Origin: Fistulifera solaris
Taxonomy: Eukaryota > Bacillariophyta > Bacillariophyceae > Naviculales > Stauroneidaceae
DNA: 64,000 bases
NCBI GenBank assembly: GCA_030295235.1
Contig: AP026125.1
Coordinates: forward strand, 1,922,001-1,986,000
Reading direction: 5' to 3'
The translations under genes were made by a program, and so were the position numbers. The notes beneath the pieces were generated by a model. It saw only the letters and a program-made list of their open reading frames with translations, made no database searches and was not told the origin of the DNA. Positions 1-64,000 of this stretch are shown here, in pieces. Position 1 is the first letter of the stretch; each line of letters starts with the position of its first letter.

Positions 1-1641
1 AGTTGAAAAGCACGCTAAGCCATGCTGCCACGAAGGACTCTTACATCAACGCGATCAAACATGTAAAAAAGGAATTAGGGAACGATCAACCTCTTCAATT
101 ACCTGTGCAATGGTTGAAGCAGCAGATACAGCTGGAAACTAGCAAGGAAGAAGATAATCGAAATCCTTTAACTCGTCGAAACATTCCACCCGATCGGGTC
201 ATCAAGTTTTCGTTTCAACAGTTTTGGAAATCGATGCGCCAATTAAATGTATCGATCAATGGATTTGAAATACCACCTTCCAGTCCGGCAGCGCCAGAAC
301 GGGTAGTCGGCTCCTTGACTCGATGTATATTGGAGTTTGATAAGGCACATCAAAACCACAGTAACATACACGGCGCATCCAACGAAATATCGGAACTACA
401 AGCTGTCTCCTATGCGAGAATCATCTTGTCGTCAGTGCTGCAATCAAAAAAGGAAGGAGTAACTTTTGATGTCCTTCATCACTTTTGCAAGCACAAAACG
501 ATGTAATTTGCATTTCTCAGGAACTTGAAGATGAAGCCGAATCGGCAACGCATTTTGAAGTTTCGTTTGCCGGGGATGACCTTCCTGAGGATCTCTTTTA
601 GAAACTGACTATGAAAAGGATCAGTCGAGTTGGATATACTTAGCACGACGAAGGAACAAAAAAGCAACAGTTCCCAAAAGTCGTTGGAGACGTCGCTACG
701 CTGTCTTGTCAGGTGCCGTTTTGAGTTTCTATGAAGCTGCCACGCCACGTCCTCATGGTCTTCGCGGACAATTCGTGCTTTCTGGCCAATGCGAGGTTAT
801 AGCGCAAGAGACTTCGAAAGATGCAGATGGATCAATGCTGGTTTCTCCCCGTGGGGATCGTCGATATGTTATTTGCATTTGCAATCCGGGGGAGCAAGAT
901 TGTCTTTTGTGCTTTGAATATAAAGGGGATATGGAATCTTGGCAGGAAATTTTGGAACAACAAGTTCGGGCTTTAGCAGCTGCGAAGCAAGATACGAGTG
1001 AAGAGGTGATTGGCTTATCTCGGCAAAAGAATACGACTGGAATGTTGAAAGGTGCAGAAAGGGTTTTCAAAGGTGCTGCTGACAGTGGAATGCGTGTCGG
1101 TGGTCGTGTTATCAAAGGAGCTACTGATACGATGAAAAGTGCAACGGATGGCAGTATGAAAGTAGTGAAGAGAGCGACAGATGGTAGCATGAAAGCCATG
1201 AGAAGAGCCACCGATAGCAGTATGAAGGTCATTCGCGGGGCTGTGAGAACATTTCGCTCAACGGGGAATCGTGACGAAGCCGAAATTTCACCTCCCATAA
1301 TCTCACGAGTCATACGCAAAGCAACGTCTTCACATTTGCTCTCCACTGCTACCGATTCAGGGAAGCGCGAGCCGTCAGTTCAGTGTATTGTACAGCGTTC
1401 TAGTACGTTTTCTATTCGATCGGCGCTGGCGAGAACAAAGCATTACTATGATGATGGTGACGATGATGAGGACGAAGACGACCACTGGCTGACGGTGCAG
1501 GTGACTTGGTATCAAGCGTTTCTCATGTCTGGAGGATCCAGTGGGAAGATAAACAGCGGTGACGCACTGATTGAACTTGACTTTGTTGACAAAGAAGAAG
1601 ACACTGATGAAGAGTATGTCGGTGAACTAGAAGTATTGTAA
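1..1641 (+). CDS. PH-domain protein with 11-residue amphipathic repeats (5' partial)
   Basis: The reading frame is open at the left edge, so the N-terminus is missing. The first about 165 codons match nothing I recognise. From about 601 the frame encodes a pleckstrin-homology domain: a basic entry (SRWRRRYAVLSG), 'LSFYEA', and a closing amphipathic helix with the typical Trp ('MESWQEILEQQVRAL'). PH domains bind phosphoinositides or proteins at membranes. A block of near-perfect 11-residue repeats (ATDGSMK core) follows, then an acidic stretch (DDGDDDEDEDD) and an acidic C-terminus. Two frame changes interrupt the gene, one near 470-482 and one at the T4 run 596-599. Adding one T at the second joins EDLF to ETDYEKD without a stop. 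I infer one membrane-associated protein. The PH call is good; the role is unknown. It converges on the aldo/keto reductase gene. Confidence 0.7.
1085..1245 (+). repeat. in-gene 33-bp repeats (11-aa units)
   Basis: Three consecutive 33-bp units encode [S/R]ATD[G/S]SMK plus three residues. Three shorter degenerate units (KGAADSGM, KGATDTMK and similar) precede them. The spacing and the Ala/Thr/Met/Lys composition suit an amphipathic 11/3 helix. Confidence 0.8.
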
Positions 1642-1776
1642 CATATGGATGAAGACGTGTTTGTTATGATGTCAAGATAAAGCTGGAAAAGGTCCCTTTT
1701 TTAAACTATGCCTTTAGTTGAGAAGAAGGTAAAAAGGAATAATGCGGCGAATAGAAGCTTATGAGCACAAGAGTTA

Positions 1777-2976
1777 TTAGTTGCGAGCTTTGGTGGGATC
1801 CGTAAACTCTTTGTAAATAACATCGATTTTTTCCATCACCTCACTATCCACCCTGAGATCATATGCTTTGATATCTTCGTGGAGCTGGTTCATTGTCGTT
1901 GCTCCAATAATCGTCGATGCTACATTCTTGTTGTGATAGCACCAACTCAATGCCAACTCGGACGGAGTTATACCGATGGATTCTGCTAGCTCGGCGTATC
2001 GATTCACCGCTTTTTCATTGAGACTTCCCAAGTATCGATCCATGAAGCCAGGAAACAACATCAAGCGCGGTTTTGCGGTGAGACTTTTCGTATCTCGGTA
2101 CTTCCCCGACAGAGACCCTCCTGCCAACGGACTGTAGGGAAGCAATGCCACTTTATGATGATAACATGCCTCCGCCAATCCTGCCTCAAAGTCTTTGCGA
2201 ACGACCAAAGAATACGAATTTTGGACGGAAACGATGCGAGGGTAGAGATCGGGTGATTGCTTCGCCATTTCCAACATACTGCACACTCCAAAGGGCGTTT
2301 CATTACTGACTCCCACATAACGCACTTTTCCGGCCTGAATCACTTCTTGCAGAGCCTCCAAGGTTTCCTCAAACGGAATGGATTCTTTGAGTTGACTCGG
2401 ATCGAAATCGGGCGATCCGAACAATCCACCCGTGTATCGATCCGGCCAATGGAGTTGCAACAGATCAATGTAATCAACACCGAGTCGTTTTAACGAAGCA
2501 TCGACACTGTACAATATTTGTTCTTTGCTGAGTTCCGCTGGAGTGTTGGGTTCCTTTCGTGGCAGCCACGTAATGCGTTCCGATCGTCCCGCGACTTTGG
2601 TAGCGAGAATGACATCTTCGCGTTTTTCTTTTTTTGAGGAACGCGGCTACCGTTTCGTCCGTTCGTCCCTGTGTCTCAGCAGTCGTCGGAACTGGATACA
2701 TTTCGGCTGTATCAATGAAATTGATGCCATATTGATCAAAGGCCGTGTTGAGTTGTTCGACTCCTTCTTCGAGCGTATTTTGCTGTCCGAATGTCATGGT
2801 GCCCATGCAAACTTTGGAGACTTCAAGTCACTCGTTCCTAGTTTACAATAGTCCATGCCCTTTTGTAATCCAGGAACGTGAACTGTTTTGGTAATTGTAC
2901 CCGAGTAAGCTCGGCATCTTTCGTAGAAATAGCGCAGTTGAGGTAAGTTAGATAGAATAACAGAAAGAAGCATCAC
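1777..2976 (-). CDS. aldo/keto reductase, Tas-like
   Basis: NAD(P)H-dependent oxidoreductase of the AKR TIM-barrel family, closest in wording to the bacterial Tas/YajO type: 'GTMTFGQQNT', 'FIDTAEMYPVP', 'VRYVGVSNETPFGV', 'VASTIIGATTMNQL'. All four catalytic residues are present: Asp and Tyr in DTAEMY, Lys in LATKV and His in LQLHWPDR. The gene is broken twice. An extra base in the T7 run 2629-2635 splits FLKK from EKREDVILATKV. A missing base near 2820-2823 splits SDLK from VCMGTMTFG. Both are single-base events and the rest of the frame is clean. Translation may start at 2976, giving a short hydrophobic leader, or at the internal Met at 2859, which aligns with the usual start of the family. 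The substrate cannot be told. Confidence 0.88.
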
Positions 2977-3428
2977 TCCTTGTTCTTACCTTGGAAGAGC
3001 AGCTACGAAAGCGAACCAGAAACGCTTGCTGCGAGGAAACTGCATGATGTACAGCAGAAAATCTTACGGAGCGTGTCTTGTTTTATAATAATAATCTCTT
3101 TTGAACCACATGGTCAATGACGACGGATCGATGACAACGAGAAAAACGAAAAAGAGGATGATGTGCGCTGTGTGCGCGCGAATGACTCACTCGTCACTCA
3201 ATTTTATCCGGGACTGGTCATTGGATCCACCGTTCCACTGTCCAACAGACTGTACATAAGTTGGATTGTAGTGTGCGAAGTACTGTACATAAGATTGACT
3301 CTCATGACTGGGACGGAGGACCGGAGGAACAAAAAGTCCTCCGCCTCTTTTTTTTCATTGCATTGAGAGGAGACACTCGACCCTTTGTTAATGTTTTGTT
3401 GTATACCAATCATTATTAAGCTCGAACA
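2977..3428. other. intergenic region, divergent promoters
   Basis: This region lies between the divergent aldo/keto reductase and RING-H2 genes. A short repeated phrase, 'gtactgtacataag'-like, occurs near 3249-3295. No convincing coding sequence is seen. Confidence 0.4.
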
Positions 3429-4625
3429 ATGATAGCCCCTCTTCCCATCATACCAAAAGAGGAGAACGAAGAGATCGCAATGGCAGAAAACGAATTACAA
3501 CAAAGTATACATGTTCCTTTAGACGCAACCGAGGAGGAGGATCCAAATGAAATCAACATCCAGCAAGACAGTCAAAGTGTCATGTCATTTGGTGAAGAAA
3601 CGTGTGCGGATGATGATGAAAGTATAGAAGAATCAAACAGCACAAATTTACAGGAAGAACGAAGTAATGAAGAACCGCGCAGCGAAGAACACGTTTCGAG
3701 TTCGATCATTCATTCCGACATTCGGCTTCCAACACCCAACCATCCGACACCACCCGATACACACAGTTTGATGGACGAAGGAACCGGAGTCAGCGACAAC
3801 GAAGACCACTTGGACTGCACTTCACTTGTGTTACGACTATTGTGCTGGCCGATCATGATACCCATATTGTTCATGACATTCTTTGTCTTTTTATTCTTTT
3901 CACGGTGCCCGCGGTCATGTTTGTCATCGGCATGACGTGCCTTTATTATTGTTGCACGCGGAATCCCATTCCGCCGCGTGTACTCTGGGCAGCCATGTGG
4001 CACGATGAGATTGTGTCAGAACCTGAAGCGAGTCGCGTGGCGTATACCGCCGATCAATTGAAAGTCATGTGTGTCCGCCGGACGCTGTTACAACGAAAAC
4101 CACTTGATGTATCCCTGCGCAGTGAGGATGACGAACAATTTATTGTGCATACAACGTACGAAACGTTGATTTATTCGGCGCCACTAACAAAATCGGAAGG
4201 GGCAGAAGATTTTTCTCCGATCCAACGTGCGACAAGAAAATTACGGATTGATGATTCGGATTTCATAGACGTCGAACGAGGCGAACACAAGAAGAAAGGT
4301 GGTTCTATTGGGAAGTGCAGTGGACATTCTCGGAAAATTGAAGGACTGGACGGCACGTTGCACTCCGTACTAACCAGCACATCCAAGCATAAAAAAAGCA
4401 GCGGACGACTCGGAATGGACACGAGAAGCGGCGTGTGATATTTGTTTACTGGAGTACGAACCAGGGGATGTGGTGGCCTGGTCACATAATCCGGCGTGCA
4501 ATCATGCGTATCACGAGGATTGTGTAGCGGATTGGCTCGTTCGCAGTTTGACATGCCCGTCGTGTCGTCAGGATTTTATCCGACCCGAAGATTTGAAGAA
4601 AGAGAAGAAACGGCGCAATGCATAA
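3429..4625 (+). CDS. membrane RING-H2 E3 ubiquitin ligase
   Basis: An acidic, Ser/Glu-rich N-terminal half of about 130 residues is followed by a hydrophobic hairpin of two membrane segments (from 'WPIMIPILFMTFFVF' to 'VMFVIGMTCLYYCC', about 3845-3955), a linker, and a C-terminal RING-H2 finger at about 4434-4560. The zinc ligands are visible in order: CDIC, then NPAC, NHAYH, EDC and CPSC. RING-H2 proteins recruit E2 enzymes and ubiquitinate substrates; this one is probably membrane-anchored with the RING in the cytosol. Two single-base breaks separate the three parts: a missing base near 3885-3900 inside the T-rich membrane segment, and an extra A in the A7 run 4391-4397. Read across both, the frame is continuous to the stop at 4623-4625. 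The ATG at 3429 is the first in frame. Confidence 0.82.
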
Positions 4626-4748
4626 ATACTGTTGTATTTCGTATTAAATACTATAGAATCTTGCGATTAACATTCAGTGATTGTTCAATCAATAAAGAGT
4701 ATTAGTTTTTAAGTTGTCACTTTGTCAGGTGCTCATGCTAGACAGTCA

Positions 4749-7329
4749 TTAGAGATCATTCATCGCCACAGAGAGACGCCATGCCCCGCGATTCTTGTCC
4801 CAATACTCCGCATCCTTGGGCTTTCGACCTTTGGGTCGCAAGTAGAACCCAGTCGAAGGATCCTGTTTGAGGGTCGCATTTGGTTTCATCCAACAATCTT
4901 CCAATTGTGGCTCTGATCGAGAATTGCTGGAGAGCACTTCAAAAGGATGCCGAACAGGGTTCTTATCTTTGCGAGACAAGGGAAATGCTGGATCAGGGCT
5001 ACATTCGATGTCAATTTGCTGAGTGTTCTTTTCATCAAGTACCTCGACGTCAAAACTGTCAAAGGTGCTCTGGGTATCATCCAGAAGGATCGGATTAGAT
5101 GGGCTGCTCCCCTGAGAACAGCCGCCTTCCTCTCGTACTAGAGCATCGCTGCCTTTTTCGACTTTGATAGCGAAACTATTCACCTCGTTTTCTTTCTGCA
5201 CCTTTTCGAGCTTTTCGCGTAGGCTCTGGAGCTCGGCATCTTTCTTAGAGACCTCTTCCTCATATTTGGCAGTGATAACGGCAATTTGCTCTTCTTGATC
5301 CTTTCGCATTCGCTGCATTTCCTCTTCGCATTCTTCCAGCTGCTCAGTCAGCTCCGCAATCTTTGCTCTCCTCGCGACGGATGGAGCTTCCGAGCACTAG
5401 CCACTGCGCCAGATGAGACCAACTGCTCCATCTGCAACTTCAACTTTTCGATAATATCATCGTACTGTTGGCTCATAGCCCGCATCTGACTCTCCATCTC
5501 TTCGGCAACTTCATCGCGAACATCCGCTTCAACGGACTCCATTTGATCACGAAGCTGATCCACATCTGCTTGAAGTTCATCATTCTGGGTTTTCAACATC
5601 TGGTTTTCAACTTCAAGAACCGACACTTTCATCCTCAAAGAGTTGATCTCTTTTTGATCGGTCGAGCTTGATCCACGTGGCGCAATCTTTTCATCCCCTT
5701 CAACCACCTCGGTGCGAATTTTCTTGTTATTGACCGGATACTTGAAAACGTCTGATGGTTTAGCATCGTGGTCATCGCTGTTTTCCTTTCGCTTTCGCGA
5801 GCCATTGAACCGGTGCGGAGAGAGCTTTTTGATCGCATTGACAATTTTCTGGGAAAACGTGGGTTTCCCGGATACCATTCTGTGACCGTTGTTGTCATAT
5901 TCCACACTCACAGATGGGGCCGCCTTCTCTTTTGGAATGGAGCTCGTATCGATATTTCGCGCAACACTCGAGTAAGAAAGAACATGTTGAGTCTCATCAA
6001 AGTCAGATGCTGCAGGGTTGACGTTGATGACCATGCTTGTCCGATTTGCATAGGGTCCCATCCAATGAGCGGCGAACAAGCGAGTCAACTTGCTGTCTCT
6101 CCACGGAATTACAGCGTTTTTCTTGTCACCAGCCGAGCTTCTTAGACCCTCCAAGCATTGATTGAGCGTCATAAGAGACATATTAATGTTTGCAGCTTCT
6201 TGTTGTCGTGCTCCACCGGTGCGCTTACTTCGTTCGCTCCCAGCCAAGTCGACGATCCACAGATTTGACTTGATGTTTGAGCTTTTATTCAACACCTGAA
6301 TCTGGCAGATAGCGTGCGAACGACTGCTCTCCTTATTGATGGAGTTCGTAGCACATCGACGATTTGTTTTTGCTTGAGAGATAAAGATAAGCCGTCCGCC
6401 AGCGACGGTACTCGATGAAGAGAAATAGAATGCAATGACTTCTTCATGTGGGCCGCAGTTCTACCCGTCATGGTTTCCACGGATAGTAAATCGAATATCT
6501 TTTCATTGTAAATCTCAAAGTATGACATGTGCAATGAAAGATTTTGTGTACCGTTGTTGTGGCACAACTCGAAGAGATGCTTCAGCGCGCGAGGGAGCAG
6601 CCCCCATGATTGATTGACACTGTCCGACGTAAGAGTTTTGTCTGGTCCGGTAACGGTGTAGGTCTTTCCTGCATTGGTAATGCCATAACAGAATACGAGA
6701 CCAGACTCTCCAGCTAGCACACCGTTGATGTACGGCGAGACGGTTCGCTCATAGACGACCTCTTGACTGGCATCTTGAGGAAAGACTTCAGCGAATTCGA
6801 ACTCCTTCAAAATACTACTACCTCCAGCTCGAGCGACTTTGAAGGAATGCGAGCTGGCTGGAGCATGAGTACGGATCTTTTGTACACTTCTCCCATCTAC
6901 GGCTGTCTTTGGCAAGATCTCAATCGTATTATCGGAGTTGGCTGTCGGGCGGAGACGTAGATAAACGCTGAATTGCTTTGGCTCCGGCTCGCTTTCACTT
7001 TCATAGGAATCAAACGAAAGTGTGTTGGCTGGCTTCATTTCGAATTCGTGGATCTTCTCCGCTACCGATTGCCGGAACGACCCGGGTTTGCTCTGTCCAG
7101 GCTTTGTGAGTTGATCAAATGTTTCTCCGAGATTCTTCTTGAGTTGTATCGTGTCATTCAATGTCGTGTTTAGATCGCGTTCGGACTCAAGGGAAACATT
7201 AGCGTCTGGAAAATAGCTAACGTCCTGATCAATTTGACTGTTGTTCAAATGGTTCTCGTCGTAGTTGATCATGTCGGGCACATCATTCTCTTTATCCGAG
7301 AAAAAGCTACTTTCGTTAATTCTTTCCAT
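4749..7329 (-). CDS. kinesin motor protein, kinesin-6 (KIF20)-like
   Basis: Microtubule motor with an N-terminal extension (about 120 residues), motor domain, long coiled coil and C-terminal tail. The nucleotide-binding motifs are all visible: P-loop GITNAGKT (residues about 216-223), switch I N-x-x-SSRSH near 6320-6345, and switch II LWIVDLAGSER near 6230-6262. A P-loop with Asn-Ala/Ser before GKT is typical of the KIF20 branch of kinesin-6; I treat the subfamily as probable. The start at the ATG 7329 precedes a KEN sequence (residues 12-14), a possible APC/C degron. Breaks: one A is missing from the run at 6367-6371 (between LKQK and TNRRCATNS, just before switch I), and a second frame change lies near 5365-5385 inside the coiled coil. 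The coiled coil extends on both sides of that break and ends near 5160. Confidence 0.87.
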
Positions 7330-7977
7330 TCTATCCAAGATCGTAGGTGTATTGCACGGAATCAAATACAGAAGTTACAAGAAAGCTACGTAGTATGTTG
7401 ATTTGCGTTGCACTTCTCATTCATTGTTCTTTCGGTACATCTGTGATGAAAGTGAAGCCTGAGAATTGTTTAGCCGTCGGCCGGCTTTCATCGATTATTT
7501 TAGCTCAAGCAACTGTTAAACGGAAATTAAGCTCTATATAAACTTTCACGTTTCGTGCATAATCAAATTATTTAGACTGTATAGTAAAATGTCGGAGACT
7601 TTATATTCCGACTTAAATCATAATTTCAGTCCCGGAAGTTATGTACCAGCATTTTTATTGATTGTTTAGGATTCGTAATGGGCTTCCGTCCCTCTTCTAG
7701 CTGTTTGAGGATGTCGTAGATAGCCATTCAGTTCAAGAAAATGTAATTACCGGCTAGAGACCATGGCTAATCTCGATGACATCGAGACTTAAAAACGGTG
7801 AATTTATGTCGACACTGACATCTAGAAAGAAGGAGCTCTAGGTTCGTCCTTACTACATTTTCAGATAGCAAGCAGAGATTATATCTTGTCATAAGCATGA
7901 GTGGGAATGGATGCAATGAATACGACCAGATAAACAGTAACTTTTCATATTAAAGATGTACGAACAACTCCAATTCA
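7330..7977. other. intergenic region
   Basis: AT-rich, no supportable gene. A TATA-like string (ctctatataaac) lies near 7532-7543, about 200 bp upstream of the kinesin start. That spacing is long for a core promoter, so I do not call it one. Confidence 0.35.
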
Positions 7978-9609
7978 TTACCAATCACCCGAGTCTCCAC
8001 TTGCCGCCATGCCTTGTTTTGATGCTTCTCGCGCGGCGCGCTCTTCCAGTAACGCTTCGTGCCGTGATCTACGTGCTCTATTCAACTTATATTTTGAAGC
8101 CATTTCCACCAGCGCTTGCTCCGCCAAATGTTCACTCTCCATTTCAACAAAGGCGTACGTAGAGTTTGTCGGCACAATAACATCAACGACGCCGCGGTCC
8201 CCTCCATATTTTGCGAATGCGCGTTCGAGTTCGGCGCGACGATGATCGATATCGGATTGAGTAAAGATTTTCGATAGACCGCTGACGAAGAGTTTTCGTG
8301 GGTGAACCGAATTGAATTGATTGACGCCTGCAATGCCTGAAACGTCTGCTTTTGCCATAAGGCTTTTGTGACCCCACCAAACCTAACAAACATTCGCTTA
8401 GCCGAAGAAAGAACAGCCGCAGCAATACAAATATCCGATCTTACCTTGTAAACTGTCCAAGATTCGGGACTGCCATAGTCGTCCGTGGAAGGGAACTGTA
8501 ACACCAAATGTGACGCCGAGCTGAGATCTTGACGGTGTTCTAAACGCAAGCAATGTTTGCCTTCAAGAAATACGTCAAAACCATCGCCATGGATTTGAAT
8601 GATCAGAGTACACGAGGTCTGTCCGAATAAGATAGGTACTTGAGACAAAGGGATTGCAAGTGCTTGTCCCCAGATACCTTCATTCTTGTCATTTACTATC
8701 AATTGGCCACCTCGCTCGAACTGACGCGGATTAAAGTGAAACAATACACTTTCAAACGAATTATGATCGGGTACAGCCAAGTTCAAGCTGAAGCGTTTCG
8801 AATCTGATGGTGCCATAAATTTGATGGCCAGAGTATTGTTGTAGCCCGGCTTTCCTAACTGGTCAACATCAAAATTTTCCAACTCAATACAGAACGCTCC
8901 ATCGTTGGGAGCGAAAACACCTTCTGGCGGCGACCACTTCATTTCATTGTTATCAATAGGAAAAGAGTTTTGCCACGAGAAGGTGTAAGCTCCAGACTTT
9001 TGGAGAAATCGTGTGGTGGCGTTGACGCAGCAGTGATGTTCGCAATAAGTGATGTAGTATTCTCTTCCACATCGTCTGCTCTTTTTCGCTTGATGAGTGC
9101 CGGAGAATCATCCACGTGTTCTTCGTTGTCTGCAGCCCGCAAGTGTTGAGCAATCAGCTCTTCTCGCTTGGCGTCGTTTACCGTCTGCGCTCTCTTTGCT
9201 TCTTCAACTTCTTCGCGCAAAGCTGCGAGTTTTGCCTCGCGACGTTCATGCAAAGTTGTTTCATCACCAGAGTCTTCTTCGTCATCCTCAAGTTCTTCTT
9301 CTTCGTCGTCGTCGTCATCGAGATCCTCGTTATCGGAAAGATCATCTGCTGCTATTTTCCTGGCGACACGCTTTCTCTTACGCGCCGGCTTCGCCATTTT
9401 CTGCTGAAACTCCGCATCTTTCGCAGCTAATTTCTCCATGGCGGCTTCCGTTTTCAAACGCTGTGCGGTTTTTTCCAGTTGACGAACATGATCATACATT
9501 TCGAGCAGCATGTCTTCCTCTTCGGTCGTTTTAAAGTCGTCCGGAACAGGAAGAATGCCGTAGGTCTTTGCTGTTGCGGCGTCGGATTCCGCCAGTTACT
9601 AGCACTCAT
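7978..9609 (-). CDS. galectin-RRM fusion protein with acidic N-terminus
   Basis: Three parts in one gene. The N-terminal third (9609 to about 8970) is a charged helical region with basic KRKR clusters and a long Asp/Glu run, suggesting a nuclear protein. A galectin fold follows (about 8940-8445): HFNPR (residues 69-73 counted from MKWSPP), VN (83-84), Trp91 in IWG and the late strand FDVFLEG...LEHR. Of the eight sugar-contacting positions of animal galectins the His, Asn, Arg, Val, Asn and Trp are present; the Glu/Arg pair after WG is not (WGQALAI). A 62-nt intron (8383-8444; AAG/GTAAG to TTAG/G) then joins the galectin in frame to an RRM with RNP2 KLFVSGL and RNP1-like TYAFVEME, ending at 7978. 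Breaks: one T missing at the A4/T4 run 8961-8964, and one indel near 9562-9573. I know no named family with this order. Confidence 0.78.
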
Positions 9610-9749
9610 CCCTTTACTGTTTCCAAGTCCACCGGTTGATGAAGTCGCTGACGAGCGAGATTGTGTTATAACCTTTTGCTTGTAGCCTTTTTGGTTTAGT
9701 AAAGCATCTCTCTAGTAAAGCCTTTGCTTTTTTGTCTTTTATTGCCTCG

Positions 9750-10543
9750 TTACCATTCGAGTCAAATGAAAATGCGAGTACTGTAAATGTATAGGACACG
9801 TTCACTATATATTAAAGTGTCAGTTTACGACAGAAGTCGTATACCGTATCAAAATCGACCGATTTTTTCCTCCTCTGCACCACGATGACATTGCGGTAAA
9901 ATCATGATCTTTCGACGATGCACATTGGAGGTTTTTTCTGGTGGAATGCTCCACTATCTCATCTTTCATACAAATAGAAGCATCTTGACGGATTGACGGA
10001 AGAGTGGAGCATTCGGTCGGGAAAGTGCGGAGATTTATTATCAACTGAGGAGGGCAGAAAAGATTCCTTCCGACACTACGATTTCAGCCTTCGACGCCAA
10101 AATGAAGGTTTTCCTTAGTAATTCTTTCATCGATAGGTATCTTTTATAGTCGTTCACATTAACTTTAAGTTCTGTTATGAGAGATGTACTTCACAAATTT
10201 TTCTCTCCTTAAATGAATGTCGAAGCTCATGTTTTGCGCGACCAAACAGAACTCCAAAAACTCGGCACACTCTTGTTTTCCTTGTGAACTTTTCGCCATT
10301 CTACCAACCTGCTCTCGCTTGTTTGAATGGTGTAAAACTTCACAAGCAGCTCCGCAAACGCCTCCAGTGTGCATCGTCGAAAGATCATGATTTTACCGCA
10401 ATGTCATCGTGGTGCAGAGGAGGAAAAAATCGGTGGATTTTGATACGGTATACGACTTCTGTCGTAAACTAACACTTTAATATATAGTGAACGTGTCCTA
10501 TACATTTTACAGTACTCGCATTTTCATTTGACTCGAATGGTAA
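9750..10543. repeat. foldback element: 182-bp inverted repeats around a 429-bp loop
   Basis: The left arm 9750-9931 and right arm 10361-10543 are reverse complements with only a few mismatches (outer ends ttaccattcgagtc and gactcgaatggtaa; inner ends near cgatgcacattggagg and cctccagtgtgcatcg). The loop 9932-10360 has its own smaller inverted pair, gaatgctccact (about 9944) and agtggagcattc (about 10001). No protein longer than the arm-derived shadow frames is encoded, and I see no target-site duplication. It may be a non-autonomous foldback/MITE element or a hairpin-RNA locus. The following stretch 10544-11127 holds no gene I can support. Confidence 0.85.
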
Positions 10544-11127
10544 TCATCTTCATCGTCGCGGTTCGTGACTAAAAGGAAACGCAGTCCACAGTCGATCGAC
10601 AATCTCAGCCGTCAGTCCTCGGTACGTAATCTGCGCCAGATTCGGAGGCACGGGCTACGTGGTGCTTCGTAGCTTTTGTACTGCAATGAAAATGAGATTC
10701 GCTACAGTACAACTCATACAGAACAATCAACATTCAAAAAGAACTCCTACTGTACACACCATACTGGAAAGTCACAGCGTTTCGCGTTTTGCATTTTGCA
10801 TTCCCCACTTCTACGTGATGTTCCGTAGAAAAATGTACGATAGAAAACGACGTTCGTCTCGCAGTTGCATTTGCTGGCATCGTCATGATGAAAACAAACA
10901 ATACGGTTTGCAATTCATTCATTGTGTTGTTGCTATTTGTTGTAATGATTGATAGGATACGAAAGAAGTGAAGATTTAGTCCTGCTCTGTAGTTCTGCTT
11001 TGCGCAAAGTGTTTAACAAGCTACGAAATAATCAGAGCCGAGTTCGAAACGAAGATTCCCTGCAGTAGAATTCGTTGCAACTTTGTCCCGAACGTTCAAA
11101 ACATACAATTAAAAGGAATCCTGCATC

Positions 11128-12238
11128 ATGAAATATCTACATAACGATGCCTTGTCCGAGTTGACAACCTTTCTTACCGATTTGCCGCTGGGTGGAGAAA
11201 TATCGCAACGGGTCCTATACGGTCGATTGGAAGCATTTTCTATGAAAAGAGGATCTGATGATAAGAGATATGCTTTCAAATTAGGAGAGAAATTCGTAGC
11301 GTCGCTTGAAACTTTCGCAACGGATGTTAGTGCATTGAAACAGGCAACTAGGAAGCGAAGTCAATCTGCCGGAGTCTTTGAAGAAATGTCCATGCCCCTG
11401 GCGAAAGTGGGAAGAAGGAATCGTTCTTGCAGTTTTGATACCACACATAGGGAACTCAAAGCTGAGCTTGCTGGGGTACGTCAAAACGCAGATCGAATTA
11501 CTGAGCTGCCAGACTTTAGTAAGGCGATAGTTATACCTTCAGGGCTGGGCAATTTCGCTGAGCAGGGCACACGACGGCTCATGGTAAGTTGCAGCGATTA
11601 TCTGTCAAGTCATTTTATGAGAATTGAATCACGAGACTAATGATAAAGCTTGTTCACAGACTGATTTAATTTTGACGCTGAATATGAGTTTCCCAGACTT
11701 TGACTTTGCAGCGGTGCAACCGTCGGATTTCGTTAATCTCTCGGTGCAAAAAACTATGGATCGTATCAACAAACGCCTCAGCGATGTCGCGTTACATAAA
11801 GAGACGTTTCTGAAAGATCTATGGACTACCATAGACTCTGTCATGACGCTCAGTGAGTGTGACGTCTTCTGCTACCAGCCAGCTGTTTCCGATGATGGAG
11901 ACCCCATGGCCTTTCTGACACAAACTTTGACAGAGGATCATGTCCGCAACAACAGCCTGAATGTTCCGCCCGACGACACAACATCGGGGACTGAAAGTTT
12001 GAGCCAGCCTTCTATCACAACAATCTGGTCCTTCAACTATTTTTTTGTGAACAAAACAGCCAAGCGAATACTTCTATTTACTTGCGTCGAAATCATGAAG
12101 AGCCATCAAAGAGAAGAACCAATAGGTGATGAAGACTTTGCAGTTTACGTGCCATCTACAACAGATGCGAACGAGACCGACTTTGATCTCGACCCCGACT
12201 CGGCTCCTGCAGGCGGGGTTTCAATTCCACTCTTTTAG
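11128..12238 (+). CDS. MAF1: MAF1 homolog, repressor of RNA polymerase III
   Basis: MAF1 represses RNA polymerase III transcription when nutrient or stress signalling falls. The N-terminal A-box wording is present (MKYLHNDALSEL, then GRLEAFSMKRGSDDK), as are the B-box (LILTLNMSFPDFDF) and C-box (LSECDVFCYQP and WSFNYFFVNKTAKRILLFTC). One intron of 76 nt (11584-11659, ATG/GTAAGT to CACAG/A) lies between the A- and B-boxes, which is also where other MAF1 proteins carry a variable, phosphorylated linker. Here the linker has basic-Ser motifs (KRSQS and RRNRSCS) that would suit kinase control. Exon 1 is 152 codons and exon 2 193 codons including the stop, giving 344 residues. No frame damage. The acidic C-terminal tail is usual for the family. 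Confidence 0.95.
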
Positions 12239-12425
12239 AATCGAATGAAGAAGGGAGAAGGAATGAGAGAGGGCTTTCTGCACTGTATTTTCTGCTGTCA
12301 AAACGTCCCATGGGGTCACATTTGTATTCCAAATTCTATATTTTTCGTGCATGTTGCATGCATTTAAAAGTAATTTATTTTGAAAACAATAATTTTCTAC
12401 GTTCATTATTAATCGAGTTCGGCCA

Positions 12426-13399
12426 CTATTTAAACTTTCGTCCCCAACCTCTACGCTTACTGGTCTTTTCAACTGGTGGAGATAAAAGTTCCGAAACAGG
12501 TTCTGAACGAGGGGTAGGAACTTTTTCGGCAGATTTCATAAAACCTCTTGCCAATGGAGACGCCACTGATTTCGATCGCAAGGCGCGTTTGATGTCCGAC
12601 AATTCCTTTCTATCTTTCAAGAGCTCCAGTAAAACTTGGTTCAGAGATTTAGAGCTGACGTCGTCTGCATTAGCAATACCAATGCTCTCCTGGGCAGCTG
12701 CCACAAAGTCCTTCCAGTCTTTGTCGGTCTCCTCGCGGACACGATCGGTGATCTGGTCGGCGATGATCTTGAACACTTTTCCACGGACTTTGTTGGGGCC
12801 CAACTCGCAACATTCATAAGGATATCGACCGCCAAGTCCCTTTTCATTTACCGAAGACGGATACGTCTCAAGTAAGAGACTCAAAACAGTATCGTTCGCG
12901 CCGAATCCGTATGCCAAGTGAATAGGAAGCATGCCTTCATTGTCAGTGCATTGAACGGCTTTGGGATAGTTCTCGATCAACTTTTGCACAACAATGGCCG
13001 GAGCAGAGTAAGACAATGCAGCATGGAGTGGAAGCTGACTCCATTCCGGATTCCCTTTACGATCGTACGACGTAATCCAGGTCTTGGCCTGGATTTCGGG
13101 CCCAGGGCTTTGCATGTGTTCTGTTCCAGCTCCGAAGAACCCAGTCTTCCACATACCAGTCGACAAAAGGCGAGGACCCCCTCCCAGTTCTCTTTTTCAA
13201 TATTGCGAAAGAGAGGAGTGACTCTAGTGTACGGCTGGTTTAGGACCTCGCTACTTTCGGACATCGCGGTCGTCGCATCTGTGTCATCGTCAAGGACAGC
13301 ATGCTTGCCTATTGGCTTATGCTTAATGGGTGTGTAGGCATCATAGGCCAATGTTTCTGTGTTCGGCGGACCGCACGCGCAAGATAAAGCTGATGCCAT
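12426..13399 (-). CDS. ankyrin-repeat protein, short paralog (ANK-A)
   Basis: About 324 residues. A disordered N-terminus precedes a conserved block shared with the genes at 16275 and 22045: 'WEGVLAF..STGMW', 'AKTWITS', 'WSQLPLHAAL', 'LIENYPKAVQCTDNEGMLPIHLA', 'VNEKGLGGRYPYECC'. These are two or three ankyrin-like repeats of the diatom LPLH/LPIHLA type, which generally mediate protein binding. A short helical and basic tail ends in RRGWGRKFK. The start ATG is at 13399. One T is missing in the run corresponding to 13165-13168; comparison with the 16275 paralog, which reads ITFLDSGVW at the same point, supports a single-base error. Function unknown. The gene converges on MAF1. Confidence 0.78.
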
Positions 13400-13922
13400 C
13401 GTTTGTGGTGCTGATTCGATGATGAATAAATATCTTGATAACAAGAAAGTGAGGAGGGAGATTGGAGGGAATGTTTTTTTGAATTTTGTTCGAAACTGGC
13501 GACACGAGCGAGGGCAATATTTAGGTGAAATGTGTCGCAGAGTGTTAACCAAAACGTCTATGTATCTCGTTTCACAGATACAGCAGCTGCCTGTTATGAA
13601 ATCCGCAATACTCCGGAGTACGAGAATCTTTGCTCCTATTGGGTGCTTTAAGGACAAGGATAAAGCTCGCATTGGACTTTTCCGTTTCAGCGGTGCGCAG
13701 TTCGGCTGGCGTCAGATGTTTGATAAATAGGAAAACTCTTCCCTATAATCAGTTTATAGATTGGAGATACTATAGGTTATAAGGTAGAGAGGGCACGGAC
13801 GAAAATCCCGCAACTTTTGCACCTCAGCGAAATAAACAGCACTCCGCACTCTAGCATTTCGACGCAGAGCAAAGCCTATCCGCTGTTTTTTTTTGTCTAT
13901 AATTGCAGCACAAGGGGCATCA

Positions 13923-14962
13923 ATGGATATGATGCTGCCCTTAATTTTAATCTCCCTGATGAGCCTGCTGTCTCGAGCAGCGGCTCGTAACCTCGAAGAA
14001 AACTTTTCGGGTTACTCGGTCAAATTTGCTCGATGCTTTAAGGTCAAAATCCCTGATGAGGACCAAGATCAGGAAGGCAATTCTTATTTCTACAACGGCG
14101 CCTATCGCTCTCAATCAAAAGCGTACGCCGCTTTTCACTTATGTTCAGATAACTGCGGGGATTGCGATACCTCCATCGGCTACGTATCGGAGATTAACAA
14201 TTTTTTAGACGCCGGAGTCAATTACGTTCAGCAGTATTGCGACAACTGTCAAGCCCAGTGCCGCAGATTTCTCGAAGAAGGAGGCCAGGGCATGCGAGCG
14301 GACTGTTCGACCTGCTCGAATATTTGCAAGTCGTACCGTAATGGAAACGGCGGCACTGACGAAACACAGTATCTTAACTGTCAGGCTGCTTACGCCGACG
14401 ATAATGGCTTGCAATATTATGCTGGACCTGGATGCAGCGACGACGGTCATGTAGTGATTCGACTTTACTATGACGGTAAGTTTCGTTGACGTTGCATCTT
14501 TCATGGTTAGATGCAAGGAGCTAACACTAGTTTTTCTTCTCATTAGCGGATTGTACCATCCGGGCCAGCGACAGCTCGGAGTTCACGACATCGTTTGCTT
14601 ACAACACATTTCAAGCAGTCGAACAAGTTTGCACCGACTGCGACAATAGCGATGTCTGTGACGAGACTCTGAACTCTTATCAGTGCGTGAATGGCTACAA
14701 CAAGAACGAGAACGTTGACGACAGCTACATGAAAGTCTGCAAGAGTTACAAGCAAGCAATGAAAGAATGGCAATATGCGACAGCCAAGGGAAAGTCGCCA
14801 CTTCGTGGTATTCTTCTCTTTGTGACGTCCATGGCGTGTGCGTTTGTTTTCCTCTCGTACACGTACTATGTTCGTCACAAGAAGGCCGCAATCACGAAGG
14901 AAACTTTGGAGGGTCTCAAGCCAGCCCGATCTGCCGATGGAGACTATGTCGGTATGACTTAA
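13923..14962 (+). CDS. Cys-rich type I membrane protein
   Basis: 322 residues from two exons. The intron 14476-14546 (71 nt, GACG/GTAAG to CATTAG/C) joins the frame exactly. The ATG at 13923 starts a signal peptide (MDMMLPLILISLMSLL, then a likely cut near SRAAA). A luminal or extracellular region follows with paired cysteines of CxxC and CxxxC type (DNCGDC, YCDNCQAQC, DCSTCSNIC, CTDCDNSDVC). A single membrane helix lies close to the C-terminus (ILLFVTSMACAFVFLSYTYY) and a short basic cytosolic tail follows (RHKKA). An earlier in-frame TTG at 13893 exists but the ATG with its clean leader is better. I do not recognise a named family; the form suits a secretory-pathway or surface protein. Confidence 0.82.
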
Positions 14963-15234
14963 AATTCTTTTGCCTTTCAAAGCTGCATCATGGTGTAACT
15001 TTATAATATGAGACTGTAGATATTTGTTACTTGACTGATGATTCGACTTGCTCGAGATCAGATCATAAAACAATGATTCCGAGCTAGGGACAGCGGCTGC
15101 GCGGAACTTAGCCTTCCCCCTTGTTTGAAGAGTGTTCGCTTTCTGCTATTACTATTGAGTTGATTATTTGAGTACAAGTTAATATAAACGCATATTTAGA
15201 ACGAGCAACCTGCTCAACGATATAAGCGAACTCT

Positions 15235-15657
15235 TTAAGTGAAAGACTCGTCGTTCTCTCGCGGAGCCGAACCAAAAACAGAAGCAAGCGCATCATCTTT
15301 TATCGTCGAAGCCGCTTTAGATATATCATCATGCACGTCATCTCTTCCGCGCACAACATCTCGGACTGCGTAACTCATTTCTTGAAACCAAGTACCGATT
15401 TGTTTCATGATTCCATTTTCGACCGAAGACGGAGGATCACCAATGACCTTGTGCACCGATTTCCCGACTGTCATCAGCGTATCATGAACACCTTCGGAAT
15501 AACCACAATGAGAAGGACCTCCTTCATCCCACTCCTTGTCGATCTCAGCTTCTGATACCATGCTGTGATCTTCGTCTTCTTCCTCTGAGGGCCCGTGGTC
15601 GTCATCCTCGAAATGCACCCCTTCCGAAGGCAATAATGATTCTTTTTTCTGTTCCAT
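15235..15657 (-). CDS. hypothetical acidic protein
   Basis: 140 residues, single exon, ATG to stop. The N-terminal half is very acidic and disordered (EEEDEDHSM, DKEWDEGG). The C-terminal half is a predicted amphipathic helix (from about VHDTLMTVGKSVHKVIG to SKAASTIKDDALASVFG). No signal peptide, membrane segment or known motif. The composition argues for a real gene; there is no family evidence. Confidence 0.5.
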   Translation of the reverse strand: MEQKKESLLPSEGVHFEDDDHGPSEEEDEDHSMVSEAEIDKEWDEGGPSHCGYSEGVHDTLMTVGKSVHKVIGDPPSSVENGIMKQIGTWFQEMSYAVRDVVRGRDDVHDDISKAASTIKDDALASVFGSAPRENDESFT

Positions 15658-16274
15658 TCTCGCTCTTCTTTGTATTTAGAAACTAGTGCTGTCGACCAGT
15701 GTTGATACCTTTTTTAGGAGTGCTTCTATTATTAGTAATCAATCGTTTGTTGTCAAAGCACAACGTCTTGACAGGAAAGAAAGGAAATGACATGTGGCAT
15801 GTGGCATGTGGAAGATCGAGTTTCGTCGTCGGTTGGAAATAAGGATAGGGACTACATAGTGGAGACTATCTAAGTAAAAACTGAATTTAACGGTAACGTT
15901 ACATCATTGGTTTAGTTGCTTTCCGTTGGAGGTTCACGTTGTACTTCCAGGGCAGCCACTTTTGCAAGATTTCTGCGCCACGAAATTCCGCCTTAGCCAA
16001 GGCAAGGGCTCTAGCTAGGCTGTAGCGGCTAGGTTCAAGCGCCAAGATCAGCGTTTCATAAAAGAGTCTAGAGCTTGCGATAGACAAAAAAGCATTTCAA
16101 AATTATCCCCGGGATATATTCAATGGTTATCGTAGAATGGGGTCTAGTCTATACGAAATACTCCTGTTCTTCTCCTCTCGTTTTAAAAGATTAAGTTATC
16201 GACAAATATAGTTATAGAAAAGATATCGAGTGATCAACGCGTATCCAGGAAACTTCAAAACAGTGACATGATCT
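15658..16274. other. intergenic region
   Basis: No gene seen. A short tandem (catgtgg)3 lies near 15789-15811. Upstream sequences of the acidic protein and the 3' end of the large ankyrin gene are expected here. Confidence 0.4.
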
Positions 16275-19200
16275 TTAGACAGATATCGCATCGGAAAGAG
16301 GGTTGACGTCCTCTTTTTTCTTTTGGTCACTTTCCATCGTAACCTCTCCGGTGTTGGGATCAATGGTAAAGATCGACTTGTTATTGCTCTCTTTGGGCGT
16401 AGACAGGCCCGAATTTTTGAAGGATCTACTGCCAGAAAACTTGCCCATCCTCGGCGACTTAATAGAGTGGCGAGTTCGGAGAGAGTTGAAGAAGCTCGAT
16501 CGGCTATGATCGTCCGAGTCTCGCTCGTTTTGATGTCCAGGATAGACGCTAGGCGGGGAAATAGTCTCCACATCAGAGTCATCACTATCGTGGCGTCTTT
16601 CTGGAACCTTGGACATCTTAGAAGGACTTTCATCTTCAGAACCCTTGCGGAATCTCGAGAATACACCTCTCCATTTCTTACTCGATTTCTTTTTCGAGTC
16701 GATGCTGGATCTACCACCACGTAACTCTTCAATTTCTTTTCGAAGCAAGGTTTCGCCTGCCTCTTTGGTCTTGAGATCATCCTTCAGTGCATTCAACTCG
16801 GTGCGAATCATGTCCCACTCTTCCTTGTTCTTGATTTCGAGCTCCTCGACATCAATCGAATCGATCACCTTTTTCATGGCGTACAACTCATGAGCAGTCA
16901 CACCCTCGGAGTATTTAAGAGCGTCCTCCAAAGTAGACTTGAGTTGGTCGAGATCCGATTTCGTTTTAGTGGCTTGTTCGACGTGAGCAACTTCGACTTT
17001 CAGTTCTTTGAGCGCCACTTTCATATCAGAAAGCTCTTTGAAACTCATTTTATCAAGGCGCGAGCTACGCATGTCTTCAGCTGTGGTGAGCAAGGAACTA
17101 ACAACGCGTTTGTTCATTCCGTTCCATGCCTTGACATTTGCTTGAAGAGAAAGCTTGATTTCATCTAGGTCGTGTTTGATTTTATTTGCAGTATCCTTGC
17201 GTTCCAAGTCTTCTTTGATACTCTCGAGTTCACCTTTATGGGTCGAAAGCTCGTCCGAATTCAATGCATACAACTGTCCCTCGTCAAGTTTCTTCAATGC
17301 CTTCTTGAGGTTCTGCACCTCGGTACGAGTCTTGCCTCCAGCGTTGCGAAGTTCGGCCTCAATAATTCTTTTGAGTTCCAAAAGCTCTTTTCGAGCACTC
17401 TCGCTTTTCTGTCTCTCCTTGATGTCGCTCCTCAAAGACTTCAGCTCCTTTCGGATCATTAAAAGTTCCGAGCTAGAGCAATTATTTTCTAATGCATCTG
17501 CAATTCTGGCAAGTGACTTGGCATTCGCCGAAAGCTGAGTTCGAGCTTCTCCGGTGGCGTATTCGAGATTAGCATTCACAATTGCATTGAGTTCGGCGAT
17601 GTCATCCTTTGTCTTTCGAAGAAGGTCGCTTTCTTGCAACTCTTTCTTCACACGCTCCAGCTCTTTCTTAAGCTTCGAGAGCTGAGATGCTGTTTTCGTC
17701 TGGAGCTCATCCATACGCATGTTCTCCACGGCTTTGTGTAAAGCAGCAACTTCGGCCTGCGTTTTCCCTTCCGTAGTTTTCAACTCAACCTCAATCGTCT
17801 TCTTCAATTGTTCCAACTCGGCTCGCGTTTTGTTCAAATCCTCTTTGTCTTTGAGTTCGGCTCGAAGCATTTCCACCTCGTCTTTCAACATGTTGATCTC
17901 GTCCTTTGTGCGTGTATTCGTCGCGGCATTTCGAAGCTCTTCCATCGTACGCTGCATTGTGCGAAGCTCGGTCGTATTCTTCTTGTCGGCTTGTTTCATG
18001 CTTCGCTCCAACTCTTCGCGAAGAACATTAATCTGGTCTTGCGCATCACGTCGAGATTTCTCCAGGAGCATGAAGTTAAGCTTTTTGACATCATTCTTCA
18101 AGAACTCTAGCTCGCCAGGTGTAGAACTGAGAACAGCTTCCGTTGCTTTGTCGAGGTCAGCTCGTAGAGCGAGTTCTGTTTCCTTTGCCTTCTTCAACAT
18201 CGCTAGGGCTTCGTCTCTCTCTTCCTCAAGTTCTTCCAGCTTCGTCTGCATTTCAAGATCACCCATTAGTTTATTGTCCGCCATATCCGAGATCGCGTCC
18301 TTGTTCATGGCTTCTTCAGCCGAGCGATCCTTAAGCATTTTGACCTCCGACTGCTTGCGCAATAGTTCCATCTCCATCTCATCCTTCATTTTCTCTAGTG
18401 CCGCCAACTTGGACTCGGCATTTTCTAAAGCCAATGTCTTTGCCTCCAATTGAGTTTTCAAAGATGCAACTTCTTTCTCGGCGGCTGCCCCGGCTGCCGC
18501 AACTACCTTGCTACTCTTGGCCTTGGTCTTCTTGACAAAAATCTCCAAAATTTTACCGCGCACTTTACTTTCAGCTCGGAGTGCACAGTCAACCGGCAAG
18601 CGTCCATCTTTTCCCTTTGCATTGACGGACTCAGGGAACTGCATCAACAAATAGGCGACCACATCATCCGACGCGTTGTGTCGCAACGCCAAGTGAATAG
18701 GAAGCATGTGCTGATCATCGGTGCAGCGAACAGCTTGCGGGTAAAGTTCAATGAGACGACCGATTACAGAAAAGGGAGCATCGCATACAATTGCCAAATG
18801 GAGTGGAAGTTGACTCCATAGCACTTTCTGATCGTCATCGGGCGCAAACCTGGTCACCCATGTCTTCGCCTGCTCTGCTGGAGTAATAGGATCGACGATG
18901 TTTTCTCCATAGATACCGGAATTGGGCCAAACACCGGAATCAAGGAATGTGATGATGGGTCCCCAACTGTCTTCAGTAGTGGCCTCCTCAATCGATTTGT
19001 ATAAACGAGTACATTTCTTTACGTAGTCCACTTCATTAGGCGCTGCTGCAGGAGCCGGCTCACGTTGCGCATCATCACTCGCAGCGGAAGATTCGTGCGC
19101 TTGGGCAACGTCCCGACCCGTGTTCGGCACAGGAGCAGGAGCGTTATCGGAAATCTTCGTTGCTTGAACAGCAGCAGCAACTTCCGCTGATTGATCCGGC

Positions 19201-19292
19201 TTTTCCGCGGGCCGCGGGTCTAACAAGTTCCAAATCATGGTCGGTTTTAGACTCTTCGAAGCTATCTCGTGAGTTATGGAGGGGCATATCAT
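16275..19292 (-). CDS. ankyrin plus long coiled-coil protein (ANK-B)
   Basis: 1005 residues, uninterrupted. An Ala/Pro-rich leader is followed by the ankyrin-like block (about residues 95-260: WGPIITFLDSGVW, AKTWVTRF, WSQLPLHLAI, LIELYPQAVRCTDDQHMLPIHLAL, VNAKGKDGRLPVDCAL). About 580 residues of almost continuous coiled coil come next (heptads rich in Glu/Lys/Leu, with recurring E-L-K-x-L units), then a Ser/Asp-rich basic tail (SDDSDVETISPPSVYP; KSPRMGKFSGSRSF). This suggests an elongated scaffold or cytoskeletal linker with a phosphorylatable tail. Two starts are possible, 19292 or the internal Met at 19238 (MIWNLLDP). Paralogous to the genes at 12426 and 22045. That 3 kb stays open here is a useful control for the frame breaks elsewhere. 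Confidence 0.85.
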   Translation of the reverse strand: MICPSITHEIASKSLKPTMIWNLLDPRPAEKPDQSAEVAAAVQATKISDNAPAPVPNTGRDVAQAHESSAASDDAQREPAPAAAPNEVDYVKKCTRLYKSIEEATTEDSWGPIITFLDSGVWPNSGIYGENIVDPITPAEQAKTWVTRFAPDDDQKVLWSQLPLHLAIVCDAPFSVIGRLIELYPQAVRCTDDQHMLPIHLALRHNASDDVVAYLLMQFPESVNAKGKDGRLPVDCALRAESKVRGKILEIFVKKTKAKSSKVVAAAGAAAEKEVASLKTQLEAKTLALENAESKLAALEKMKDEMEMELLRKQSEVKMLKDRSAEEAMNKDAISDMADNKLMGDLEMQTKLEELEEERDEALAMLKKAKETELALRADLDKATEAVLSSTPGELEFLKNDVKKLNFMLLEKSRRDAQDQINVLREELERSMKQADKKNTTELRTMQRTMEELRNAATNTRTKDEINMLKDEVEMLRAELKDKEDLNKTRAELEQLKKTIEVELKTTEGKTQAEVAALHKAVENMRMDELQTKTASQLSKLKKELERVKKELQESDLLRKTKDDIAELNAIVNANLEYATGEARTQLSANAKSLARIADALENNCSSSELLMIRKELKSLRSDIKERQKSESARKELLELKRIIEAELRNAGGKTRTEVQNLKKALKKLDEGQLYALNSDELSTHKGELESIKEDLERKDTANKIKHDLDEIKLSLQANVKAWNGMNKRVVSSLLTTAEDMRSSRLDKMSFKELSDMKVALKELKVEVAHVEQATKTKSDLDQLKSTLEDALKYSEGVTAHELYAMKKVIDSIDVEELEIKNKEEWDMIRTELNALKDDLKTKEAGETLLRKEIEELRGGRSSIDSKKKSSKKWRGVFSRFRKGSEDESPSKMSKVPERRHDSDDSDVETISPPSVYPGHQNERDSDDHSRSSFFNSLRTRHSIKSPRMGKFSGSRSFKNSGLSTPKESNNKSIFTIDPNTGEVTMESDQKKKEDVNPLSDAISV

Positions 19293-20484
19293 GTGCTAAA
19301 TTCGCAGCTCGCGGCGATGTTTTTGTTTTCTTTCGGCGAATACCATCACGCCTAATTAGACGAGAAAATCAATACCGGATGTAATTTTAGCGGGGAAGAT
19401 CTCGCAAATCTCCTAAGTAGCAGTAATTCAAAAATGAAAAGTACAGTCATTTAGAGTCATCAACGGAGCAAATAACGGGTCTGAAACTTTTCATTATTCT
19501 TCAAATACTGTTACTTAGGAATCGGATTTTTCTGAATAAAGGTACTTAGGTTTTGTTTGACACGAGAATCCAACATCTGATTCCATTCATTTGTTTTGAC
19601 AGAAAAAGTAGCGGCGAGGGCTCCGTTCCTTGCCACTGAGAAGAACGATGCTATCCCTTTCAAAATATGACGTTGACAGTGGATTCTATCAATTAACCTG
19701 TATAGATCTTTATGGTGTCGACGGACTAAATGGACGTGAATCAAATCTGAGCGAAGAAAGAGAGGTCGTATGTCGTATCGAGAAGTCATTTGACTGGCGA
19801 CGAACGAAGCACAACTCTTTGTAAACAGTTGGGATCACTTTTCGAAAACGCAAGCAACCGAACATACAAAAATTGCCGTGCGCCTTTCGAGAGCACACAA
19901 AATGCCTATCAATTGTATCATGGAAATTCTTGTTACCGAATGAATGTCCTTCGTAACACCGATTATTTGTTCGAAAGAGCAAATAGACTAGTCTCACAAA
20001 AAAGGAGTATTTGACTATTTCGAAAATGTACGTCGGTGTTTGGATCAAAGACGTCAGAGTGGCGCCGACCTTCAACGCGACCTGGATCGTATCAGTAGCG
20101 GGTCAACACTAGTTAATGTAATTAGTTAAGTGTATCACGCATAATTTTTTTTACAGTCATTGGGCTAATTTCAGTCTGTTATTATCCAATGATATCGTTT
20201 ATTGATAATAATGTTGATTCCCTTCATTGGTCTGTGACGTTGCTTCGACCACCTAGTAAGGTTAGGCTAGATAGATGATGTAGACCCTTTGGCCACTCGT
20301 TACTGAATAATTCTGTCGTGGTTGCGAGTTTTCGATTGTGCGACTTTAGTTCGCACGCTTGCGACCACTCGTCATGACGATGATTATTTATTGTATTTGT
20401 TGTTGTCGAGCCTAGTTTCACGCCATACATCAAATCCTTACTTTATGTGCAGCTCAGTTTTACTCATTCAAACAAGTCGGTGAC
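19293..20484. other. 1.2-kb region without a recognised gene
   Basis: Several short frames exist on both strands (the longest about 120 codons, 19710-20075 on the minus strand). None shows domain-like composition. I see no tRNA cloverleaf, clear repeat or splice-joined frame. It contains the upstream sequences of ANK-B and of the OTU gene. Confidence 0.4.
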
Positions 20485-21486
20485 ATGTCGGATGAAATTG
20501 AAGCTCGACACAAGAAAGAGCTTAAAGCGCTCGACACGGAGAAGCGAGCGGCAATCAAAAAAGGTCAAAGGAACTGCTGGAAAAGGGAAAAAGGCAAAGG
20601 AGCTTCTTGCCGAGTAAGTTAAATACAATTGTGATCGCTGCGTGCTTATTCTGCAAGCTATTCACTTAAAAAATTTTCAAATTGTGTTTTTTGGGAATAC
20701 TATAGGACGGAAGCAGAATTCGACGCCAAGTTAAAAGCTCTCGAGGAGAAACACGCCGCGGAACTCAGCTCCCTTGGATGCGACGACAAGGAGGAATCCC
20801 CAGCAGCTGAGGTACCTGCGGAGACAGAAATGTCGGAGGATGAGAAGCGAAGGCTAGAGAAGCAAGAAAAGGCTCGTAGGAAACGAGAAAAATTAAAAGA
20901 AAAAGAGTTGGAGCGCGAACGGCAAATCGAAGAAGAAAATGCCAACGCAGGACCATCGCCGAGAGATGTCGAGAATGAAATGATCCAGCAGTATCTGGAT
21001 CCTCTGGGTCTCACGATGAAAGAAATTACCGCAGACGGACATTGCTTGTATCGGGCTGTGGGCGCAAGCTGCAACTTGGAGTACTCGGCCGTTCGTAAGT
21101 CCCGACTTGTTGTATTTGAACTCTTCAAAGGCAACGTCTTACAAACGTTTTCATAATTCACAGGTGGTATTTGTGCGGATACATTAACCCAGCACGAAGA
21201 CGATTTCGGTCCGTTTTGTGAGTTTTCGGACTTAATACCAGATTTTGTCTCGTATGTGAGAAGCGTCCGATCATCCGCTGATTGGGGTGGTCATCTTGAA
21301 CTTAGAGCGCTTTCTATGGCACTGAAGCGTCCGATCTGGGTTCATTCAGCAACGAACTCAAAAAATCCACTGGTTGTGCATGCGGACGGTGTAAGCGAAG
21401 ATGATAATCCGATCCGAGTTTCTTATCATCAACATTACTATGCTTTGGGCGAGCACTACAATCTCGTCGTTCAAAAGGAACTATGA
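20485..21486 (+). CDS. OTUD6-like deubiquitinase (OTU cysteine protease)
   Basis: Cysteine protease that removes ubiquitin. Three exons: 20485-20613, 20706-21094 and 21164-21486; introns of 92 nt (GA/GTAAGT to CTATAG/G) and 69 nt (C/GTAAG to CACAG/G). The N-terminal half is a Lys/Glu-rich helix, as in OTUD6A/B (EARHKKELKAL; KRRLEKQEKARRKREK). The OTU domain begins near 'VENEMIQQYLDPLGL' and holds the catalytic Asp-Gly-His-Cys (TADGHCLYRAVG), WGGHLELRALS, and the C-terminal catalytic His in YYALGEHYNLV. The frame needs one base fewer in the A6/G2 run 20557-20564 (exon 1 is 129 nt; 128 restores phase to the intron), otherwise intact. OTUD6 proteins act on translation-associated ubiquitin in animals; the role here is inferred only. 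Confidence 0.92.
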
Positions 21487-22044
21487 GCTGGAGTCACTAT
21501 TAGATAGATATTTGCATTATATAGCCATAGTTCGCATGGTGACTCGATGGTTCCAAACTATTCGACGTTCATGAAGATCAGGATCACCTCATAATCATGT
21601 CCTTAGCCTTAAATTGGGCTATACAGCATTGCCAAGCAAGTGCTTCTAAAATATGAGAAGATTGAATCATCTCTGCATTAATTAGACTAAGGACTTGGAC
21701 GGCTTCTGTAGTCGAAAAGTACTCTCTCAAGACCTCCGGATGATCTTGTTATAGGGCTCGCTATGTTTTCCGTTGTTAAAAGACGTTGAAGATAATCCGG
21801 TACTACAATCCTTAAATCATAGAACTTGTTATCTAAGTATTGGTATTGCGCGATCTGTTTCGTCGACGAAGGGTCTAAGTATTTTATTAGACCGGTATTA
21901 GACCGTTAATTTTGCTAATCAATCCTCCACCCGCGACTCGCCAGTACTGTACGGATTTTGCCCCAAACTTACTTTTCATCGTCATCTTTTGTTGAAGGAA
22001 CAAAATCTCATGCAGAAAAGACTATAAACAAACTGACAATAACC
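21487..22044. other. intergenic region
   Basis: Between the OTU gene and ANK-C, both on the plus strand. No coding sequence or obvious repeat. It should contain the terminator of one gene and the promoter of the next. Confidence 0.4.
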
Positions 22045-24143
22045 ATGGTTCTCGCTTGCGGAGGTTGTGATCCCTTCTTGATGTTGGCGGAGGACCCCGA
22101 GGATGACCTAGTCGCGGCCAAGAAGAACAACGATGCCGGAACATCTGTGTTGTCAAACATGGAGGTTGTGGCCACTGAGTCTATGATGGACAGAAACAAA
22201 ACCAGAAGCCCGGGTCTCGAATCAATCCCAGAAGCTTTGACCGAAAGAAGTGACACTGAAGAAAGGGAAGCTGGAGAGGAAGGATTGAGTGAAACATCAA
22301 AGGTAGCCGAACTCACTGAACGCGTCGTCGACGTCGACGGCAACCCAGCAAATAACATAGACCAGGAAAAGGCCGCCCAGAAAGATGAAGGCGAAGCACC
22401 TACCCCAGAAAAACTCCGGGCACCGTCACCTCCTCCAAAGATCACACTTTCAGCAAGGGTTATGCAAACTAACGAACAAGATTACAACAAGGATCCTACG
22501 GAACTCTATTTGATGCTTCAGCGTAGAGACTGGCAACAAGCTATTGAGTTACTTGGGAATGACGCCCAGCAGGCTGCAACTTGGGTGTCTCGAAAGGAAT
22601 CTGACGGGGGCTTCTATGGCGGCTTCTTCCTATTCACGCCGCTATCATCTTTAGTGCACCCGAATCTGTTGTAGAAGCGGTTCTTAAAGCCTTCCCAGAA
22701 GGCGCCCAGCACAAAGAAGACCAAGGAATGCTTCCCCTTCATTTGGCATTCAGAATGGGTTCCACCGAAAACGTGGTTGCTTTGTTGTTAAACGCTTTTC
22801 CGGATTCCGTCAACGTCACTGACCGCAAGGGTCGAACAGCGCTCGAACTAGCAGAATCATCCAGTGGTCCTAATAAGTCTGGTTTCCTACGCGCGTTGAG
22901 GAAGGGACCGAACGTGGATATGTTTGGCGTTAGCTTTAAACCCATCGGCATCCAGCTAGTGGAAATGCAAGAAGAATACGAGAGAAAGATTGAACAGTTG
23001 AGAAAGGAAGCCAACGACAAGCAAAGTTCTCAGCATCAAGAAATATTGACCTTACAGAAAGCTCTTGTCAGAAAGCAAGAGACATCCCAGGCTCTTGTCG
23101 ATCACATCGCTTCGCTGGAGGCAAAGCTCGCAGAGCTTACCGATCCAAATCGTAAAGGACTCGACATCAATTTGGAAATCCTTCTCTCGAATGGATTGGG
23201 AGCTGACGAGATTGAGAGAATGTACAAAGATGAGTTCGCGATTCTCGAGGCACGAAGTCGCTTTCTTGAAAGTAAAGCCGCTGAAACTAAGCACGATAAA
23301 GAGAAGGCTACGGATGCATTGAAGCAAACTCTCAAGATTTTCGAAACGAGAAAAGCGGAGTGGAATGCCGAGAAGAAACTCTACCAAGACAAGCTGAATG
23401 TTGTGGAAGAAGACTGCAACCGATTGAAGGACCATGTTAGTACTTTAGAGGAGCAAATCAAAAAGCGCAGCATTTCAGAAAAAGCCTTGGCAGCTCAAAT
23501 CAGCGTGCTTGCCGAGCAGCTTAGCGCTACAACTTCAGACTCTAGCAGCTCCACGGAAGCTTTTTCCACCCGGATCCGAGTGCTAGAAGCCGAACGTGAA
23601 AATCTTCGATTCTCTGTCAACAAGCTCACCAAAAAGCTGTATTTTGTCGCCAGTCTCATCGACTCTGTCAGTAAAGATCAGATCGCGATCGTAGAACAGG
23701 CACTTCAAAACGAAAGTAAAGCATCCGCATCTGCTAGTACCCAAGAAAAGATGATGTTGGAGGTCAAAGAACATTCGGAGTTAGTTCAAGATGCCAAAAA
23801 TTTGGGCGATGAAATCAAGGAGCTGTTGATGAAGCACGCGCAACAAATGGAGAAAACATACGAAGCCAGAAAGTCAGTTGTCGAAGTGATTGAGGAACAG
23901 TCACGACAGTTGACATCAGCGGAAGAGCGCCGAGAGGAGCTTATCAAAGGCATGAATGGTTTTAAGAACCAGATGTTGGAGGTTCTGGACTCTGTGTACG
24001 ACGAGCTTCCAAAAGAAGTTCCGGAGGAGCACAATCTTGTCGACATGGTTTTAGAGAAGATGATTTCCTTCAAAGAGGAAGAAACGCCTGTGCCCGAAGA
24101 TGGTGTTATCATTGTGGAGGAAGAAAAGAAATGTGAAGAATGA
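22045..24143 (+). CDS. ankyrin plus coiled-coil protein (ANK-C)
   Basis: About 700 residues. The start ATG 22045 sits in a good context (ataaccATGg); the frame is open upstream without an ATG. A disordered acidic N-terminus (about 140 residues) is followed by the block shared with ANK-A and ANK-B: 'RRDWQQAIELL', 'AATWVSRKES', 'WRLLPIHAAIIFSAPESVV', 'GMLPLHLAFRMGSTENVVALLLNAFPDSVNVTDRKGRTALELA'. A 400-residue coiled coil then runs to an acidic end (EEEKKCEE). One G is missing in the G5 run 22606-22610; with it the frame passes from ESDGG into LLWRLLPIHAAI, which matches both paralogs at W-x-x-LP[LI]H. A scaffold-type function is inferred. Confidence 0.83.
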
Positions 24144-24331
24144 GAAAAGTCCCGTATTTTGTTATCATACATCAAAGTAAATTAAAAACGAAGAACTTTC
24201 AAGTCGTCTTGCTAGATGTAAACTGAGTTGATTGTCGAGCATCCGTCGAAAGCAACGCAAGCTTGTCCCGAATCTAGTAATCTTTAGTAGTGACCTTTAG
24301 CCTTGAAATCCCAGCTTTCCTTTAAGACGTA

Positions 24332-24806
24332 TCATTTTTTCTTTTCCTGAGTACGCCATGCTTCTACCAGACGAGCTGTTCCTGTTAGCACCATATAAAC
24401 CGAAAGAGCTCCAGCCAGAAGCTTGATGGTCGGTATTAATGATGACACTACGCATCGTCCGATTTCGAGCGATCCGTCCACGGAATGCTTTACAATTTTC
24501 TCCCATCTTTCGCTCAGTTTCTCGCTCATTGCAAAGACAAATACATGTTGTACTTTGACGGCATCACTTCCATCGCCGGTCAACCCAAGCTCGCGCATCA
24601 GTTGCGCATGTTCCGACGGCATGCTACCTTTCGAAGTCGCGAGTCAGCAGTAAAGTCAATGAGGTAGGGAAGTCGTTCACGGCGTTGCGATCCTTTCACG
24701 ACCAGTGGTTGATGAAGATCTCTACTCGCTGATATTCAGTGTCTCCTTCGTAGATCAGGAAGAATTGGTAAATCTTTGGAAGGTTACCTGGTATTGTTTC
24801 CACCAT
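24332..24806 (-). CDS. small membrane protein, broken by two indels
   Basis: Three overlapping minus-strand frames read as one protein of about 158 residues: 24806 to about 24700 (MVETIPGNLPKIYQFFLIYE; ends INHW), then a frame with KGSQRRERLPYLIDFTADSR, then 24622-24332 (MPSEHAQLMRELGLTGDG through a membrane segment IPTIKLLAGALSVYMVLTG to EAWRTQEKKK). The shifts lie at the G run near 24700-24705 and near 24625-24630; each needs one added base. The membrane segment is close to the C-terminus, which suits a tail-anchored or organellar inner-membrane protein. I do not recognise a family. If the shifts are real, only the C-terminal 96 residues would be made from the ATG at 24622. Confidence 0.5.
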
Positions 24807-25223
24807 TATTATCGAGACGCAGTTTCTTGCAATGCGATGAAAACAAGGATGAAAATCGTCCGTGGCTTATCTCATGACTGAATATTCAGTCATGAGACCT
24901 CATTGTGACATCTTTTTCAATGTTGCCTATGCCCTATGCGATCATTTGATCCGATGCAGCCGCACATGCAATGATCTTGTCCATATCTAACTATGTTGGT
25001 ACTTTCACTTGACACAAGACCTCTCCCAATGTGATCGGGGTTGATGGTATGACGTGAAGATGCTTCTGCTAAAAAGATCCTGTAGCCTTAGTTCTGTTCT
25101 ATTCCTAACCTCTCTCTACGTATCGATCTGAAAGATTTGTGTAAAAATTATTATTGTAATATCTACAATAGCTAATGAGATTGTCATGCAAGATGACAAA
25201 TCCTACTGGTAGGTGTCGAATCG
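24807..25223. other. intergenic region
   Basis: No supportable gene. A palindromic phrase (catgactgaatattcagtcatg) lies near 24872-24893 and could form an 11-bp hairpin. Confidence 0.45.
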
Positions 25224-26299
25224 TCACCATTGATTGGGATTCACTCGAATGGTCATTTCACCTTCTTTCATGCCGTAACCGACAATAGCTTTGCACGCTA
25301 ACCGCCATCGAGGAGAGTCAGCCAGCATCTGCTTTTCCGATAAACGTTGCGGATTCAAAAGATCCATGCCACTCTGTACAACAACGCTACATGTTCGACA
25401 GAGGCCTGCTCGTACAGACTCGTGAGCAACGAAAACGTCCAGCGCAACCACAAATCAAAGAAAAACTCACCGCCGGCACCACAATTTCCAGAATTTTTCG
25501 TATCGAAACGTTTCGCAAGCGGATCATTGAGCTTGATACCGCGTACTAACATGCCCTGTCGCAAGTTTTCTCCGGCAAAGAGCTCCAATGTGACATCTTC
25601 TTCCTTTTGACTAGGAGGATAAAGCAGTCGAACCGATATTTTCGGTTTCCGTCTGATGCGTTTTACTTTCAGTACCCAAGTATCCTCAAACTCATCTGCG
25701 TTTGCGGAAGGTAGGCTTGATATAGCCTCTACCGTGGCCTCGTAATCCAGACACTCTGTCGCAACCGTGTATTCTTTGACCACTGATTTTCCCTCTGAAA
25801 GCTTTTTCGCGGTTCGCACCAATCCAACAAAAGCTAAAGAGTCGCCGTAGAGAATAGATGCACCTTCGGCCGATGCAGCAGCTCCAGACACTTCCGAGAC
25901 GATGGTAATGCCCAGTCCATCACCTCTTCCTCCGGCGAGTTCGACTAATGAAAGGCCCAGTCCTTCCTCTAGATTCCGTGGGAAATTGATTGTGAGGCTG
26001 TCAATAAAATATTCCGGTGACTGGCACGCGAGAGCCACTTTCGCTGTGTTTTCGTTAGCTTTTTGTACGAAATTGGCTTTCCATTCTCCCATTATTTCAT
26101 CGGGTGGGATATTATATACATCCATATTGACAGAAGTCGGACCAGCGCCTTGTAGTATTTGAGTCGCTACGTTCTTCGTAGTTCCTCCAAATGGTGAAGA
26201 CAAAGGCTGCACGGGTTGCAGCAGTAACAAAGAAATCATCGCTCGCATGATTGGAGTGCAACCATTGTGTCGTTGAGTCTTTGCTAATTGTCGTTTCAT
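25224..26299 (-). CDS. PDZ plus [2Fe-2S] ferredoxin-like plastid protein
   Basis: Two exons, 26299-25471 and 25405-25224. The 65-nt intron (GGCG/GTGAG to GAGCAG/G) restores the cluster loop as N-C-G-A-G-G-L-C-R-T-C, the plant-type [2Fe-2S] ligand pattern CxxxxCxxC; the fourth ligand is the Cys in WRLACKAIVG. Total 336 residues. The leader is hydrophobic (ISLLLLQPVQP) with LSSPFGG after it, consistent with signal plus transit peptide. Before the ferredoxin part is a PDZ-like domain (EEGLGLSLVELAGGRGDGLGITIVSEV, then GASILYGDSLAFVG). Ferredoxin folds carry single electrons; PDZ domains bind peptide ends. A soluble or thylakoid-associated electron carrier in the plastid is the likeliest role. 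An unspliced reading would destroy the cluster, so the intron is well supported. Confidence 0.85.
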
Positions 26300-27147
26300 G
26301 ATTTAAACACGCTGATTTCTATCAGGTATCAAATCACCTAGCCTTCATTCATTAAGGAATTATACAGACAGCAACAAGAGATGAAATTGTTAGAAGAACA
26401 AATAACAACATAAAAGATGCCGCGCTTTCTCATTGCTCGCTTATTTTTTCGGCTGCTTGCAGCTTGCAGCTTCAAGCCTTCTCGTCCCACCCTTGCGATG
26501 ACGTAGGACGTTGCGTCACAATGAGGGACTGGATTTCAGTTGAGTCGGAAATCATCTCCCTACCTGCAGGATCTTTGGCCATTTTGGTCAACGTTGTTGG
26601 CGTCGTCTTTTCACTTAACAAAAGCATCAAAAACAATAACAACGAAACATAAGTATTTTGTATTGCAATTGCGTGATGTTGGACATCCATGTGTCCCATA
26701 GCGTGAAGGGAGCTGAATGCATCATCCCAGTACCTTGTCTTCCACTTTCCCTGATTTGAAGTGCTATTTTACACCTTAAAAGGAAGTCAGATTGTTATCA
26801 ATGACAAGCAATGTGTTTAGGCAATTCGTTTGCCCTGGTATTTTGACGATGATAAGGGGGTGAAATCCTAGTCGATCAAAAATATTCGCAAAGCTCTTTC
26901 AAGATTCATATCTTACCGGTAATCCTTAGTACTTTGTGTCATATAGTGCTTACTATGTGGCAACGACGTTCATAACGACCACAAAAACCGCCAACGCAGA
27001 CTTATAGCGCGTTCGGCATGCGTTCGCGGTGAAGATTTTTTTTCGGGTTCGTTTTTATTCCTTCGCATTCACAACTCCTAGCATGTAAAAGGCTTCGAAC
27101 CATCTTTGGGATTGCAGCCTTCCTTTTACCTCAACCACAAAACGACG
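26300..27147. other. intergenic region, divergent promoters
   Basis: Between the divergent ferredoxin-like gene and the arsenic methyltransferase. Only short frames without family features. No repeats of note. Confidence 0.4.
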
Positions 27148-28457
27148 ATGCGAATAGTTATCCCTTTGTTCGCTTGTTTTCTTTCCTCCAATTTGGCTCA
27201 AAGTTTTTCTCCCGAACGTAGACTATTCAACAAGATTACGCCACTTTCTGTTAGTACATCTGCTGACGAGATGACCAAAGAAACCTTATTTGGTAGGTCG
27301 ACATGAGACTTCCTGTTTACATTAACCTCGCGGTACATGTCTCATCCGTTCATTGCCTTTCTTTCAGCCGATAAAACCCGCTCCAACGTGGAAGAATATT
27401 ACGGCAAGACGCTTCAAACATCGAGCGATCTCAAGACGAACGCGTGCTTGACGGCCGGCAGTCCCCCCAAATTCATCCGGGAATGTTTGAAAAACGTGCA
27501 TCCTACGGTCATGGCGAAATACTACGGTTGTGGCTTGTGTATTCCGCAATATGATTTGACCGGTTGCAATATTTTGGATTTGGGCTGTGGCGCCGGTCGC
27601 GATGTGTATCTTGCCGCACAATTGGTGGGTGCAAACGGCCGCGTAGTTGGAGTCGATATGACGGATGCACAACTCGATGTTGCTCGGGAGCATCAGAATT
27701 ATCATGCCGAGAAGTTTGGTTACAAGAACACGGCATTCTACAAGGGATATTTGGAGTCGTTGAGCGATGTCAAAGAGTTGGAGAAGGGATCCTTTGACGT
27801 CATTATCAGTAATTGCGTCATCAACTTGTGTACCGATAAGGAAGCGGTGCTCAAGTCTTGCTTTGAATTGCTCAAGCCGGGCGGAGAATTGTACTTTTCC
27901 GACGTGTACTCGAATCGTCGAGTTCCTCAAGTTCTGAGGGAAGATAGTGTCCTCTGGGGCGAATGTATTAGCGGAGCACTCTACTGGAACGATTTCGAGA
28001 ACTTGGCCAAAAGTGCGGATTCCCTGATCCTCGTCTTGTAGAAGATGCGCCGGTGACAATTAAGAATAAAGATGTGCAGGAGCTGGTGGAGAATCAAGGA
28101 CACGGCGGCCTTGAGTTTTATTCGGCAACCTATCGACTCTTCAAGATGGACGAAACTTTACTTGAGCCGGCTTGCGAAGACTACGGCCAGGCTGTCATTT
28201 ACAAAGGCACGATCCCGCGCGCTGCAACCAAATGGACGTTAGACAAGGGACATGTTTTTGAACAGGGAAAAGTGCACCCCGTTTGCGGAAATACATACAA
28301 CATGTGCAAGCACAACCCAAAGATCGCTCCGCACTTTGAATTCATCGGCGATTTTAGCACACATTACGGTATCTTCGAGGGATGTGGTGGTGGTCTCCCG
28401 TATGATCGAAATGGTGCGTCGGTTGACAAAAGCGGAGGCGCCGCTTCATGCTGTTAG
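27148..28457 (+). CDS. arsM: arsenite methyltransferase (ArsM/AS3MT type)
   Basis: SAM-dependent enzyme that methylates As(III), giving volatile or less retained arsenicals. Start ATG 27148 with an N-terminal hydrophobic leader and AQS-FSP, resembling the diatom plastid cleavage site. Intron 27293-27367 (75 nt, TTTG/GTAGGT to TTTCAG/CC). The SAM site NILDLGCGAGRDVYLA is plain. The three cysteines essential in characterised ArsM enzymes have counterparts: NACLT near the N-terminus, ISNCVINL and WGECISGALY. The C-terminal domain continues LAKKCGF, then DPRLV. One A is missing from the run 28009-28012; with it the frame carries on to 28457. The protein ends in SGGAASCC, an extra Cys pair seen in several algal ArsM. 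Before the shift is corrected the protein would stop at about 28041. Confidence 0.94.
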
Positions 28458-28970
28458 ATAGTTGGTCTCGATTCATATCCTCTGGAAAAATGAAAGGCGT
28501 TACTCAACACTGATCATAGTATTATTCCTTTTACCATATGAAATCATCTTCTACTGCCTTCTTGTATTGACTTCTTGTCTTCAAGATTAATGATTTTTTC
28601 ATCTTGAAGTCATTTAGGCTGATACAGGACACATGATCTTGATGTGAACTGTCGTCCTTGTGGGCAACAACAGTTTCAAATGAACAGCAGTATTGTTCGA
28701 AAGCAGTTGTTTGCTTCAAAATCAAAGCTTCCCTCTCTGCTATTGTTCGTGTTACTAGAATAATAGATTACTGTAAGAGCTGATGTAATGAGAATTCAAG
28801 GCCCAAGAATATGTAAGGCCAACAATAACTAGAAACGACTGCGACTGTTCAACGGCGACCCAGTCCATTCTCCAATTCAAAGTATGCAAGACGACAGCCG
28901 CGCCGATCAGCGGTTGTAAGTGATCGGGTCTTACAAGGTTGAGTCGTAAAGTCTACCCTCGCAAACCATT
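28458..28970. other. intergenic region, convergent 3' ends
   Basis: Between two convergent genes. No coding sequence or RNA gene recognised. Confidence 0.4.
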
Positions 28971-29711
28971 TCAGGGATTGCTCTCAACAAAAGTCTTCCC
29001 TTGACGTTCGACAATGTATTTAACAAACTCGAATTGCTCCTCTTGGCTCACCACAAATTTGTTGACTCCCAAAAGCATGACTTCGTCCACAACTTCCTCT
29101 TCCGTCGCATTCACCAATAGACGGGCCTTCACTGGGGATCCTGGTAAATCCAAGTACATCAGCTCTTCGCACAAAGATAGCACCTGATCTGTATCTACCG
29201 TAGGAGACTGCGAAAGCCAGATGAATGTTTCGTCTTGTGCTGTTGTCTTTTCGTCAATGATACGTGCCAGGTTCGTCGCAATCATGATTGGCTCTTCTGC
29301 GAAGCATGCGTCATCCAGCGCAAAAGTTATGCTCTTGTTTTCGAAAACAATATCTTCTCCGTTTTCTATTTGCTGAAACGGTACAACTCGACTAAAGCGG
29401 CGGTTGCGCTCAATATCTCGCGGAGCTGTTTTGTAAGAGAAGATTCGGAACTCTGTCGGTATTTCCTCAATGTTTTTGATCTCTTTGACAATGAGTCCTT
29501 GTGCCCCGGACGATTTCCAATAACGCTCCATCGAATCAAGCTGTGTTTCTCGTAAATCGAGAAACAAAGATATCTCGTTTTCGTTGTGCATCGACACATG
29601 CATTCCTGATTGCGAATCGTAGTAGGTCGAGAGAAAATTGGTTCGGTGAACGACTGGAAAACATCGAGTCGACCTTTCAAGGCAACGAGCAAAAAATTTC
29701 CCTTTCACCAT
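28971..29711 (-). CDS. hypothetical protein
   Basis: About 246 residues from the first in-frame ATG at 29711. The frame stays open upstream to about 29855 with protein-like composition (FFFIDVYVNQNNEVYDP), so an unseen first exon or a frame error probably adds an N-terminus. Mixed alpha/beta composition with no signal peptide or membrane span. Phrases such as IFSYKTAPRDIERNR and RLLVNATEEEVVDEVMLLGVNKF are not diagnostic for me. Divergent from the gene at 30142. The gene is likely real; function unknown. Confidence 0.6.
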   Translation of the reverse strand: MVKGKFFARCLERSTRCFPVVHRTNFLSTYYDSQSGMHVSMHNENEISLFLDLRETQLDSMERYWKSSGAQGLIVKEIKNIEEIPTEFRIFSYKTAPRDIERNRRFSRVVPFQQIENGEDIVFENKSITFALDDACFAEEPIMIATNLARIIDEKTTAQDETFIWLSQSPTVDTDQVLSLCEELMYLDLPGSPVKARLLVNATEEEVVDEVMLLGVNKFVVSQEEQFEFVKYIVERQGKTFVESNP

Positions 29712-30141
29712 TCTATCCTGAACACTACTTTCACTTTCAATACAGCTCAAGAGTGGAGACGCGTCTAATGGATCATATACTTCGTTATTCTGATTGACGT
29801 ATACGTCTATAAAGAAGAACAGATCCTCGTCGTGTTTTTGCGTTATGCTCGTTTATATTTCTTTGCAATTGGCTTCGGCAGTCACGAGTCACAGCAGGAG
29901 TCACGAGTATTTATGTTGAATGCCGCATCGGCATCTGTGTCTGCCAGGTACAGTACATGACTGTACTTCTTACACCACTGTCCCCAACTATCTTTTGCTT
30001 CACGCATCTTCCAAAACGTTATTGCAAGGCAACCACGAGTTTTCAAGAAGAATAAAAACACTTTCCCCCTCTGGCAGAGATACAGCGTATCTACTATCTT
30101 TGATCCCTCATTTGCCATTGACGTTGAGGAACAACTACAGG
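29712..30141. other. bidirectional promoter region
   Basis: Short region between two divergent genes. It holds a repeated heptamer-like string gtcacgagtcac...gtcacgag near 29880-29908 and a related gactgt/acagtc pair near 29958. The repeat could be a shared regulatory site (inference). The upstream open frame of the minus-strand gene overlaps its left end. Confidence 0.4.
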
Positions 30142-30924
30142 ATGTCTTCGACTGCAAAGAAACGCAAAGCAGACACAAATGTGCACGCTGCTTCCGGCAA
30201 CAAAAAGCATCCTACGGAGTCAAATGCCGACGACCCCAAGACAGCCCGCGCAACCTTCCACGCTGAAGTTGGTTACAAACAATTGTCGCTCCAGGATATT
30301 CATGACCGCATTCAAGCATTATGTCGTCGTGTTCCTGAGATTCCAGAGTCTAACTTTGCTCTTTCTAATCATACGAAAAACGGTTTTACCGAAAAATCTG
30401 GAGACGCCGCCGAAAGCACCGTACCGCTCCCGAAAAACCCGTGTCCCTATGACAAGGAAGAGATACGCAAATGGGCTGCTTCTCTGCAGATTGTGATAGA
30501 AGAATTCAATCTCCTCGTTTCCTGTGTAAGTCCGGCAACTTATATTTGGGGAACCGATCGCTCCGGAGCCGCGGAGCAAAACCTCTCCTTGTTATCTGGA
30601 GAATTGATACGGTCGCAAGAACAAATCATGGCTCGTGTCACGCCAAGATTGAATGATGTGTTGGCACCGGTCGTTACGCTCGTGACCGACAAGACGGTCA
30701 CTAAAAAACTACCCGACGGCACGGAAGTCAAGCAAAACTACTTTGCTACTACCTTGGAAGATCCCGAATACGTGGATATGTGCTTTACGATTCTCGCCAG
30801 AAACGCTCCTTTGTTGCGACAGGTACTATTGGCGAACTATGACAAGTTGTTGCAGTCGATAGAAGACTATTTGGCCGCTCAACACAAAGATAGTCAACAC
30901 GACGCTCGTGGATTTGTGTATTAA
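30142..30924 (+). CDS. hypothetical helical protein
   Basis: 260 residues, single exon, ATG at 30142 (caggATGtct). A basic, nuclear-localisation-like N-terminus (STAKKRKAD) is followed by a mostly helical body (LSLQDIHDRIQALCRRVPEIP; EEIRKWAASLQIVIEEFNLLVSCV; YVDMCFTILARNAPLLRQVLLANYDKLLQSI). No catalytic motif seen. Composition and length support a real gene; no family assigned. Confidence 0.65.
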   Translation: MSSTAKKRKADTNVHAASGNKKHPTESNADDPKTARATFHAEVGYKQLSLQDIHDRIQALCRRVPEIPESNFALSNHTKNGFTEKSGDAAESTVPLPKNPCPYDKEEIRKWAASLQIVIEEFNLLVSCVSPATYIWGTDRSGAAEQNLSLLSGELIRSQEQIMARVTPRLNDVLAPVVTLVTDKTVTKKLPDGTEVKQNYFATTLEDPEYVDMCFTILARNAPLLRQVLLANYDKLLQSIEDYLAAQHKDSQHDARGFVY

Positions 30925-31054
30925 AGGTTTCATCGTTTTCAAAAGAGAAGGTTCAACTCGACTCGATTATTTACAACATAGTAATAAAGGTTCTCGTGTT
31001 GAATTCTACATCAACAATATATAAATAGGAGTACTTCATCACTGTTGTTCATGC

Positions 31055-32531
31055 CTAGAAATGAGACGAAAGCTGGGGTGACCATGACACTCGTCTACGA
31101 TGGCAGAATTTGGGTGTTACATCGCTGTCAATGCTCTCGTCATCCGGATAGATTTCCAAATAGGCGTAGATATCACGAGTAAGCGTTGTCGGAGCACCGT
31201 TACTAGCTCCGTCATCGTCTATAGAAAACTCAAATGCAGCATCTTTCGAGTTGGTAATGGTGACTGCTAATCGTTCGTCATTTCCTTGGCGACTCTCCCT
31301 CTGCGTCAAGGCATCACTCTTTGATACTTCGGTGCCCTTCAAAATGGCTGCAATCATAACAGGAAGCAGAGAGCAAATGGGGTTGTACACACTCAGTACG
31401 TTCATTCGATGAGAAACCAATTGATTAGGAAAGTCATTTGAAAGGCCCTTGCGCAGATACCAGCTTAACACGTTGAAGCCCTCTGGCGTCAAATTTGTCA
31501 TCTTGTATCCATATACCATAGCCGACTTGCGAGTGCTCGGCCCCTTCACCGGTTCCTTACTAAAAAGATTGCGCGACAGGCTGGCCAACTTTGCTTCCTT
31601 TGAGCTTACAGGCAGCAGAGACTTCTCAGACTTTGCATTAAAACCGGAAACGGCAGAGGGCGACAGGTCCTTATCATCTCTACTTATGGCACGCGATGGA
31701 GAAGATCTTGGTTTCAGCGCACGGTCCTTCGTTTCGACACATCGTTTACGCCGATTCTCAGTTGAGCTAGGCAATGTTCCCATGTCGATTTGATCGACAC
31801 AATGACCAGCTCGTGTGATCGATATCACTGTTCTTCGCCGAATCTTTTTGACAGTGGGAAGAACGCTGACTTTGTCGAAGGACTCTGACAAAACATGTTC
31901 TTCTGACTCTTGAGACTGGCAGCCGAATGTTTTTTCATCGCAGCTGCTTTCTTCCGAGTCATACGTACTTGTCTCCAGAAAGCCAGAATGGTCCGTGAAA
32001 TCCGATTCCATGAGGGCTGAAAGGAGAGGGTGCTCTGATCGAGCTCTGCAGAATGATCAGCCAAGGTATCATCATACGACACGGAATCGTCATAACTGCC
32101 ATTATGATTTCGTGGCGACTCAAAGACGTTCTTGCTGACCCGGCTTTGTTTCCCTTTACTGGATGGATTATACGTAAAATTTCTTTTCATCGTATCAAGA
32201 CGCTTGCTTGATTGTTCACGTTGCAAATCAACATTATCGACAACAAGACAATCGAACGCCTTTATCCATGATTCTGATCCATAGCAATCAAAGAGGTAAG
32301 AACAATGATAACAGCTTCAAGGAGGGACGACGAACGGAGTAGGATTACCAGAACGGCAGAAATGAACTTACTCATTATGGCTTTTGATTTATTGGGTTCG
32401 CACGAGAAACCTTTCATCAAGAGATCTACGATATTTAGACATGCTGTACTCGTCGCATCGATTGTCATGTCGAACAAATTCCCTTCATCATGACTGACGT
32501 CGGATTCGTATGAGCTGATAGACAATGACAT
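31055..32531 (-). CDS. hypothetical Ser-rich protein
   Basis: Two exons. Exon 1 is 32531-32372; the intron 32274-32371 (98 nt, ATGA/GTAAGT to GATCAG/AA) joins AIM to KSWIKAFDCLVVDN; exon 2 runs to 31055. A frame change near 32020-32022 (A3 run; one added base) links STLSF to SALMESDFTDHS. The protein, about 460 residues, is Ser/Asp-rich and mostly disordered, with basic clusters (KKIRRRTV; TENRRKRCVETK). A more ordered segment occurs near the C-terminus (KMTNLTPEGFNVLSWYLRKG ... RMNVLSVYNPICSLLPVMIA). The order and acidity suggest a regulated nuclear protein, but no domain is recognised. Confidence 0.6.
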
Positions 32532-33172
32532 AATCTGAACTCAAGAGAAGTGCGTGATGATTGTTTCGAGTAATTGTATTGACAAGCAAGGAAGAGATTG
32601 AATAATGTCAAATGTCAAGGCATTATGGCAATGCGAAGGAAGATCGGAAGATCGCGTTTGAATTTTGAATCGAATGTCGAATGGATTTCAAATCGGTTGA
32701 GCGGTACTCCACTTTCTCGTACATTGTACAAATTGCGGGCTCGCTCGCCTCAAGACTACTTTACACATCATACTTCTGTCGCCTATTTAAAAGCAACGGT
32801 CATTGCTAGGGAGCTTGATGATCTTAGCCTAAACAAGGATACGAAATTGAACAGCTCCCCACTCCCAACATCTTCAAATTTTCTTGACTTGGTGAACAAT
32901 GAATAGATTACTGCTGATCGATGCGATCTTTTCATTAACGAGCCACAACAAACAAAGAATGGAACCATCGCACCGATTATTTGTTTGTCTAGCATATCCT
33001 GTTACATGCAATACGTCATGGATTAAGCGCTAAGGTTCTTAATAAGGTTCGGTTTTTTAATGATCTTGCACACTACTGGTACTAATCAAGCGAATTCAAA
33101 AACACCAGGACAATATTTTCTCAACAACCACAATACCATTAACAATATTTCTCGATTATGCCACTCGTGCAC
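32532..33172. other. intergenic region
   Basis: A 102-codon plus-strand frame (32598-32906) exists but starts at an alternative codon and has no supporting features. Otherwise empty. Confidence 0.35.
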
Positions 33173-34135
33173 CTAAAGTTCGTCGCCTGAAGTCATTAGG
33201 TTTCCCAAAATAGGAATGTTCTTCACAAGCCCTTTCTCTTGCAGTTTGATACCCCCGAAGAAGGACGCCATAGACAAAAGGAACACGAGCACAAATGTGA
33301 CGCCTGCATTGGGTTTAGCACTACCATTTCCTGCCGCACGTCCTCGTCCGGATGCGTTGTCTTGCGCCGCAGTCTTTGACAGCTCACGATTCAAATCACG
33401 CTTCGTTTGCTCGAGAGTATTGTTGAGCATGTCACGCTCCGCCGTGAGGTTGACTGAAAAAGCGACGAGTTCGTCGTACTTGCGTCGCATGTTGGTAAGT
33501 TCCGCTTTCGCTTGATCTTGTGTCAAATTTTCGATGGGTTCCCTGCTGATCGAGCTATTACCATGAGCTCCATCGCCGGATCCGGACTTTTGTTACCCGC
33601 AACGACATGTTTGACGTGAAGTTTCTTGTTTGCGACTGCGGAAGTAGAAGTCGACGGAGAATTACCGACAGTCGCCCAAAGGGAGGTCAATTCATCATAG
33701 TCTTTGAGGGACGCCAATTTACTAGCATCTAAAATTGCTACGGACTGCACGAGGAACTTATCCTTGGACTGATCCAGCGTAGGTTGACCCAAGCGCTCGT
33801 ACGATTGCAACAACGAGTTCTTTTCTTTCTCGACGAGCAAGATTTGCACTGTTTGCGCGCCACCAGGCTCAATTAGCCCTTGATTTGGGCGCACCAAATA
33901 ACGCCGAGGCTGTGTTGTTTTAACCTGGTAATATAAAATGATATGATTAGAGCAAACGACGTTATTTTGTCAGTATTGTGTAGCAGTGTGCACTTACCTT
34001 GAACGCAATAGGTGCGCTCGACGCATCCGGGTGTCGTAATTCTAAGGAGCAACTTGGGGATTGCTCTTGATTCGACAGCGTAAACTGCAGCGTCGAGTCC
34101 GGATTGAGATCTAATACAGCGTCTGCGACCGACAT
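33173..34135 (-). CDS. VAP (VAMP-associated protein), ER tail-anchored
   Basis: VAPs sit in the ER and hold membrane contact sites by binding FFAT peptides in lipid-transfer proteins. The N-terminal MSP domain is clear: DLNPDSTLQFTL, then APIAFKVKTTQPRRYLVRPN and GLIEPGG. A coiled coil (QAKAELTNMRRKYDELVAF, then AERDMLNNTLEQTKRDLNREL) and a C-terminal membrane anchor (VTFVLVFLLSMASFFGG) follow. Intron 33925-33997 (73 nt, TTCAAG/GTAAG to TACCAG/G) falls inside the MSP domain and restores the hallmark VKTT. A one-base break near 33535-33545 separates VIARSA from REPIENLTQDQ. Start ATG 34135; total about 296 residues, close to the family norm. Confidence 0.92.
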
Positions 34136-35558
34136 TGAAAAATTGTTTATGAGTATGTCGCAAGTAAAAAGGATTCGCTGACAACGACTTTGGCAGCTTG
34201 CGAATGTACGCAATAATCGAGTCTTTGCTTTTCGCTGCAACGTGCGCGTTTCGCGACGGTGACGATGAGCTATTCAATGCGTTGCTCTCTCAGATAGCTA
34301 ATACATTGTCGTATCGCGTACCAACGGACAATAACTTGTAACCGTACATCAGTTGTGTTTCGGATACCGGTGCGGTACTACCATGCTTTGTACCTGGTAC
34401 GGAGTATTATACGGAGTATAAAATTAATGGTAACCTTAAGGCTAATGACGATTCATGACTGAAGATGACTCCTCATAACATGAGAAAGTGTCTTACAACT
34501 TACAAGTACCTTAGTATTAAGTACTCCGTATTTATTTGCGCCGATTTTATGATTGATTAGAAATTAGGTTAAAACTTGTCTATTTAACTCCCGAAGGCAG
34601 ACAGAGGTAAGGTTAGAAAGATCCGTAAGATCTGGTATGAGAAGAATCCAAGCAAACTGTGAGGGCAAAAGAAGAAGAGTAAACACTACGAAGCATTGCG
34701 TCAGATATTCAATAGAGTCTATAGTCATTTTAAAAAGGATCCTGTCCCGTAGATAGATCTTCAACCTTCAACGCCATCACGCACCAGCTACTCGTTGTTA
34801 AGAATGGTCATGAGTCATGAGTCATGAGTCATGACTCATAGGTCATAGCTGGTGACTGGTGACTGGTGACTAACTGGAAAATCCAACCATTGTACACAAA
34901 ACCGCAACGAAAATATGATTAGAAAAGCATTTTTGGCTAACAATAACAGACAGTGTGAAGTCTTAATAGATTAATGCTTTCTGACACCCCAGCTACGTAG
35001 TAGTTTCTAAAGGATACCAGATACTAGTACCAGATACTAGGTAAAGCTAAAGGCCGAAATTCAGATTTATGGAAGACTTACTATGAAAATGTCTGTTTCT
35101 TGTTGGACCTTTTTAACCCTCCTTCTGTCTTCTGTCTCCGTCTCGGTGGTTGTGTACTTGAGTTTTGACTTGTTTGTCGGGAACAAAAATCTCTGTAGCG
35201 AGTAGCGAATAATGCAGTAATGCAGTACATCCTCAGTCAGGCTAAATAATTAAATCATCTACGAGTCTACGAGTCATGGTTTCATTTTTCATGTGGAAAC
35301 TCAATCTTCAAAGCTTCAAGCTTCATTTTAAGACCAAAATACTGTATACGAAAAAGTTAAAATGACTATATGACCATCATTTGACAGTTGACGTCGGTCT
35401 TGGGTCTTGGGTGTCTTGAGTTTCAATTTTTGAGATGTGGTGGGCGTTTTTGTGATCGTTTTTTTGCTCTTCCAGTCGAAAAGCAAGTCGAGTGCAAGAT
35501 CACAAAAATATAACAAAACAATCCATTGCAAGCAATCTTTTGCGATAAACTATAACAA
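34136..35558. other. 1.4-kb region without a gene
   Basis: AT-rich and rich in short repeats: (tacggagtat)2 near 34398-34418 and the tandem block listed separately. No supportable coding sequence or RNA gene. Confidence 0.45.
34807..34875. repeat. short tandem heptamer repeats
   Basis: Four units of tcatgag at about 34808-34838 lead into three units of ggtgact at about 34851-34871. This is a simple-sequence block. The same atgagtcatgag wording occurs at the end of ERCC1 (about 55650-55670) and next to the MULE insertion. Confidence 0.8.
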
Positions 35559-36284
35559 ATGAAGTTCTCAGCTCTTTCTTTCCTAAGCCTAATGGCTCTT
35601 GCACAATCGGAAAACACTTCCCTGCGAGCTGGTCTCGAATTCCAGAACGACGAACGTGAAGCTGGTCCATTGTGTGATGCTGCCGTCCGCAATGTCAAGG
35701 ATAAACTGGAGGAGAACTTACCCTTTACCTTCGATTGCTCTTGCACGTTCAGATTCCTTCGTCCGATCGTCTATAGCTGCTCGGCGCAAGTTTGCATCCA
35801 AGATATCAAAGAGATTCTTGGTGTGTCCCAGACACTTCCGATCACCGATGCCTCTTGCATGAACCCTTCGGCCAGTGGTACATTGGCAAAACGAAGCGGT
35901 GACTTGACCACAAAGGTGTGCTCTGGTTCCTCTGCTATTGTCCTAGATATTGATCAGATTGAAGCTAAGCTTGGGAAACCAATTTATGACGAGCCAACTT
36001 ACGAGATCGTTGTCCCCAGTTCATGCCTCCAGGTATCGCACAACGTCAACGACCTAAATACCTTCACTTCGTGCTCTGCCACTATTGGTAGCAAGAGCTG
36101 TGGTTGCACTCCTTGCGAGAATGGTAGTGGCGTCATGCTCGATTGCTCCGCGTTAATCGACGAAGTTCTGCCGGAATTTCTCGACGACGCCCTCTCCTAC
36201 ACTGAAGTGTGCCTTCATCCGGGTATTTACGACGGTCTCGGACGACAGTCGTCAGATCCTCTGCCCTTGGTCTATTCGGATTGA
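35559..36284 (+). CDS. secreted Cys-rich protein
   Basis: 241 residues, single exon. An N-terminal signal peptide (MKFSALSFLSLMALAQS) is followed by a Cys-rich body with about 13 cysteines, including FDCSCTF, YSCSAQVC and CGCTPC. No membrane segment or GPI-like tail. The pattern suggests a disulfide-bonded extracellular or frustule-associated protein; no named family recognised. Frame intact. Confidence 0.78.
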   Translation: MKFSALSFLSLMALAQSENTSLRAGLEFQNDEREAGPLCDAAVRNVKDKLEENLPFTFDCSCTFRFLRPIVYSCSAQVCIQDIKEILGVSQTLPITDASCMNPSASGTLAKRSGDLTTKVCSGSSAIVLDIDQIEAKLGKPIYDEPTYEIVVPSSCLQVSHNVNDLNTFTSCSATIGSKSCGCTPCENGSGVMLDCSALIDEVLPEFLDDALSYTEVCLHPGIYDGLGRQSSDPLPLVYSD

Positions 36285-36680
36285 TTCTTTCGATGGATGC
36301 ATAAGCACGGACGCGCTGTTTTGTGCCCTAATTCCATTCATTTTCTTTATAATCTGGGAGCTAAATGTGTATTTATGTTGAATCTAAATGGGGATATTAA
36401 TTTTACTCTATACTAGTCTTCAACAGTTTTGTTTAGATTGTTCAGGTTCCCCATGTTTGTTTGCTACATGGTGCGGTTCCTCCTAAGCTTTTGACTGGCG
36501 AAACCGTTGGGACTTTCATCCAGTAACAAGACTACACTATGACCGATAGTACATAAAGAGGTTTCGCCAAAACCCAGCAAACGCTCTTTTTCTTCTTATT
36601 GTTCTTATGACCATCTCTTGTCGCCTTTGCGGCATTATCATTTGCAAGAAGCTTCATTTGCACGAGGGCGTGCAACTATC
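36285..36680. other. intergenic region
   Basis: Between two plus-strand genes. No coding sequence or notable repeat; presumed promoter of the sirtuin gene. Confidence 0.4.
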
Positions 36681-37940
36681 ATGAACCTAAGAGACAGAAG
36701 TAGAATGAAAGGTGAAGAGGACGACAGTCTGGAACTGCCAATGGGGCCTAGTTGTGTTTCTTCTTCTCCGTCTCGTTTTGCTCAAACGAAACCAACGGCA
36801 ATGCAGACAAACACTCCCATTACCAAACGTCGTCGAAGATTACGCGGAGAGGCGTCTTTAGAAAACTTAGCACGTTCTATAGTCACAGGGAAACGTGTTG
36901 TTTTCATCAGCGGAGCTGGGTTAAGTGTTGCTTCGGGTGTCCGACCGTTTCGCTCGGGGCGTCCGGAAGATGGATCATGGTTACAACCGAGAAACAAAAG
37001 TGAGGACAAGCGCTTTGCAGCAGCGAGTAAAACTGGATTACAGGCTGGATTGTGGGATCAAGTATTGTGGACGACAGCGACACGCGAGTCTTTTCGACAA
37101 GATCCACTCAAGTGGTACAATGAGTTTTGGATTCCTCATTTGGGAAGTAGTGGCCTCGGGGCGAAACCAAACGCTGGTCATCTCGCTTTGCAGCAGATCA
37201 TGAAGCGATTTCCGAAAACGTGTAAACAAATCACACAAAATATTGACGGCTTGCAATCTAACGACCCGCATGCCAACAATAAAAGCCTGGTTGAGATTCA
37301 TGGTAGAGCCGGTCTTTACAAGTGTCTGCCAGATTCCGACAGCGATACAGATTCGGATAGTGATGACGAGGAGGATCGACCTGTGCATTTAGGACATCGT
37401 CGAAAGACGCGCGATCTCAAACGCAAGCTTCAAGATCCCACTTTGTGTCCCTATCAGTATTTAGAATCACTCGCCGCGGATCAGTTGGTCTTGCCCGAAA
37501 GTGAGCGTTCTCATTTAGCACCAAAGAATGTCAACCCGTCTAGTGATGCTCCGTGTGAATCATTGAAACAGCTTTCGGTACCTCCTCGATGCCCTGTTTG
37601 CTGTAATATTGCCATGCCCCAAGCTCTACTATTTGATGAAGGTTATCATTCGCATTCCTTTTATGACTTTGAATTGGCGGAAGACTGGCTGCGCGATTGT
37701 GAGGTCATGGTGTTCTGTGGTACCAGCTTTGCCGTCAATCTGACCACTGTGGCTTTGGATCACGCCCGCGCAAGAGAAATTCCTGTTTATAACTTTAACT
37801 TACACGACACCCTCGTCGCTACGGCTAGGTTGAACGTGTCGAACATTATGGGACCGGCGCACGAAACTCTTCCTAAGCTGGCGGGGACCATTCATCGCAT
37901 TCAAAACGAGGATGGACACGACGACGAGCTGTCGAATTAG
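36681..37940 (+). CDS. sirtuin (SIR2-family NAD-dependent deacylase)
   Basis: 419 residues from the ATG at 36681. Sirtuins remove acyl groups from lysines using NAD. Motifs: GAGLSVASGVRPFR (about 78-91; canonical GAGxSxxSGxxxFR), TQNIDGLQ (about 185-192), and the catalytic His in VEIHGRAG (about 207). The zinc module is unusual. Its first Cys (YKC, about 215) is separated from the next by an acidic Asp/Ser run and a basic stretch, and the second pair CPVC comes after another long insertion; normal sirtuins have CxxC...CxxC with about 20 residues between. A basic stretch TKRRRRLRG near residue 50 suits nuclear entry. The frame is intact. Histone or nuclear protein deacylation is likely but the acyl preference is unknown. 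Confidence 0.88.
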   Translation: MNLRDRSRMKGEEDDSLELPMGPSCVSSSPSRFAQTKPTAMQTNTPITKRRRRLRGEASLENLARSIVTGKRVVFISGAGLSVASGVRPFRSGRPEDGSWLQPRNKSEDKRFAAASKTGLQAGLWDQVLWTTATRESFRQDPLKWYNEFWIPHLGSSGLGAKPNAGHLALQQIMKRFPKTCKQITQNIDGLQSNDPHANNKSLVEIHGRAGLYKCLPDSDSDTDSDSDDEEDRPVHLGHRRKTRDLKRKLQDPTLCPYQYLESLAADQLVLPESERSHLAPKNVNPSSDAPCESLKQLSVPPRCPVCCNIAMPQALLFDEGYHSHSFYDFELAEDWLRDCEVMVFCGTSFAVNLTTVALDHARAREIPVYNFNLHDTLVATARLNVSNIMGPAHETLPKLAGTIHRIQNEDGHDDELSN

Positions 37941-38050
37941 ACTCTTAAGTCTATGTGGACTAAAAATCATCATTCAAACAGTTTTCATTACATTCGTTTT
38001 ACGAAACACATAGAACACTGAAGCAGACTTCCAAAAGATCTCCAAACACT

Positions 38051-40918
38051 CTAGACTTCGGGAGCGGGATGGCCACTTGGGCGACGACCAGCGCGAGCCT
38101 GCGAAGGAGCATTCTGTGCCTGTCCAGTGACGGCACGGCTCAGGTTAGTCTTGTTCTGTCCCAACGGAGCGGAAGCTCGACCTTGTGGCTTTTTCGGCAC
38201 TCCACCAGAGCGGAAATCAGTCGTGTGGAGGCTGCCAATTTCAATGTCGGGCTTGTTTTGCTTTCGTTCGATCTCATCCTCGAGCATGAATGTCTTCAAA
38301 GCAACAAGCTTACTCTTCGAGTCTTTCTTGATATTCTTGCGCGACACAGGTGGCTTCTTTACGACAGTCGGGCGCTTTTGAACAAACGGCCATCCTAGGA
38401 TATAGGGATTCAAGATGATAGGAACAATGAAACACATTGCGGCAAGAACGAATGGCGGACCAGCGAAAAGTGCGTGACCAACAAGATCGGTAGTAGGCAT
38501 GGTGGTGTAGTCCCAATCCTGTTCTTGCAAGACTGTCGCATAAGCCAGACCAGCGATGAACAACGCAATGGCCCAACTACTCGAGTTGAATTTCGCCATT
38601 TCCCAAAACGCGGTGCAGCGAGAAATGGTAATTGAGTCTTTGTTGGTCGCAGAGCAAATGTTGGGACGCGACAGCATGTGGTCCATGGATCCCAAGAAGA
38701 AGAAGGTCAATGTGGCAACCGTGTAAAACAGGATCTGGAACGTGAAGCAGTATCGCAATTCGGTAGCGATCAATCGACAGGTACCACCAAATCGCTTTCG
38801 GTACTCCGGGAACAACAAGTTTTTGTTAATGGAATACATTCGCACCATCGAGATGATGAAGGTGATATATCCAATGATGTAGTACACGAGAAAGTTGAGA
38901 ACAATAATTCCAGCGGGCGAAAATGCCTGGAGGCTGGTGATATCGTTTTCGCTGTCAAGAAGACGAGCGATGGCGGCCGCCGAGAACACAATCAAGTAGG
39001 TACCACCAGATGCATAGGAGCACAAGTAGGAAACAAGGAAGACCTTGTAGTACGACGGAATATCGCATTTCAAAAATGTTCGAAAGAGCGGAGTAAAGAC
39101 GCCGCCACCAATCATGTCTTGAAAGGAATTGAAAACTAGTTCGTGAGCACCGAGAGCGAACTTTCGGTGACGACCAGCTTCTTCATCAAATGTGCGGGTG
39201 ATACCTTCCTCAAATTCACAATCAGGGTACGCACAGTATCGTCCGTTGAACCCGAGGTTGTAGAGATGAATCATCAATTCAAAGTCCTCGGAAACATGAC
39301 TTTCCGACCAGTACTCGATGCGATTGGCACTCGACAAGTTGGAAAAGCCAACTTGATCCACCGGAAGAAACGGCAAACCAATGTTATTGAGCCAGCGCTG
39401 CGCGCTTCGTAGGTTCCGCATTCGACCGCATTGGCGCACAGCTTCTGTGCGCAGGAAAATGGAATGGCCGACCAACGGAGGGTGGCAACCGAGAATACTT
39501 GAAAGAAGAAAATGCCCTTGGTAGAGCGCATCCGTATACACGGTCAACATGCGGGTATAGTACGTTTCTTGGCGTTGCTCGCACATGGTTTTGGTCGCGT
39601 GTTGCGTAAATCCCAAGCTCTTATCGTTTAAAAATTCAGGCACCGTTTTGAAGATCACACTTTGGGCCATACGAGCATCGGCATCGTTGATACAAATCAG
39701 ATGACCCAAGCGAATATCATTGCCAAACATCATGTAACGGGAGCCGTCTTCGTTGTGCGATTCATTCAATAAAGCGCTTTCAAAGTCACTAAATTCGCCT
39801 TCGCTGGATTCAGAGACTAGCTGAGCGGCTCCGAGAGCCAATCGTAAATGCGAGTTGAGGTTGGAAGCCTTCTTGAATTTACCTCGACGATCCACAGTCG
39901 ATCGGGCAACGAAGCCGATTTCGTAGTGATAGTAGTACAACATGCGATGGAAGACTTCGTAGACACTTCGGCTACGCAATCCTTTCAAGTGGTGACGAGA
40001 CGCACGCGGTACGAGCTTGAGCAGCTTTCCCAGCTTAATGACACGACCTTCGGTCTTGACAACAGTCTCCCACAACATTTCCGCTGCGGGGAAATTATCT
40101 TTCAAGTAGCTCATCATCCCGTCATCACAAACTACAATGTTGCACCGGGCTCCCGTTTTCTTGATGTAGTAGTCACGCGAGGCCTGGCAGGATTTGAGCG
40201 TCGGCATGAGTACTTCCAGCAGAGATTCCTTGTACACCGGAATCTGGATCGTAACCTCCAGCCACTCCGCTCCATCGGGTTTCTTCTCTGGCAAGATCGA
40301 GCTATACTTTGTATTTGAAGTGAAGGCCTTTGCCGGAATAAAGCATTTGAAGATTGATCCGATCGTAAAGTAAGTATTCCAAAATAGCCCTAGAAAGGAG
40401 AGCAGCGCAAGAATGACTTCGATTAGGATCCTTGCAATAGAGCTGTAGCTCCAAATTGCATTGAAGAGAAGAGCTCCTATCAAAAGGACCGTGATGGTAA
40501 ATGCCAATGTACTCGCATACTTTGCAATTTGCAGAGGCTCCTCCGGGCGATTCGACCGACGATTGGCGGGTTTACTGAAGGGAGAACCAGGAATCAAAGA
40601 GGCATCATTATCAAGCAAACGCTTGTTGGGGTTGACAAAGACACGTCGGTTGTTCTCCAAAGCTTCTTCAGATTCATTCAACAAACGATCATCCTGAGAG
40701 TCTTCTGAGAAAAGACTCGCGGCTTCATCGTCATCTTCATCCAGAGTTCCCATTTTGAGTTCGTTGAAGATATCATCGAGATCCACCGGGCCGGCATTGC
40801 TGCGGTTTTGTCGAGGCTGACGACGGAAACTTGCCTGTCGCGCAGATCCGAGGCGATCTCCTGTTTCTTCGTCCATTTCGTACGAGTCCGCTTCCTGAAT
40901 CATCTTGGCAGCGGGCAT
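38051..40918 (-). CDS. membrane family-2 glycosyltransferase, chitin/cellulose-synthase-like
   Basis: 955 residues, uninterrupted. An acidic, probably cytosolic N-terminus (about 130 residues) and two membrane helices (about 134-195) precede a GT2 catalytic region. The nucleotide-sugar motifs are visible: VVCDDG (about 263-267), DAD (412-414 in ICINDADAR), the general-base SED (about 543-545) and, in place of the usual QxxRW, RHRKFALG (about 583-590). About six or seven further membrane helices follow. This layout is that of polymerising, processive glycosyltransferases that extrude a polysaccharide. The missing Trp means it is not a typical cellulose synthase; a diatom- or fungal-type GT2 is the better comparison. 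The C-terminal tail is basic and Pro/Ala-rich. The sugar is not known. Confidence 0.87.
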   Translation of the reverse strand: MPAAKMIQEADSYEMDEETGDRLGSARQASFRRQPRQNRSNAGPVDLDDIFNELKMGTLDEDDDEAASLFSEDSQDDRLLNESEEALENNRRVFVNPNKRLLDNDASLIPGSPFSKPANRRSNRPEEPLQIAKYASTLAFTITVLLIGALLFNAIWSYSSIARILIEVILALLSFLGLFWNTYFTIGSIFKCFIPAKAFTSNTKYSSILPEKKPDGAEWLEVTIQIPVYKESLLEVLMPTLKSCQASRDYYIKKTGARCNIVVCDDGMMSYLKDNFPAAEMLWETVVKTEGRVIKLGKLLKLVPRASRHHLKGLRSRSVYEVFHRMLYYYHYEIGFVARSTVDRRGKFKKASNLNSHLRLALGAAQLVSESSEGEFSDFESALLNESHNEDGSRYMMFGNDIRLGHLICINDADARMAQSVIFKTVPEFLNDKSLGFTQHATKTMCEQRQETYYTRMLTVYTDALYQGHFLLSSILGCHPPLVGHSIFLRTEAVRQCGRMRNLRSAQRWLNNIGLPFLPVDQVGFSNLSSANRIEYWSESHVSEDFELMIHLYNLGFNGRYCAYPDCEFEEGITRTFDEEAGRHRKFALGAHELVFNSFQDMIGGGVFTPLFRTFLKCDIPSYYKVFLVSYLCSYASGGTYLIVFSAAAIARLLDSENDITSLQAFSPAGIIVLNFLVYYIIGYITFIISMVRMYSINKNLLFPEYRKRFGGTCRLIATELRYCFTFQILFYTVATLTFFFLGSMDHMLSRPNICSATNKDSITISRCTAFWEMAKFNSSSWAIALFIAGLAYATVLQEQDWDYTTMPTTDLVGHALFAGPPFVLAAMCFIVPIILNPYILGWPFVQKRPTVVKKPPVSRKNIKKDSKSKLVALKTFMLEDEIERKQNKPDIEIGSLHTTDFRSGGVPKKPQGRASAPLGQNKTNLSRAVTGQAQNAPSQARAGRRPSGHPAPEV

Positions 40919-41529
40919 TTCAAAGGGTAATACGAAAGACTAGAGATTTTATGTGTTATGAGGTTGAATAAGTTGACAAGGAACAACTTTTGGAAACTGT
41001 CGGGAAACGAAAATGATTGCTGTCCAAAGACGTCGCATAGGAAACGGCTCCGTCCCTTGTTCCGTCCACTCCGAGATTGAGTCTTGTCTCGTTACGTGGT
41101 ATGGTACTCCAAGCACTATTCTTTAATCGAGTGTCTCAGCATTTTGTAGAACGTGTGACACGCTCCTTTTAAACAATTCAGTCATGGACGAAAACACTGT
41201 GACAAATCGAACTAAATTCGAACCGTTGGTCGTCTAAGTAGTTTGAATTTTCGATAGTGACTTAACCGTCACAAACCGTATCCTACGTTTCCGAGTTCGG
41301 CGAGAAACGTGGAACGGACAACAGACAGAAAACGGCACTGACAGTGGACCAAGATGTAGGATTGCTTCTTGGATGCTATCATGGAACACAACTTCGTACC
41401 GGTACCCACAGCCTTCTTCAAAACATTTCGCATGTTGGTGTCAATTTTTGACTCTTTCAAAGAAATGCACAACGCAATGATCATCCTTGCTTGTAATAAG
41501 ACCCTATAAATAAGAAACATAACAGGTCA
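40919..41529. other. intergenic region, divergent promoters
   Basis: Between the divergent GT2 and kinase genes. Only short chance frames on both strands. No repeat of note. Confidence 0.4.
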
Positions 41530-42830
41530 ATGCTTAACGAAAGATATGATATAGGCGATATGGTCGGGGAGGGGTCCTTCGGAAGCGTTTTCGTTGCCTC
41601 TTCCAAGGAATCGGGTGAAAAGGTAATGATGCTCGTAGGAATATTCGATATGAAATACAATGTCTTTGGCTTTACAAGAAATCTAATCCATTTATTTGAC
41701 ATAGCGAGCGCTCAAGCTTTTGAAGGATACCTATACATTTGAAGAAATTATTAATTTACGAGAATTTCAATCGATTCAGATTGCTGGATACCATCCATTC
41801 ATTGTTGAGCTCTTTGAGGTTCACCGCGTCAAGTACTCTTCTGCTACTGTCTTCGTGTTTGAATACATGCCCGACGGGTCTTTGCATTCACTCCTGTATC
41901 ATCGATTTACCAACAAACTCGGTCCACCCGAAGATGCTTTTATTCGTCGCACAACTCATCAAGTACTCCAGGCCTTAGAACATTTGCATAGCCGAGGATG
42001 GATGCACCGTGATGTCAAACCAGGTACGAAACCAAAATGACGATGTACAAGTCAGGGCTACTCGGTGCTGTCTCTCTCACTGTTTCTCTACGTGGCCAGA
42101 CAACCTTTTACTCAAAGGAGACACGTGCAAGTTGGCGGACTTCTCATTGGCGCGACCATGCAGCCACTTGCATCAAGACGTTGGCGGCGGCGGCCCGATG
42201 ACACAGTCTGTCGCGACGCTTTGGTATCGATCTCCCGAAATAGTACTGTTGGCTCATGATTATTCTGCTCCGGCTGATATATTCGGTCTGGGATGTGTAG
42301 CCGCTGAAATGTTTCGACTGAAACCCCTCTTTCCTTCTCGAAACGATGCTGATATGTTGTGGCGCTTACTGAAAATGTTGGGAAACCCGATCGCATCCGG
42401 GTGGAAACAGGGACAGGCTCTCCTCGAAAAGCGTGGACCATATTTGGAAATCGACCCAAAAGACTTTTTGAACGAAGATTTTCGGAGCAATCTGACGGAC
42501 TGGCTAAGTTCTGGTGCTGTGAAACGAGATCCAGGGCCCCTGCTTGATTTGTTGATAGGAATGCTGAACATGAATCCAAGTAGCAGGCTCACTGCCAGCC
42601 AAGCTTTGCAGAACCCGTACTTCCATCAAAGTCCAAGCCATCAGGCATGGAAAAGTCCCTCTGCTGTTCCTACCAAACATCACGATTTAGAAATCGCAAG
42701 TAGCGTCGTCACAACTTCGCCGCACCTAGAAGACGGAAGTGGTCATACCAGCCCTTTTGGTTGCGACCAATCCATCAAGAACAGCTCGCGCCAATACCCT
42801 CCAAAACTTGTGCTGAAACGTTGCAAGTAA
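41530..42830 (+). CDS. Ser/Thr kinase, RCK (MAK/MOK)-type CMGC
   Basis: 380 residues from three exons: 41530-41622, 41705-42023 and 42100-42830. Introns are 82 nt (AAAAG/GTAATG to CATAG/C) and 76 nt (CCAG/GTACG to GCCAG/A); phases join exactly. Kinase motifs: glycine loop GEGSFGSV, Lys in RALKLL, HRDVKPDNLLLK, and activation segment DFSLARP to SVATLWYRSPE. The Gly of DFG is replaced by Ser, and a Tyr in the usual TxY position is not evident. WYRSPE, DIFGLGCVAAEM and KPLFP with DADMLWRLLKMLGNP are CMGC features and match MAK/MOK kinases, which act on cilia or growth control in animals. A short Ser/His-rich tail follows. Activity is plausible but the DFS change is worth noting. Confidence 0.87.
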
Positions 42831-42883
42831 TCTTTCATCATGTTAGGCATCATGCGCAGCCGGCGTGATGTAAATTAAATGTA

Positions 42884-45800
42884 CTAGAATGAGTAAGCCA
42901 TTTCGCTCTTTTGCCTTTTACCGATATATTCGTTCATGCTTTGGCATCGTAGAAATAGCTGCATAACGAGATCAAAGTCCTTGACCGCAAGAGCAAAGTG
43001 CTTCGTATGGTCGTCAACATCTTTCTGAGACAGAAAAGGACTCAGCCCCGAATATCGCATCTGTTTCACCTTGAAGAATCTATTTTCATCCAACACAATC
43101 GTAGGCTCTGTTTTCTCCAATTCCGTTGGAGAGGATTCCTCTATCCAAAAGCAGCACGAAGATATTCCTGCGACAAGTTCATTGACGAACGAACTGCATA
43201 GCTGAGACAGCTTATCGAAACGAGACACCTTCAAATCATCAGCTGACTGTTGCAGCATGCTATCAAATAGCCATAGATCAGGCTGTAAGCTACGACCTAT
43301 AACGCTTCCCAAAGTTTGCGCCAGATGTAGAATCTGCAGCCGGAGTGCTTTGGTCATATCTTCTGGGTTTTCCGAGTTGGTCCTACCGACCTCCTCTTTG
43401 TTCGACAAGGAGGCGGCTAGAATCACTCTCCCCACGTCCAAGTCGACCAGGGTTATATCATCCGGAAGGTCACGGATCAAGTCCAGCATCCCGGGGTCTT
43501 CCGATGGAATCCCAATAATAAATGGAGCTGGATACTGGAGAAGATCCGACGCAAGTGCTGTAGGTACTCTTGGTACAAATAGATGGCACCACTGAAGAGG
43601 TTTCAGTAGTTCAACAATGGCTGTCGCTGCTGAGAGCAGAATACTTCTGCGACTCGACGAAAATACAATCTTTTGTTCAAGCAACGCTGAAACAAAGAGA
43701 AGCGCCAATGGAACAGGAGGCAGACTATCAATCAGCTGATTTCCAGCAAGTTGAATAAACGTAGCTTTTTGCGCATCGCTGGGGAGATTAACCCAAGGCT
43801 TCGACGACAAGCTGAGAAAGGGCCTAAGAAACCCCGACAAGACATGTCCCTCATTCTCTTGACTGCCAAAACTGTGTAGTATATCAACAAGCTGCGGGGT
43901 CGTTTCATTGTCAAGCACAAGAGACGAAGAAAAAGACCTTACGAGAGTGGACATTGTTTCCCGCATGGCCGGGATGACGTTCCGCTGGCTCACTAAAGCA
44001 AGACCTATGACAGGTTCAGAACAAGTAGAGACAGACGCTGTCGAGTCGTTTACTTTCTGCTTGAAATCGCTTGCTTGATTGATCGCTTCAAGAGCTTCTC
44101 GCAAAGCAGACGACTCATCTTCAGAAAGTGGGACTTTGGAAGAATTTTCCGATTTCTTACTCTGTGATTGAGAGCGGAAGACAAGCGAAACACCATAGAG
44201 CGAAGACTCGCCATTTTCTGACGAAGCATCAGCCCTGGGAACCATGAAGTTAACTATCGATAAATCCCATCCGGCAATCTGATAACACGAGGAAGACTCT
44301 TGGCAACTTCCCCAGAGTATTTGACGACGATCCTGTGACACAGTCGCATAGGCTTCGAGAGTCGGCAAAATCTCGGCCGGTTGCAGGGAACCCAAGGCAT
44401 CGTCGGTCAGAGATTCACAACAAAACCTCTTTAGCTGATCGACATCGCCAGCGACTGAACCGAAAACGACGGCACACTCAGCGTTATGCACATTAATATC
44501 ACGAGGTAGGACGACATCTGTATTGGGCTTATTGACATCAATTGTAGGTTGCAACGACGGTTTGTGAGGTGTGACGCCATTCGGCCACTGCACCTTTCGC
44601 AGAAATCGTTTGATACACCCATTGGGCAAGGTCGGAGAGCTCAACACAGAATTGTCATCAATTTGGACCCTGCTTTTTAGTAGCTCCTCGCAAAGCCACT
44701 CGTGAAACTTGTGGGCCTGAAACTTCGAGTGATGCTTCTCCCAATAATCATGAATAAGTTCATCCGACAAACCTCGTGCAATATCCAGCAAGTCTTCATT
44801 CACAGAAAGTGTGCCATCCGTACCATCCGAGTTCAAGGACAGGTTGCTTACATAGTAAGCGAATCTTGAAAAATATTCTCCATCATGCTGGTCACCCAAA
44901 CCAGGAGCTAGAAACACTTCCCAAAAATGCCCAAGAGCGCGCTTCAGATCTTGAGCGTTTGTAGTTGGCTGCTTCCATTCCTGATTCAATAATGGGAGAA
45001 TCGAACTCTGTAGATAAAGATAGGCACACAAGTTCATGGCTGCATCTTCTATTCTTCTAGGGCGCGTGGTTGTGGACTCTCCTCCCTTTCGGACGCCGGC
45101 ATTGTTTTGCTCCAGCAAATCATCATTTTCGCCAAAGGGTTCTTGATCAGTCAACGTTAGTAAATATATCAACACGAAGAGCATATAATTTTGGGCGAAA
45201 GAGCGCTGTTGTTGACCGTCATCAGATTCCGATGTAATTTGCTTTACCACATTATCGAATGGAATATTCACAAAGGGTGCTGTATTCCGAAGATAGGCCC
45301 GCATTCTGGCGCATTCGTTCGAGACCAAAAACGAGAGGAATGGAGTTTCGAAGGATAGCGAGTCAGCGATAGTGCGCTGGAACTCTGTAAAGGTATCTTT
45401 TGCCAGCAGTTTTGGATCCTTTAAAGCCGACTCAAGAGAACGCAGTGCTTTATCAGAAACAATGTGATGAAAATCAAAAGTCGGTGGCACAAGTACGAAG
45501 TTGTCGACCTTTGATGGAAGAAAATATTGGCGCGCAATTCGATCCGCAATTTCTTTGCGTCGTTTACTTGATAATAAGGGAAATACGGCAGAATAATTGA
45601 GCATGTCCGAAAACATCTTCAACATGGCATCGCTAACACTGAAAGCTTCACGATTGTCCTGATTTGACGTAGTTTCAGTATCAGTTTCTTTGCCAGAGAC
45701 ATGTATTTGCGCAAAGTGTCGTGCGAGAAAAGGGAAACGTCGACAGTCGATAACGCAAACCAAAAACGCATTTCTTAGCGCAGATCGAAAGCTAACACTT

Positions 45801-47243
45801 GTGGCGGCGAGTTGCGTGAGATCGTTTTGAATGTCCTCATAACCCACTTCATTGCATCTCTTTGCCACGTGCGACAGAACACACGATCGCAACGATTCCG
45901 CAGGAGTACCTGGATTTAAGAACTCATCAACAGAATCCAGTAATTCAACCGGCACATCCTCAATAGTCCCTATTGTGTTGTCTCCAACCTTGCTTTCTTC
46001 GAGTCCGTCAAAACTGGTCGGCGAAATAAGTTCCATCTTATCCGTGGACCGATCACCCTCCTCTTCTTCATTGCTGCTACCTGGTCCAGTTTCCTGATCT
46101 TCCGAGTCATCATCACTATCGGTCGAGGTGTCGTCATGTTGCGGACTTACGTCATGGACCGTACTATCCAAAATCCGATAATGATGCAACAACCCTAAAC
46201 ATGCATCCAAATAGGTGATGCGATTGATGGGAATCTCGGAACTAATTCCACACGTGGATAGTATCAGATGCACGGGACGCGCCGCCGAAGCAATGGTCTG
46301 GGGCACAACCCAAATATTCGATTTTCGAACATCCACCGATCCTACCGACAGCAATGCATCCCCCACATAGATGACACCCGATCGTTCGGCCGAACCGCGA
46401 TGTACCAAATAATCCACATAAACACCTTGATGCTTCAAATAGGTTTGTTTCAAATTCACACCGAGCATTCCGCGACCCAACAGCATGACAAATTCATTGG
46501 GTGGACGATTCTTGCCCATGAGTGCTTGCATATGCGCCGCATGCGGACTCGACATGATGCGCGTCATTTGGGACGGAATTGGTTTCGTCCGATGATTCCG
46601 TTTGCGGCGGGGGTTCACTCTGCGTGCTGTTTTCCCGATTGTATCGTCCACGAAAGTAAGTTGTATTCTGTTGCACCGAATCGAGTACATTGGTTGCTGC
46701 CCATTGCAACGCAGTGACACTTCTGCGGCTGTAGTGTGAATCGTCCGTGGTGTCTCTTGGAGATGCTTCGTCCTGATCGTCTTCTTCCACGATTTCAATA
46801 ACATTTGATTCTTCTGGATTCGATGATTTGGCAAAGAAAGGGGAAGGTACTTCGGCGGACGGTTTAATTGTACCAGAGACTGACGAATGCGTTGCATTTT
46901 TGTTGTTGTTGTTACTCATCATGGAAGTCGGTGGTGAGCTGTTGGAGCGACGAAACAAGGTTGCTACAGCGGTATCTTTGGCCTGTTGCCCCCAATGCGA
47001 AAATCGATTCATCAAAATTTGTCCAGGATCTTCGGCGGATGTAGAGTGACGCTTATCACTCTTCTTGGGGGTGACGAGCGATGGTGAAGGATTTGTGACG
47101 AGATTTTCTTGTGATAGCTGGGCTTCAGATATGCTAGACGTTTCCGGAGGATGAGATGAGGACACGGCGCTGTCGTTGCCTCCTTCAAACGAAGCGGTGT
47201 CGTTTGTATTTGCGGGCGTGTCTTCCTGATTGGCGCTCGACAT
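42884..47243 (-). CDS. multidomain PDZ / RGS-like / DENN protein
   Basis: About 1450 residues. The N-terminal 220 (from ATG 47243) are disordered and Ser/Thr/Asn-rich. A PDZ-like domain lies near 46260-46500 (EFVMLLGRGMLGVNLKQTYL, then GDALLSVG). Near 45290-45600 is an RGS-like helical stretch (FTEFQRTIADSLSFETPFLSFLVS). The C-terminal third is a tripartite DENN module: upstream part about 44150-44340, central part about 43440-43850 (WVNLPSD, then LLFVSALLEQKIVFSS and YPAPFIIGIPSEDPGML) and a downstream part to 42900. DENN domains are Rab GTPase exchange factors. One base too many near 46567-46572 breaks the frame before the PDZ; without it NSVP continues into MTRIMSSPHAA. The 1337-codon remainder is intact. 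A scaffolded exchange factor in vesicle traffic is the likely role. Confidence 0.82.
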
Positions 47244-47395
47244 TGCTGTGCCTATCTCCGACTCGACTATTGAGGACAAAATGACGTAATGTTTTGATTT
47301 GTCTTCTTTTATAGGCACAAACGTGTGACTACGAGTGTTTATAAAAATGAGCGACAGCGCGTCGATACAAAAAACAATAAAAAATCAATCGCATC

Positions 47396-47892
47396 GAACC
47401 CTTTGTTGTTCGGTTCATGACCACTGTACAATCCAGTCTTGCCTGGCGTAAACCAACACTCCCTTTTATAGTGGAAATTCACGTGTCGATCCTCGGATAT
47501 TTTCGACGTGAAAACAAAAGAAACTCTTAACGAGTAGTTCAGAGTTATCATTGTTGCGACTTCATTTAAATGTAATTATAATCTTATTCGCAGTTGAATG
47601 ACAATCGACGGATGCGAGATGCGAGAGACGCAAAACAACGGAACCCCTTTGTTGTTCGGTTCATGACTACTGAACAATCCAGTCTTGGCTGGCGTAAACC
47701 AACACTCCCTTTTATAGTGGAAATTAACGTGTCGATCCTCGGATATTTTCGACGTGAAAACAAAAGAAACTCTTAACAGGAAAGGACATTAAAATTCTGC
47801 CTCTCAGTACAAATTTCTACGTAGCGCCTACGGCGAGGCAGAATTTTAACGCCCTTTCCAGGTACAAGTAGTTCAGAGTTATCATTGTTGCG
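47396..47892. repeat. direct duplication of about 160 bp
   Basis: Copy 1 (about 47396-47558) and copy 2 (about 47641-47892) share gaaccctttgttgttcggtt, the cgtaaaccaacactccc phrase, ggatattttcgacgtg, cttaac and the end agttatcattgttgcg, with only a few substitutions. Copy 2 carries a 90-bp insert (listed next). Confidence 0.88.
47778..47867. mobile_element. 90-bp MITE-like insert
   Basis: Inserted in copy 2 of the flanking direct duplication: copy 1 reads cttaac-ga-gtagttc, copy 2 has 90 bases in between. The ends are imperfect inverted repeats of about 25 bp (ggaaaggacattaaaattct and, inverted, ggaaagggcgttaaaattct, continuing to gcctc). No clear target duplication. The paired empty copy makes this a well-supported miniature element. 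Confidence 0.72.
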
Positions 47893-47956
47893 CATGGAAT
47901 CCTCCCGCCTATACACGTTAAACCACAGTAAATTTAGTTTCGACAATACCGAACGA

Positions 47957-48245
47957 TTTTCAACGTCGATGATCGAGCTGTTGTTAGCAAAAGTGATTCA
48001 TCATGTCATCTAGCAGCGATCATAGGTCTAGGAAAACAGTTGTTTTGGAGTGAGGTATTTTTCACTGGAATGCGACAAACAGGAGAACTGTTGTGCCTCG
48101 TGACTGGAGCTCAGTCTTGAAAAATGTCTCCTACATGTTGAACTATAGTAAATTCTAATGCGAGCAGAACTAAACAATTTTGACGTCGATGATCGAGCTG
48201 TTGTTTGCAAATGTAATTCATAGTTCATCACATCACCTACTGCAG
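47957..48245. repeat. diverged direct repeat pair, about 70-100 bp
   Basis: Two copies (about 47925-48015 and about 48130-48245) share tcgatgatcgagctgttgtt and neighbouring phrases, with drift elsewhere. They sit immediately left of the MULE insertion. Confidence 0.65.
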
Positions 48246-48333
48246 CAGCATCCAATCGCTAGCGCGGGACATGCAAAATCGTAGGGATGTGAAAATACAA
48301 GAATGGGCAATAAACTGTTTTAGCTTATGACTC

Positions 48334-48463
48334 GGGAGACTTCCGTTAGGTCTCCAACCAGGGTGAACCTCTTCCGATAGCTCTCCCGTTAGGAGAGACG
48401 TTAACTGACTACATTCAACTTTACAGTAGAGTACGCGCCATTGGATGTGGTACTAATTACTTA
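48334..48463 (+). repeat. MULE left terminal inverted repeat
   Basis: 130 bp beginning gggagacttccgtt; exact inverse of 54064-54193. It holds two internal hairpins: ggagac...gtctcc and ctctcc-cgtta-ggagag. Confidence 0.96.
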
Positions 48464-48633
48464 AAGGCCTTCCATCCATCATTAGTTCTACTTAGGTCAC
48501 GCACAATAACCGCACAATCGTTCGCGTTGTGCGTTTGTTCCGTTCCGACTGCCGACAAGATGATCAGAACGCTGCATTCCTTATTGTCATAGTTGCCCTT
48601 CCGTTCCTACTGTTGCTCTTTTACAACATTAAC

Positions 48634-50163
48634 ATGTCGATCATTGAAGCGAAGGGCGGCGATCATTCGTCCGCGATTATGCAAAAATATGGGGCACTTC
48701 CTCCAACCGGTCCGTATGATTTTGAAAAGTTTCTCTATGACAAACCGATCCCTGAGGATGATCACGAGGAGCTTCTCCGCAGCATCGCTTTTGTGTACGA
48801 TCGAAAGCTCTTACGAGATGTCAGCAAGCACGGAGAAAGCCCTTGCTACGTGTGCACTTGCTGCAAAACGTTCTCACTTAAGTTCAAGGAAGAAAACGGC
48901 GAACTTCGATTGCTACGACCATCCTAGTACTAACTTCAGGCACAGTTTGTTTTGCACTCCAACAAACGACCTCCCAAAGGACTGCCGCAGAAAATCAATG
49001 ATAGTGCAGAACATTCCTGCTGTTCAAGACTTCTTCAAAACATGCTTCCAGGCACCAAACTTCGACAGTCATGCTACTCGCAAGAATCTCAACGCCGTCC
49101 TCAGGAAAGAGGGTTTCGACATCGAAGTTGGCCCGACAATGCATTCAAATCTCAAGAAACACTTCCGTGAGGTCTACCGAAAGGATTTGTTGATGTACAA
49201 TGAGCTGTTGGCCCAGTATCTTCGGAAATATGTCGAGCTAAATCCAAATGCCTCCGTCAATTTAGAAACTGACCAGAACTCATGCTTTTTTCGGTCAACT
49301 GTGTTCATTGAGAATGCCGCGCACTTCTTTAGAAATGCCTGCATTCCTGCAATCTTTTAGACGGAACACACATCCGTATACCCGAACACGATGGAATTGG
49401 AGTCCCGATCATAGGGGTCGATGGAAATGGAAGTAACATTCCACTTGGTTTTGGGTTGATTCCCTCGGAAAACAAGCAAGGGATGATATATATCCTTCTC
49501 ATGATGTATCAAGCTGGGTTCAATTTCGAAGAGTTTCCAGTATTCACTGACCGAGGACACATTCTCGCCGCTGTCCGAGCGTTGGCAGAACATTATGGAC
49601 TGGTTGTTTCCGTGAAGTATTGCTTGATTCATATTCTTCAAACATTTACCATCTATTCAATATCAATCAACGATCGCTGAGAGGGCAGAGCGGTCGCTTG
49701 GTTTATCATAGCGAGATGCAAAGCTCCAGATGTTAACGCCTTCTTGGATGCTGCGAAGAAGCTTGTCAAAGCGCTTCCACAAATTGAAGAAAACGAAACT
49801 CTTAGTACCGGTGCGCGAATTGTTATCTATGTTCTTGGGACAATTCATCCTACTCATTGGACTGTGTTTGGAAATACACCGAGTCAACATGAATCTATGT
49901 GGGAGCCCCTATATTTTACCTATCTAGCTGAAGTGAATGGCTTCACAGAGATAAGTGGAGACGTCGGCGAATGGAGGTGGTTGCTCAACGATCACGTGCC
50001 AGTTGGAAACAAGTTCCCTTTATATGGTTTCTGTTCAACAAATCATGTCGAATCGGCCCAGCAGTGGCTTCTACATCATGAAGTGAGGACTAATACCCCT
50101 CCACTAGCCATTTCTAACTTTTTTGATGGCGGCTGCCGAATCTCTTCGACAATTTCGAGATGA
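48634..50163 (+). CDS. MULE transposase (several frame breaks)
   Basis: Probable start ATG 48634. The N-terminal part is a zinc-binding DNA-recognition region with C-x-x-C / H-type ligands (YVCTCCKTF and, after a break in the A4 run near 48894-48897, FDCYDHPSTNFRHSLFC). The catalytic core has the first Asp in LDGTH at about 49362-49376 (one T missing just before it), then VDGNGSNIPLGFGLIPSE, and the second Asp in FTDRG near 49548. C-x-x-H (YCLIHI) follows. After a further break near 49660-49690 the frame continues with ARCKAPDVNAFLDAAKKL, GNKFPLYGFCSTNHVES and RTNTPPLAISNFF, as in other MULE transposases. The breaks lie mainly at A or T runs, so an active enzyme cannot be excluded. Confidence 0.85.
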
Positions 50164-50792
50164 AATAACAACCAAATCTGCTAGGTTCCTCACCATATAC
50201 TTTCGGAAGCTTGCAAGATACAGGCAATGAAGATCTAGATTTTGTAATAGAGGATGCTGAAGGATGCCCGATGGCAGTTTGAAATTCAAATTATGCAGCT
50301 GAAAAGCACAAGAAGACGGAGTATGTTACTTATGAACCCACGAGCACTCCGTCCCTGTACTGCTCCTGCAGTAGAACAGCGATGCGGAAATCTACTGCGG
50401 CCACATCAACCTTGTTTCACGTACAAGATCCTCAACTTGGCCCTCAATCCCACCCTCTGTGTTTTCGCGAATTCTACGAAGAGTTTGGAAAAGTTCCGAC
50501 AAGTGGTGATCGTCAGCTTCCTTACAGAGTTTCTTAACAACTATCCGCTGACTTGACGTCCCGGGATTTGGGGATATCAAGCTTGCTTATCAATCAGAAA
50601 ACATTTATCCATCACCAACTTACACTGACAAGCTTAACTCGGGGAACAGAATAATCAGTAATGGTGAACCGGGACCACGTAAGTCAAAGAAAAAGAAGCA
50701 ATCGGCGCTGGAATCAGCACGAATGACAAAGGAGTATGAGCCAAGTTCAAAGAACAAGCTCAGTCGAAATAACGATGCAATAGCAGAAGCGA
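50164..50792 (+). other. MULE internal region, transposase C-terminal remains
   Basis: One frame (about 50295-50538) has CSC and a His-containing tail (LFHVQ) that may be a degraded SWIM zinc finger, which normally follows the MULE core. Otherwise fragmentary. A direct link to the next frame cannot be shown. Confidence 0.4.
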
Positions 50793-52689
50793 TTGCCGCC
50801 CGATGGTCTGTTTGATTTTGGGACCAAACCAAAGGCGGAACACATGCAACAGCTAGAATCAACTCTTGGACGCAAACGTAGAGACGGCAAGCCCTTACCT
50901 CGGCACTGCTTTCACTGCAGATCACCGAATCACACAATTCGACAGTGTCTGGACTACCTCAAAGATGATCGAAGGTACATGGATCCTGCATTACTTGAAA
51001 CTGGCGCAATTCTGGTCAACCATTTCCCAACATGCGTCATTGACATGGATGCAGGAATTACTTCTGAAGATTTGGACAACGATGATACCTCCGGGAGGAC
51101 ATGGCCTTCACAATATTGACAAGATTGGCTTAGTAGAAGACTCTGATGCAGCCAATGCCATTGTCCAGTCACGGATTTTAAAGCTTACTGGAGAAGACGC
51201 TGCAGAAATTCACGCTGAAGACGACAACGAAAATAACTATCTTCTGGATATGGACCTTGCTCCGTCAGGTAGTAACCGAGATATTGTAGTAATTATTCGT
51301 GACAAGGATTACACGGAAAGAAGAAGTCACGAACAAGAATTGACCATGGTTGATGATGTCGAGGTAGGCATCCATGACGATTCCCGTCTGAACAGTGCAC
51401 ACTCGGGTCATCTGTCGACAATTCTAGAGGATGAAGATGTGGAACCAAGCACCGCACATAATGCTTTTGCCTCAAGTCCCGCAACAACAGAATATTCAGT
51501 AAATGAAATGCCAACAACTAGAACAAAGAGGAGATCCAAACAAGTAACGAATTTAAAAGCGCAGAAGGCAAGTCCATCTACCGCAAAGTCATCGATATTG
51601 AAGACAGCGACCGCATCCAGACCGAATTTGAAACCACCGCCGACCACAACAGCTTGTGCTTCCAGTCCAGCAACAACAGATTTTTCATTAGTCAAAATGG
51701 CAACGAGAAAGAGGAAAACGGCCGAAACAGCCACCAAATCAAAAAGCTGAAGGAACAAGTCCCGCCACAACTGATTCGTCAATCTTTGAGAGGCCGACCA
51801 TGAAGAGTCAAAATCTGAAGCCACCACCTGATATCAGAGCTCATGCCTTGACTATCGAAGTCTTCAATGAATGAGAATACAACACAAAAAGGAAAAGATC
51901 GAAACTGACAGCAAATTCCAGAGCCAAAGGCCCGACTCATGCCCGTAAAAAGAAGTTGAAACCGCCACCGATTGCAGAAGCAAAAGCAGGAAGTCCCGCC
52001 ACAGCAGTTTCTTCCATAGTTGAGATGCCAACTATGAAGAGGGGTAATCTGAGAGCACTGCCAAGATCTCATTCGAAACAGTCCAACAACCGAAGTATCA
52101 CGATTCCTGAAGATATGATTATAAAGATACCGAAGACAGAACCCACTAATGCAAGTCCCGCCCACGTCTGCTAGTGACGATTCATCACATGTATTTAAAA
52201 GGCGATTAGACATCCAAAAGAAGAATGCAAGTCCCGCCAAATCCGGTAATCTCAGTGACGATTCGTCGCATTTCCTGAAAATGCCGCTAGATCTGCGAAG
52301 AAAGAACTTGGCACAAAATGAAGCTCTCAAGTTCATTTTCAGTGGGTATTCCGAAAACCAGAAGAACTCGTAGAGCTATAACAAGTCCCGCTACTGCCAC
52401 TAGTGGGACCTCATCACAATTCTTGAGAACACCCTTCGACCTGAGACGTAAGATTGTAGATCCCAGAAATGAAAATCAATTTTCATTACGTCGACAACAA
52501 GTAAGGCAAATTGGAGTAGCCCCTTTGCAACCCCCAGTCATTACTGATGAACCATCAAAGATCGTATCCTATTTTTACGACACAGCTTATCCATTTGTGG
52601 GAACCATTGAGCAATTAAATTGTTTGGTTCAAGAACACGAGTTTGATATTCCAGAATCATTTCACGGAAAGCGGAAACAAATGATTTAA
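50793..52689 (+). CDS. zinc-knuckle and SPAT-repeat frame within the MULE
   Basis: Near 50910 a CCHC zinc knuckle is clear: C-F-H-C, then R-S-P-N-H and T-I-R-Q-C (CX2CX4HX4C), a nucleic-acid-binding module. An acidic region (EDDNENNYLLDMD) follows. From about 51470 to 52460 eight degenerate repeats occur, each with SPAT or a variant, then about SS-x-x-x-MPT-x-KR and often NLKPPP or LDLRRK. At DNA level each starts near aagtcccgcc. The frame changes several times (about 51100, 51750, 51875, 52165, 52370), so the boundaries of single proteins are uncertain. The end (PSKIVSYFYDTAYPFVGTIE) may be the start of the Ulp1 protein. Not a known MULE domain; possibly a linker for protein binding. Confidence 0.55.
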
Positions 52690-53039
52690 CGATGAAAAGA
52701 AGGGCTTCAACCCGAAAACGCAAGGAAGCAAACCAGCGAGGACTTGTGAGTGAGAACAATATTGCAATCCACGTGCGCTGAATACTCTTGCAGAGACAGC
52801 AAAAGGAAAGAAGTGGAATAGAATCATTTATCACTGTAGGGACAAGAAAGAATGGAAACGATCTGATTTACAACAAAGAAGATGCCAGGGGATCTCTTCG
52901 GTCACTCCTTTTTGCAATCCAGTGCAAAGGGCGTTGATAAAGGTCGCTGAGTCGTCACGACCTGAAGAGGGAAAGAAGCATCATATCAAGGTGCTAGAGT
53001 GGTGCCACGGCATCCATAACCAGTGAATGCCTTGAAATT

Positions 53040-53698
53040 ATGAACTCGCAATGTTATTTCAATGACGCGATTGTGAACAGTTTCCTTGAAAGCATAACAA
53101 GCAAGACCGTAACGGATGAGGGAGTTATTGCACACCCGTCGTATGTCATGAGTAATCTGTGGGATTCCGCCAACCAAAATATTAAGAGAGAGGGTAGACT
53201 GCAGCTTAGTTCAGCGTTTGTGGCATTGAATTCTATGACAAAATCGAACAATTTGGGCATTCATTTATTCCCTATGTGCAAGGAGAGGCACTGGTGGTTG
53301 ATGGTGGTTGATGCCGATAATCGAGTTATTTATTAAGCTCGACTCCCTCGAAGATCCGGACGATCACTACTCTAATGCTGTCTGGCTTTCAGGTTTATTT
53401 AAATTCGCGTGCGGTGAGGCAGCAATTAGAATGCGCGTCAACAAGCGAGCAGCAGGAATCAACATTACCCGATTTCGCTCCGTGGGAATACCAAGAAATG
53501 CGTCTTCCCAATAAACTATTGCAACATGATGGCCATAGTTGCGGACCATATGTATGTTTTTATGCGGCGACAATTCTGAAACATGGTCGACGTGCCCTCA
53601 ATGAGAGGACATGGTTCCTTGACTCTATTTCGGAGATTGGAGTCGGAGATGATCTCCGACCTTTTGTATTTGATGTTATGTTTCAATTGGCTGAATGA
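53040..53698 (+). CDS. Ulp1-type (C48) cysteine protease in the MULE
   Basis: Ulp1 proteases cleave SUMO or related modifiers. An entry motif CYFNDAIVNSFLESI resembles the family's W-x-N-D-x-x-I. The catalytic His is in ERHWWLMVVD, with Asp a little later (LDSLEDPDDH), and the active-site block is LLQHDGHSCGPYVCFYA, giving Gln, Cys and the GxSCGP pattern. The frame shifts near 53333 and again near 53375-53395; all catalytic blocks remain. The start at ATG 53040 is the first of its frame and the N-terminal part may come from the previous segment. In plant MULEs such proteases are of unknown use to the element. Confidence 0.82.
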
Positions 53699-53802
53699 CA
53701 CGTATAGAGTAATGTGTGATATTAATCAACCAAGTCTAGTTTGAAACTGAAATTGTGTAGATTGGGTTTTGATTATTTACACGAAGTAGTTTTCGACGAA
53801 AG

Positions 53803-53965
53803 CCTTGATCGGTGGAAGGTCACGTAGGCTGGGTTTTTCTTTATTGGAAGGTCGCGCTCGCTGCATCAGGGTCACGTAGGCTGGTTTTTCTTTATTGACA
53901 ATTGAGAGCGGTCGCTTCGCTGACTTTTTCTTTATCAAGAGCGGTCGCGCTCGCTGACTATTGTT
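53803..53965. repeat. tandem repeats near the right end of the MULE
   Basis: Units of about 40-60 bp with ggtcacgtaggctgg, tttttctttatt and gcggtcgcgctcgctgac are repeated three to four times with small changes. They may be subterminal binding sites (inference). Confidence 0.75.
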
Positions 53966-54063
53966 TATTGAGGATTTGGTTATCTTAGAGGGGTGATTCA
54001 TGAATCATCCGGGACTGTCATTCATAAGGCTTTGTTACTTTATCGAGCAACCTAAGTAGATTC

Positions 54064-54193
54064 TAAGTAATTAGTACCACATCCAATGGCGCGTACTCTA
54101 CTGTAAAGTTGAATGTAGTCAGTTAACGTCTCTCCTAACGGGAGAGCTATCGGAAGAGGTTCACCCTGGTTGGAGACCTAACGGAAGTCTCCC
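54064..54193 (-). repeat. MULE right terminal inverted repeat
   Basis: 130 bp ending ggaagtctccc; exact inverse of 48334-48463. Confidence 0.96.
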
Positions 54194-54202
54194 TTATGAC
54201 TC

Positions 54203-54572
54203 CTCATGACTGAAACGCATCTTTGGAATTTCAATAAATTCCAACCCGTAAACCAACACTTTAACCCATAGTAAGTTTTTAGGTGCGAGCTGTTATTGTG
54301 CGCATTGCATTTTGCAACGTGCGAATCCGACATGCTTTCAAGCAATTTTGATAACTTTAATTTCTTTGTGTATTACAATTATCATTTTTGCAAGGAAGTT
54401 GGCGCTTGGGAGGAGAGAAAGGCGAGGTATTATCATTCCGACCGAACCAGCAGCAGTTACTGAACACTTTTGCTATTTCGTCCTCGCAGAGTAGTAGTAT
54501 CTGGGCTGTTGTTTATGTGTGTATTCGCATCAAATGAAAACCCTCTAAAATTGGATTATACACTGCATTAAG
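54203..54572. other. intergenic region between MULE and ERCC1
   Basis: The cgtaaaccaacact phrase of the left-side duplication recurs near 54247-54262, so this stretch shares repeat family members with 47.4-47.9 kb. No gene supported. Confidence 0.5.
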
Positions 54573-55672
54573 ATGATCAAGAATCCTTACGCGAAACGCA
54601 AACCCCCGCCGCAATCGTCGTCCGAGACATCACAAGCAGCGAAGCCATCGTCCTCGACACACCCACCTTCAATCGTACGACACCACAACAATACAGCCTC
54701 AACCACTCATGGCGCCACAACATTCTCACAAGCATTTGAAGCCGTCGAAGACACGATACATTATCAAAATCAATGCACCGAAATTAGTGCACAGCAACAG
54801 CAACAACATACCGAACGGGCGCAGCAACGAGCACTCGAACAAGAATCGGCACTCACCGATCGCGATCATCACGTCTTTTACAACCACAATTGCGGCTCTG
54901 TGTTTCGACACGACAACGTGGCAACGGGATTTTACAACACATCCGGAATGTCCCGTATTCTTTTGAAACGATGGTTCCCGATTATATCATGGGGACACAG
55001 CGATGTGCCCTGTTTTTGAGTTGCAAGTATCATAGCTTGCATCCAACCTACATTGAGCATCGAACGGCGGAGTTGAAACAAGATTTTGCTTTGCGCGTCT
55101 TACTAGTCTTGGTGGACGACAACGACGCATCGAAAACGCTAAATTTCTTGAATGTGTTTTGTGCGCGTCAACGATTGACCATGATTCTGGCGTGGAGTGA
55201 AGAAGAGGCGGCGCGGTATTTAGAAACCTTCCAGGCCATGGATGGAAAAGACGCTTCTTTGATACAGAAGCGCAAAGATACAAATGCCTTTGGTGATCAA
55301 GTAGCTGATTTTCTTAGCAAGGCTAGCGTCAACAAAACCGATGCGGCACAACTCATGGCGCAGTTCTCGAATGTGCGGGCTATAGGTCAAGCGTCCATGG
55401 ATGAATTGGCTACTGTCAGTGGTATGGGGCATGTCAAAGTAAAGCGACTATGGGATGCCTTCCATAAACCTTTTTCTTCAGAAGCAGCTGCAAAAAGACG
55501 AAGGGCATTGTTGGAATCATCATCCGCGGCGGAAGGAGAGGAAGCGGCTGTCAATACTGAAGAATCTACTGGTAAGAACCCTGAAGATGACGACGGTATG
55601 GATGCTGGTAACAACGCTGTCGAAGACGTTTCAGATGCAGGAGAAAATGATGAGTCAAATCATGAGTCATGA
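54573..55672 (+). CDS. ERCC1: ERCC1/Rad10 DNA repair endonuclease subunit
   Basis: ERCC1 pairs with XPF in the structure-specific nuclease of nucleotide-excision and crosslink repair. The N-terminus (MIKNPYAKRKPPPQ) is disordered and contains a Gln run. The central domain reads RGNGILQHIRNVPYSF, VPDYIMGTQRCALFLSCKYH, HPTYI, then FALRVLLVLVD and ILAWSEEEAARYLETF. The helix-hairpin-helix region that binds XPF follows: SVNKTDAAQLMAQF, then VSGMGHVKVKRLWDAFHKPF. An acidic Ser/Glu tail, longer than in animals, ends the protein. The frame changes between the N-terminal part and RQRGNG (about 54820-54915). Conservation on both sides is strong, so one gene is called. Confidence 0.93.
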
Positions 55673-55694
55673 AATTGGTGATTTACATTGTTCG

Positions 55695-56834
55695 CTACAA
55701 ATTATAATCAATGGGGTTGCTACTACTTTCTCCTTGGGCAGCAACCGTTAAAATGCTATGCAGTAAAGCCAAAATACGAACCGATGCACCTTGCCGTTGG
55801 AGGCTGTCTCGAAGCTCACCTGAGGCCTCTCGGTAATTTACATCGCGGAAAACATCAAAGAGAGCAGCGTTGCAGTAAAGTAGGATTTCACCGAATACGG
55901 ACATTTCGGCTCGATGATCGTGTAATGTAATACTGTGAACTTGTCCACTCAAAATGGTATAAAACTTTTCATCAAAATGCATTTCGTATTCCCACTGCTT
56001 CATCCCGTGCCAAGTCGTTCCAAAATCGTCCCACCAACAAATAGATCCACGAAAAATCCGTTCTTCGGCATCGAATGTCACATTGCGAAACGGAACTCGA
56101 CTAGGCAGGGCTACTCCACTATCTAGTGTCCCCCAGATGGCGGTAGTTGTGTGTTCATAGGATATGTAGCATTCATCTTTCGATACAAAATGATACGAAG
56201 CCAACCCGACCATCTTGGCTTGACAAAAGGTATTTCCAAAAAGAGTATTGCTGTGATAGGAAGGAGGTGTTCGTGGAAGTGTAGACATTACTGTTTCTTC
56301 TAAGGGTCGATAGATACACCCGACAATCGATTGATCGGCCGTCGAAGCTCGATGAATGGTTCTCCAGTCACAAGCGAATGTCAATGTTAATGGACCGGGC
56401 GCATTCTCATCCACAAAACGGATGGTTCTGGATGGATCGTGCCATTGATACTTCACAATTTGGCGCGCTGTGCTCCCATAGGCGAACACAACTTCACCTT
56501 CATCGAAAAGGATGCGAGTCGGAAGACGATTTTGCATCACGCTCGTTCCATCGTGAAGATTCGTTACATCTTGCAACAAATAGGTTGAGCCCATTAGCGG
56601 AGTCATTTCCGAAAGATCCGGATTATACGGATACAAAAGTTCCCCTCCCTGTTGCAAATCAAATAATGAAATAGATTGTCGACACATAGGACACAATCCT
56701 TGCGTCGGAACCGCCGTAGCTAATAAAACACGTTCGAAACAAGGTCGACAAAAGGCGTGTCCGCAAGGACCTTGTACGGCGGTGTGCGAAAGATCGTGCC
56801 AGCAAATGGGACAAGAACTGGTTTCTGTAGTCAT
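55695..56834 (-). CDS. RING-HC finger protein
   Basis: 379 residues from ATG 56834 (the frame is open further up without need). The N-terminal RING-HC is complete: CPIC, then GPCGHAFCRPCF and CPMCR. RING fingers recruit E2 ubiquitin-conjugating enzymes. The remaining 300 residues form a beta-rich region with repeated W/Y/F-containing strands (LTFACDWRTIH; VTFDAEERIFRGSICWWDD; YTILSGQVHSITLHDH) that I cannot assign; it could bind a substrate. Frame intact. Convergent with ERCC1, with only 22 bp between the ends. Confidence 0.85.
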   Translation of the reverse strand: MTTETSSCPICWHDLSHTAVQGPCGHAFCRPCFERVLLATAVPTQGLCPMCRQSISLFDLQQGGELLYPYNPDLSEMTPLMGSTYLLQDVTNLHDGTSVMQNRLPTRILFDEGEVVFAYGSTARQIVKYQWHDPSRTIRFVDENAPGPLTLTFACDWRTIHRASTADQSIVGCIYRPLEETVMSTLPRTPPSYHSNTLFGNTFCQAKMVGLASYHFVSKDECYISYEHTTTAIWGTLDSGVALPSRVPFRNVTFDAEERIFRGSICWWDDFGTTWHGMKQWEYEMHFDEKFYTILSGQVHSITLHDHRAEMSVFGEILLYCNAALFDVFRDVNYREASGELRDSLQRQGASVRILALLHSILTVAAQGESSSNPIDYNL

Positions 56835-56990
56835 TGTTACGTTGCCATTGTTGCTGAAACGAAAGAAATAGTAATGGATAGTAAAGTTATAGTCAATTCC
56901 TCGCAAACAATCGAAGAACGAATGATGTGTTTCAAAAGTTTTGCGGTTCCTTATCACCGAGTACGTTAAGGTTCAAGGTTTGTACTCAGT

Positions 56991-57490
56991 ATCCGGGTAT
57001 CCCTCTGTTGATAAATTTCCTACGAGAGATACTTGAAAATTACGTAGACATTCGAAGCGTTGCATCATTCATTCCGTCAACTTTTGTTTTCAAATAGAAG
57101 GCGATTATTGCTTCCTGATACGAAGAAAATACGGCGGACAAGGAAACATTGACATTTGGGCACTTTAAATCGAAGAATTGGATAATGGCGAAAAAGACAA
57201 TATCCGGGTCCCCTACAGAGATAAATTTCCTACGGCGGCTACGTGAAGTACGCGTAGACATTCGAAGCGTTGTATCTTTCTACTGTTTCATGTGTCACAG
57301 TCCAATCAACGTCGGTTATTGTTTCATGAGTCGCATTAGCGATGTCTGGGCGAAGTATTTCTGACCTTGTTGTCTAAAAGACGCGAGAAATGGTGTGCTC
57401 GAAATTACGCAATATCCGGGTAACCCCTTTGTCGATAAGTTTCACTACGAGAGCTACTTGAAATCTACGTAGACAGTCCAGTCGCTGCAT
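56991..57490 (+). repeat. three diverged tandem copies, about 210-bp period
   Basis: Copies start with atccgggt at about 56991, 57201 and 57414. In each, about 20 bases on, ataa(a/g)tttc is followed by tacg(a/g) and, further, (ac)gtagaca and ttcgaagcgttg or a variant. The rest of each period is only loosely alike. The tract lies in the gap upstream of the RING-HC and NAD(P)-binding genes and has no coding support. Confidence 0.8.
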
Positions 57491-57813
57491 TTTTCCATGC
57501 ATTTGAGGTATTGCAGTCGAATTTCACGAAGATGAAAGCGTTGCATGGTAATTGCCAAAGGGAGACTGTCTTTAGCAGCGGATCATCATCACGCCGGTAA
57601 AACGTTTCCTCCATAAAGGCGTCAGCGACAATTAAGGTTCAAGATTTGCGACGTTCGTCATTCGCGTTACGACAGCATCTAAATTCGAACTCATACTATA
57701 GCAAATTAAGTACCCAGCTTAGTCGTGTTTCTCCGTTGCTTTCGGAAGCAAACATTCTCCATGCATTTTATTTTGCCTTTATTGTATCTTTCACAACAAT
57801 AATAAAAGCAACC

Positions 57814-58610
57814 ATGAAAGAATCATCTGCATCCACTCTTCCTTCTCCAGTACTTTGTATACTATTTTTCCTCCGGAGGAAACTGCGGATGTGGGTCGAC
57901 ATGCCGTACAAGCCGCTATCGAAACGTACGACGGACCGATTCGGGTCTTGACGAGAGACACTCAAGTACTGCAAGAAGCCAACTGGAATTGTGCTTGTCC
58001 CGAGCCGCACCAACTCGAATTGCAGCGATTGGATGTACGAGCCGTGGATGTCAACAAAGACGATCTTAAGGAGCATTTGAAAGATGTCGGAATTGTGATC
58101 AGTGCATTGGGGAATCGACAACCGTTTCATGGAGATTGTGTCGCACAAGCAGGGACACGGAACCTGGTCAATGCCATGCTGCATCACAATATCTCTCGTC
58201 TAGTCATAATCACATCCGCTGGTTGCAATGAAGACTTTCCACCCATGGAGTACCATTGGACCGGAACGATCTTGCGATGCCTCTTTCGATCGGTGTCGCG
58301 TAGAGAATATCGTGACTTGTGTTTGGCGGAAGACGTATTGCGCAATCACGAGCAGTCTGATCAGTTGGACTATTTGATCGTCCGACCCGTCGGTCTAAGT
58401 GAAGAACGGCCCCCGGTTCATGCGTGGGTGATTCAAAAACAAAAATATGAAGATAAGTTAGGACCTGACATGTCCAAAATGGACTGCGCCCGCTTCTGTC
58501 TTCAAGAAGCGTTGCAACCAACCTATCATCGACAGGCTGTTGTGATAGGAAGTGATCCAGAGACATTCGTGTTTAACCCGAATAAGAGCCTCAAGAGTAA
58601 TAGAGACTAG
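57814..58610 (+). CDS. NAD(P)-binding Rossmann protein (atypical SDR, NmrA-like)
   Basis: The body is clear: GRHAVQAAIETYDGPIRVLTR, then LDVRAVDVNKDDL, DVGIVISALGNRQ, HHNISRLVIITSAGC and LDYLIVRPVGLSEE. This is the NAD(P)-binding, single-domain, non-catalytic or atypical SDR style (related to NmrA/TIC62/HIM proteins). The start region is damaged. Reading from ATG 57814 gives STLPSPV; then two shifts at 57856-57900 (T5 run, and ggg-tcg) would bring SSGGNCGCGRHAV, a glycine-rich nucleotide loop. Without correction the loop would be lost. The catalytic Tyr-x-x-x-Lys is not seen; a redox-sensing or assembly role is possible. Confidence is moderate for the N-terminus and good for the fold. Confidence 0.72.
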
Positions 58611-59182
58611 TTGGTAAAGGTCAAGCAAATTTAAATGTAAGTGTTCTTGACTTTCAAAGCCTTGCACGAAAAGGCCAGGGCATCATCGAACATTTCTGGT
58701 AAAGCAGTTCAAGTTCATTGATTCTATACATTTCACGCCTCGTGCGTATTTCGTTCAAGATGATAAACGATGCATCGAAAATATGGACGATATCCGGGAC
58801 TCAATATTTGTTAAGTCGTGAGTCGTGACATTTTACCTCTACTTTTTACGTAATAGTCACGTGGTCACGTTCCTCTTTTTTCGCGCACACAAAAGAGAGC
58901 AAAAAACATTCGCATTTGATCATTGTCATTCAATTGGAAAGAAACGTTGCAATAATACTCCGGAGCAGTTCATTTCTCTCTGTATGTCGTCGCATAATAG
59001 AGCGTTCGTTTGCACGACCGCCCGAAAACCTCATTAGCTGCAACGACGTTCGTTTGGTTCATTGGGTACACCGAGTCGTCCTTCGTTGAAACAAGGAAGA
59101 AGTTAGTGCCTCCAAAAGCCACTTCCTTACTTCATTATTCGATACAAAGAACAAAGAAAAACCTTGTCTAGCAGCAACGCGA
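58611..59182. other. intergenic region
   Basis: Between two plus-strand Rossmann-type genes. No coding sequence or repeat noted; presumed promoter of the gene at 59183. Confidence 0.4.
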
Positions 59183-60388
59183 ATGACTGACGCCGTGCAT
59201 CACAATCAGGAGCGCTTGGCACAAGTTCTCAAAGACTACGACAAATCCAAGCCAGTTGTGGTGACAGGCGTCGATGGTTATTTGGCGGGCGTGTTGGTGC
59301 AACAATTGCTTTCACATGGCTTTGTCGTTCACGGAACACATATTCAAACGAATGAATCGAATCTCAACTACTTAAGAAGTCTTCCTCAAGCCAAACACAA
59401 CCTTAAACTCTTTCGAGCGAACTTATTGGATGAGGGTAGTTTCGATGAGGCATTTCGCGGATGTGAAGTTGTCTTTCACACAGCTTCACCGTTCTTATTG
59501 CAGCATGGACTGGATGTCGAGCGGCAACTAGTCCAGCCGGCCGTCGAAGGTACCAGGAATGTGCTGCAAACGTGCAATCGAACACCTACAATTCGTCGAG
59601 TTGTTTTGACGTCGTCCGTAGGAGCTATATTCGCCGATGCGGCCGACTGTTCGGATTCGCCCGTGGACGAGACTACATGGAATCGTACTAGCACTTTAAT
59701 TCATCAACCTTACTTTTACAGCAAAACACTCGCGGAGCAAGAAGCTTGGATCATTGCGGGCGGTCAGACGCAGTGGTCGTTGGTTGTCATTAATCCGGCC
59801 ATGATTTTAGGACCGGGGTTGCAATACTTCCCGAACAGTGAATCCTTCAAAACAATCTACAAGTGCGGGAGTGGTCACTGGTTGACTTGGTTTGGAAGTC
59901 CGACGTTTGCTATGCCTGCAGTGGATATTCGTGATGTTGTGGCTGCACATATGATAGCCGGATTCGACATGGCTGTCACCGGACGACACATCCTATGTTC
60001 TGCCAACAGTTCACTTCCCGAATTTTGTCAAATTCTTTCACGTCTCTTTCCGAATTATCCCATTCCTCGTATTTCAGCTCCCATTCCTATATTCGCCTTG
60101 GCTCTGGTGGCTCCTTTTTTACGACAAGGCATTGATCGCAAAGCCGTTTGGCGTAATTGCAATTGTCGCACGCAGCTCGACGCAACCAAATCAATCCAGG
60201 GTGCATTGAATATACGTTATCGACCGTTGGAGGTTTCGTTACGCGATATGTATCAGCAAATGATTGAAGCGGGTGCTGTTCAGCCGGCTTTGCCGCCCGA
60301 AGTATACGGTCTTTCGATTGTACTCGTGGCTTGTCTCGCAATAGTATCTCCTCTCATTCAGTATTATCAATGGTTTCGTTCCAGCTGA
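59183..60388 (+). CDS. extended SDR, dihydroflavonol-reductase/3beta-HSD-like
   Basis: 401 residues, intact. The nucleotide loop is altered: VVVTGVDGYLAGVLVQQLL (TGxxGxxA rather than TGxxGxxG). Then LLDEGSFDEAFRGCEVVFHTASP, VEGTRNVLQTC, RRVVLTSSVGAIF and the catalytic Tyr-Ser-Lys as YFYSKTLAEQEAW, VINPAMILGPG and DVRD-like VDIRDVVAAH. The family includes dihydroflavonol reductases, cinnamoyl-CoA reductases and 3beta-hydroxysteroid dehydrogenases. The C-terminal hydrophobic segment (SIVLVACLAIVSPLI) may be a membrane anchor, as in sterol enzymes. The substrate is not clear from sequence. Confidence 0.87.
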   Translation: MTDAVHHNQERLAQVLKDYDKSKPVVVTGVDGYLAGVLVQQLLSHGFVVHGTHIQTNESNLNYLRSLPQAKHNLKLFRANLLDEGSFDEAFRGCEVVFHTASPFLLQHGLDVERQLVQPAVEGTRNVLQTCNRTPTIRRVVLTSSVGAIFADAADCSDSPVDETTWNRTSTLIHQPYFYSKTLAEQEAWIIAGGQTQWSLVVINPAMILGPGLQYFPNSESFKTIYKCGSGHWLTWFGSPTFAMPAVDIRDVVAAHMIAGFDMAVTGRHILCSANSSLPEFCQILSRLFPNYPIPRISAPIPIFALALVAPFLRQGIDRKAVWRNCNCRTQLDATKSIQGALNIRYRPLEVSLRDMYQQMIEAGAVQPALPPEVYGLSIVLVACLAIVSPLIQYYQWFRSS

Positions 60389-60484
60389 TACAGCTTCGAA
60401 AAACCCTCTCCGTTTTCTACAAATTTCAGAGGCTAAATTATAAATAATTGCATCACTATAGCTAGCAATTGGGCTGTACTCTAT

Positions 60485-61654
60485 TTATCTTACCTTTTGT
60501 AATTGACCCATTTTTGTTCGCAGACTCTCCGGCCAGTCCAACTTTGTTTTTAGAAGGTCATCGTTTCGATATTCACTGCAATCCAAAAGAACTGGGTGAT
60601 CATCGATGCTATACGCAAGGCGCACAGTTTCATCTTCCTTTTCTTTTGCATTGCTGACTTTACTCATGACTTGCTGAACTTTGCCGAGTCGACTACAAGC
60701 ATTTTGTAGTTGTTCCTCAGCCGGACTACGCTCTCCCGCACTCCAATACAAAGCCGCTAAAGCCATATTCGCTTCACTTTCCTTTGCCAAAACCCGCTGC
60801 ACCATTTCAGAGTCCCGCCCTTCCACGACACTTTTATCAAATTTCACAGCCAAGACGTTCTTTAACAAATTGCTGTTGCTCGTATCCAAAGCCGCATCGA
60901 CCCAGGAAATGGAAGAATGAGCCTTATCACCAATTTCATCAAATGCTTCGGCCGCCAGCTGATGGATTTCCGCGGCTTTGTTATAATCTTCCGCCACGCG
61001 GAGTACCAAAGCCCATTCCCATGCCGCGTACGGATTCCGTCGGATTCCATCGAGTATTAATTCTTCGTCCGTATCCCAATCTTCTTGTCGTCCCGTGAGT
61101 TGCAGTCCCAGTTGATAATCTTTTGCAATGCTCGTGGCCGTTTTTGAATCACCCGGACGGAGCATACTCTTATTGGCCCGGGCACGCCCCAACAAGGCGA
61201 CCGCCAATTCGTCTTGCACATTGGATTTTTGAATCAATTGCACGGCTTGATCGTAATCGGCCGCCGCGGCGGGGGCATCCGCGAGTGCAAAATGACAATC
61301 CCCTCGCACGCGATACAAGCCAGCGACTTCTTCGGGTGCCTGTCCCTGCCATCGTTCAATAACGGCATTCAACAATTCGAGTGATTTCGGTAAATCGCGA
61401 TTCATGCCGTAAAATTCGGCAAAGGCTTGTCGCAACAGTTGGATATCCGCCGATGAAGGCGGTGCCGGAGTTGCCGCAATCCATGTGGATATGCCTTGTT
61501 GTAAAGGAGACGCAGTTGCAATGCGGGACGAAGATGCGGGGAATAGGAGTGAGGACGAATGCGTCAGCGGCGGGGGTGATACAATTATGAGACTTGTTGC
61601 CAAGTAGTTCGTCAGCCATAACGCTGTGGTGCATCCCGGAAGAACAAATCTCAT
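60485..61654 (-). CDS. TPR-repeat protein, probably organellar
   Basis: 389 residues from ATG 61654 (the frame continues upstream to 61786, but the clean leader favours this start). The leader is hydrophobic (MRFVLPGCTTALWLTNYLATSLIIV) and Ser/Ala-rich after it, as in plastid or secretory targeting. TPR-like helices: LRQAFAEFYGMNRDLPKSLELLNAV, YRVRGDCHFALADAPAAAADYDQAV, then EWALVLRVAEDYNKAAEIHQLAAEAF. TPRs bind partners in assembly or repair of photosynthetic or other complexes. The rest has no named motif. It converges on the SDR gene (60388). Confidence 0.77.
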   Translation of the reverse strand: MRFVLPGCTTALWLTNYLATSLIIVSPPPLTHSSSLLFPASSSRIATASPLQQGISTWIAATPAPPSSADIQLLRQAFAEFYGMNRDLPKSLELLNAVIERWQGQAPEEVAGLYRVRGDCHFALADAPAAAADYDQAVQLIQKSNVQDELAVALLGRARANKSMLRPGDSKTATSIAKDYQLGLQLTGRQEDWDTDEELILDGIRRNPYAAWEWALVLRVAEDYNKAAEIHQLAAEAFDEIGDKAHSSISWVDAALDTSNSNLLKNVLAVKFDKSVVEGRDSEMVQRVLAKESEANMALAALYWSAGERSPAEEQLQNACSRLGKVQQVMSKVSNAKEKEDETVRLAYSIDDHPVLLDCSEYRNDDLLKTKLDWPESLRTKMGQLQKVR

Positions 61655-61805
61655 TGCTGTGTAAGTAGCGAAACAAAGAGAGTCTTTGTTATGATAATTT
61701 TTGAAAAAATATGCTAACAATAAAAGGCCGATGATGCGTGATGCGCAAATGTATTTTTGTGCTCGTTTTTGCGGACGCACGCGCATTTCTTCGCTATCAA
61801 CTCGC

Positions 61806-62975
61806 GATCATACAGAAATTCTGTGGGTTGGGTCCAGAAATTCTGGACCATCGGTGTTTGCGATCATACAGAAATTCTGTGCAGGTTGGTCCAGAAATTC
61901 TGGACCATCGGTGTCTGCGATCATTCAGAAATTCTGTGGAGGTTGGTCAGAAATTCTGGACCATCGGTGTTTACAAACATACAGAAATTCTGTGCAGGTT
62001 GGTCCAGAAATTCTGGACCATCGGTGTTTACAAACATACAGAAATTCTGTGCAGGTTGGTCCAGAAATTCTGGACCATCGGTGTTTCCAAACATACAGAA
62101 ATTCTGTGCAGGTTGGTCCAGAAATTCTGGACCATCGGTGTCTGCGATCATTCAGAAATTCTGTGGAGGTTGGTCAGAAATTCTGGACCATCGGTGTTTG
62201 CGATCATACAGAAATTCTGTGCAGGTTGGTCCAGAAATTCTGGACCATCGGTGTCTGCGATCATTCAGAAATTCTGTGGAGGTTGGTCAGAAATTCTGGA
62301 CCATCGGTGTTTGCGATCATACAGAAATTCTGTGGAGGTTGGTCCAGAAATTCTGGACCATCGGTGTTTACAAACATACAGAAATTCTGTGCAGGCTGGT
62401 CCAGAAATTCTGGACCATCGGTGTTTACAAACATACAGAAATTCTGTGGAGGTTGGTCCAGAAATTCTGGACCATCGGTGTCTGCGATCATTCAGAAATT
62501 CTGTGGAGGTTGGTCCAGAAATTCTGGACCATCGGTGTTTGCGATCATTCAGAAATTCTGTGCAGGTTGGTCCAGAAATTCTGGACCATCGGTGTGTGCG
62601 ATCATACAGAAATTCTGTGCAGGTTGGTCAGAAATTCTGGACCATCGGTGTTTGCGATCATACAGAAATTCTGTGGAGGTTGGTCAGAAATTCTGGACCA
62701 TCGGTGTTTACAAACATACAGAAATTCTGTGCAGGCTGGTCAGAAATTCTGGACCATCGGTGTTTACAAACATACAGAAATTCTGTGGAGGTTGGTCCAG
62801 AAATTCTGGACCATCGGTGTTTGCGATCATACAGAAATTCTGTGGAGGTTGGTCCAGAAATTCTGGACCATCGGTGTTTACAAACATACAGAAATTCTGT
62901 GGAGGTTGGTCCAGAAATTCTGGACCATCGGTGTTTACAAACATACAGAAATTCTGTGATTTTCCTTCCAGAAAT
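61806..62975 (+). repeat. 57-bp minisatellite, about 20 copies
   Basis: Units of 57 bp, with 55-bp variants lacking two bases (ggtccag versus ggtcag), run from about 61806 to 62960, with a degenerate last copy near 62970. Each unit has two copies of the odd-centred palindrome cagaaattctg, the second often in ccagaaattctgg, joined by tgcaggttggt or tggaggttggt, then accatcggtgt and a variable half tttgcgatcata, tctgcgatcatt or tttacaaacata. Because the unit is free of stops in every plus-strand frame, all three plus frames stay open for 400 codons or more; these are not genes. It occupies nearly all the space between the divergent TPR and cyclase genes. Confidence 0.95.
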
Positions 62976-63109
62976 TCTGGAACGTCAAGGAAAGCAGACT
63001 TTTTGAAGAAAGGCAAAAACGCGACAAGGCTGCCAATTGTTACAAAAGTAAACCACAGCCATATTATCAATTACTGCCTTTATCTCTTTTCTAATATATT
63101 ATCATAACA

Positions 63110-64000
63110 ATGGAATCATCTTGCTCTGCAACAGAAAAGATTGATACAATTCACAACTGGCTGCATTCCGCCGGCGTCGCAATGCCATCACCACGCGACT
63201 TTGTCGATGCCTACTGTGTCCAACTGCGCTCACTCGACATTCCAATCGACCGCTTTTGGATGTCAGCAGTCGTTCTTCATCCTCTGACTGCCGCACATGC
63301 AGTCAAATGGGAAGCCGAAGGGGGTCGAATCACTGAACGAAGCTGGTCGCGTGATCATTTTATTCGATTTGTTACAAACCCAGCCGACAATCAGCAAGCA
63401 GCGGCATCACGGTCACCCATGTATCAACTCATGATGGGAGCGGCGTCCGTCACTATCAAAGACACAGATTCTGATATACCGCCCGATTGCAACTGGATGA
63501 TACCGGAAGGATACACGGAACTGTTTGCTTTACCCCCACCGGGAAAATTCGAGGCGTGGTCACTTGAAGCGGGGGTTCAACCCGGGAAATTGGAAGGGGG
63601 CTTTACTTGGTCCACGAAACAAGTTGGAGGATTTACCGAACAGGAAAAGGAAATTCTCATTCGAACCGTTGGAGCATTAAGTACAGTCACGCGTCTTTAC
63701 ATTGCCTTGGAGAACAGTAAATCACTGTTGCAAGCCTATTTGGGAGAAGATGCCGGTTCTCGCGTTCATCGAGGCGAAATCGATCGAGGAGAAGGATTAA
63801 CGATACGAAGCGTCGTTTGGTTCAGTGATGTTCGCGGTTTCACGCAAATGTCGTGTGAATTATCACGCTTGGAGCTGATTGATGTACTGAACAGCGTCTT
63901 CGAACTGACGCACAAAATTATACAAAAACATGGGGGGCAAATATTGAAACTAATTGGCGATGGTTGCATGGCCATCTTCTCTCAATCATCAAAAGGATTT
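63110..64000 (+). CDS. class III adenylate/guanylate cyclase (3' truncated by window)
   Basis: Open from the ATG at 63110 to the window end (297 codons so far), without a break. The N-terminal part resembles the sensor region of bacterial cyclases: WLHSAGVAMPSPRDFVDAYC, SPMYQLMMGA, then a GAF-like end FTEQEKEILIRTVGALSTVTRL. Next comes the characteristic linker YLGEDAGSRVHRGEIDRGEG, and the catalytic domain starts VWFSDVRGFTQMS. Its two metal-binding Asp are in FSDVRG and IGDGCMAIF. The base-selecting positions lie beyond the window, so cAMP or cGMP cannot be told. No membrane segment is seen. This order is like soluble alphaproteobacterial cyclases, suggesting transfer; no intron is present in the seen part. 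Confidence 0.9.
   Translation, partial: MESSCSATEKIDTIHNWLHSAGVAMPSPRDFVDAYCVQLRSLDIPIDRFWMSAVVLHPLTAAHAVKWEAEGGRITERSWSRDHFIRFVTNPADNQQAAASRSPMYQLMMGAASVTIKDTDSDIPPDCNWMIPEGYTELFALPPPGKFEAWSLEAGVQPGKLEGGFTWSTKQVGGFTEQEKEILIRTVGALSTVTRLYIALENSKSLLQAYLGEDAGSRVHRGEIDRGEGLTIRSVVWFSDVRGFTQMSCELSRLELIDVLNSVFELTHKIIQKHGGQILKLIGDGCMAIFSQSSKGF

Follow-up and report, generated by a model that had tools for sequence, protein, structure and literature searches.

Evidence for one spliced gene joining a galectin-type domain and a probable RRM in the diatom Fistulifera solaris

A locus of the diatom Fistulifera solaris in which a galectin-type domain is followed, across a short intron, by an RRM-like exon raises the questions of whether both parts belong to one gene and what a protein of this composition might do. 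A review (PMC11239732) links animal galectin-1 and galectin-3 to spliceosome assembly, describes galectin-3 as lacking an RRM and cites contacts of galectin-1 with spliceosomal components that are independent of carbohydrate binding; the first-pass annotation of the locus had placed these animal galectins in splicing complexes as separate proteins. In another study (PMC4952364), nuclear galectin-3 is found with hnRNPA2B1 in a lactose-dependent manner and is counted among the components of the early splicing machinery, whereas PMC11648975 concludes that galectin-3 makes no direct contact with RNA and that the signal stemmed from hnRNPA2B1, through either indirect contact or antibody cross-reaction. 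The role of galectins in RNA processing is thus disputed in animals, with the former work speaking for splicing and the latter reporting no direct contact with RNA.

Fistulifera solaris is described as an allodiploid diatom in two papers (PMC5935921 and PMC13276009), the second of which also presents a method for editing the two homoeologs of a gene simultaneously in this species. Analysed here is a stretch of 64,000 nucleotides, referred to as the window (G+C content 0.446-0.462, in keeping with published chromosome values of roughly 44-46%), together with the assembly it comes from (51.7 Mb in 61 contigs), which was searched for related sequences. Published oligonucleotides agree with this host: a primer of 25 bases for one apt homoeolog has a single match in the assembly and a guide target common to both apt homoeologs has two, while the reversed patterns used as controls have none. 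The features of the locus and its surroundings are collected in Table 1.

Table 1. Features of the galectin-RRM locus and its neighbourhood, in window coordinates
Feature	Position	Strand	Remarks
Whole gene	9609-7978	minus	stop at 7978 and candidate ATG at 9609 in the sequence
Candidate start ATG 9609 (MSASNWRNPTPQ) and frame change just before 9568	9568-9609	minus	both copies
Acidic/basic N-terminal region (KPARKRKRVARK, D/E run)	8960-9568	minus	a separate open frame
Frame break of the window copy	8957-8960	minus	shorter by one base than in C6
5' exon, galectin-bearing part	8445-8942	minus	166 codons, counted from ATG (ACG in C6)
Gal-bind_lectin match (PF00337, profile 15-119 of 132)	8505-8834	minus	36.0 bits, E 5.6e-9, cut-off 22.1
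HFNPR galectin motif	8724-8738	minus	aligns with HFNPR of galectin-8
WGQALA (galectin-8: WGREE, then I)	8655-8672	minus	first Glu replaced by Ala, without Arg
Intron, 62 nt, GT-AG (GTAAG...TTAG), phase 0	8383-8444	minus	frame kept into VWWGHKSL...RRM
3' exon (VWWGHKSL..., probable RRM, C-terminal charged helix, stop)	7978-8382	minus	134 aa, from translation; ends ...SGDSGDW
RNP2-like KLFVSGL	8275-8295	minus	read in translation; outside the Pfam match
RRM_1 match (PF00076, profile 12-67 of 70)	8077-8238	minus	24.4 bits, E 2.7e-5, cut-off 20.7
RNP1-like STYAFVEM	8140-8163	minus	read in translation; inside the Pfam match; both central aromatics kept
Kinesin motor gene (PF00225), next downstream	6289-7365	minus	E 2.1e-31
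Inverted-repeat element, 794 bp	9750-10543		arms about 187 nt long, complementary at 97-100%
Open frame, 170 aa	11128-11640	plus	matching C6 stretch starts with a similar frame

Gene structure at two homoeologous loci

Searching the assembly with PF00337 gave at least two matches, one in the window (C5) and one on C6, that is, one per homoeologous locus, and the RRM exon had no matches in the same assembly at E<=0.01 beyond these two copies. The C6 locus is 92% identical to the window over 1,700 aligned bases. Its downstream flank contains short matching pieces, including 38 bases where the kinesin-like gene begins, and the flank on the other side matches the window over 2 kb at 87%. Because of this identity and of the matching flanks on both sides, the two are regarded as homoeologous loci.

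Most exon differences between the two copies lie at third codon positions. These account for 33 of the 42 differences within the 498 galectin-bearing bases of the 5' exon (dN 0.018, dS 0.412, dN/dS 0.044) and for 23 of the 27 within the 402 coding bases of the RRM exon (dN 0.016, dS 0.287 and, by division, dN/dS 0.056). When wrong frames were used as a control, dN exceeded dS in all five that were computed (frames 1 and 2 of the N-terminal region, frame 1 of the galectin part and frames 1 and 2 of the RRM exon). These values indicate that both the galectin and the RRM exons are under purifying selection, with dN/dS of about 0.04-0.06.

The first-pass annotation had joined the two domains in a single gene through an intron of 62 nt, and this structure holds: the intron is bounded by GT and AG, interrupts no codon and leaves the frame intact, and the C6 copy shares it, with an intron of 63 nt, likewise GT-AG and phase 0, between exons in the same order. 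The aligned introns are identical in 54 of 64 columns, with length changes. Were the intron retained, translation of the C6 copy would stop in frame exactly at the acceptor, and that of the window copy would enter a wrong frame. The alternative of two neighbouring genes without fusion can point to an ATG in the RRM exon, which lies in frame eight codons into the exon, but the eight codons that precede it differ between the copies at one third position only, which disfavours a separate RRM gene starting there, as the conservation of the VWWGHKSL codons would have no explanation if translation began at this ATG. Splice signals, frame and codon conservation, moreover, all span the junction in both copies, and the two-gene reading, which we consider very improbable, is rejected on these grounds. 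The view that the galectin-type domain and the RRM exon form one spliced gene in both subgenomes is well supported, given two homoeologous copies, an intron that keeps the frame, purifying selection on both sides of it and the in-frame stop met by the unspliced C6 copy.

Upstream of the gene, the inverted-repeat element begins about 140 bp from ATG 9609. It gave no match longer than 16 nt at the C6 loci (L002 and L009), 15 matches to its arm occur across the assembly, including the window's own two, and it resembles a transposon of the foldback or MITE type, situated in the promoter region of a single homoeolog. The open frame of 170 aa beyond it has no match in Pfam at E<=0.01.

The galectin-type domain and the RRM exon

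Pfam was scanned with the exons of the window and of C6, each run separately, against the curated cut-offs of 22.1 bits for PF00337 and 20.7 bits for PF00076. An HMM search with these two models had been proposed in the first-pass annotation as a check, and in both copies both models score above their cut-offs when the exons are scanned alone, with 35.8 bits for the galectin exon and 21.0 bits for the RRM exon of C6 next to the window values of Table 1. At E<=1 no family other than Gal-bind_lectin matched the galectin exon of the window and none other than RRM_1 its RRM exon.

For the galectin exon, a phmmer search of the PDB sequences found 97 distinct sequences at E<=1, the closest chain being galectin-8 (E 1.6e-9), and the best 60 of these 97 are all named galectins, two of them carrying the name 'lectin, galactose binding, soluble 9'. 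In the alignment of the window copy with galectin-8, HFNPR, the Asn of IVND (the VN of the motif) and the Trp of WG are all matched, and the translations of both copies contain HFNPR, this Asn and this Trp. The galectin domain with HFNPR, VN and WG, as initially read from the sequence, is thereby confirmed. The exon had no match in NCBIfam. An AlphaFold2 model built from this one sequence has a mean pLDDT of 45.6, and with it Foldseek returned no match at E<=0.001 and 177 at E<=10; among the best 50 of the 177, galectins are frequent, at E above 1 and ranked behind unrelated folds.

The full signature of the galectin sugar site consists of His, Asn, Arg, Asn, Trp, Glu and Arg, in which the Glu that follows WG is a conserved residue of the galactose site. 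The diatom domain departs from it in the two positions that had been called lost at the outset: in both copies the Glu of galectin-8 after WG corresponds to Ala, and no Arg follows WG in the alignment of the window copy. The second difference says little by itself, since Arg is not strictly required: aligned with the window galectin, the N-terminal domain of galectin-8 carries Ile two residues behind its Glu. The loss of Glu is the more telling argument against a sugar site. With Ala for Glu and without Arg, the protein is classed here as a galectin-domain protein and not as a beta-galactoside-binding galectin. Alternatively, the galectin part might be a working lectin that recognises a glycan, of galactose type or another, carried by a partner in the nucleus or cytosol, with the RRM tying it to RNA. 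HFNPR and the Asn and Trp of the signature are retained in both copies, the missing Arg has its parallel in galectin-8, and the association of animal galectin-3 with hnRNPA2B1 is lactose-dependent in PMC4952364, which leaves room for a sugar-type contact as opposed to a pure protein dock. The replacement of Glu by Ala in both homoeologs speaks against a working lectin, which we regard as unlikely.

The domain encoded by the 3' exon is probably an RRM, an assignment held with moderate confidence. Its first description had claimed RNP1 and RNP2 motifs, and the exon does exceed the cut-off of PF00076, while KLFVSGL and STYAFVEM, which we take to be RNP2-like and RNP1-like, can be read in the translation with their aromatic residues kept; STYAFVEM departs from the RNP1 consensus at its first positions, the first of which is not basic. 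The score depends on the context in which the exon is scanned, being 21.4 bits in the spliced galectin-RRM sequence of the window and 16.8 bits, below the cut-off, in the 511-residue protein of C6. Against the PDB, the exon has 27 matches at E<=1, the best of them at E 0.034, and a profile made from the two sequences has 18 matches, the best at E 0.02, so that no chain was found at E<=0.01 with either query. In NCBIfam there was a single match, to NF058537, at 15.9 bits and far below the cut-off of 100 of that family. A model of the exon from one sequence (mean pLDDT 50.9) consists of helices only, among which the C-terminal helix is the sole part modelled with confidence. The weak PDB matches include SFPQ and NONO, proteins that dimerise. 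Such observations, namely the weak scores in the full C6 protein and in the PDB, the non-basic first position of the RNP1-like motif, the confidently modelled C-terminal helix and the presence of SFPQ and NONO among the matches, would suit a fold of RRM type that has diverged and dimerises by a long helix, in a protein that serves as a scaffold and does not bind RNA. With the exon as the only query, however, both copies score above the Pfam cut-off, and the aromatic positions of the RNP motifs are retained; we consider the scaffold distinctly improbable and keep to the assignment as a probable RRM.

The charged N-terminal region and the window copy

A nuclear-looking acidic/basic N-terminus had been described as part of the same protein. 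The region itself is present, but in the window copy, from about 8960 to 9568, it is out of frame with the galectin-type domain. The C6 copy is longer by a single base close to the equivalent of 8959 and reads through continuously from the N-terminal region into the galectin (...STPPHDFSKNLELTPSRGKTLFPFDNNETKWSPPEGVF...). An intron ahead of the galectin, joining the N-terminus to it in the window copy, was considered as well and dropped, as C6 is continuous there owing to its one extra base. The break near 8959 may be recent or may reflect an assembly error. Over the 603 window bases that could be compared, the N-terminal region has a dN of 0.028 against a dS of 0.241 (dN/dS 0.116) and has thus been under constraint.

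The window copy might accordingly be a decaying homoeolog or suffer from an assembly error, in which case the full protein would be made from C6 alone. The single base missing near 8959, which puts the N-terminus out of frame, fits this possibility, as does the 794-bp inverted-repeat element that precedes ATG 9609 by about 140 bp and has no match longer than 16 nt at the C6 loci. On the other hand, neither the galectin exon nor the RRM exon of the window copy contains a stop or a frame break, both show the third-position bias, the N-terminal region is also constrained at the above dN/dS, and the C6 gene would be unaffected either way. Decay or misassembly of the window copy is, in our estimation, quite possible, and it can be compatible with the explanation preferred below.

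The very beginning of the gene poses a separate question that concerns both copies. In the frame of ATG 9609, all five differences between the window and C6 within the first 36 nt fall at third positions, whereas the charged region from about 9568 is in a different frame from these codons in both copies. The frame change could be due to a tiny intron, to an upstream reading frame or to a frameshift. If an intron of 35 nt (GTGC...CAG, read by eye) followed closely on ATG 9609, the frame would be repaired in the window and in C6 alike, but such an intron would be very short and would leave the five third-position differences unexplained. The full C6 protein matched three more Pfam models at E 0.63-0.93, mainly in the charged region and all far below the cut-off, and these matches are taken as an effect of composition.

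Proposed function, distribution and comparison with known systems

The charged N-terminus with KPARKRKRVARK, the damaged sugar site and the RRM together suggest an RNA-binding protein of the nucleus that carries a docking module. Such a protein would comprise, in one chain, a long charged N-terminal region, a galectin-type domain and an RRM followed by a charged C-terminal helix. Its basic clusters would bring it to the nucleus, its RRM would bind RNA, and its galectin sandwich, devoid of the conserved Glu of the sugar site, would mainly dock a protein partner in an RNA-processing complex, which would make the protein a covalent version of the indirect link between galectins and RNPs reported for animals. 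The basic clusters and the acidic run fit a nuclear protein with a protein-binding galectin; the RRM score is modest and counts against this explanation, which as a whole we deem somewhat probable. The animal analogy for direct contact with RNA is weak, and, if PMC11648975 is followed, a galectin alone would not be an RNA binder, which suggests a shortcoming that a fused RRM would remedy.

Judged from its sequence, the galectin-RRM protein is a new combination of two known families, and no galectin-RRM protein was described among the matches listed in the open-licence literature searched; the architecture may already stand unremarked in annotated protein databases of diatoms. The galectin exon gave 33 pattern matches in bacterial and archaeal genome contigs and four in viral contigs, none of which was confirmed in either set. 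In PMC5795050, one 'galactose lectin' (PF00337) is listed in each of eight of ten stramenopile genomes, including those of Thalassiosira pseudonana and Ectocarpus, and none in Hyphochytrium catenoides and Albugo laibachii; the methods given there describe a search of the H. catenoides proteome, the counts for the other genomes are taken as printed, and RRMs are outside their scope. The ricin-like galactose-binding lectins of Saprolegnia (PMC3681718) probably belong to another family, and PMC3129679 mentions galectin solely among its references. The single PF00337 gene of these stramenopiles resembles the situation in F. solaris, with one per homoeologous locus, in a comparison by counts alone. 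It is tempting, if rather doubtful, to suppose a single-copy nuclear galectin-RRM protein throughout the stramenopiles, whose galectin fold would serve RNA processing and not sugar binding; were this so, a link between galectins and splicing over which animal work disagrees would here be embodied in a single covalent protein passed on by vertical inheritance. A probable RNA-binding domain and a galectin fold would be physically linked in this diatom, whereas animal cells reportedly keep the two in separate proteins, and with both in one chain, kept by selection in both subgenomes, a single gene pair would offer a clean test of the dispute.

Among known systems, hnRNP U-type proteins combine an acidic region, a SPRY jelly roll and an RNA-binding tail, and the diatom protein, with its charged N-terminus, beta-sandwich and RNA-binding C-terminus, would resemble them in layout only. 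A SPRY domain in place of the galectin was considered and rejected: the diatom domain matches Gal-bind_lectin, and no SPRY model matched at E<=1. With RRM proteins the gene shares an RRM_1 match above the cut-off in both copies, the exon being scanned alone; it differs from them in a long loop after RNP2, a weak RNP1 and the galectin domain ahead. Animal galectins and the diatom domain have in common the PF00337 match over most of the profile (positions 15-119 of 132) and the retention of HFNPR, Asn and WG, whereas the exchange of Glu for Ala, the attached RRM and, in C6, the charged N-terminus set the diatom protein apart. The nearest functional parallel would be offered by galectin-3 and galectin-1 in spliceosome assembly, where a galectin fold is likewise tied to RNA-processing complexes, a function that in the diatom is only inferred; unlike the animal link, which runs through separate partner proteins, that of the diatom would be provided by an RRM in the same chain.
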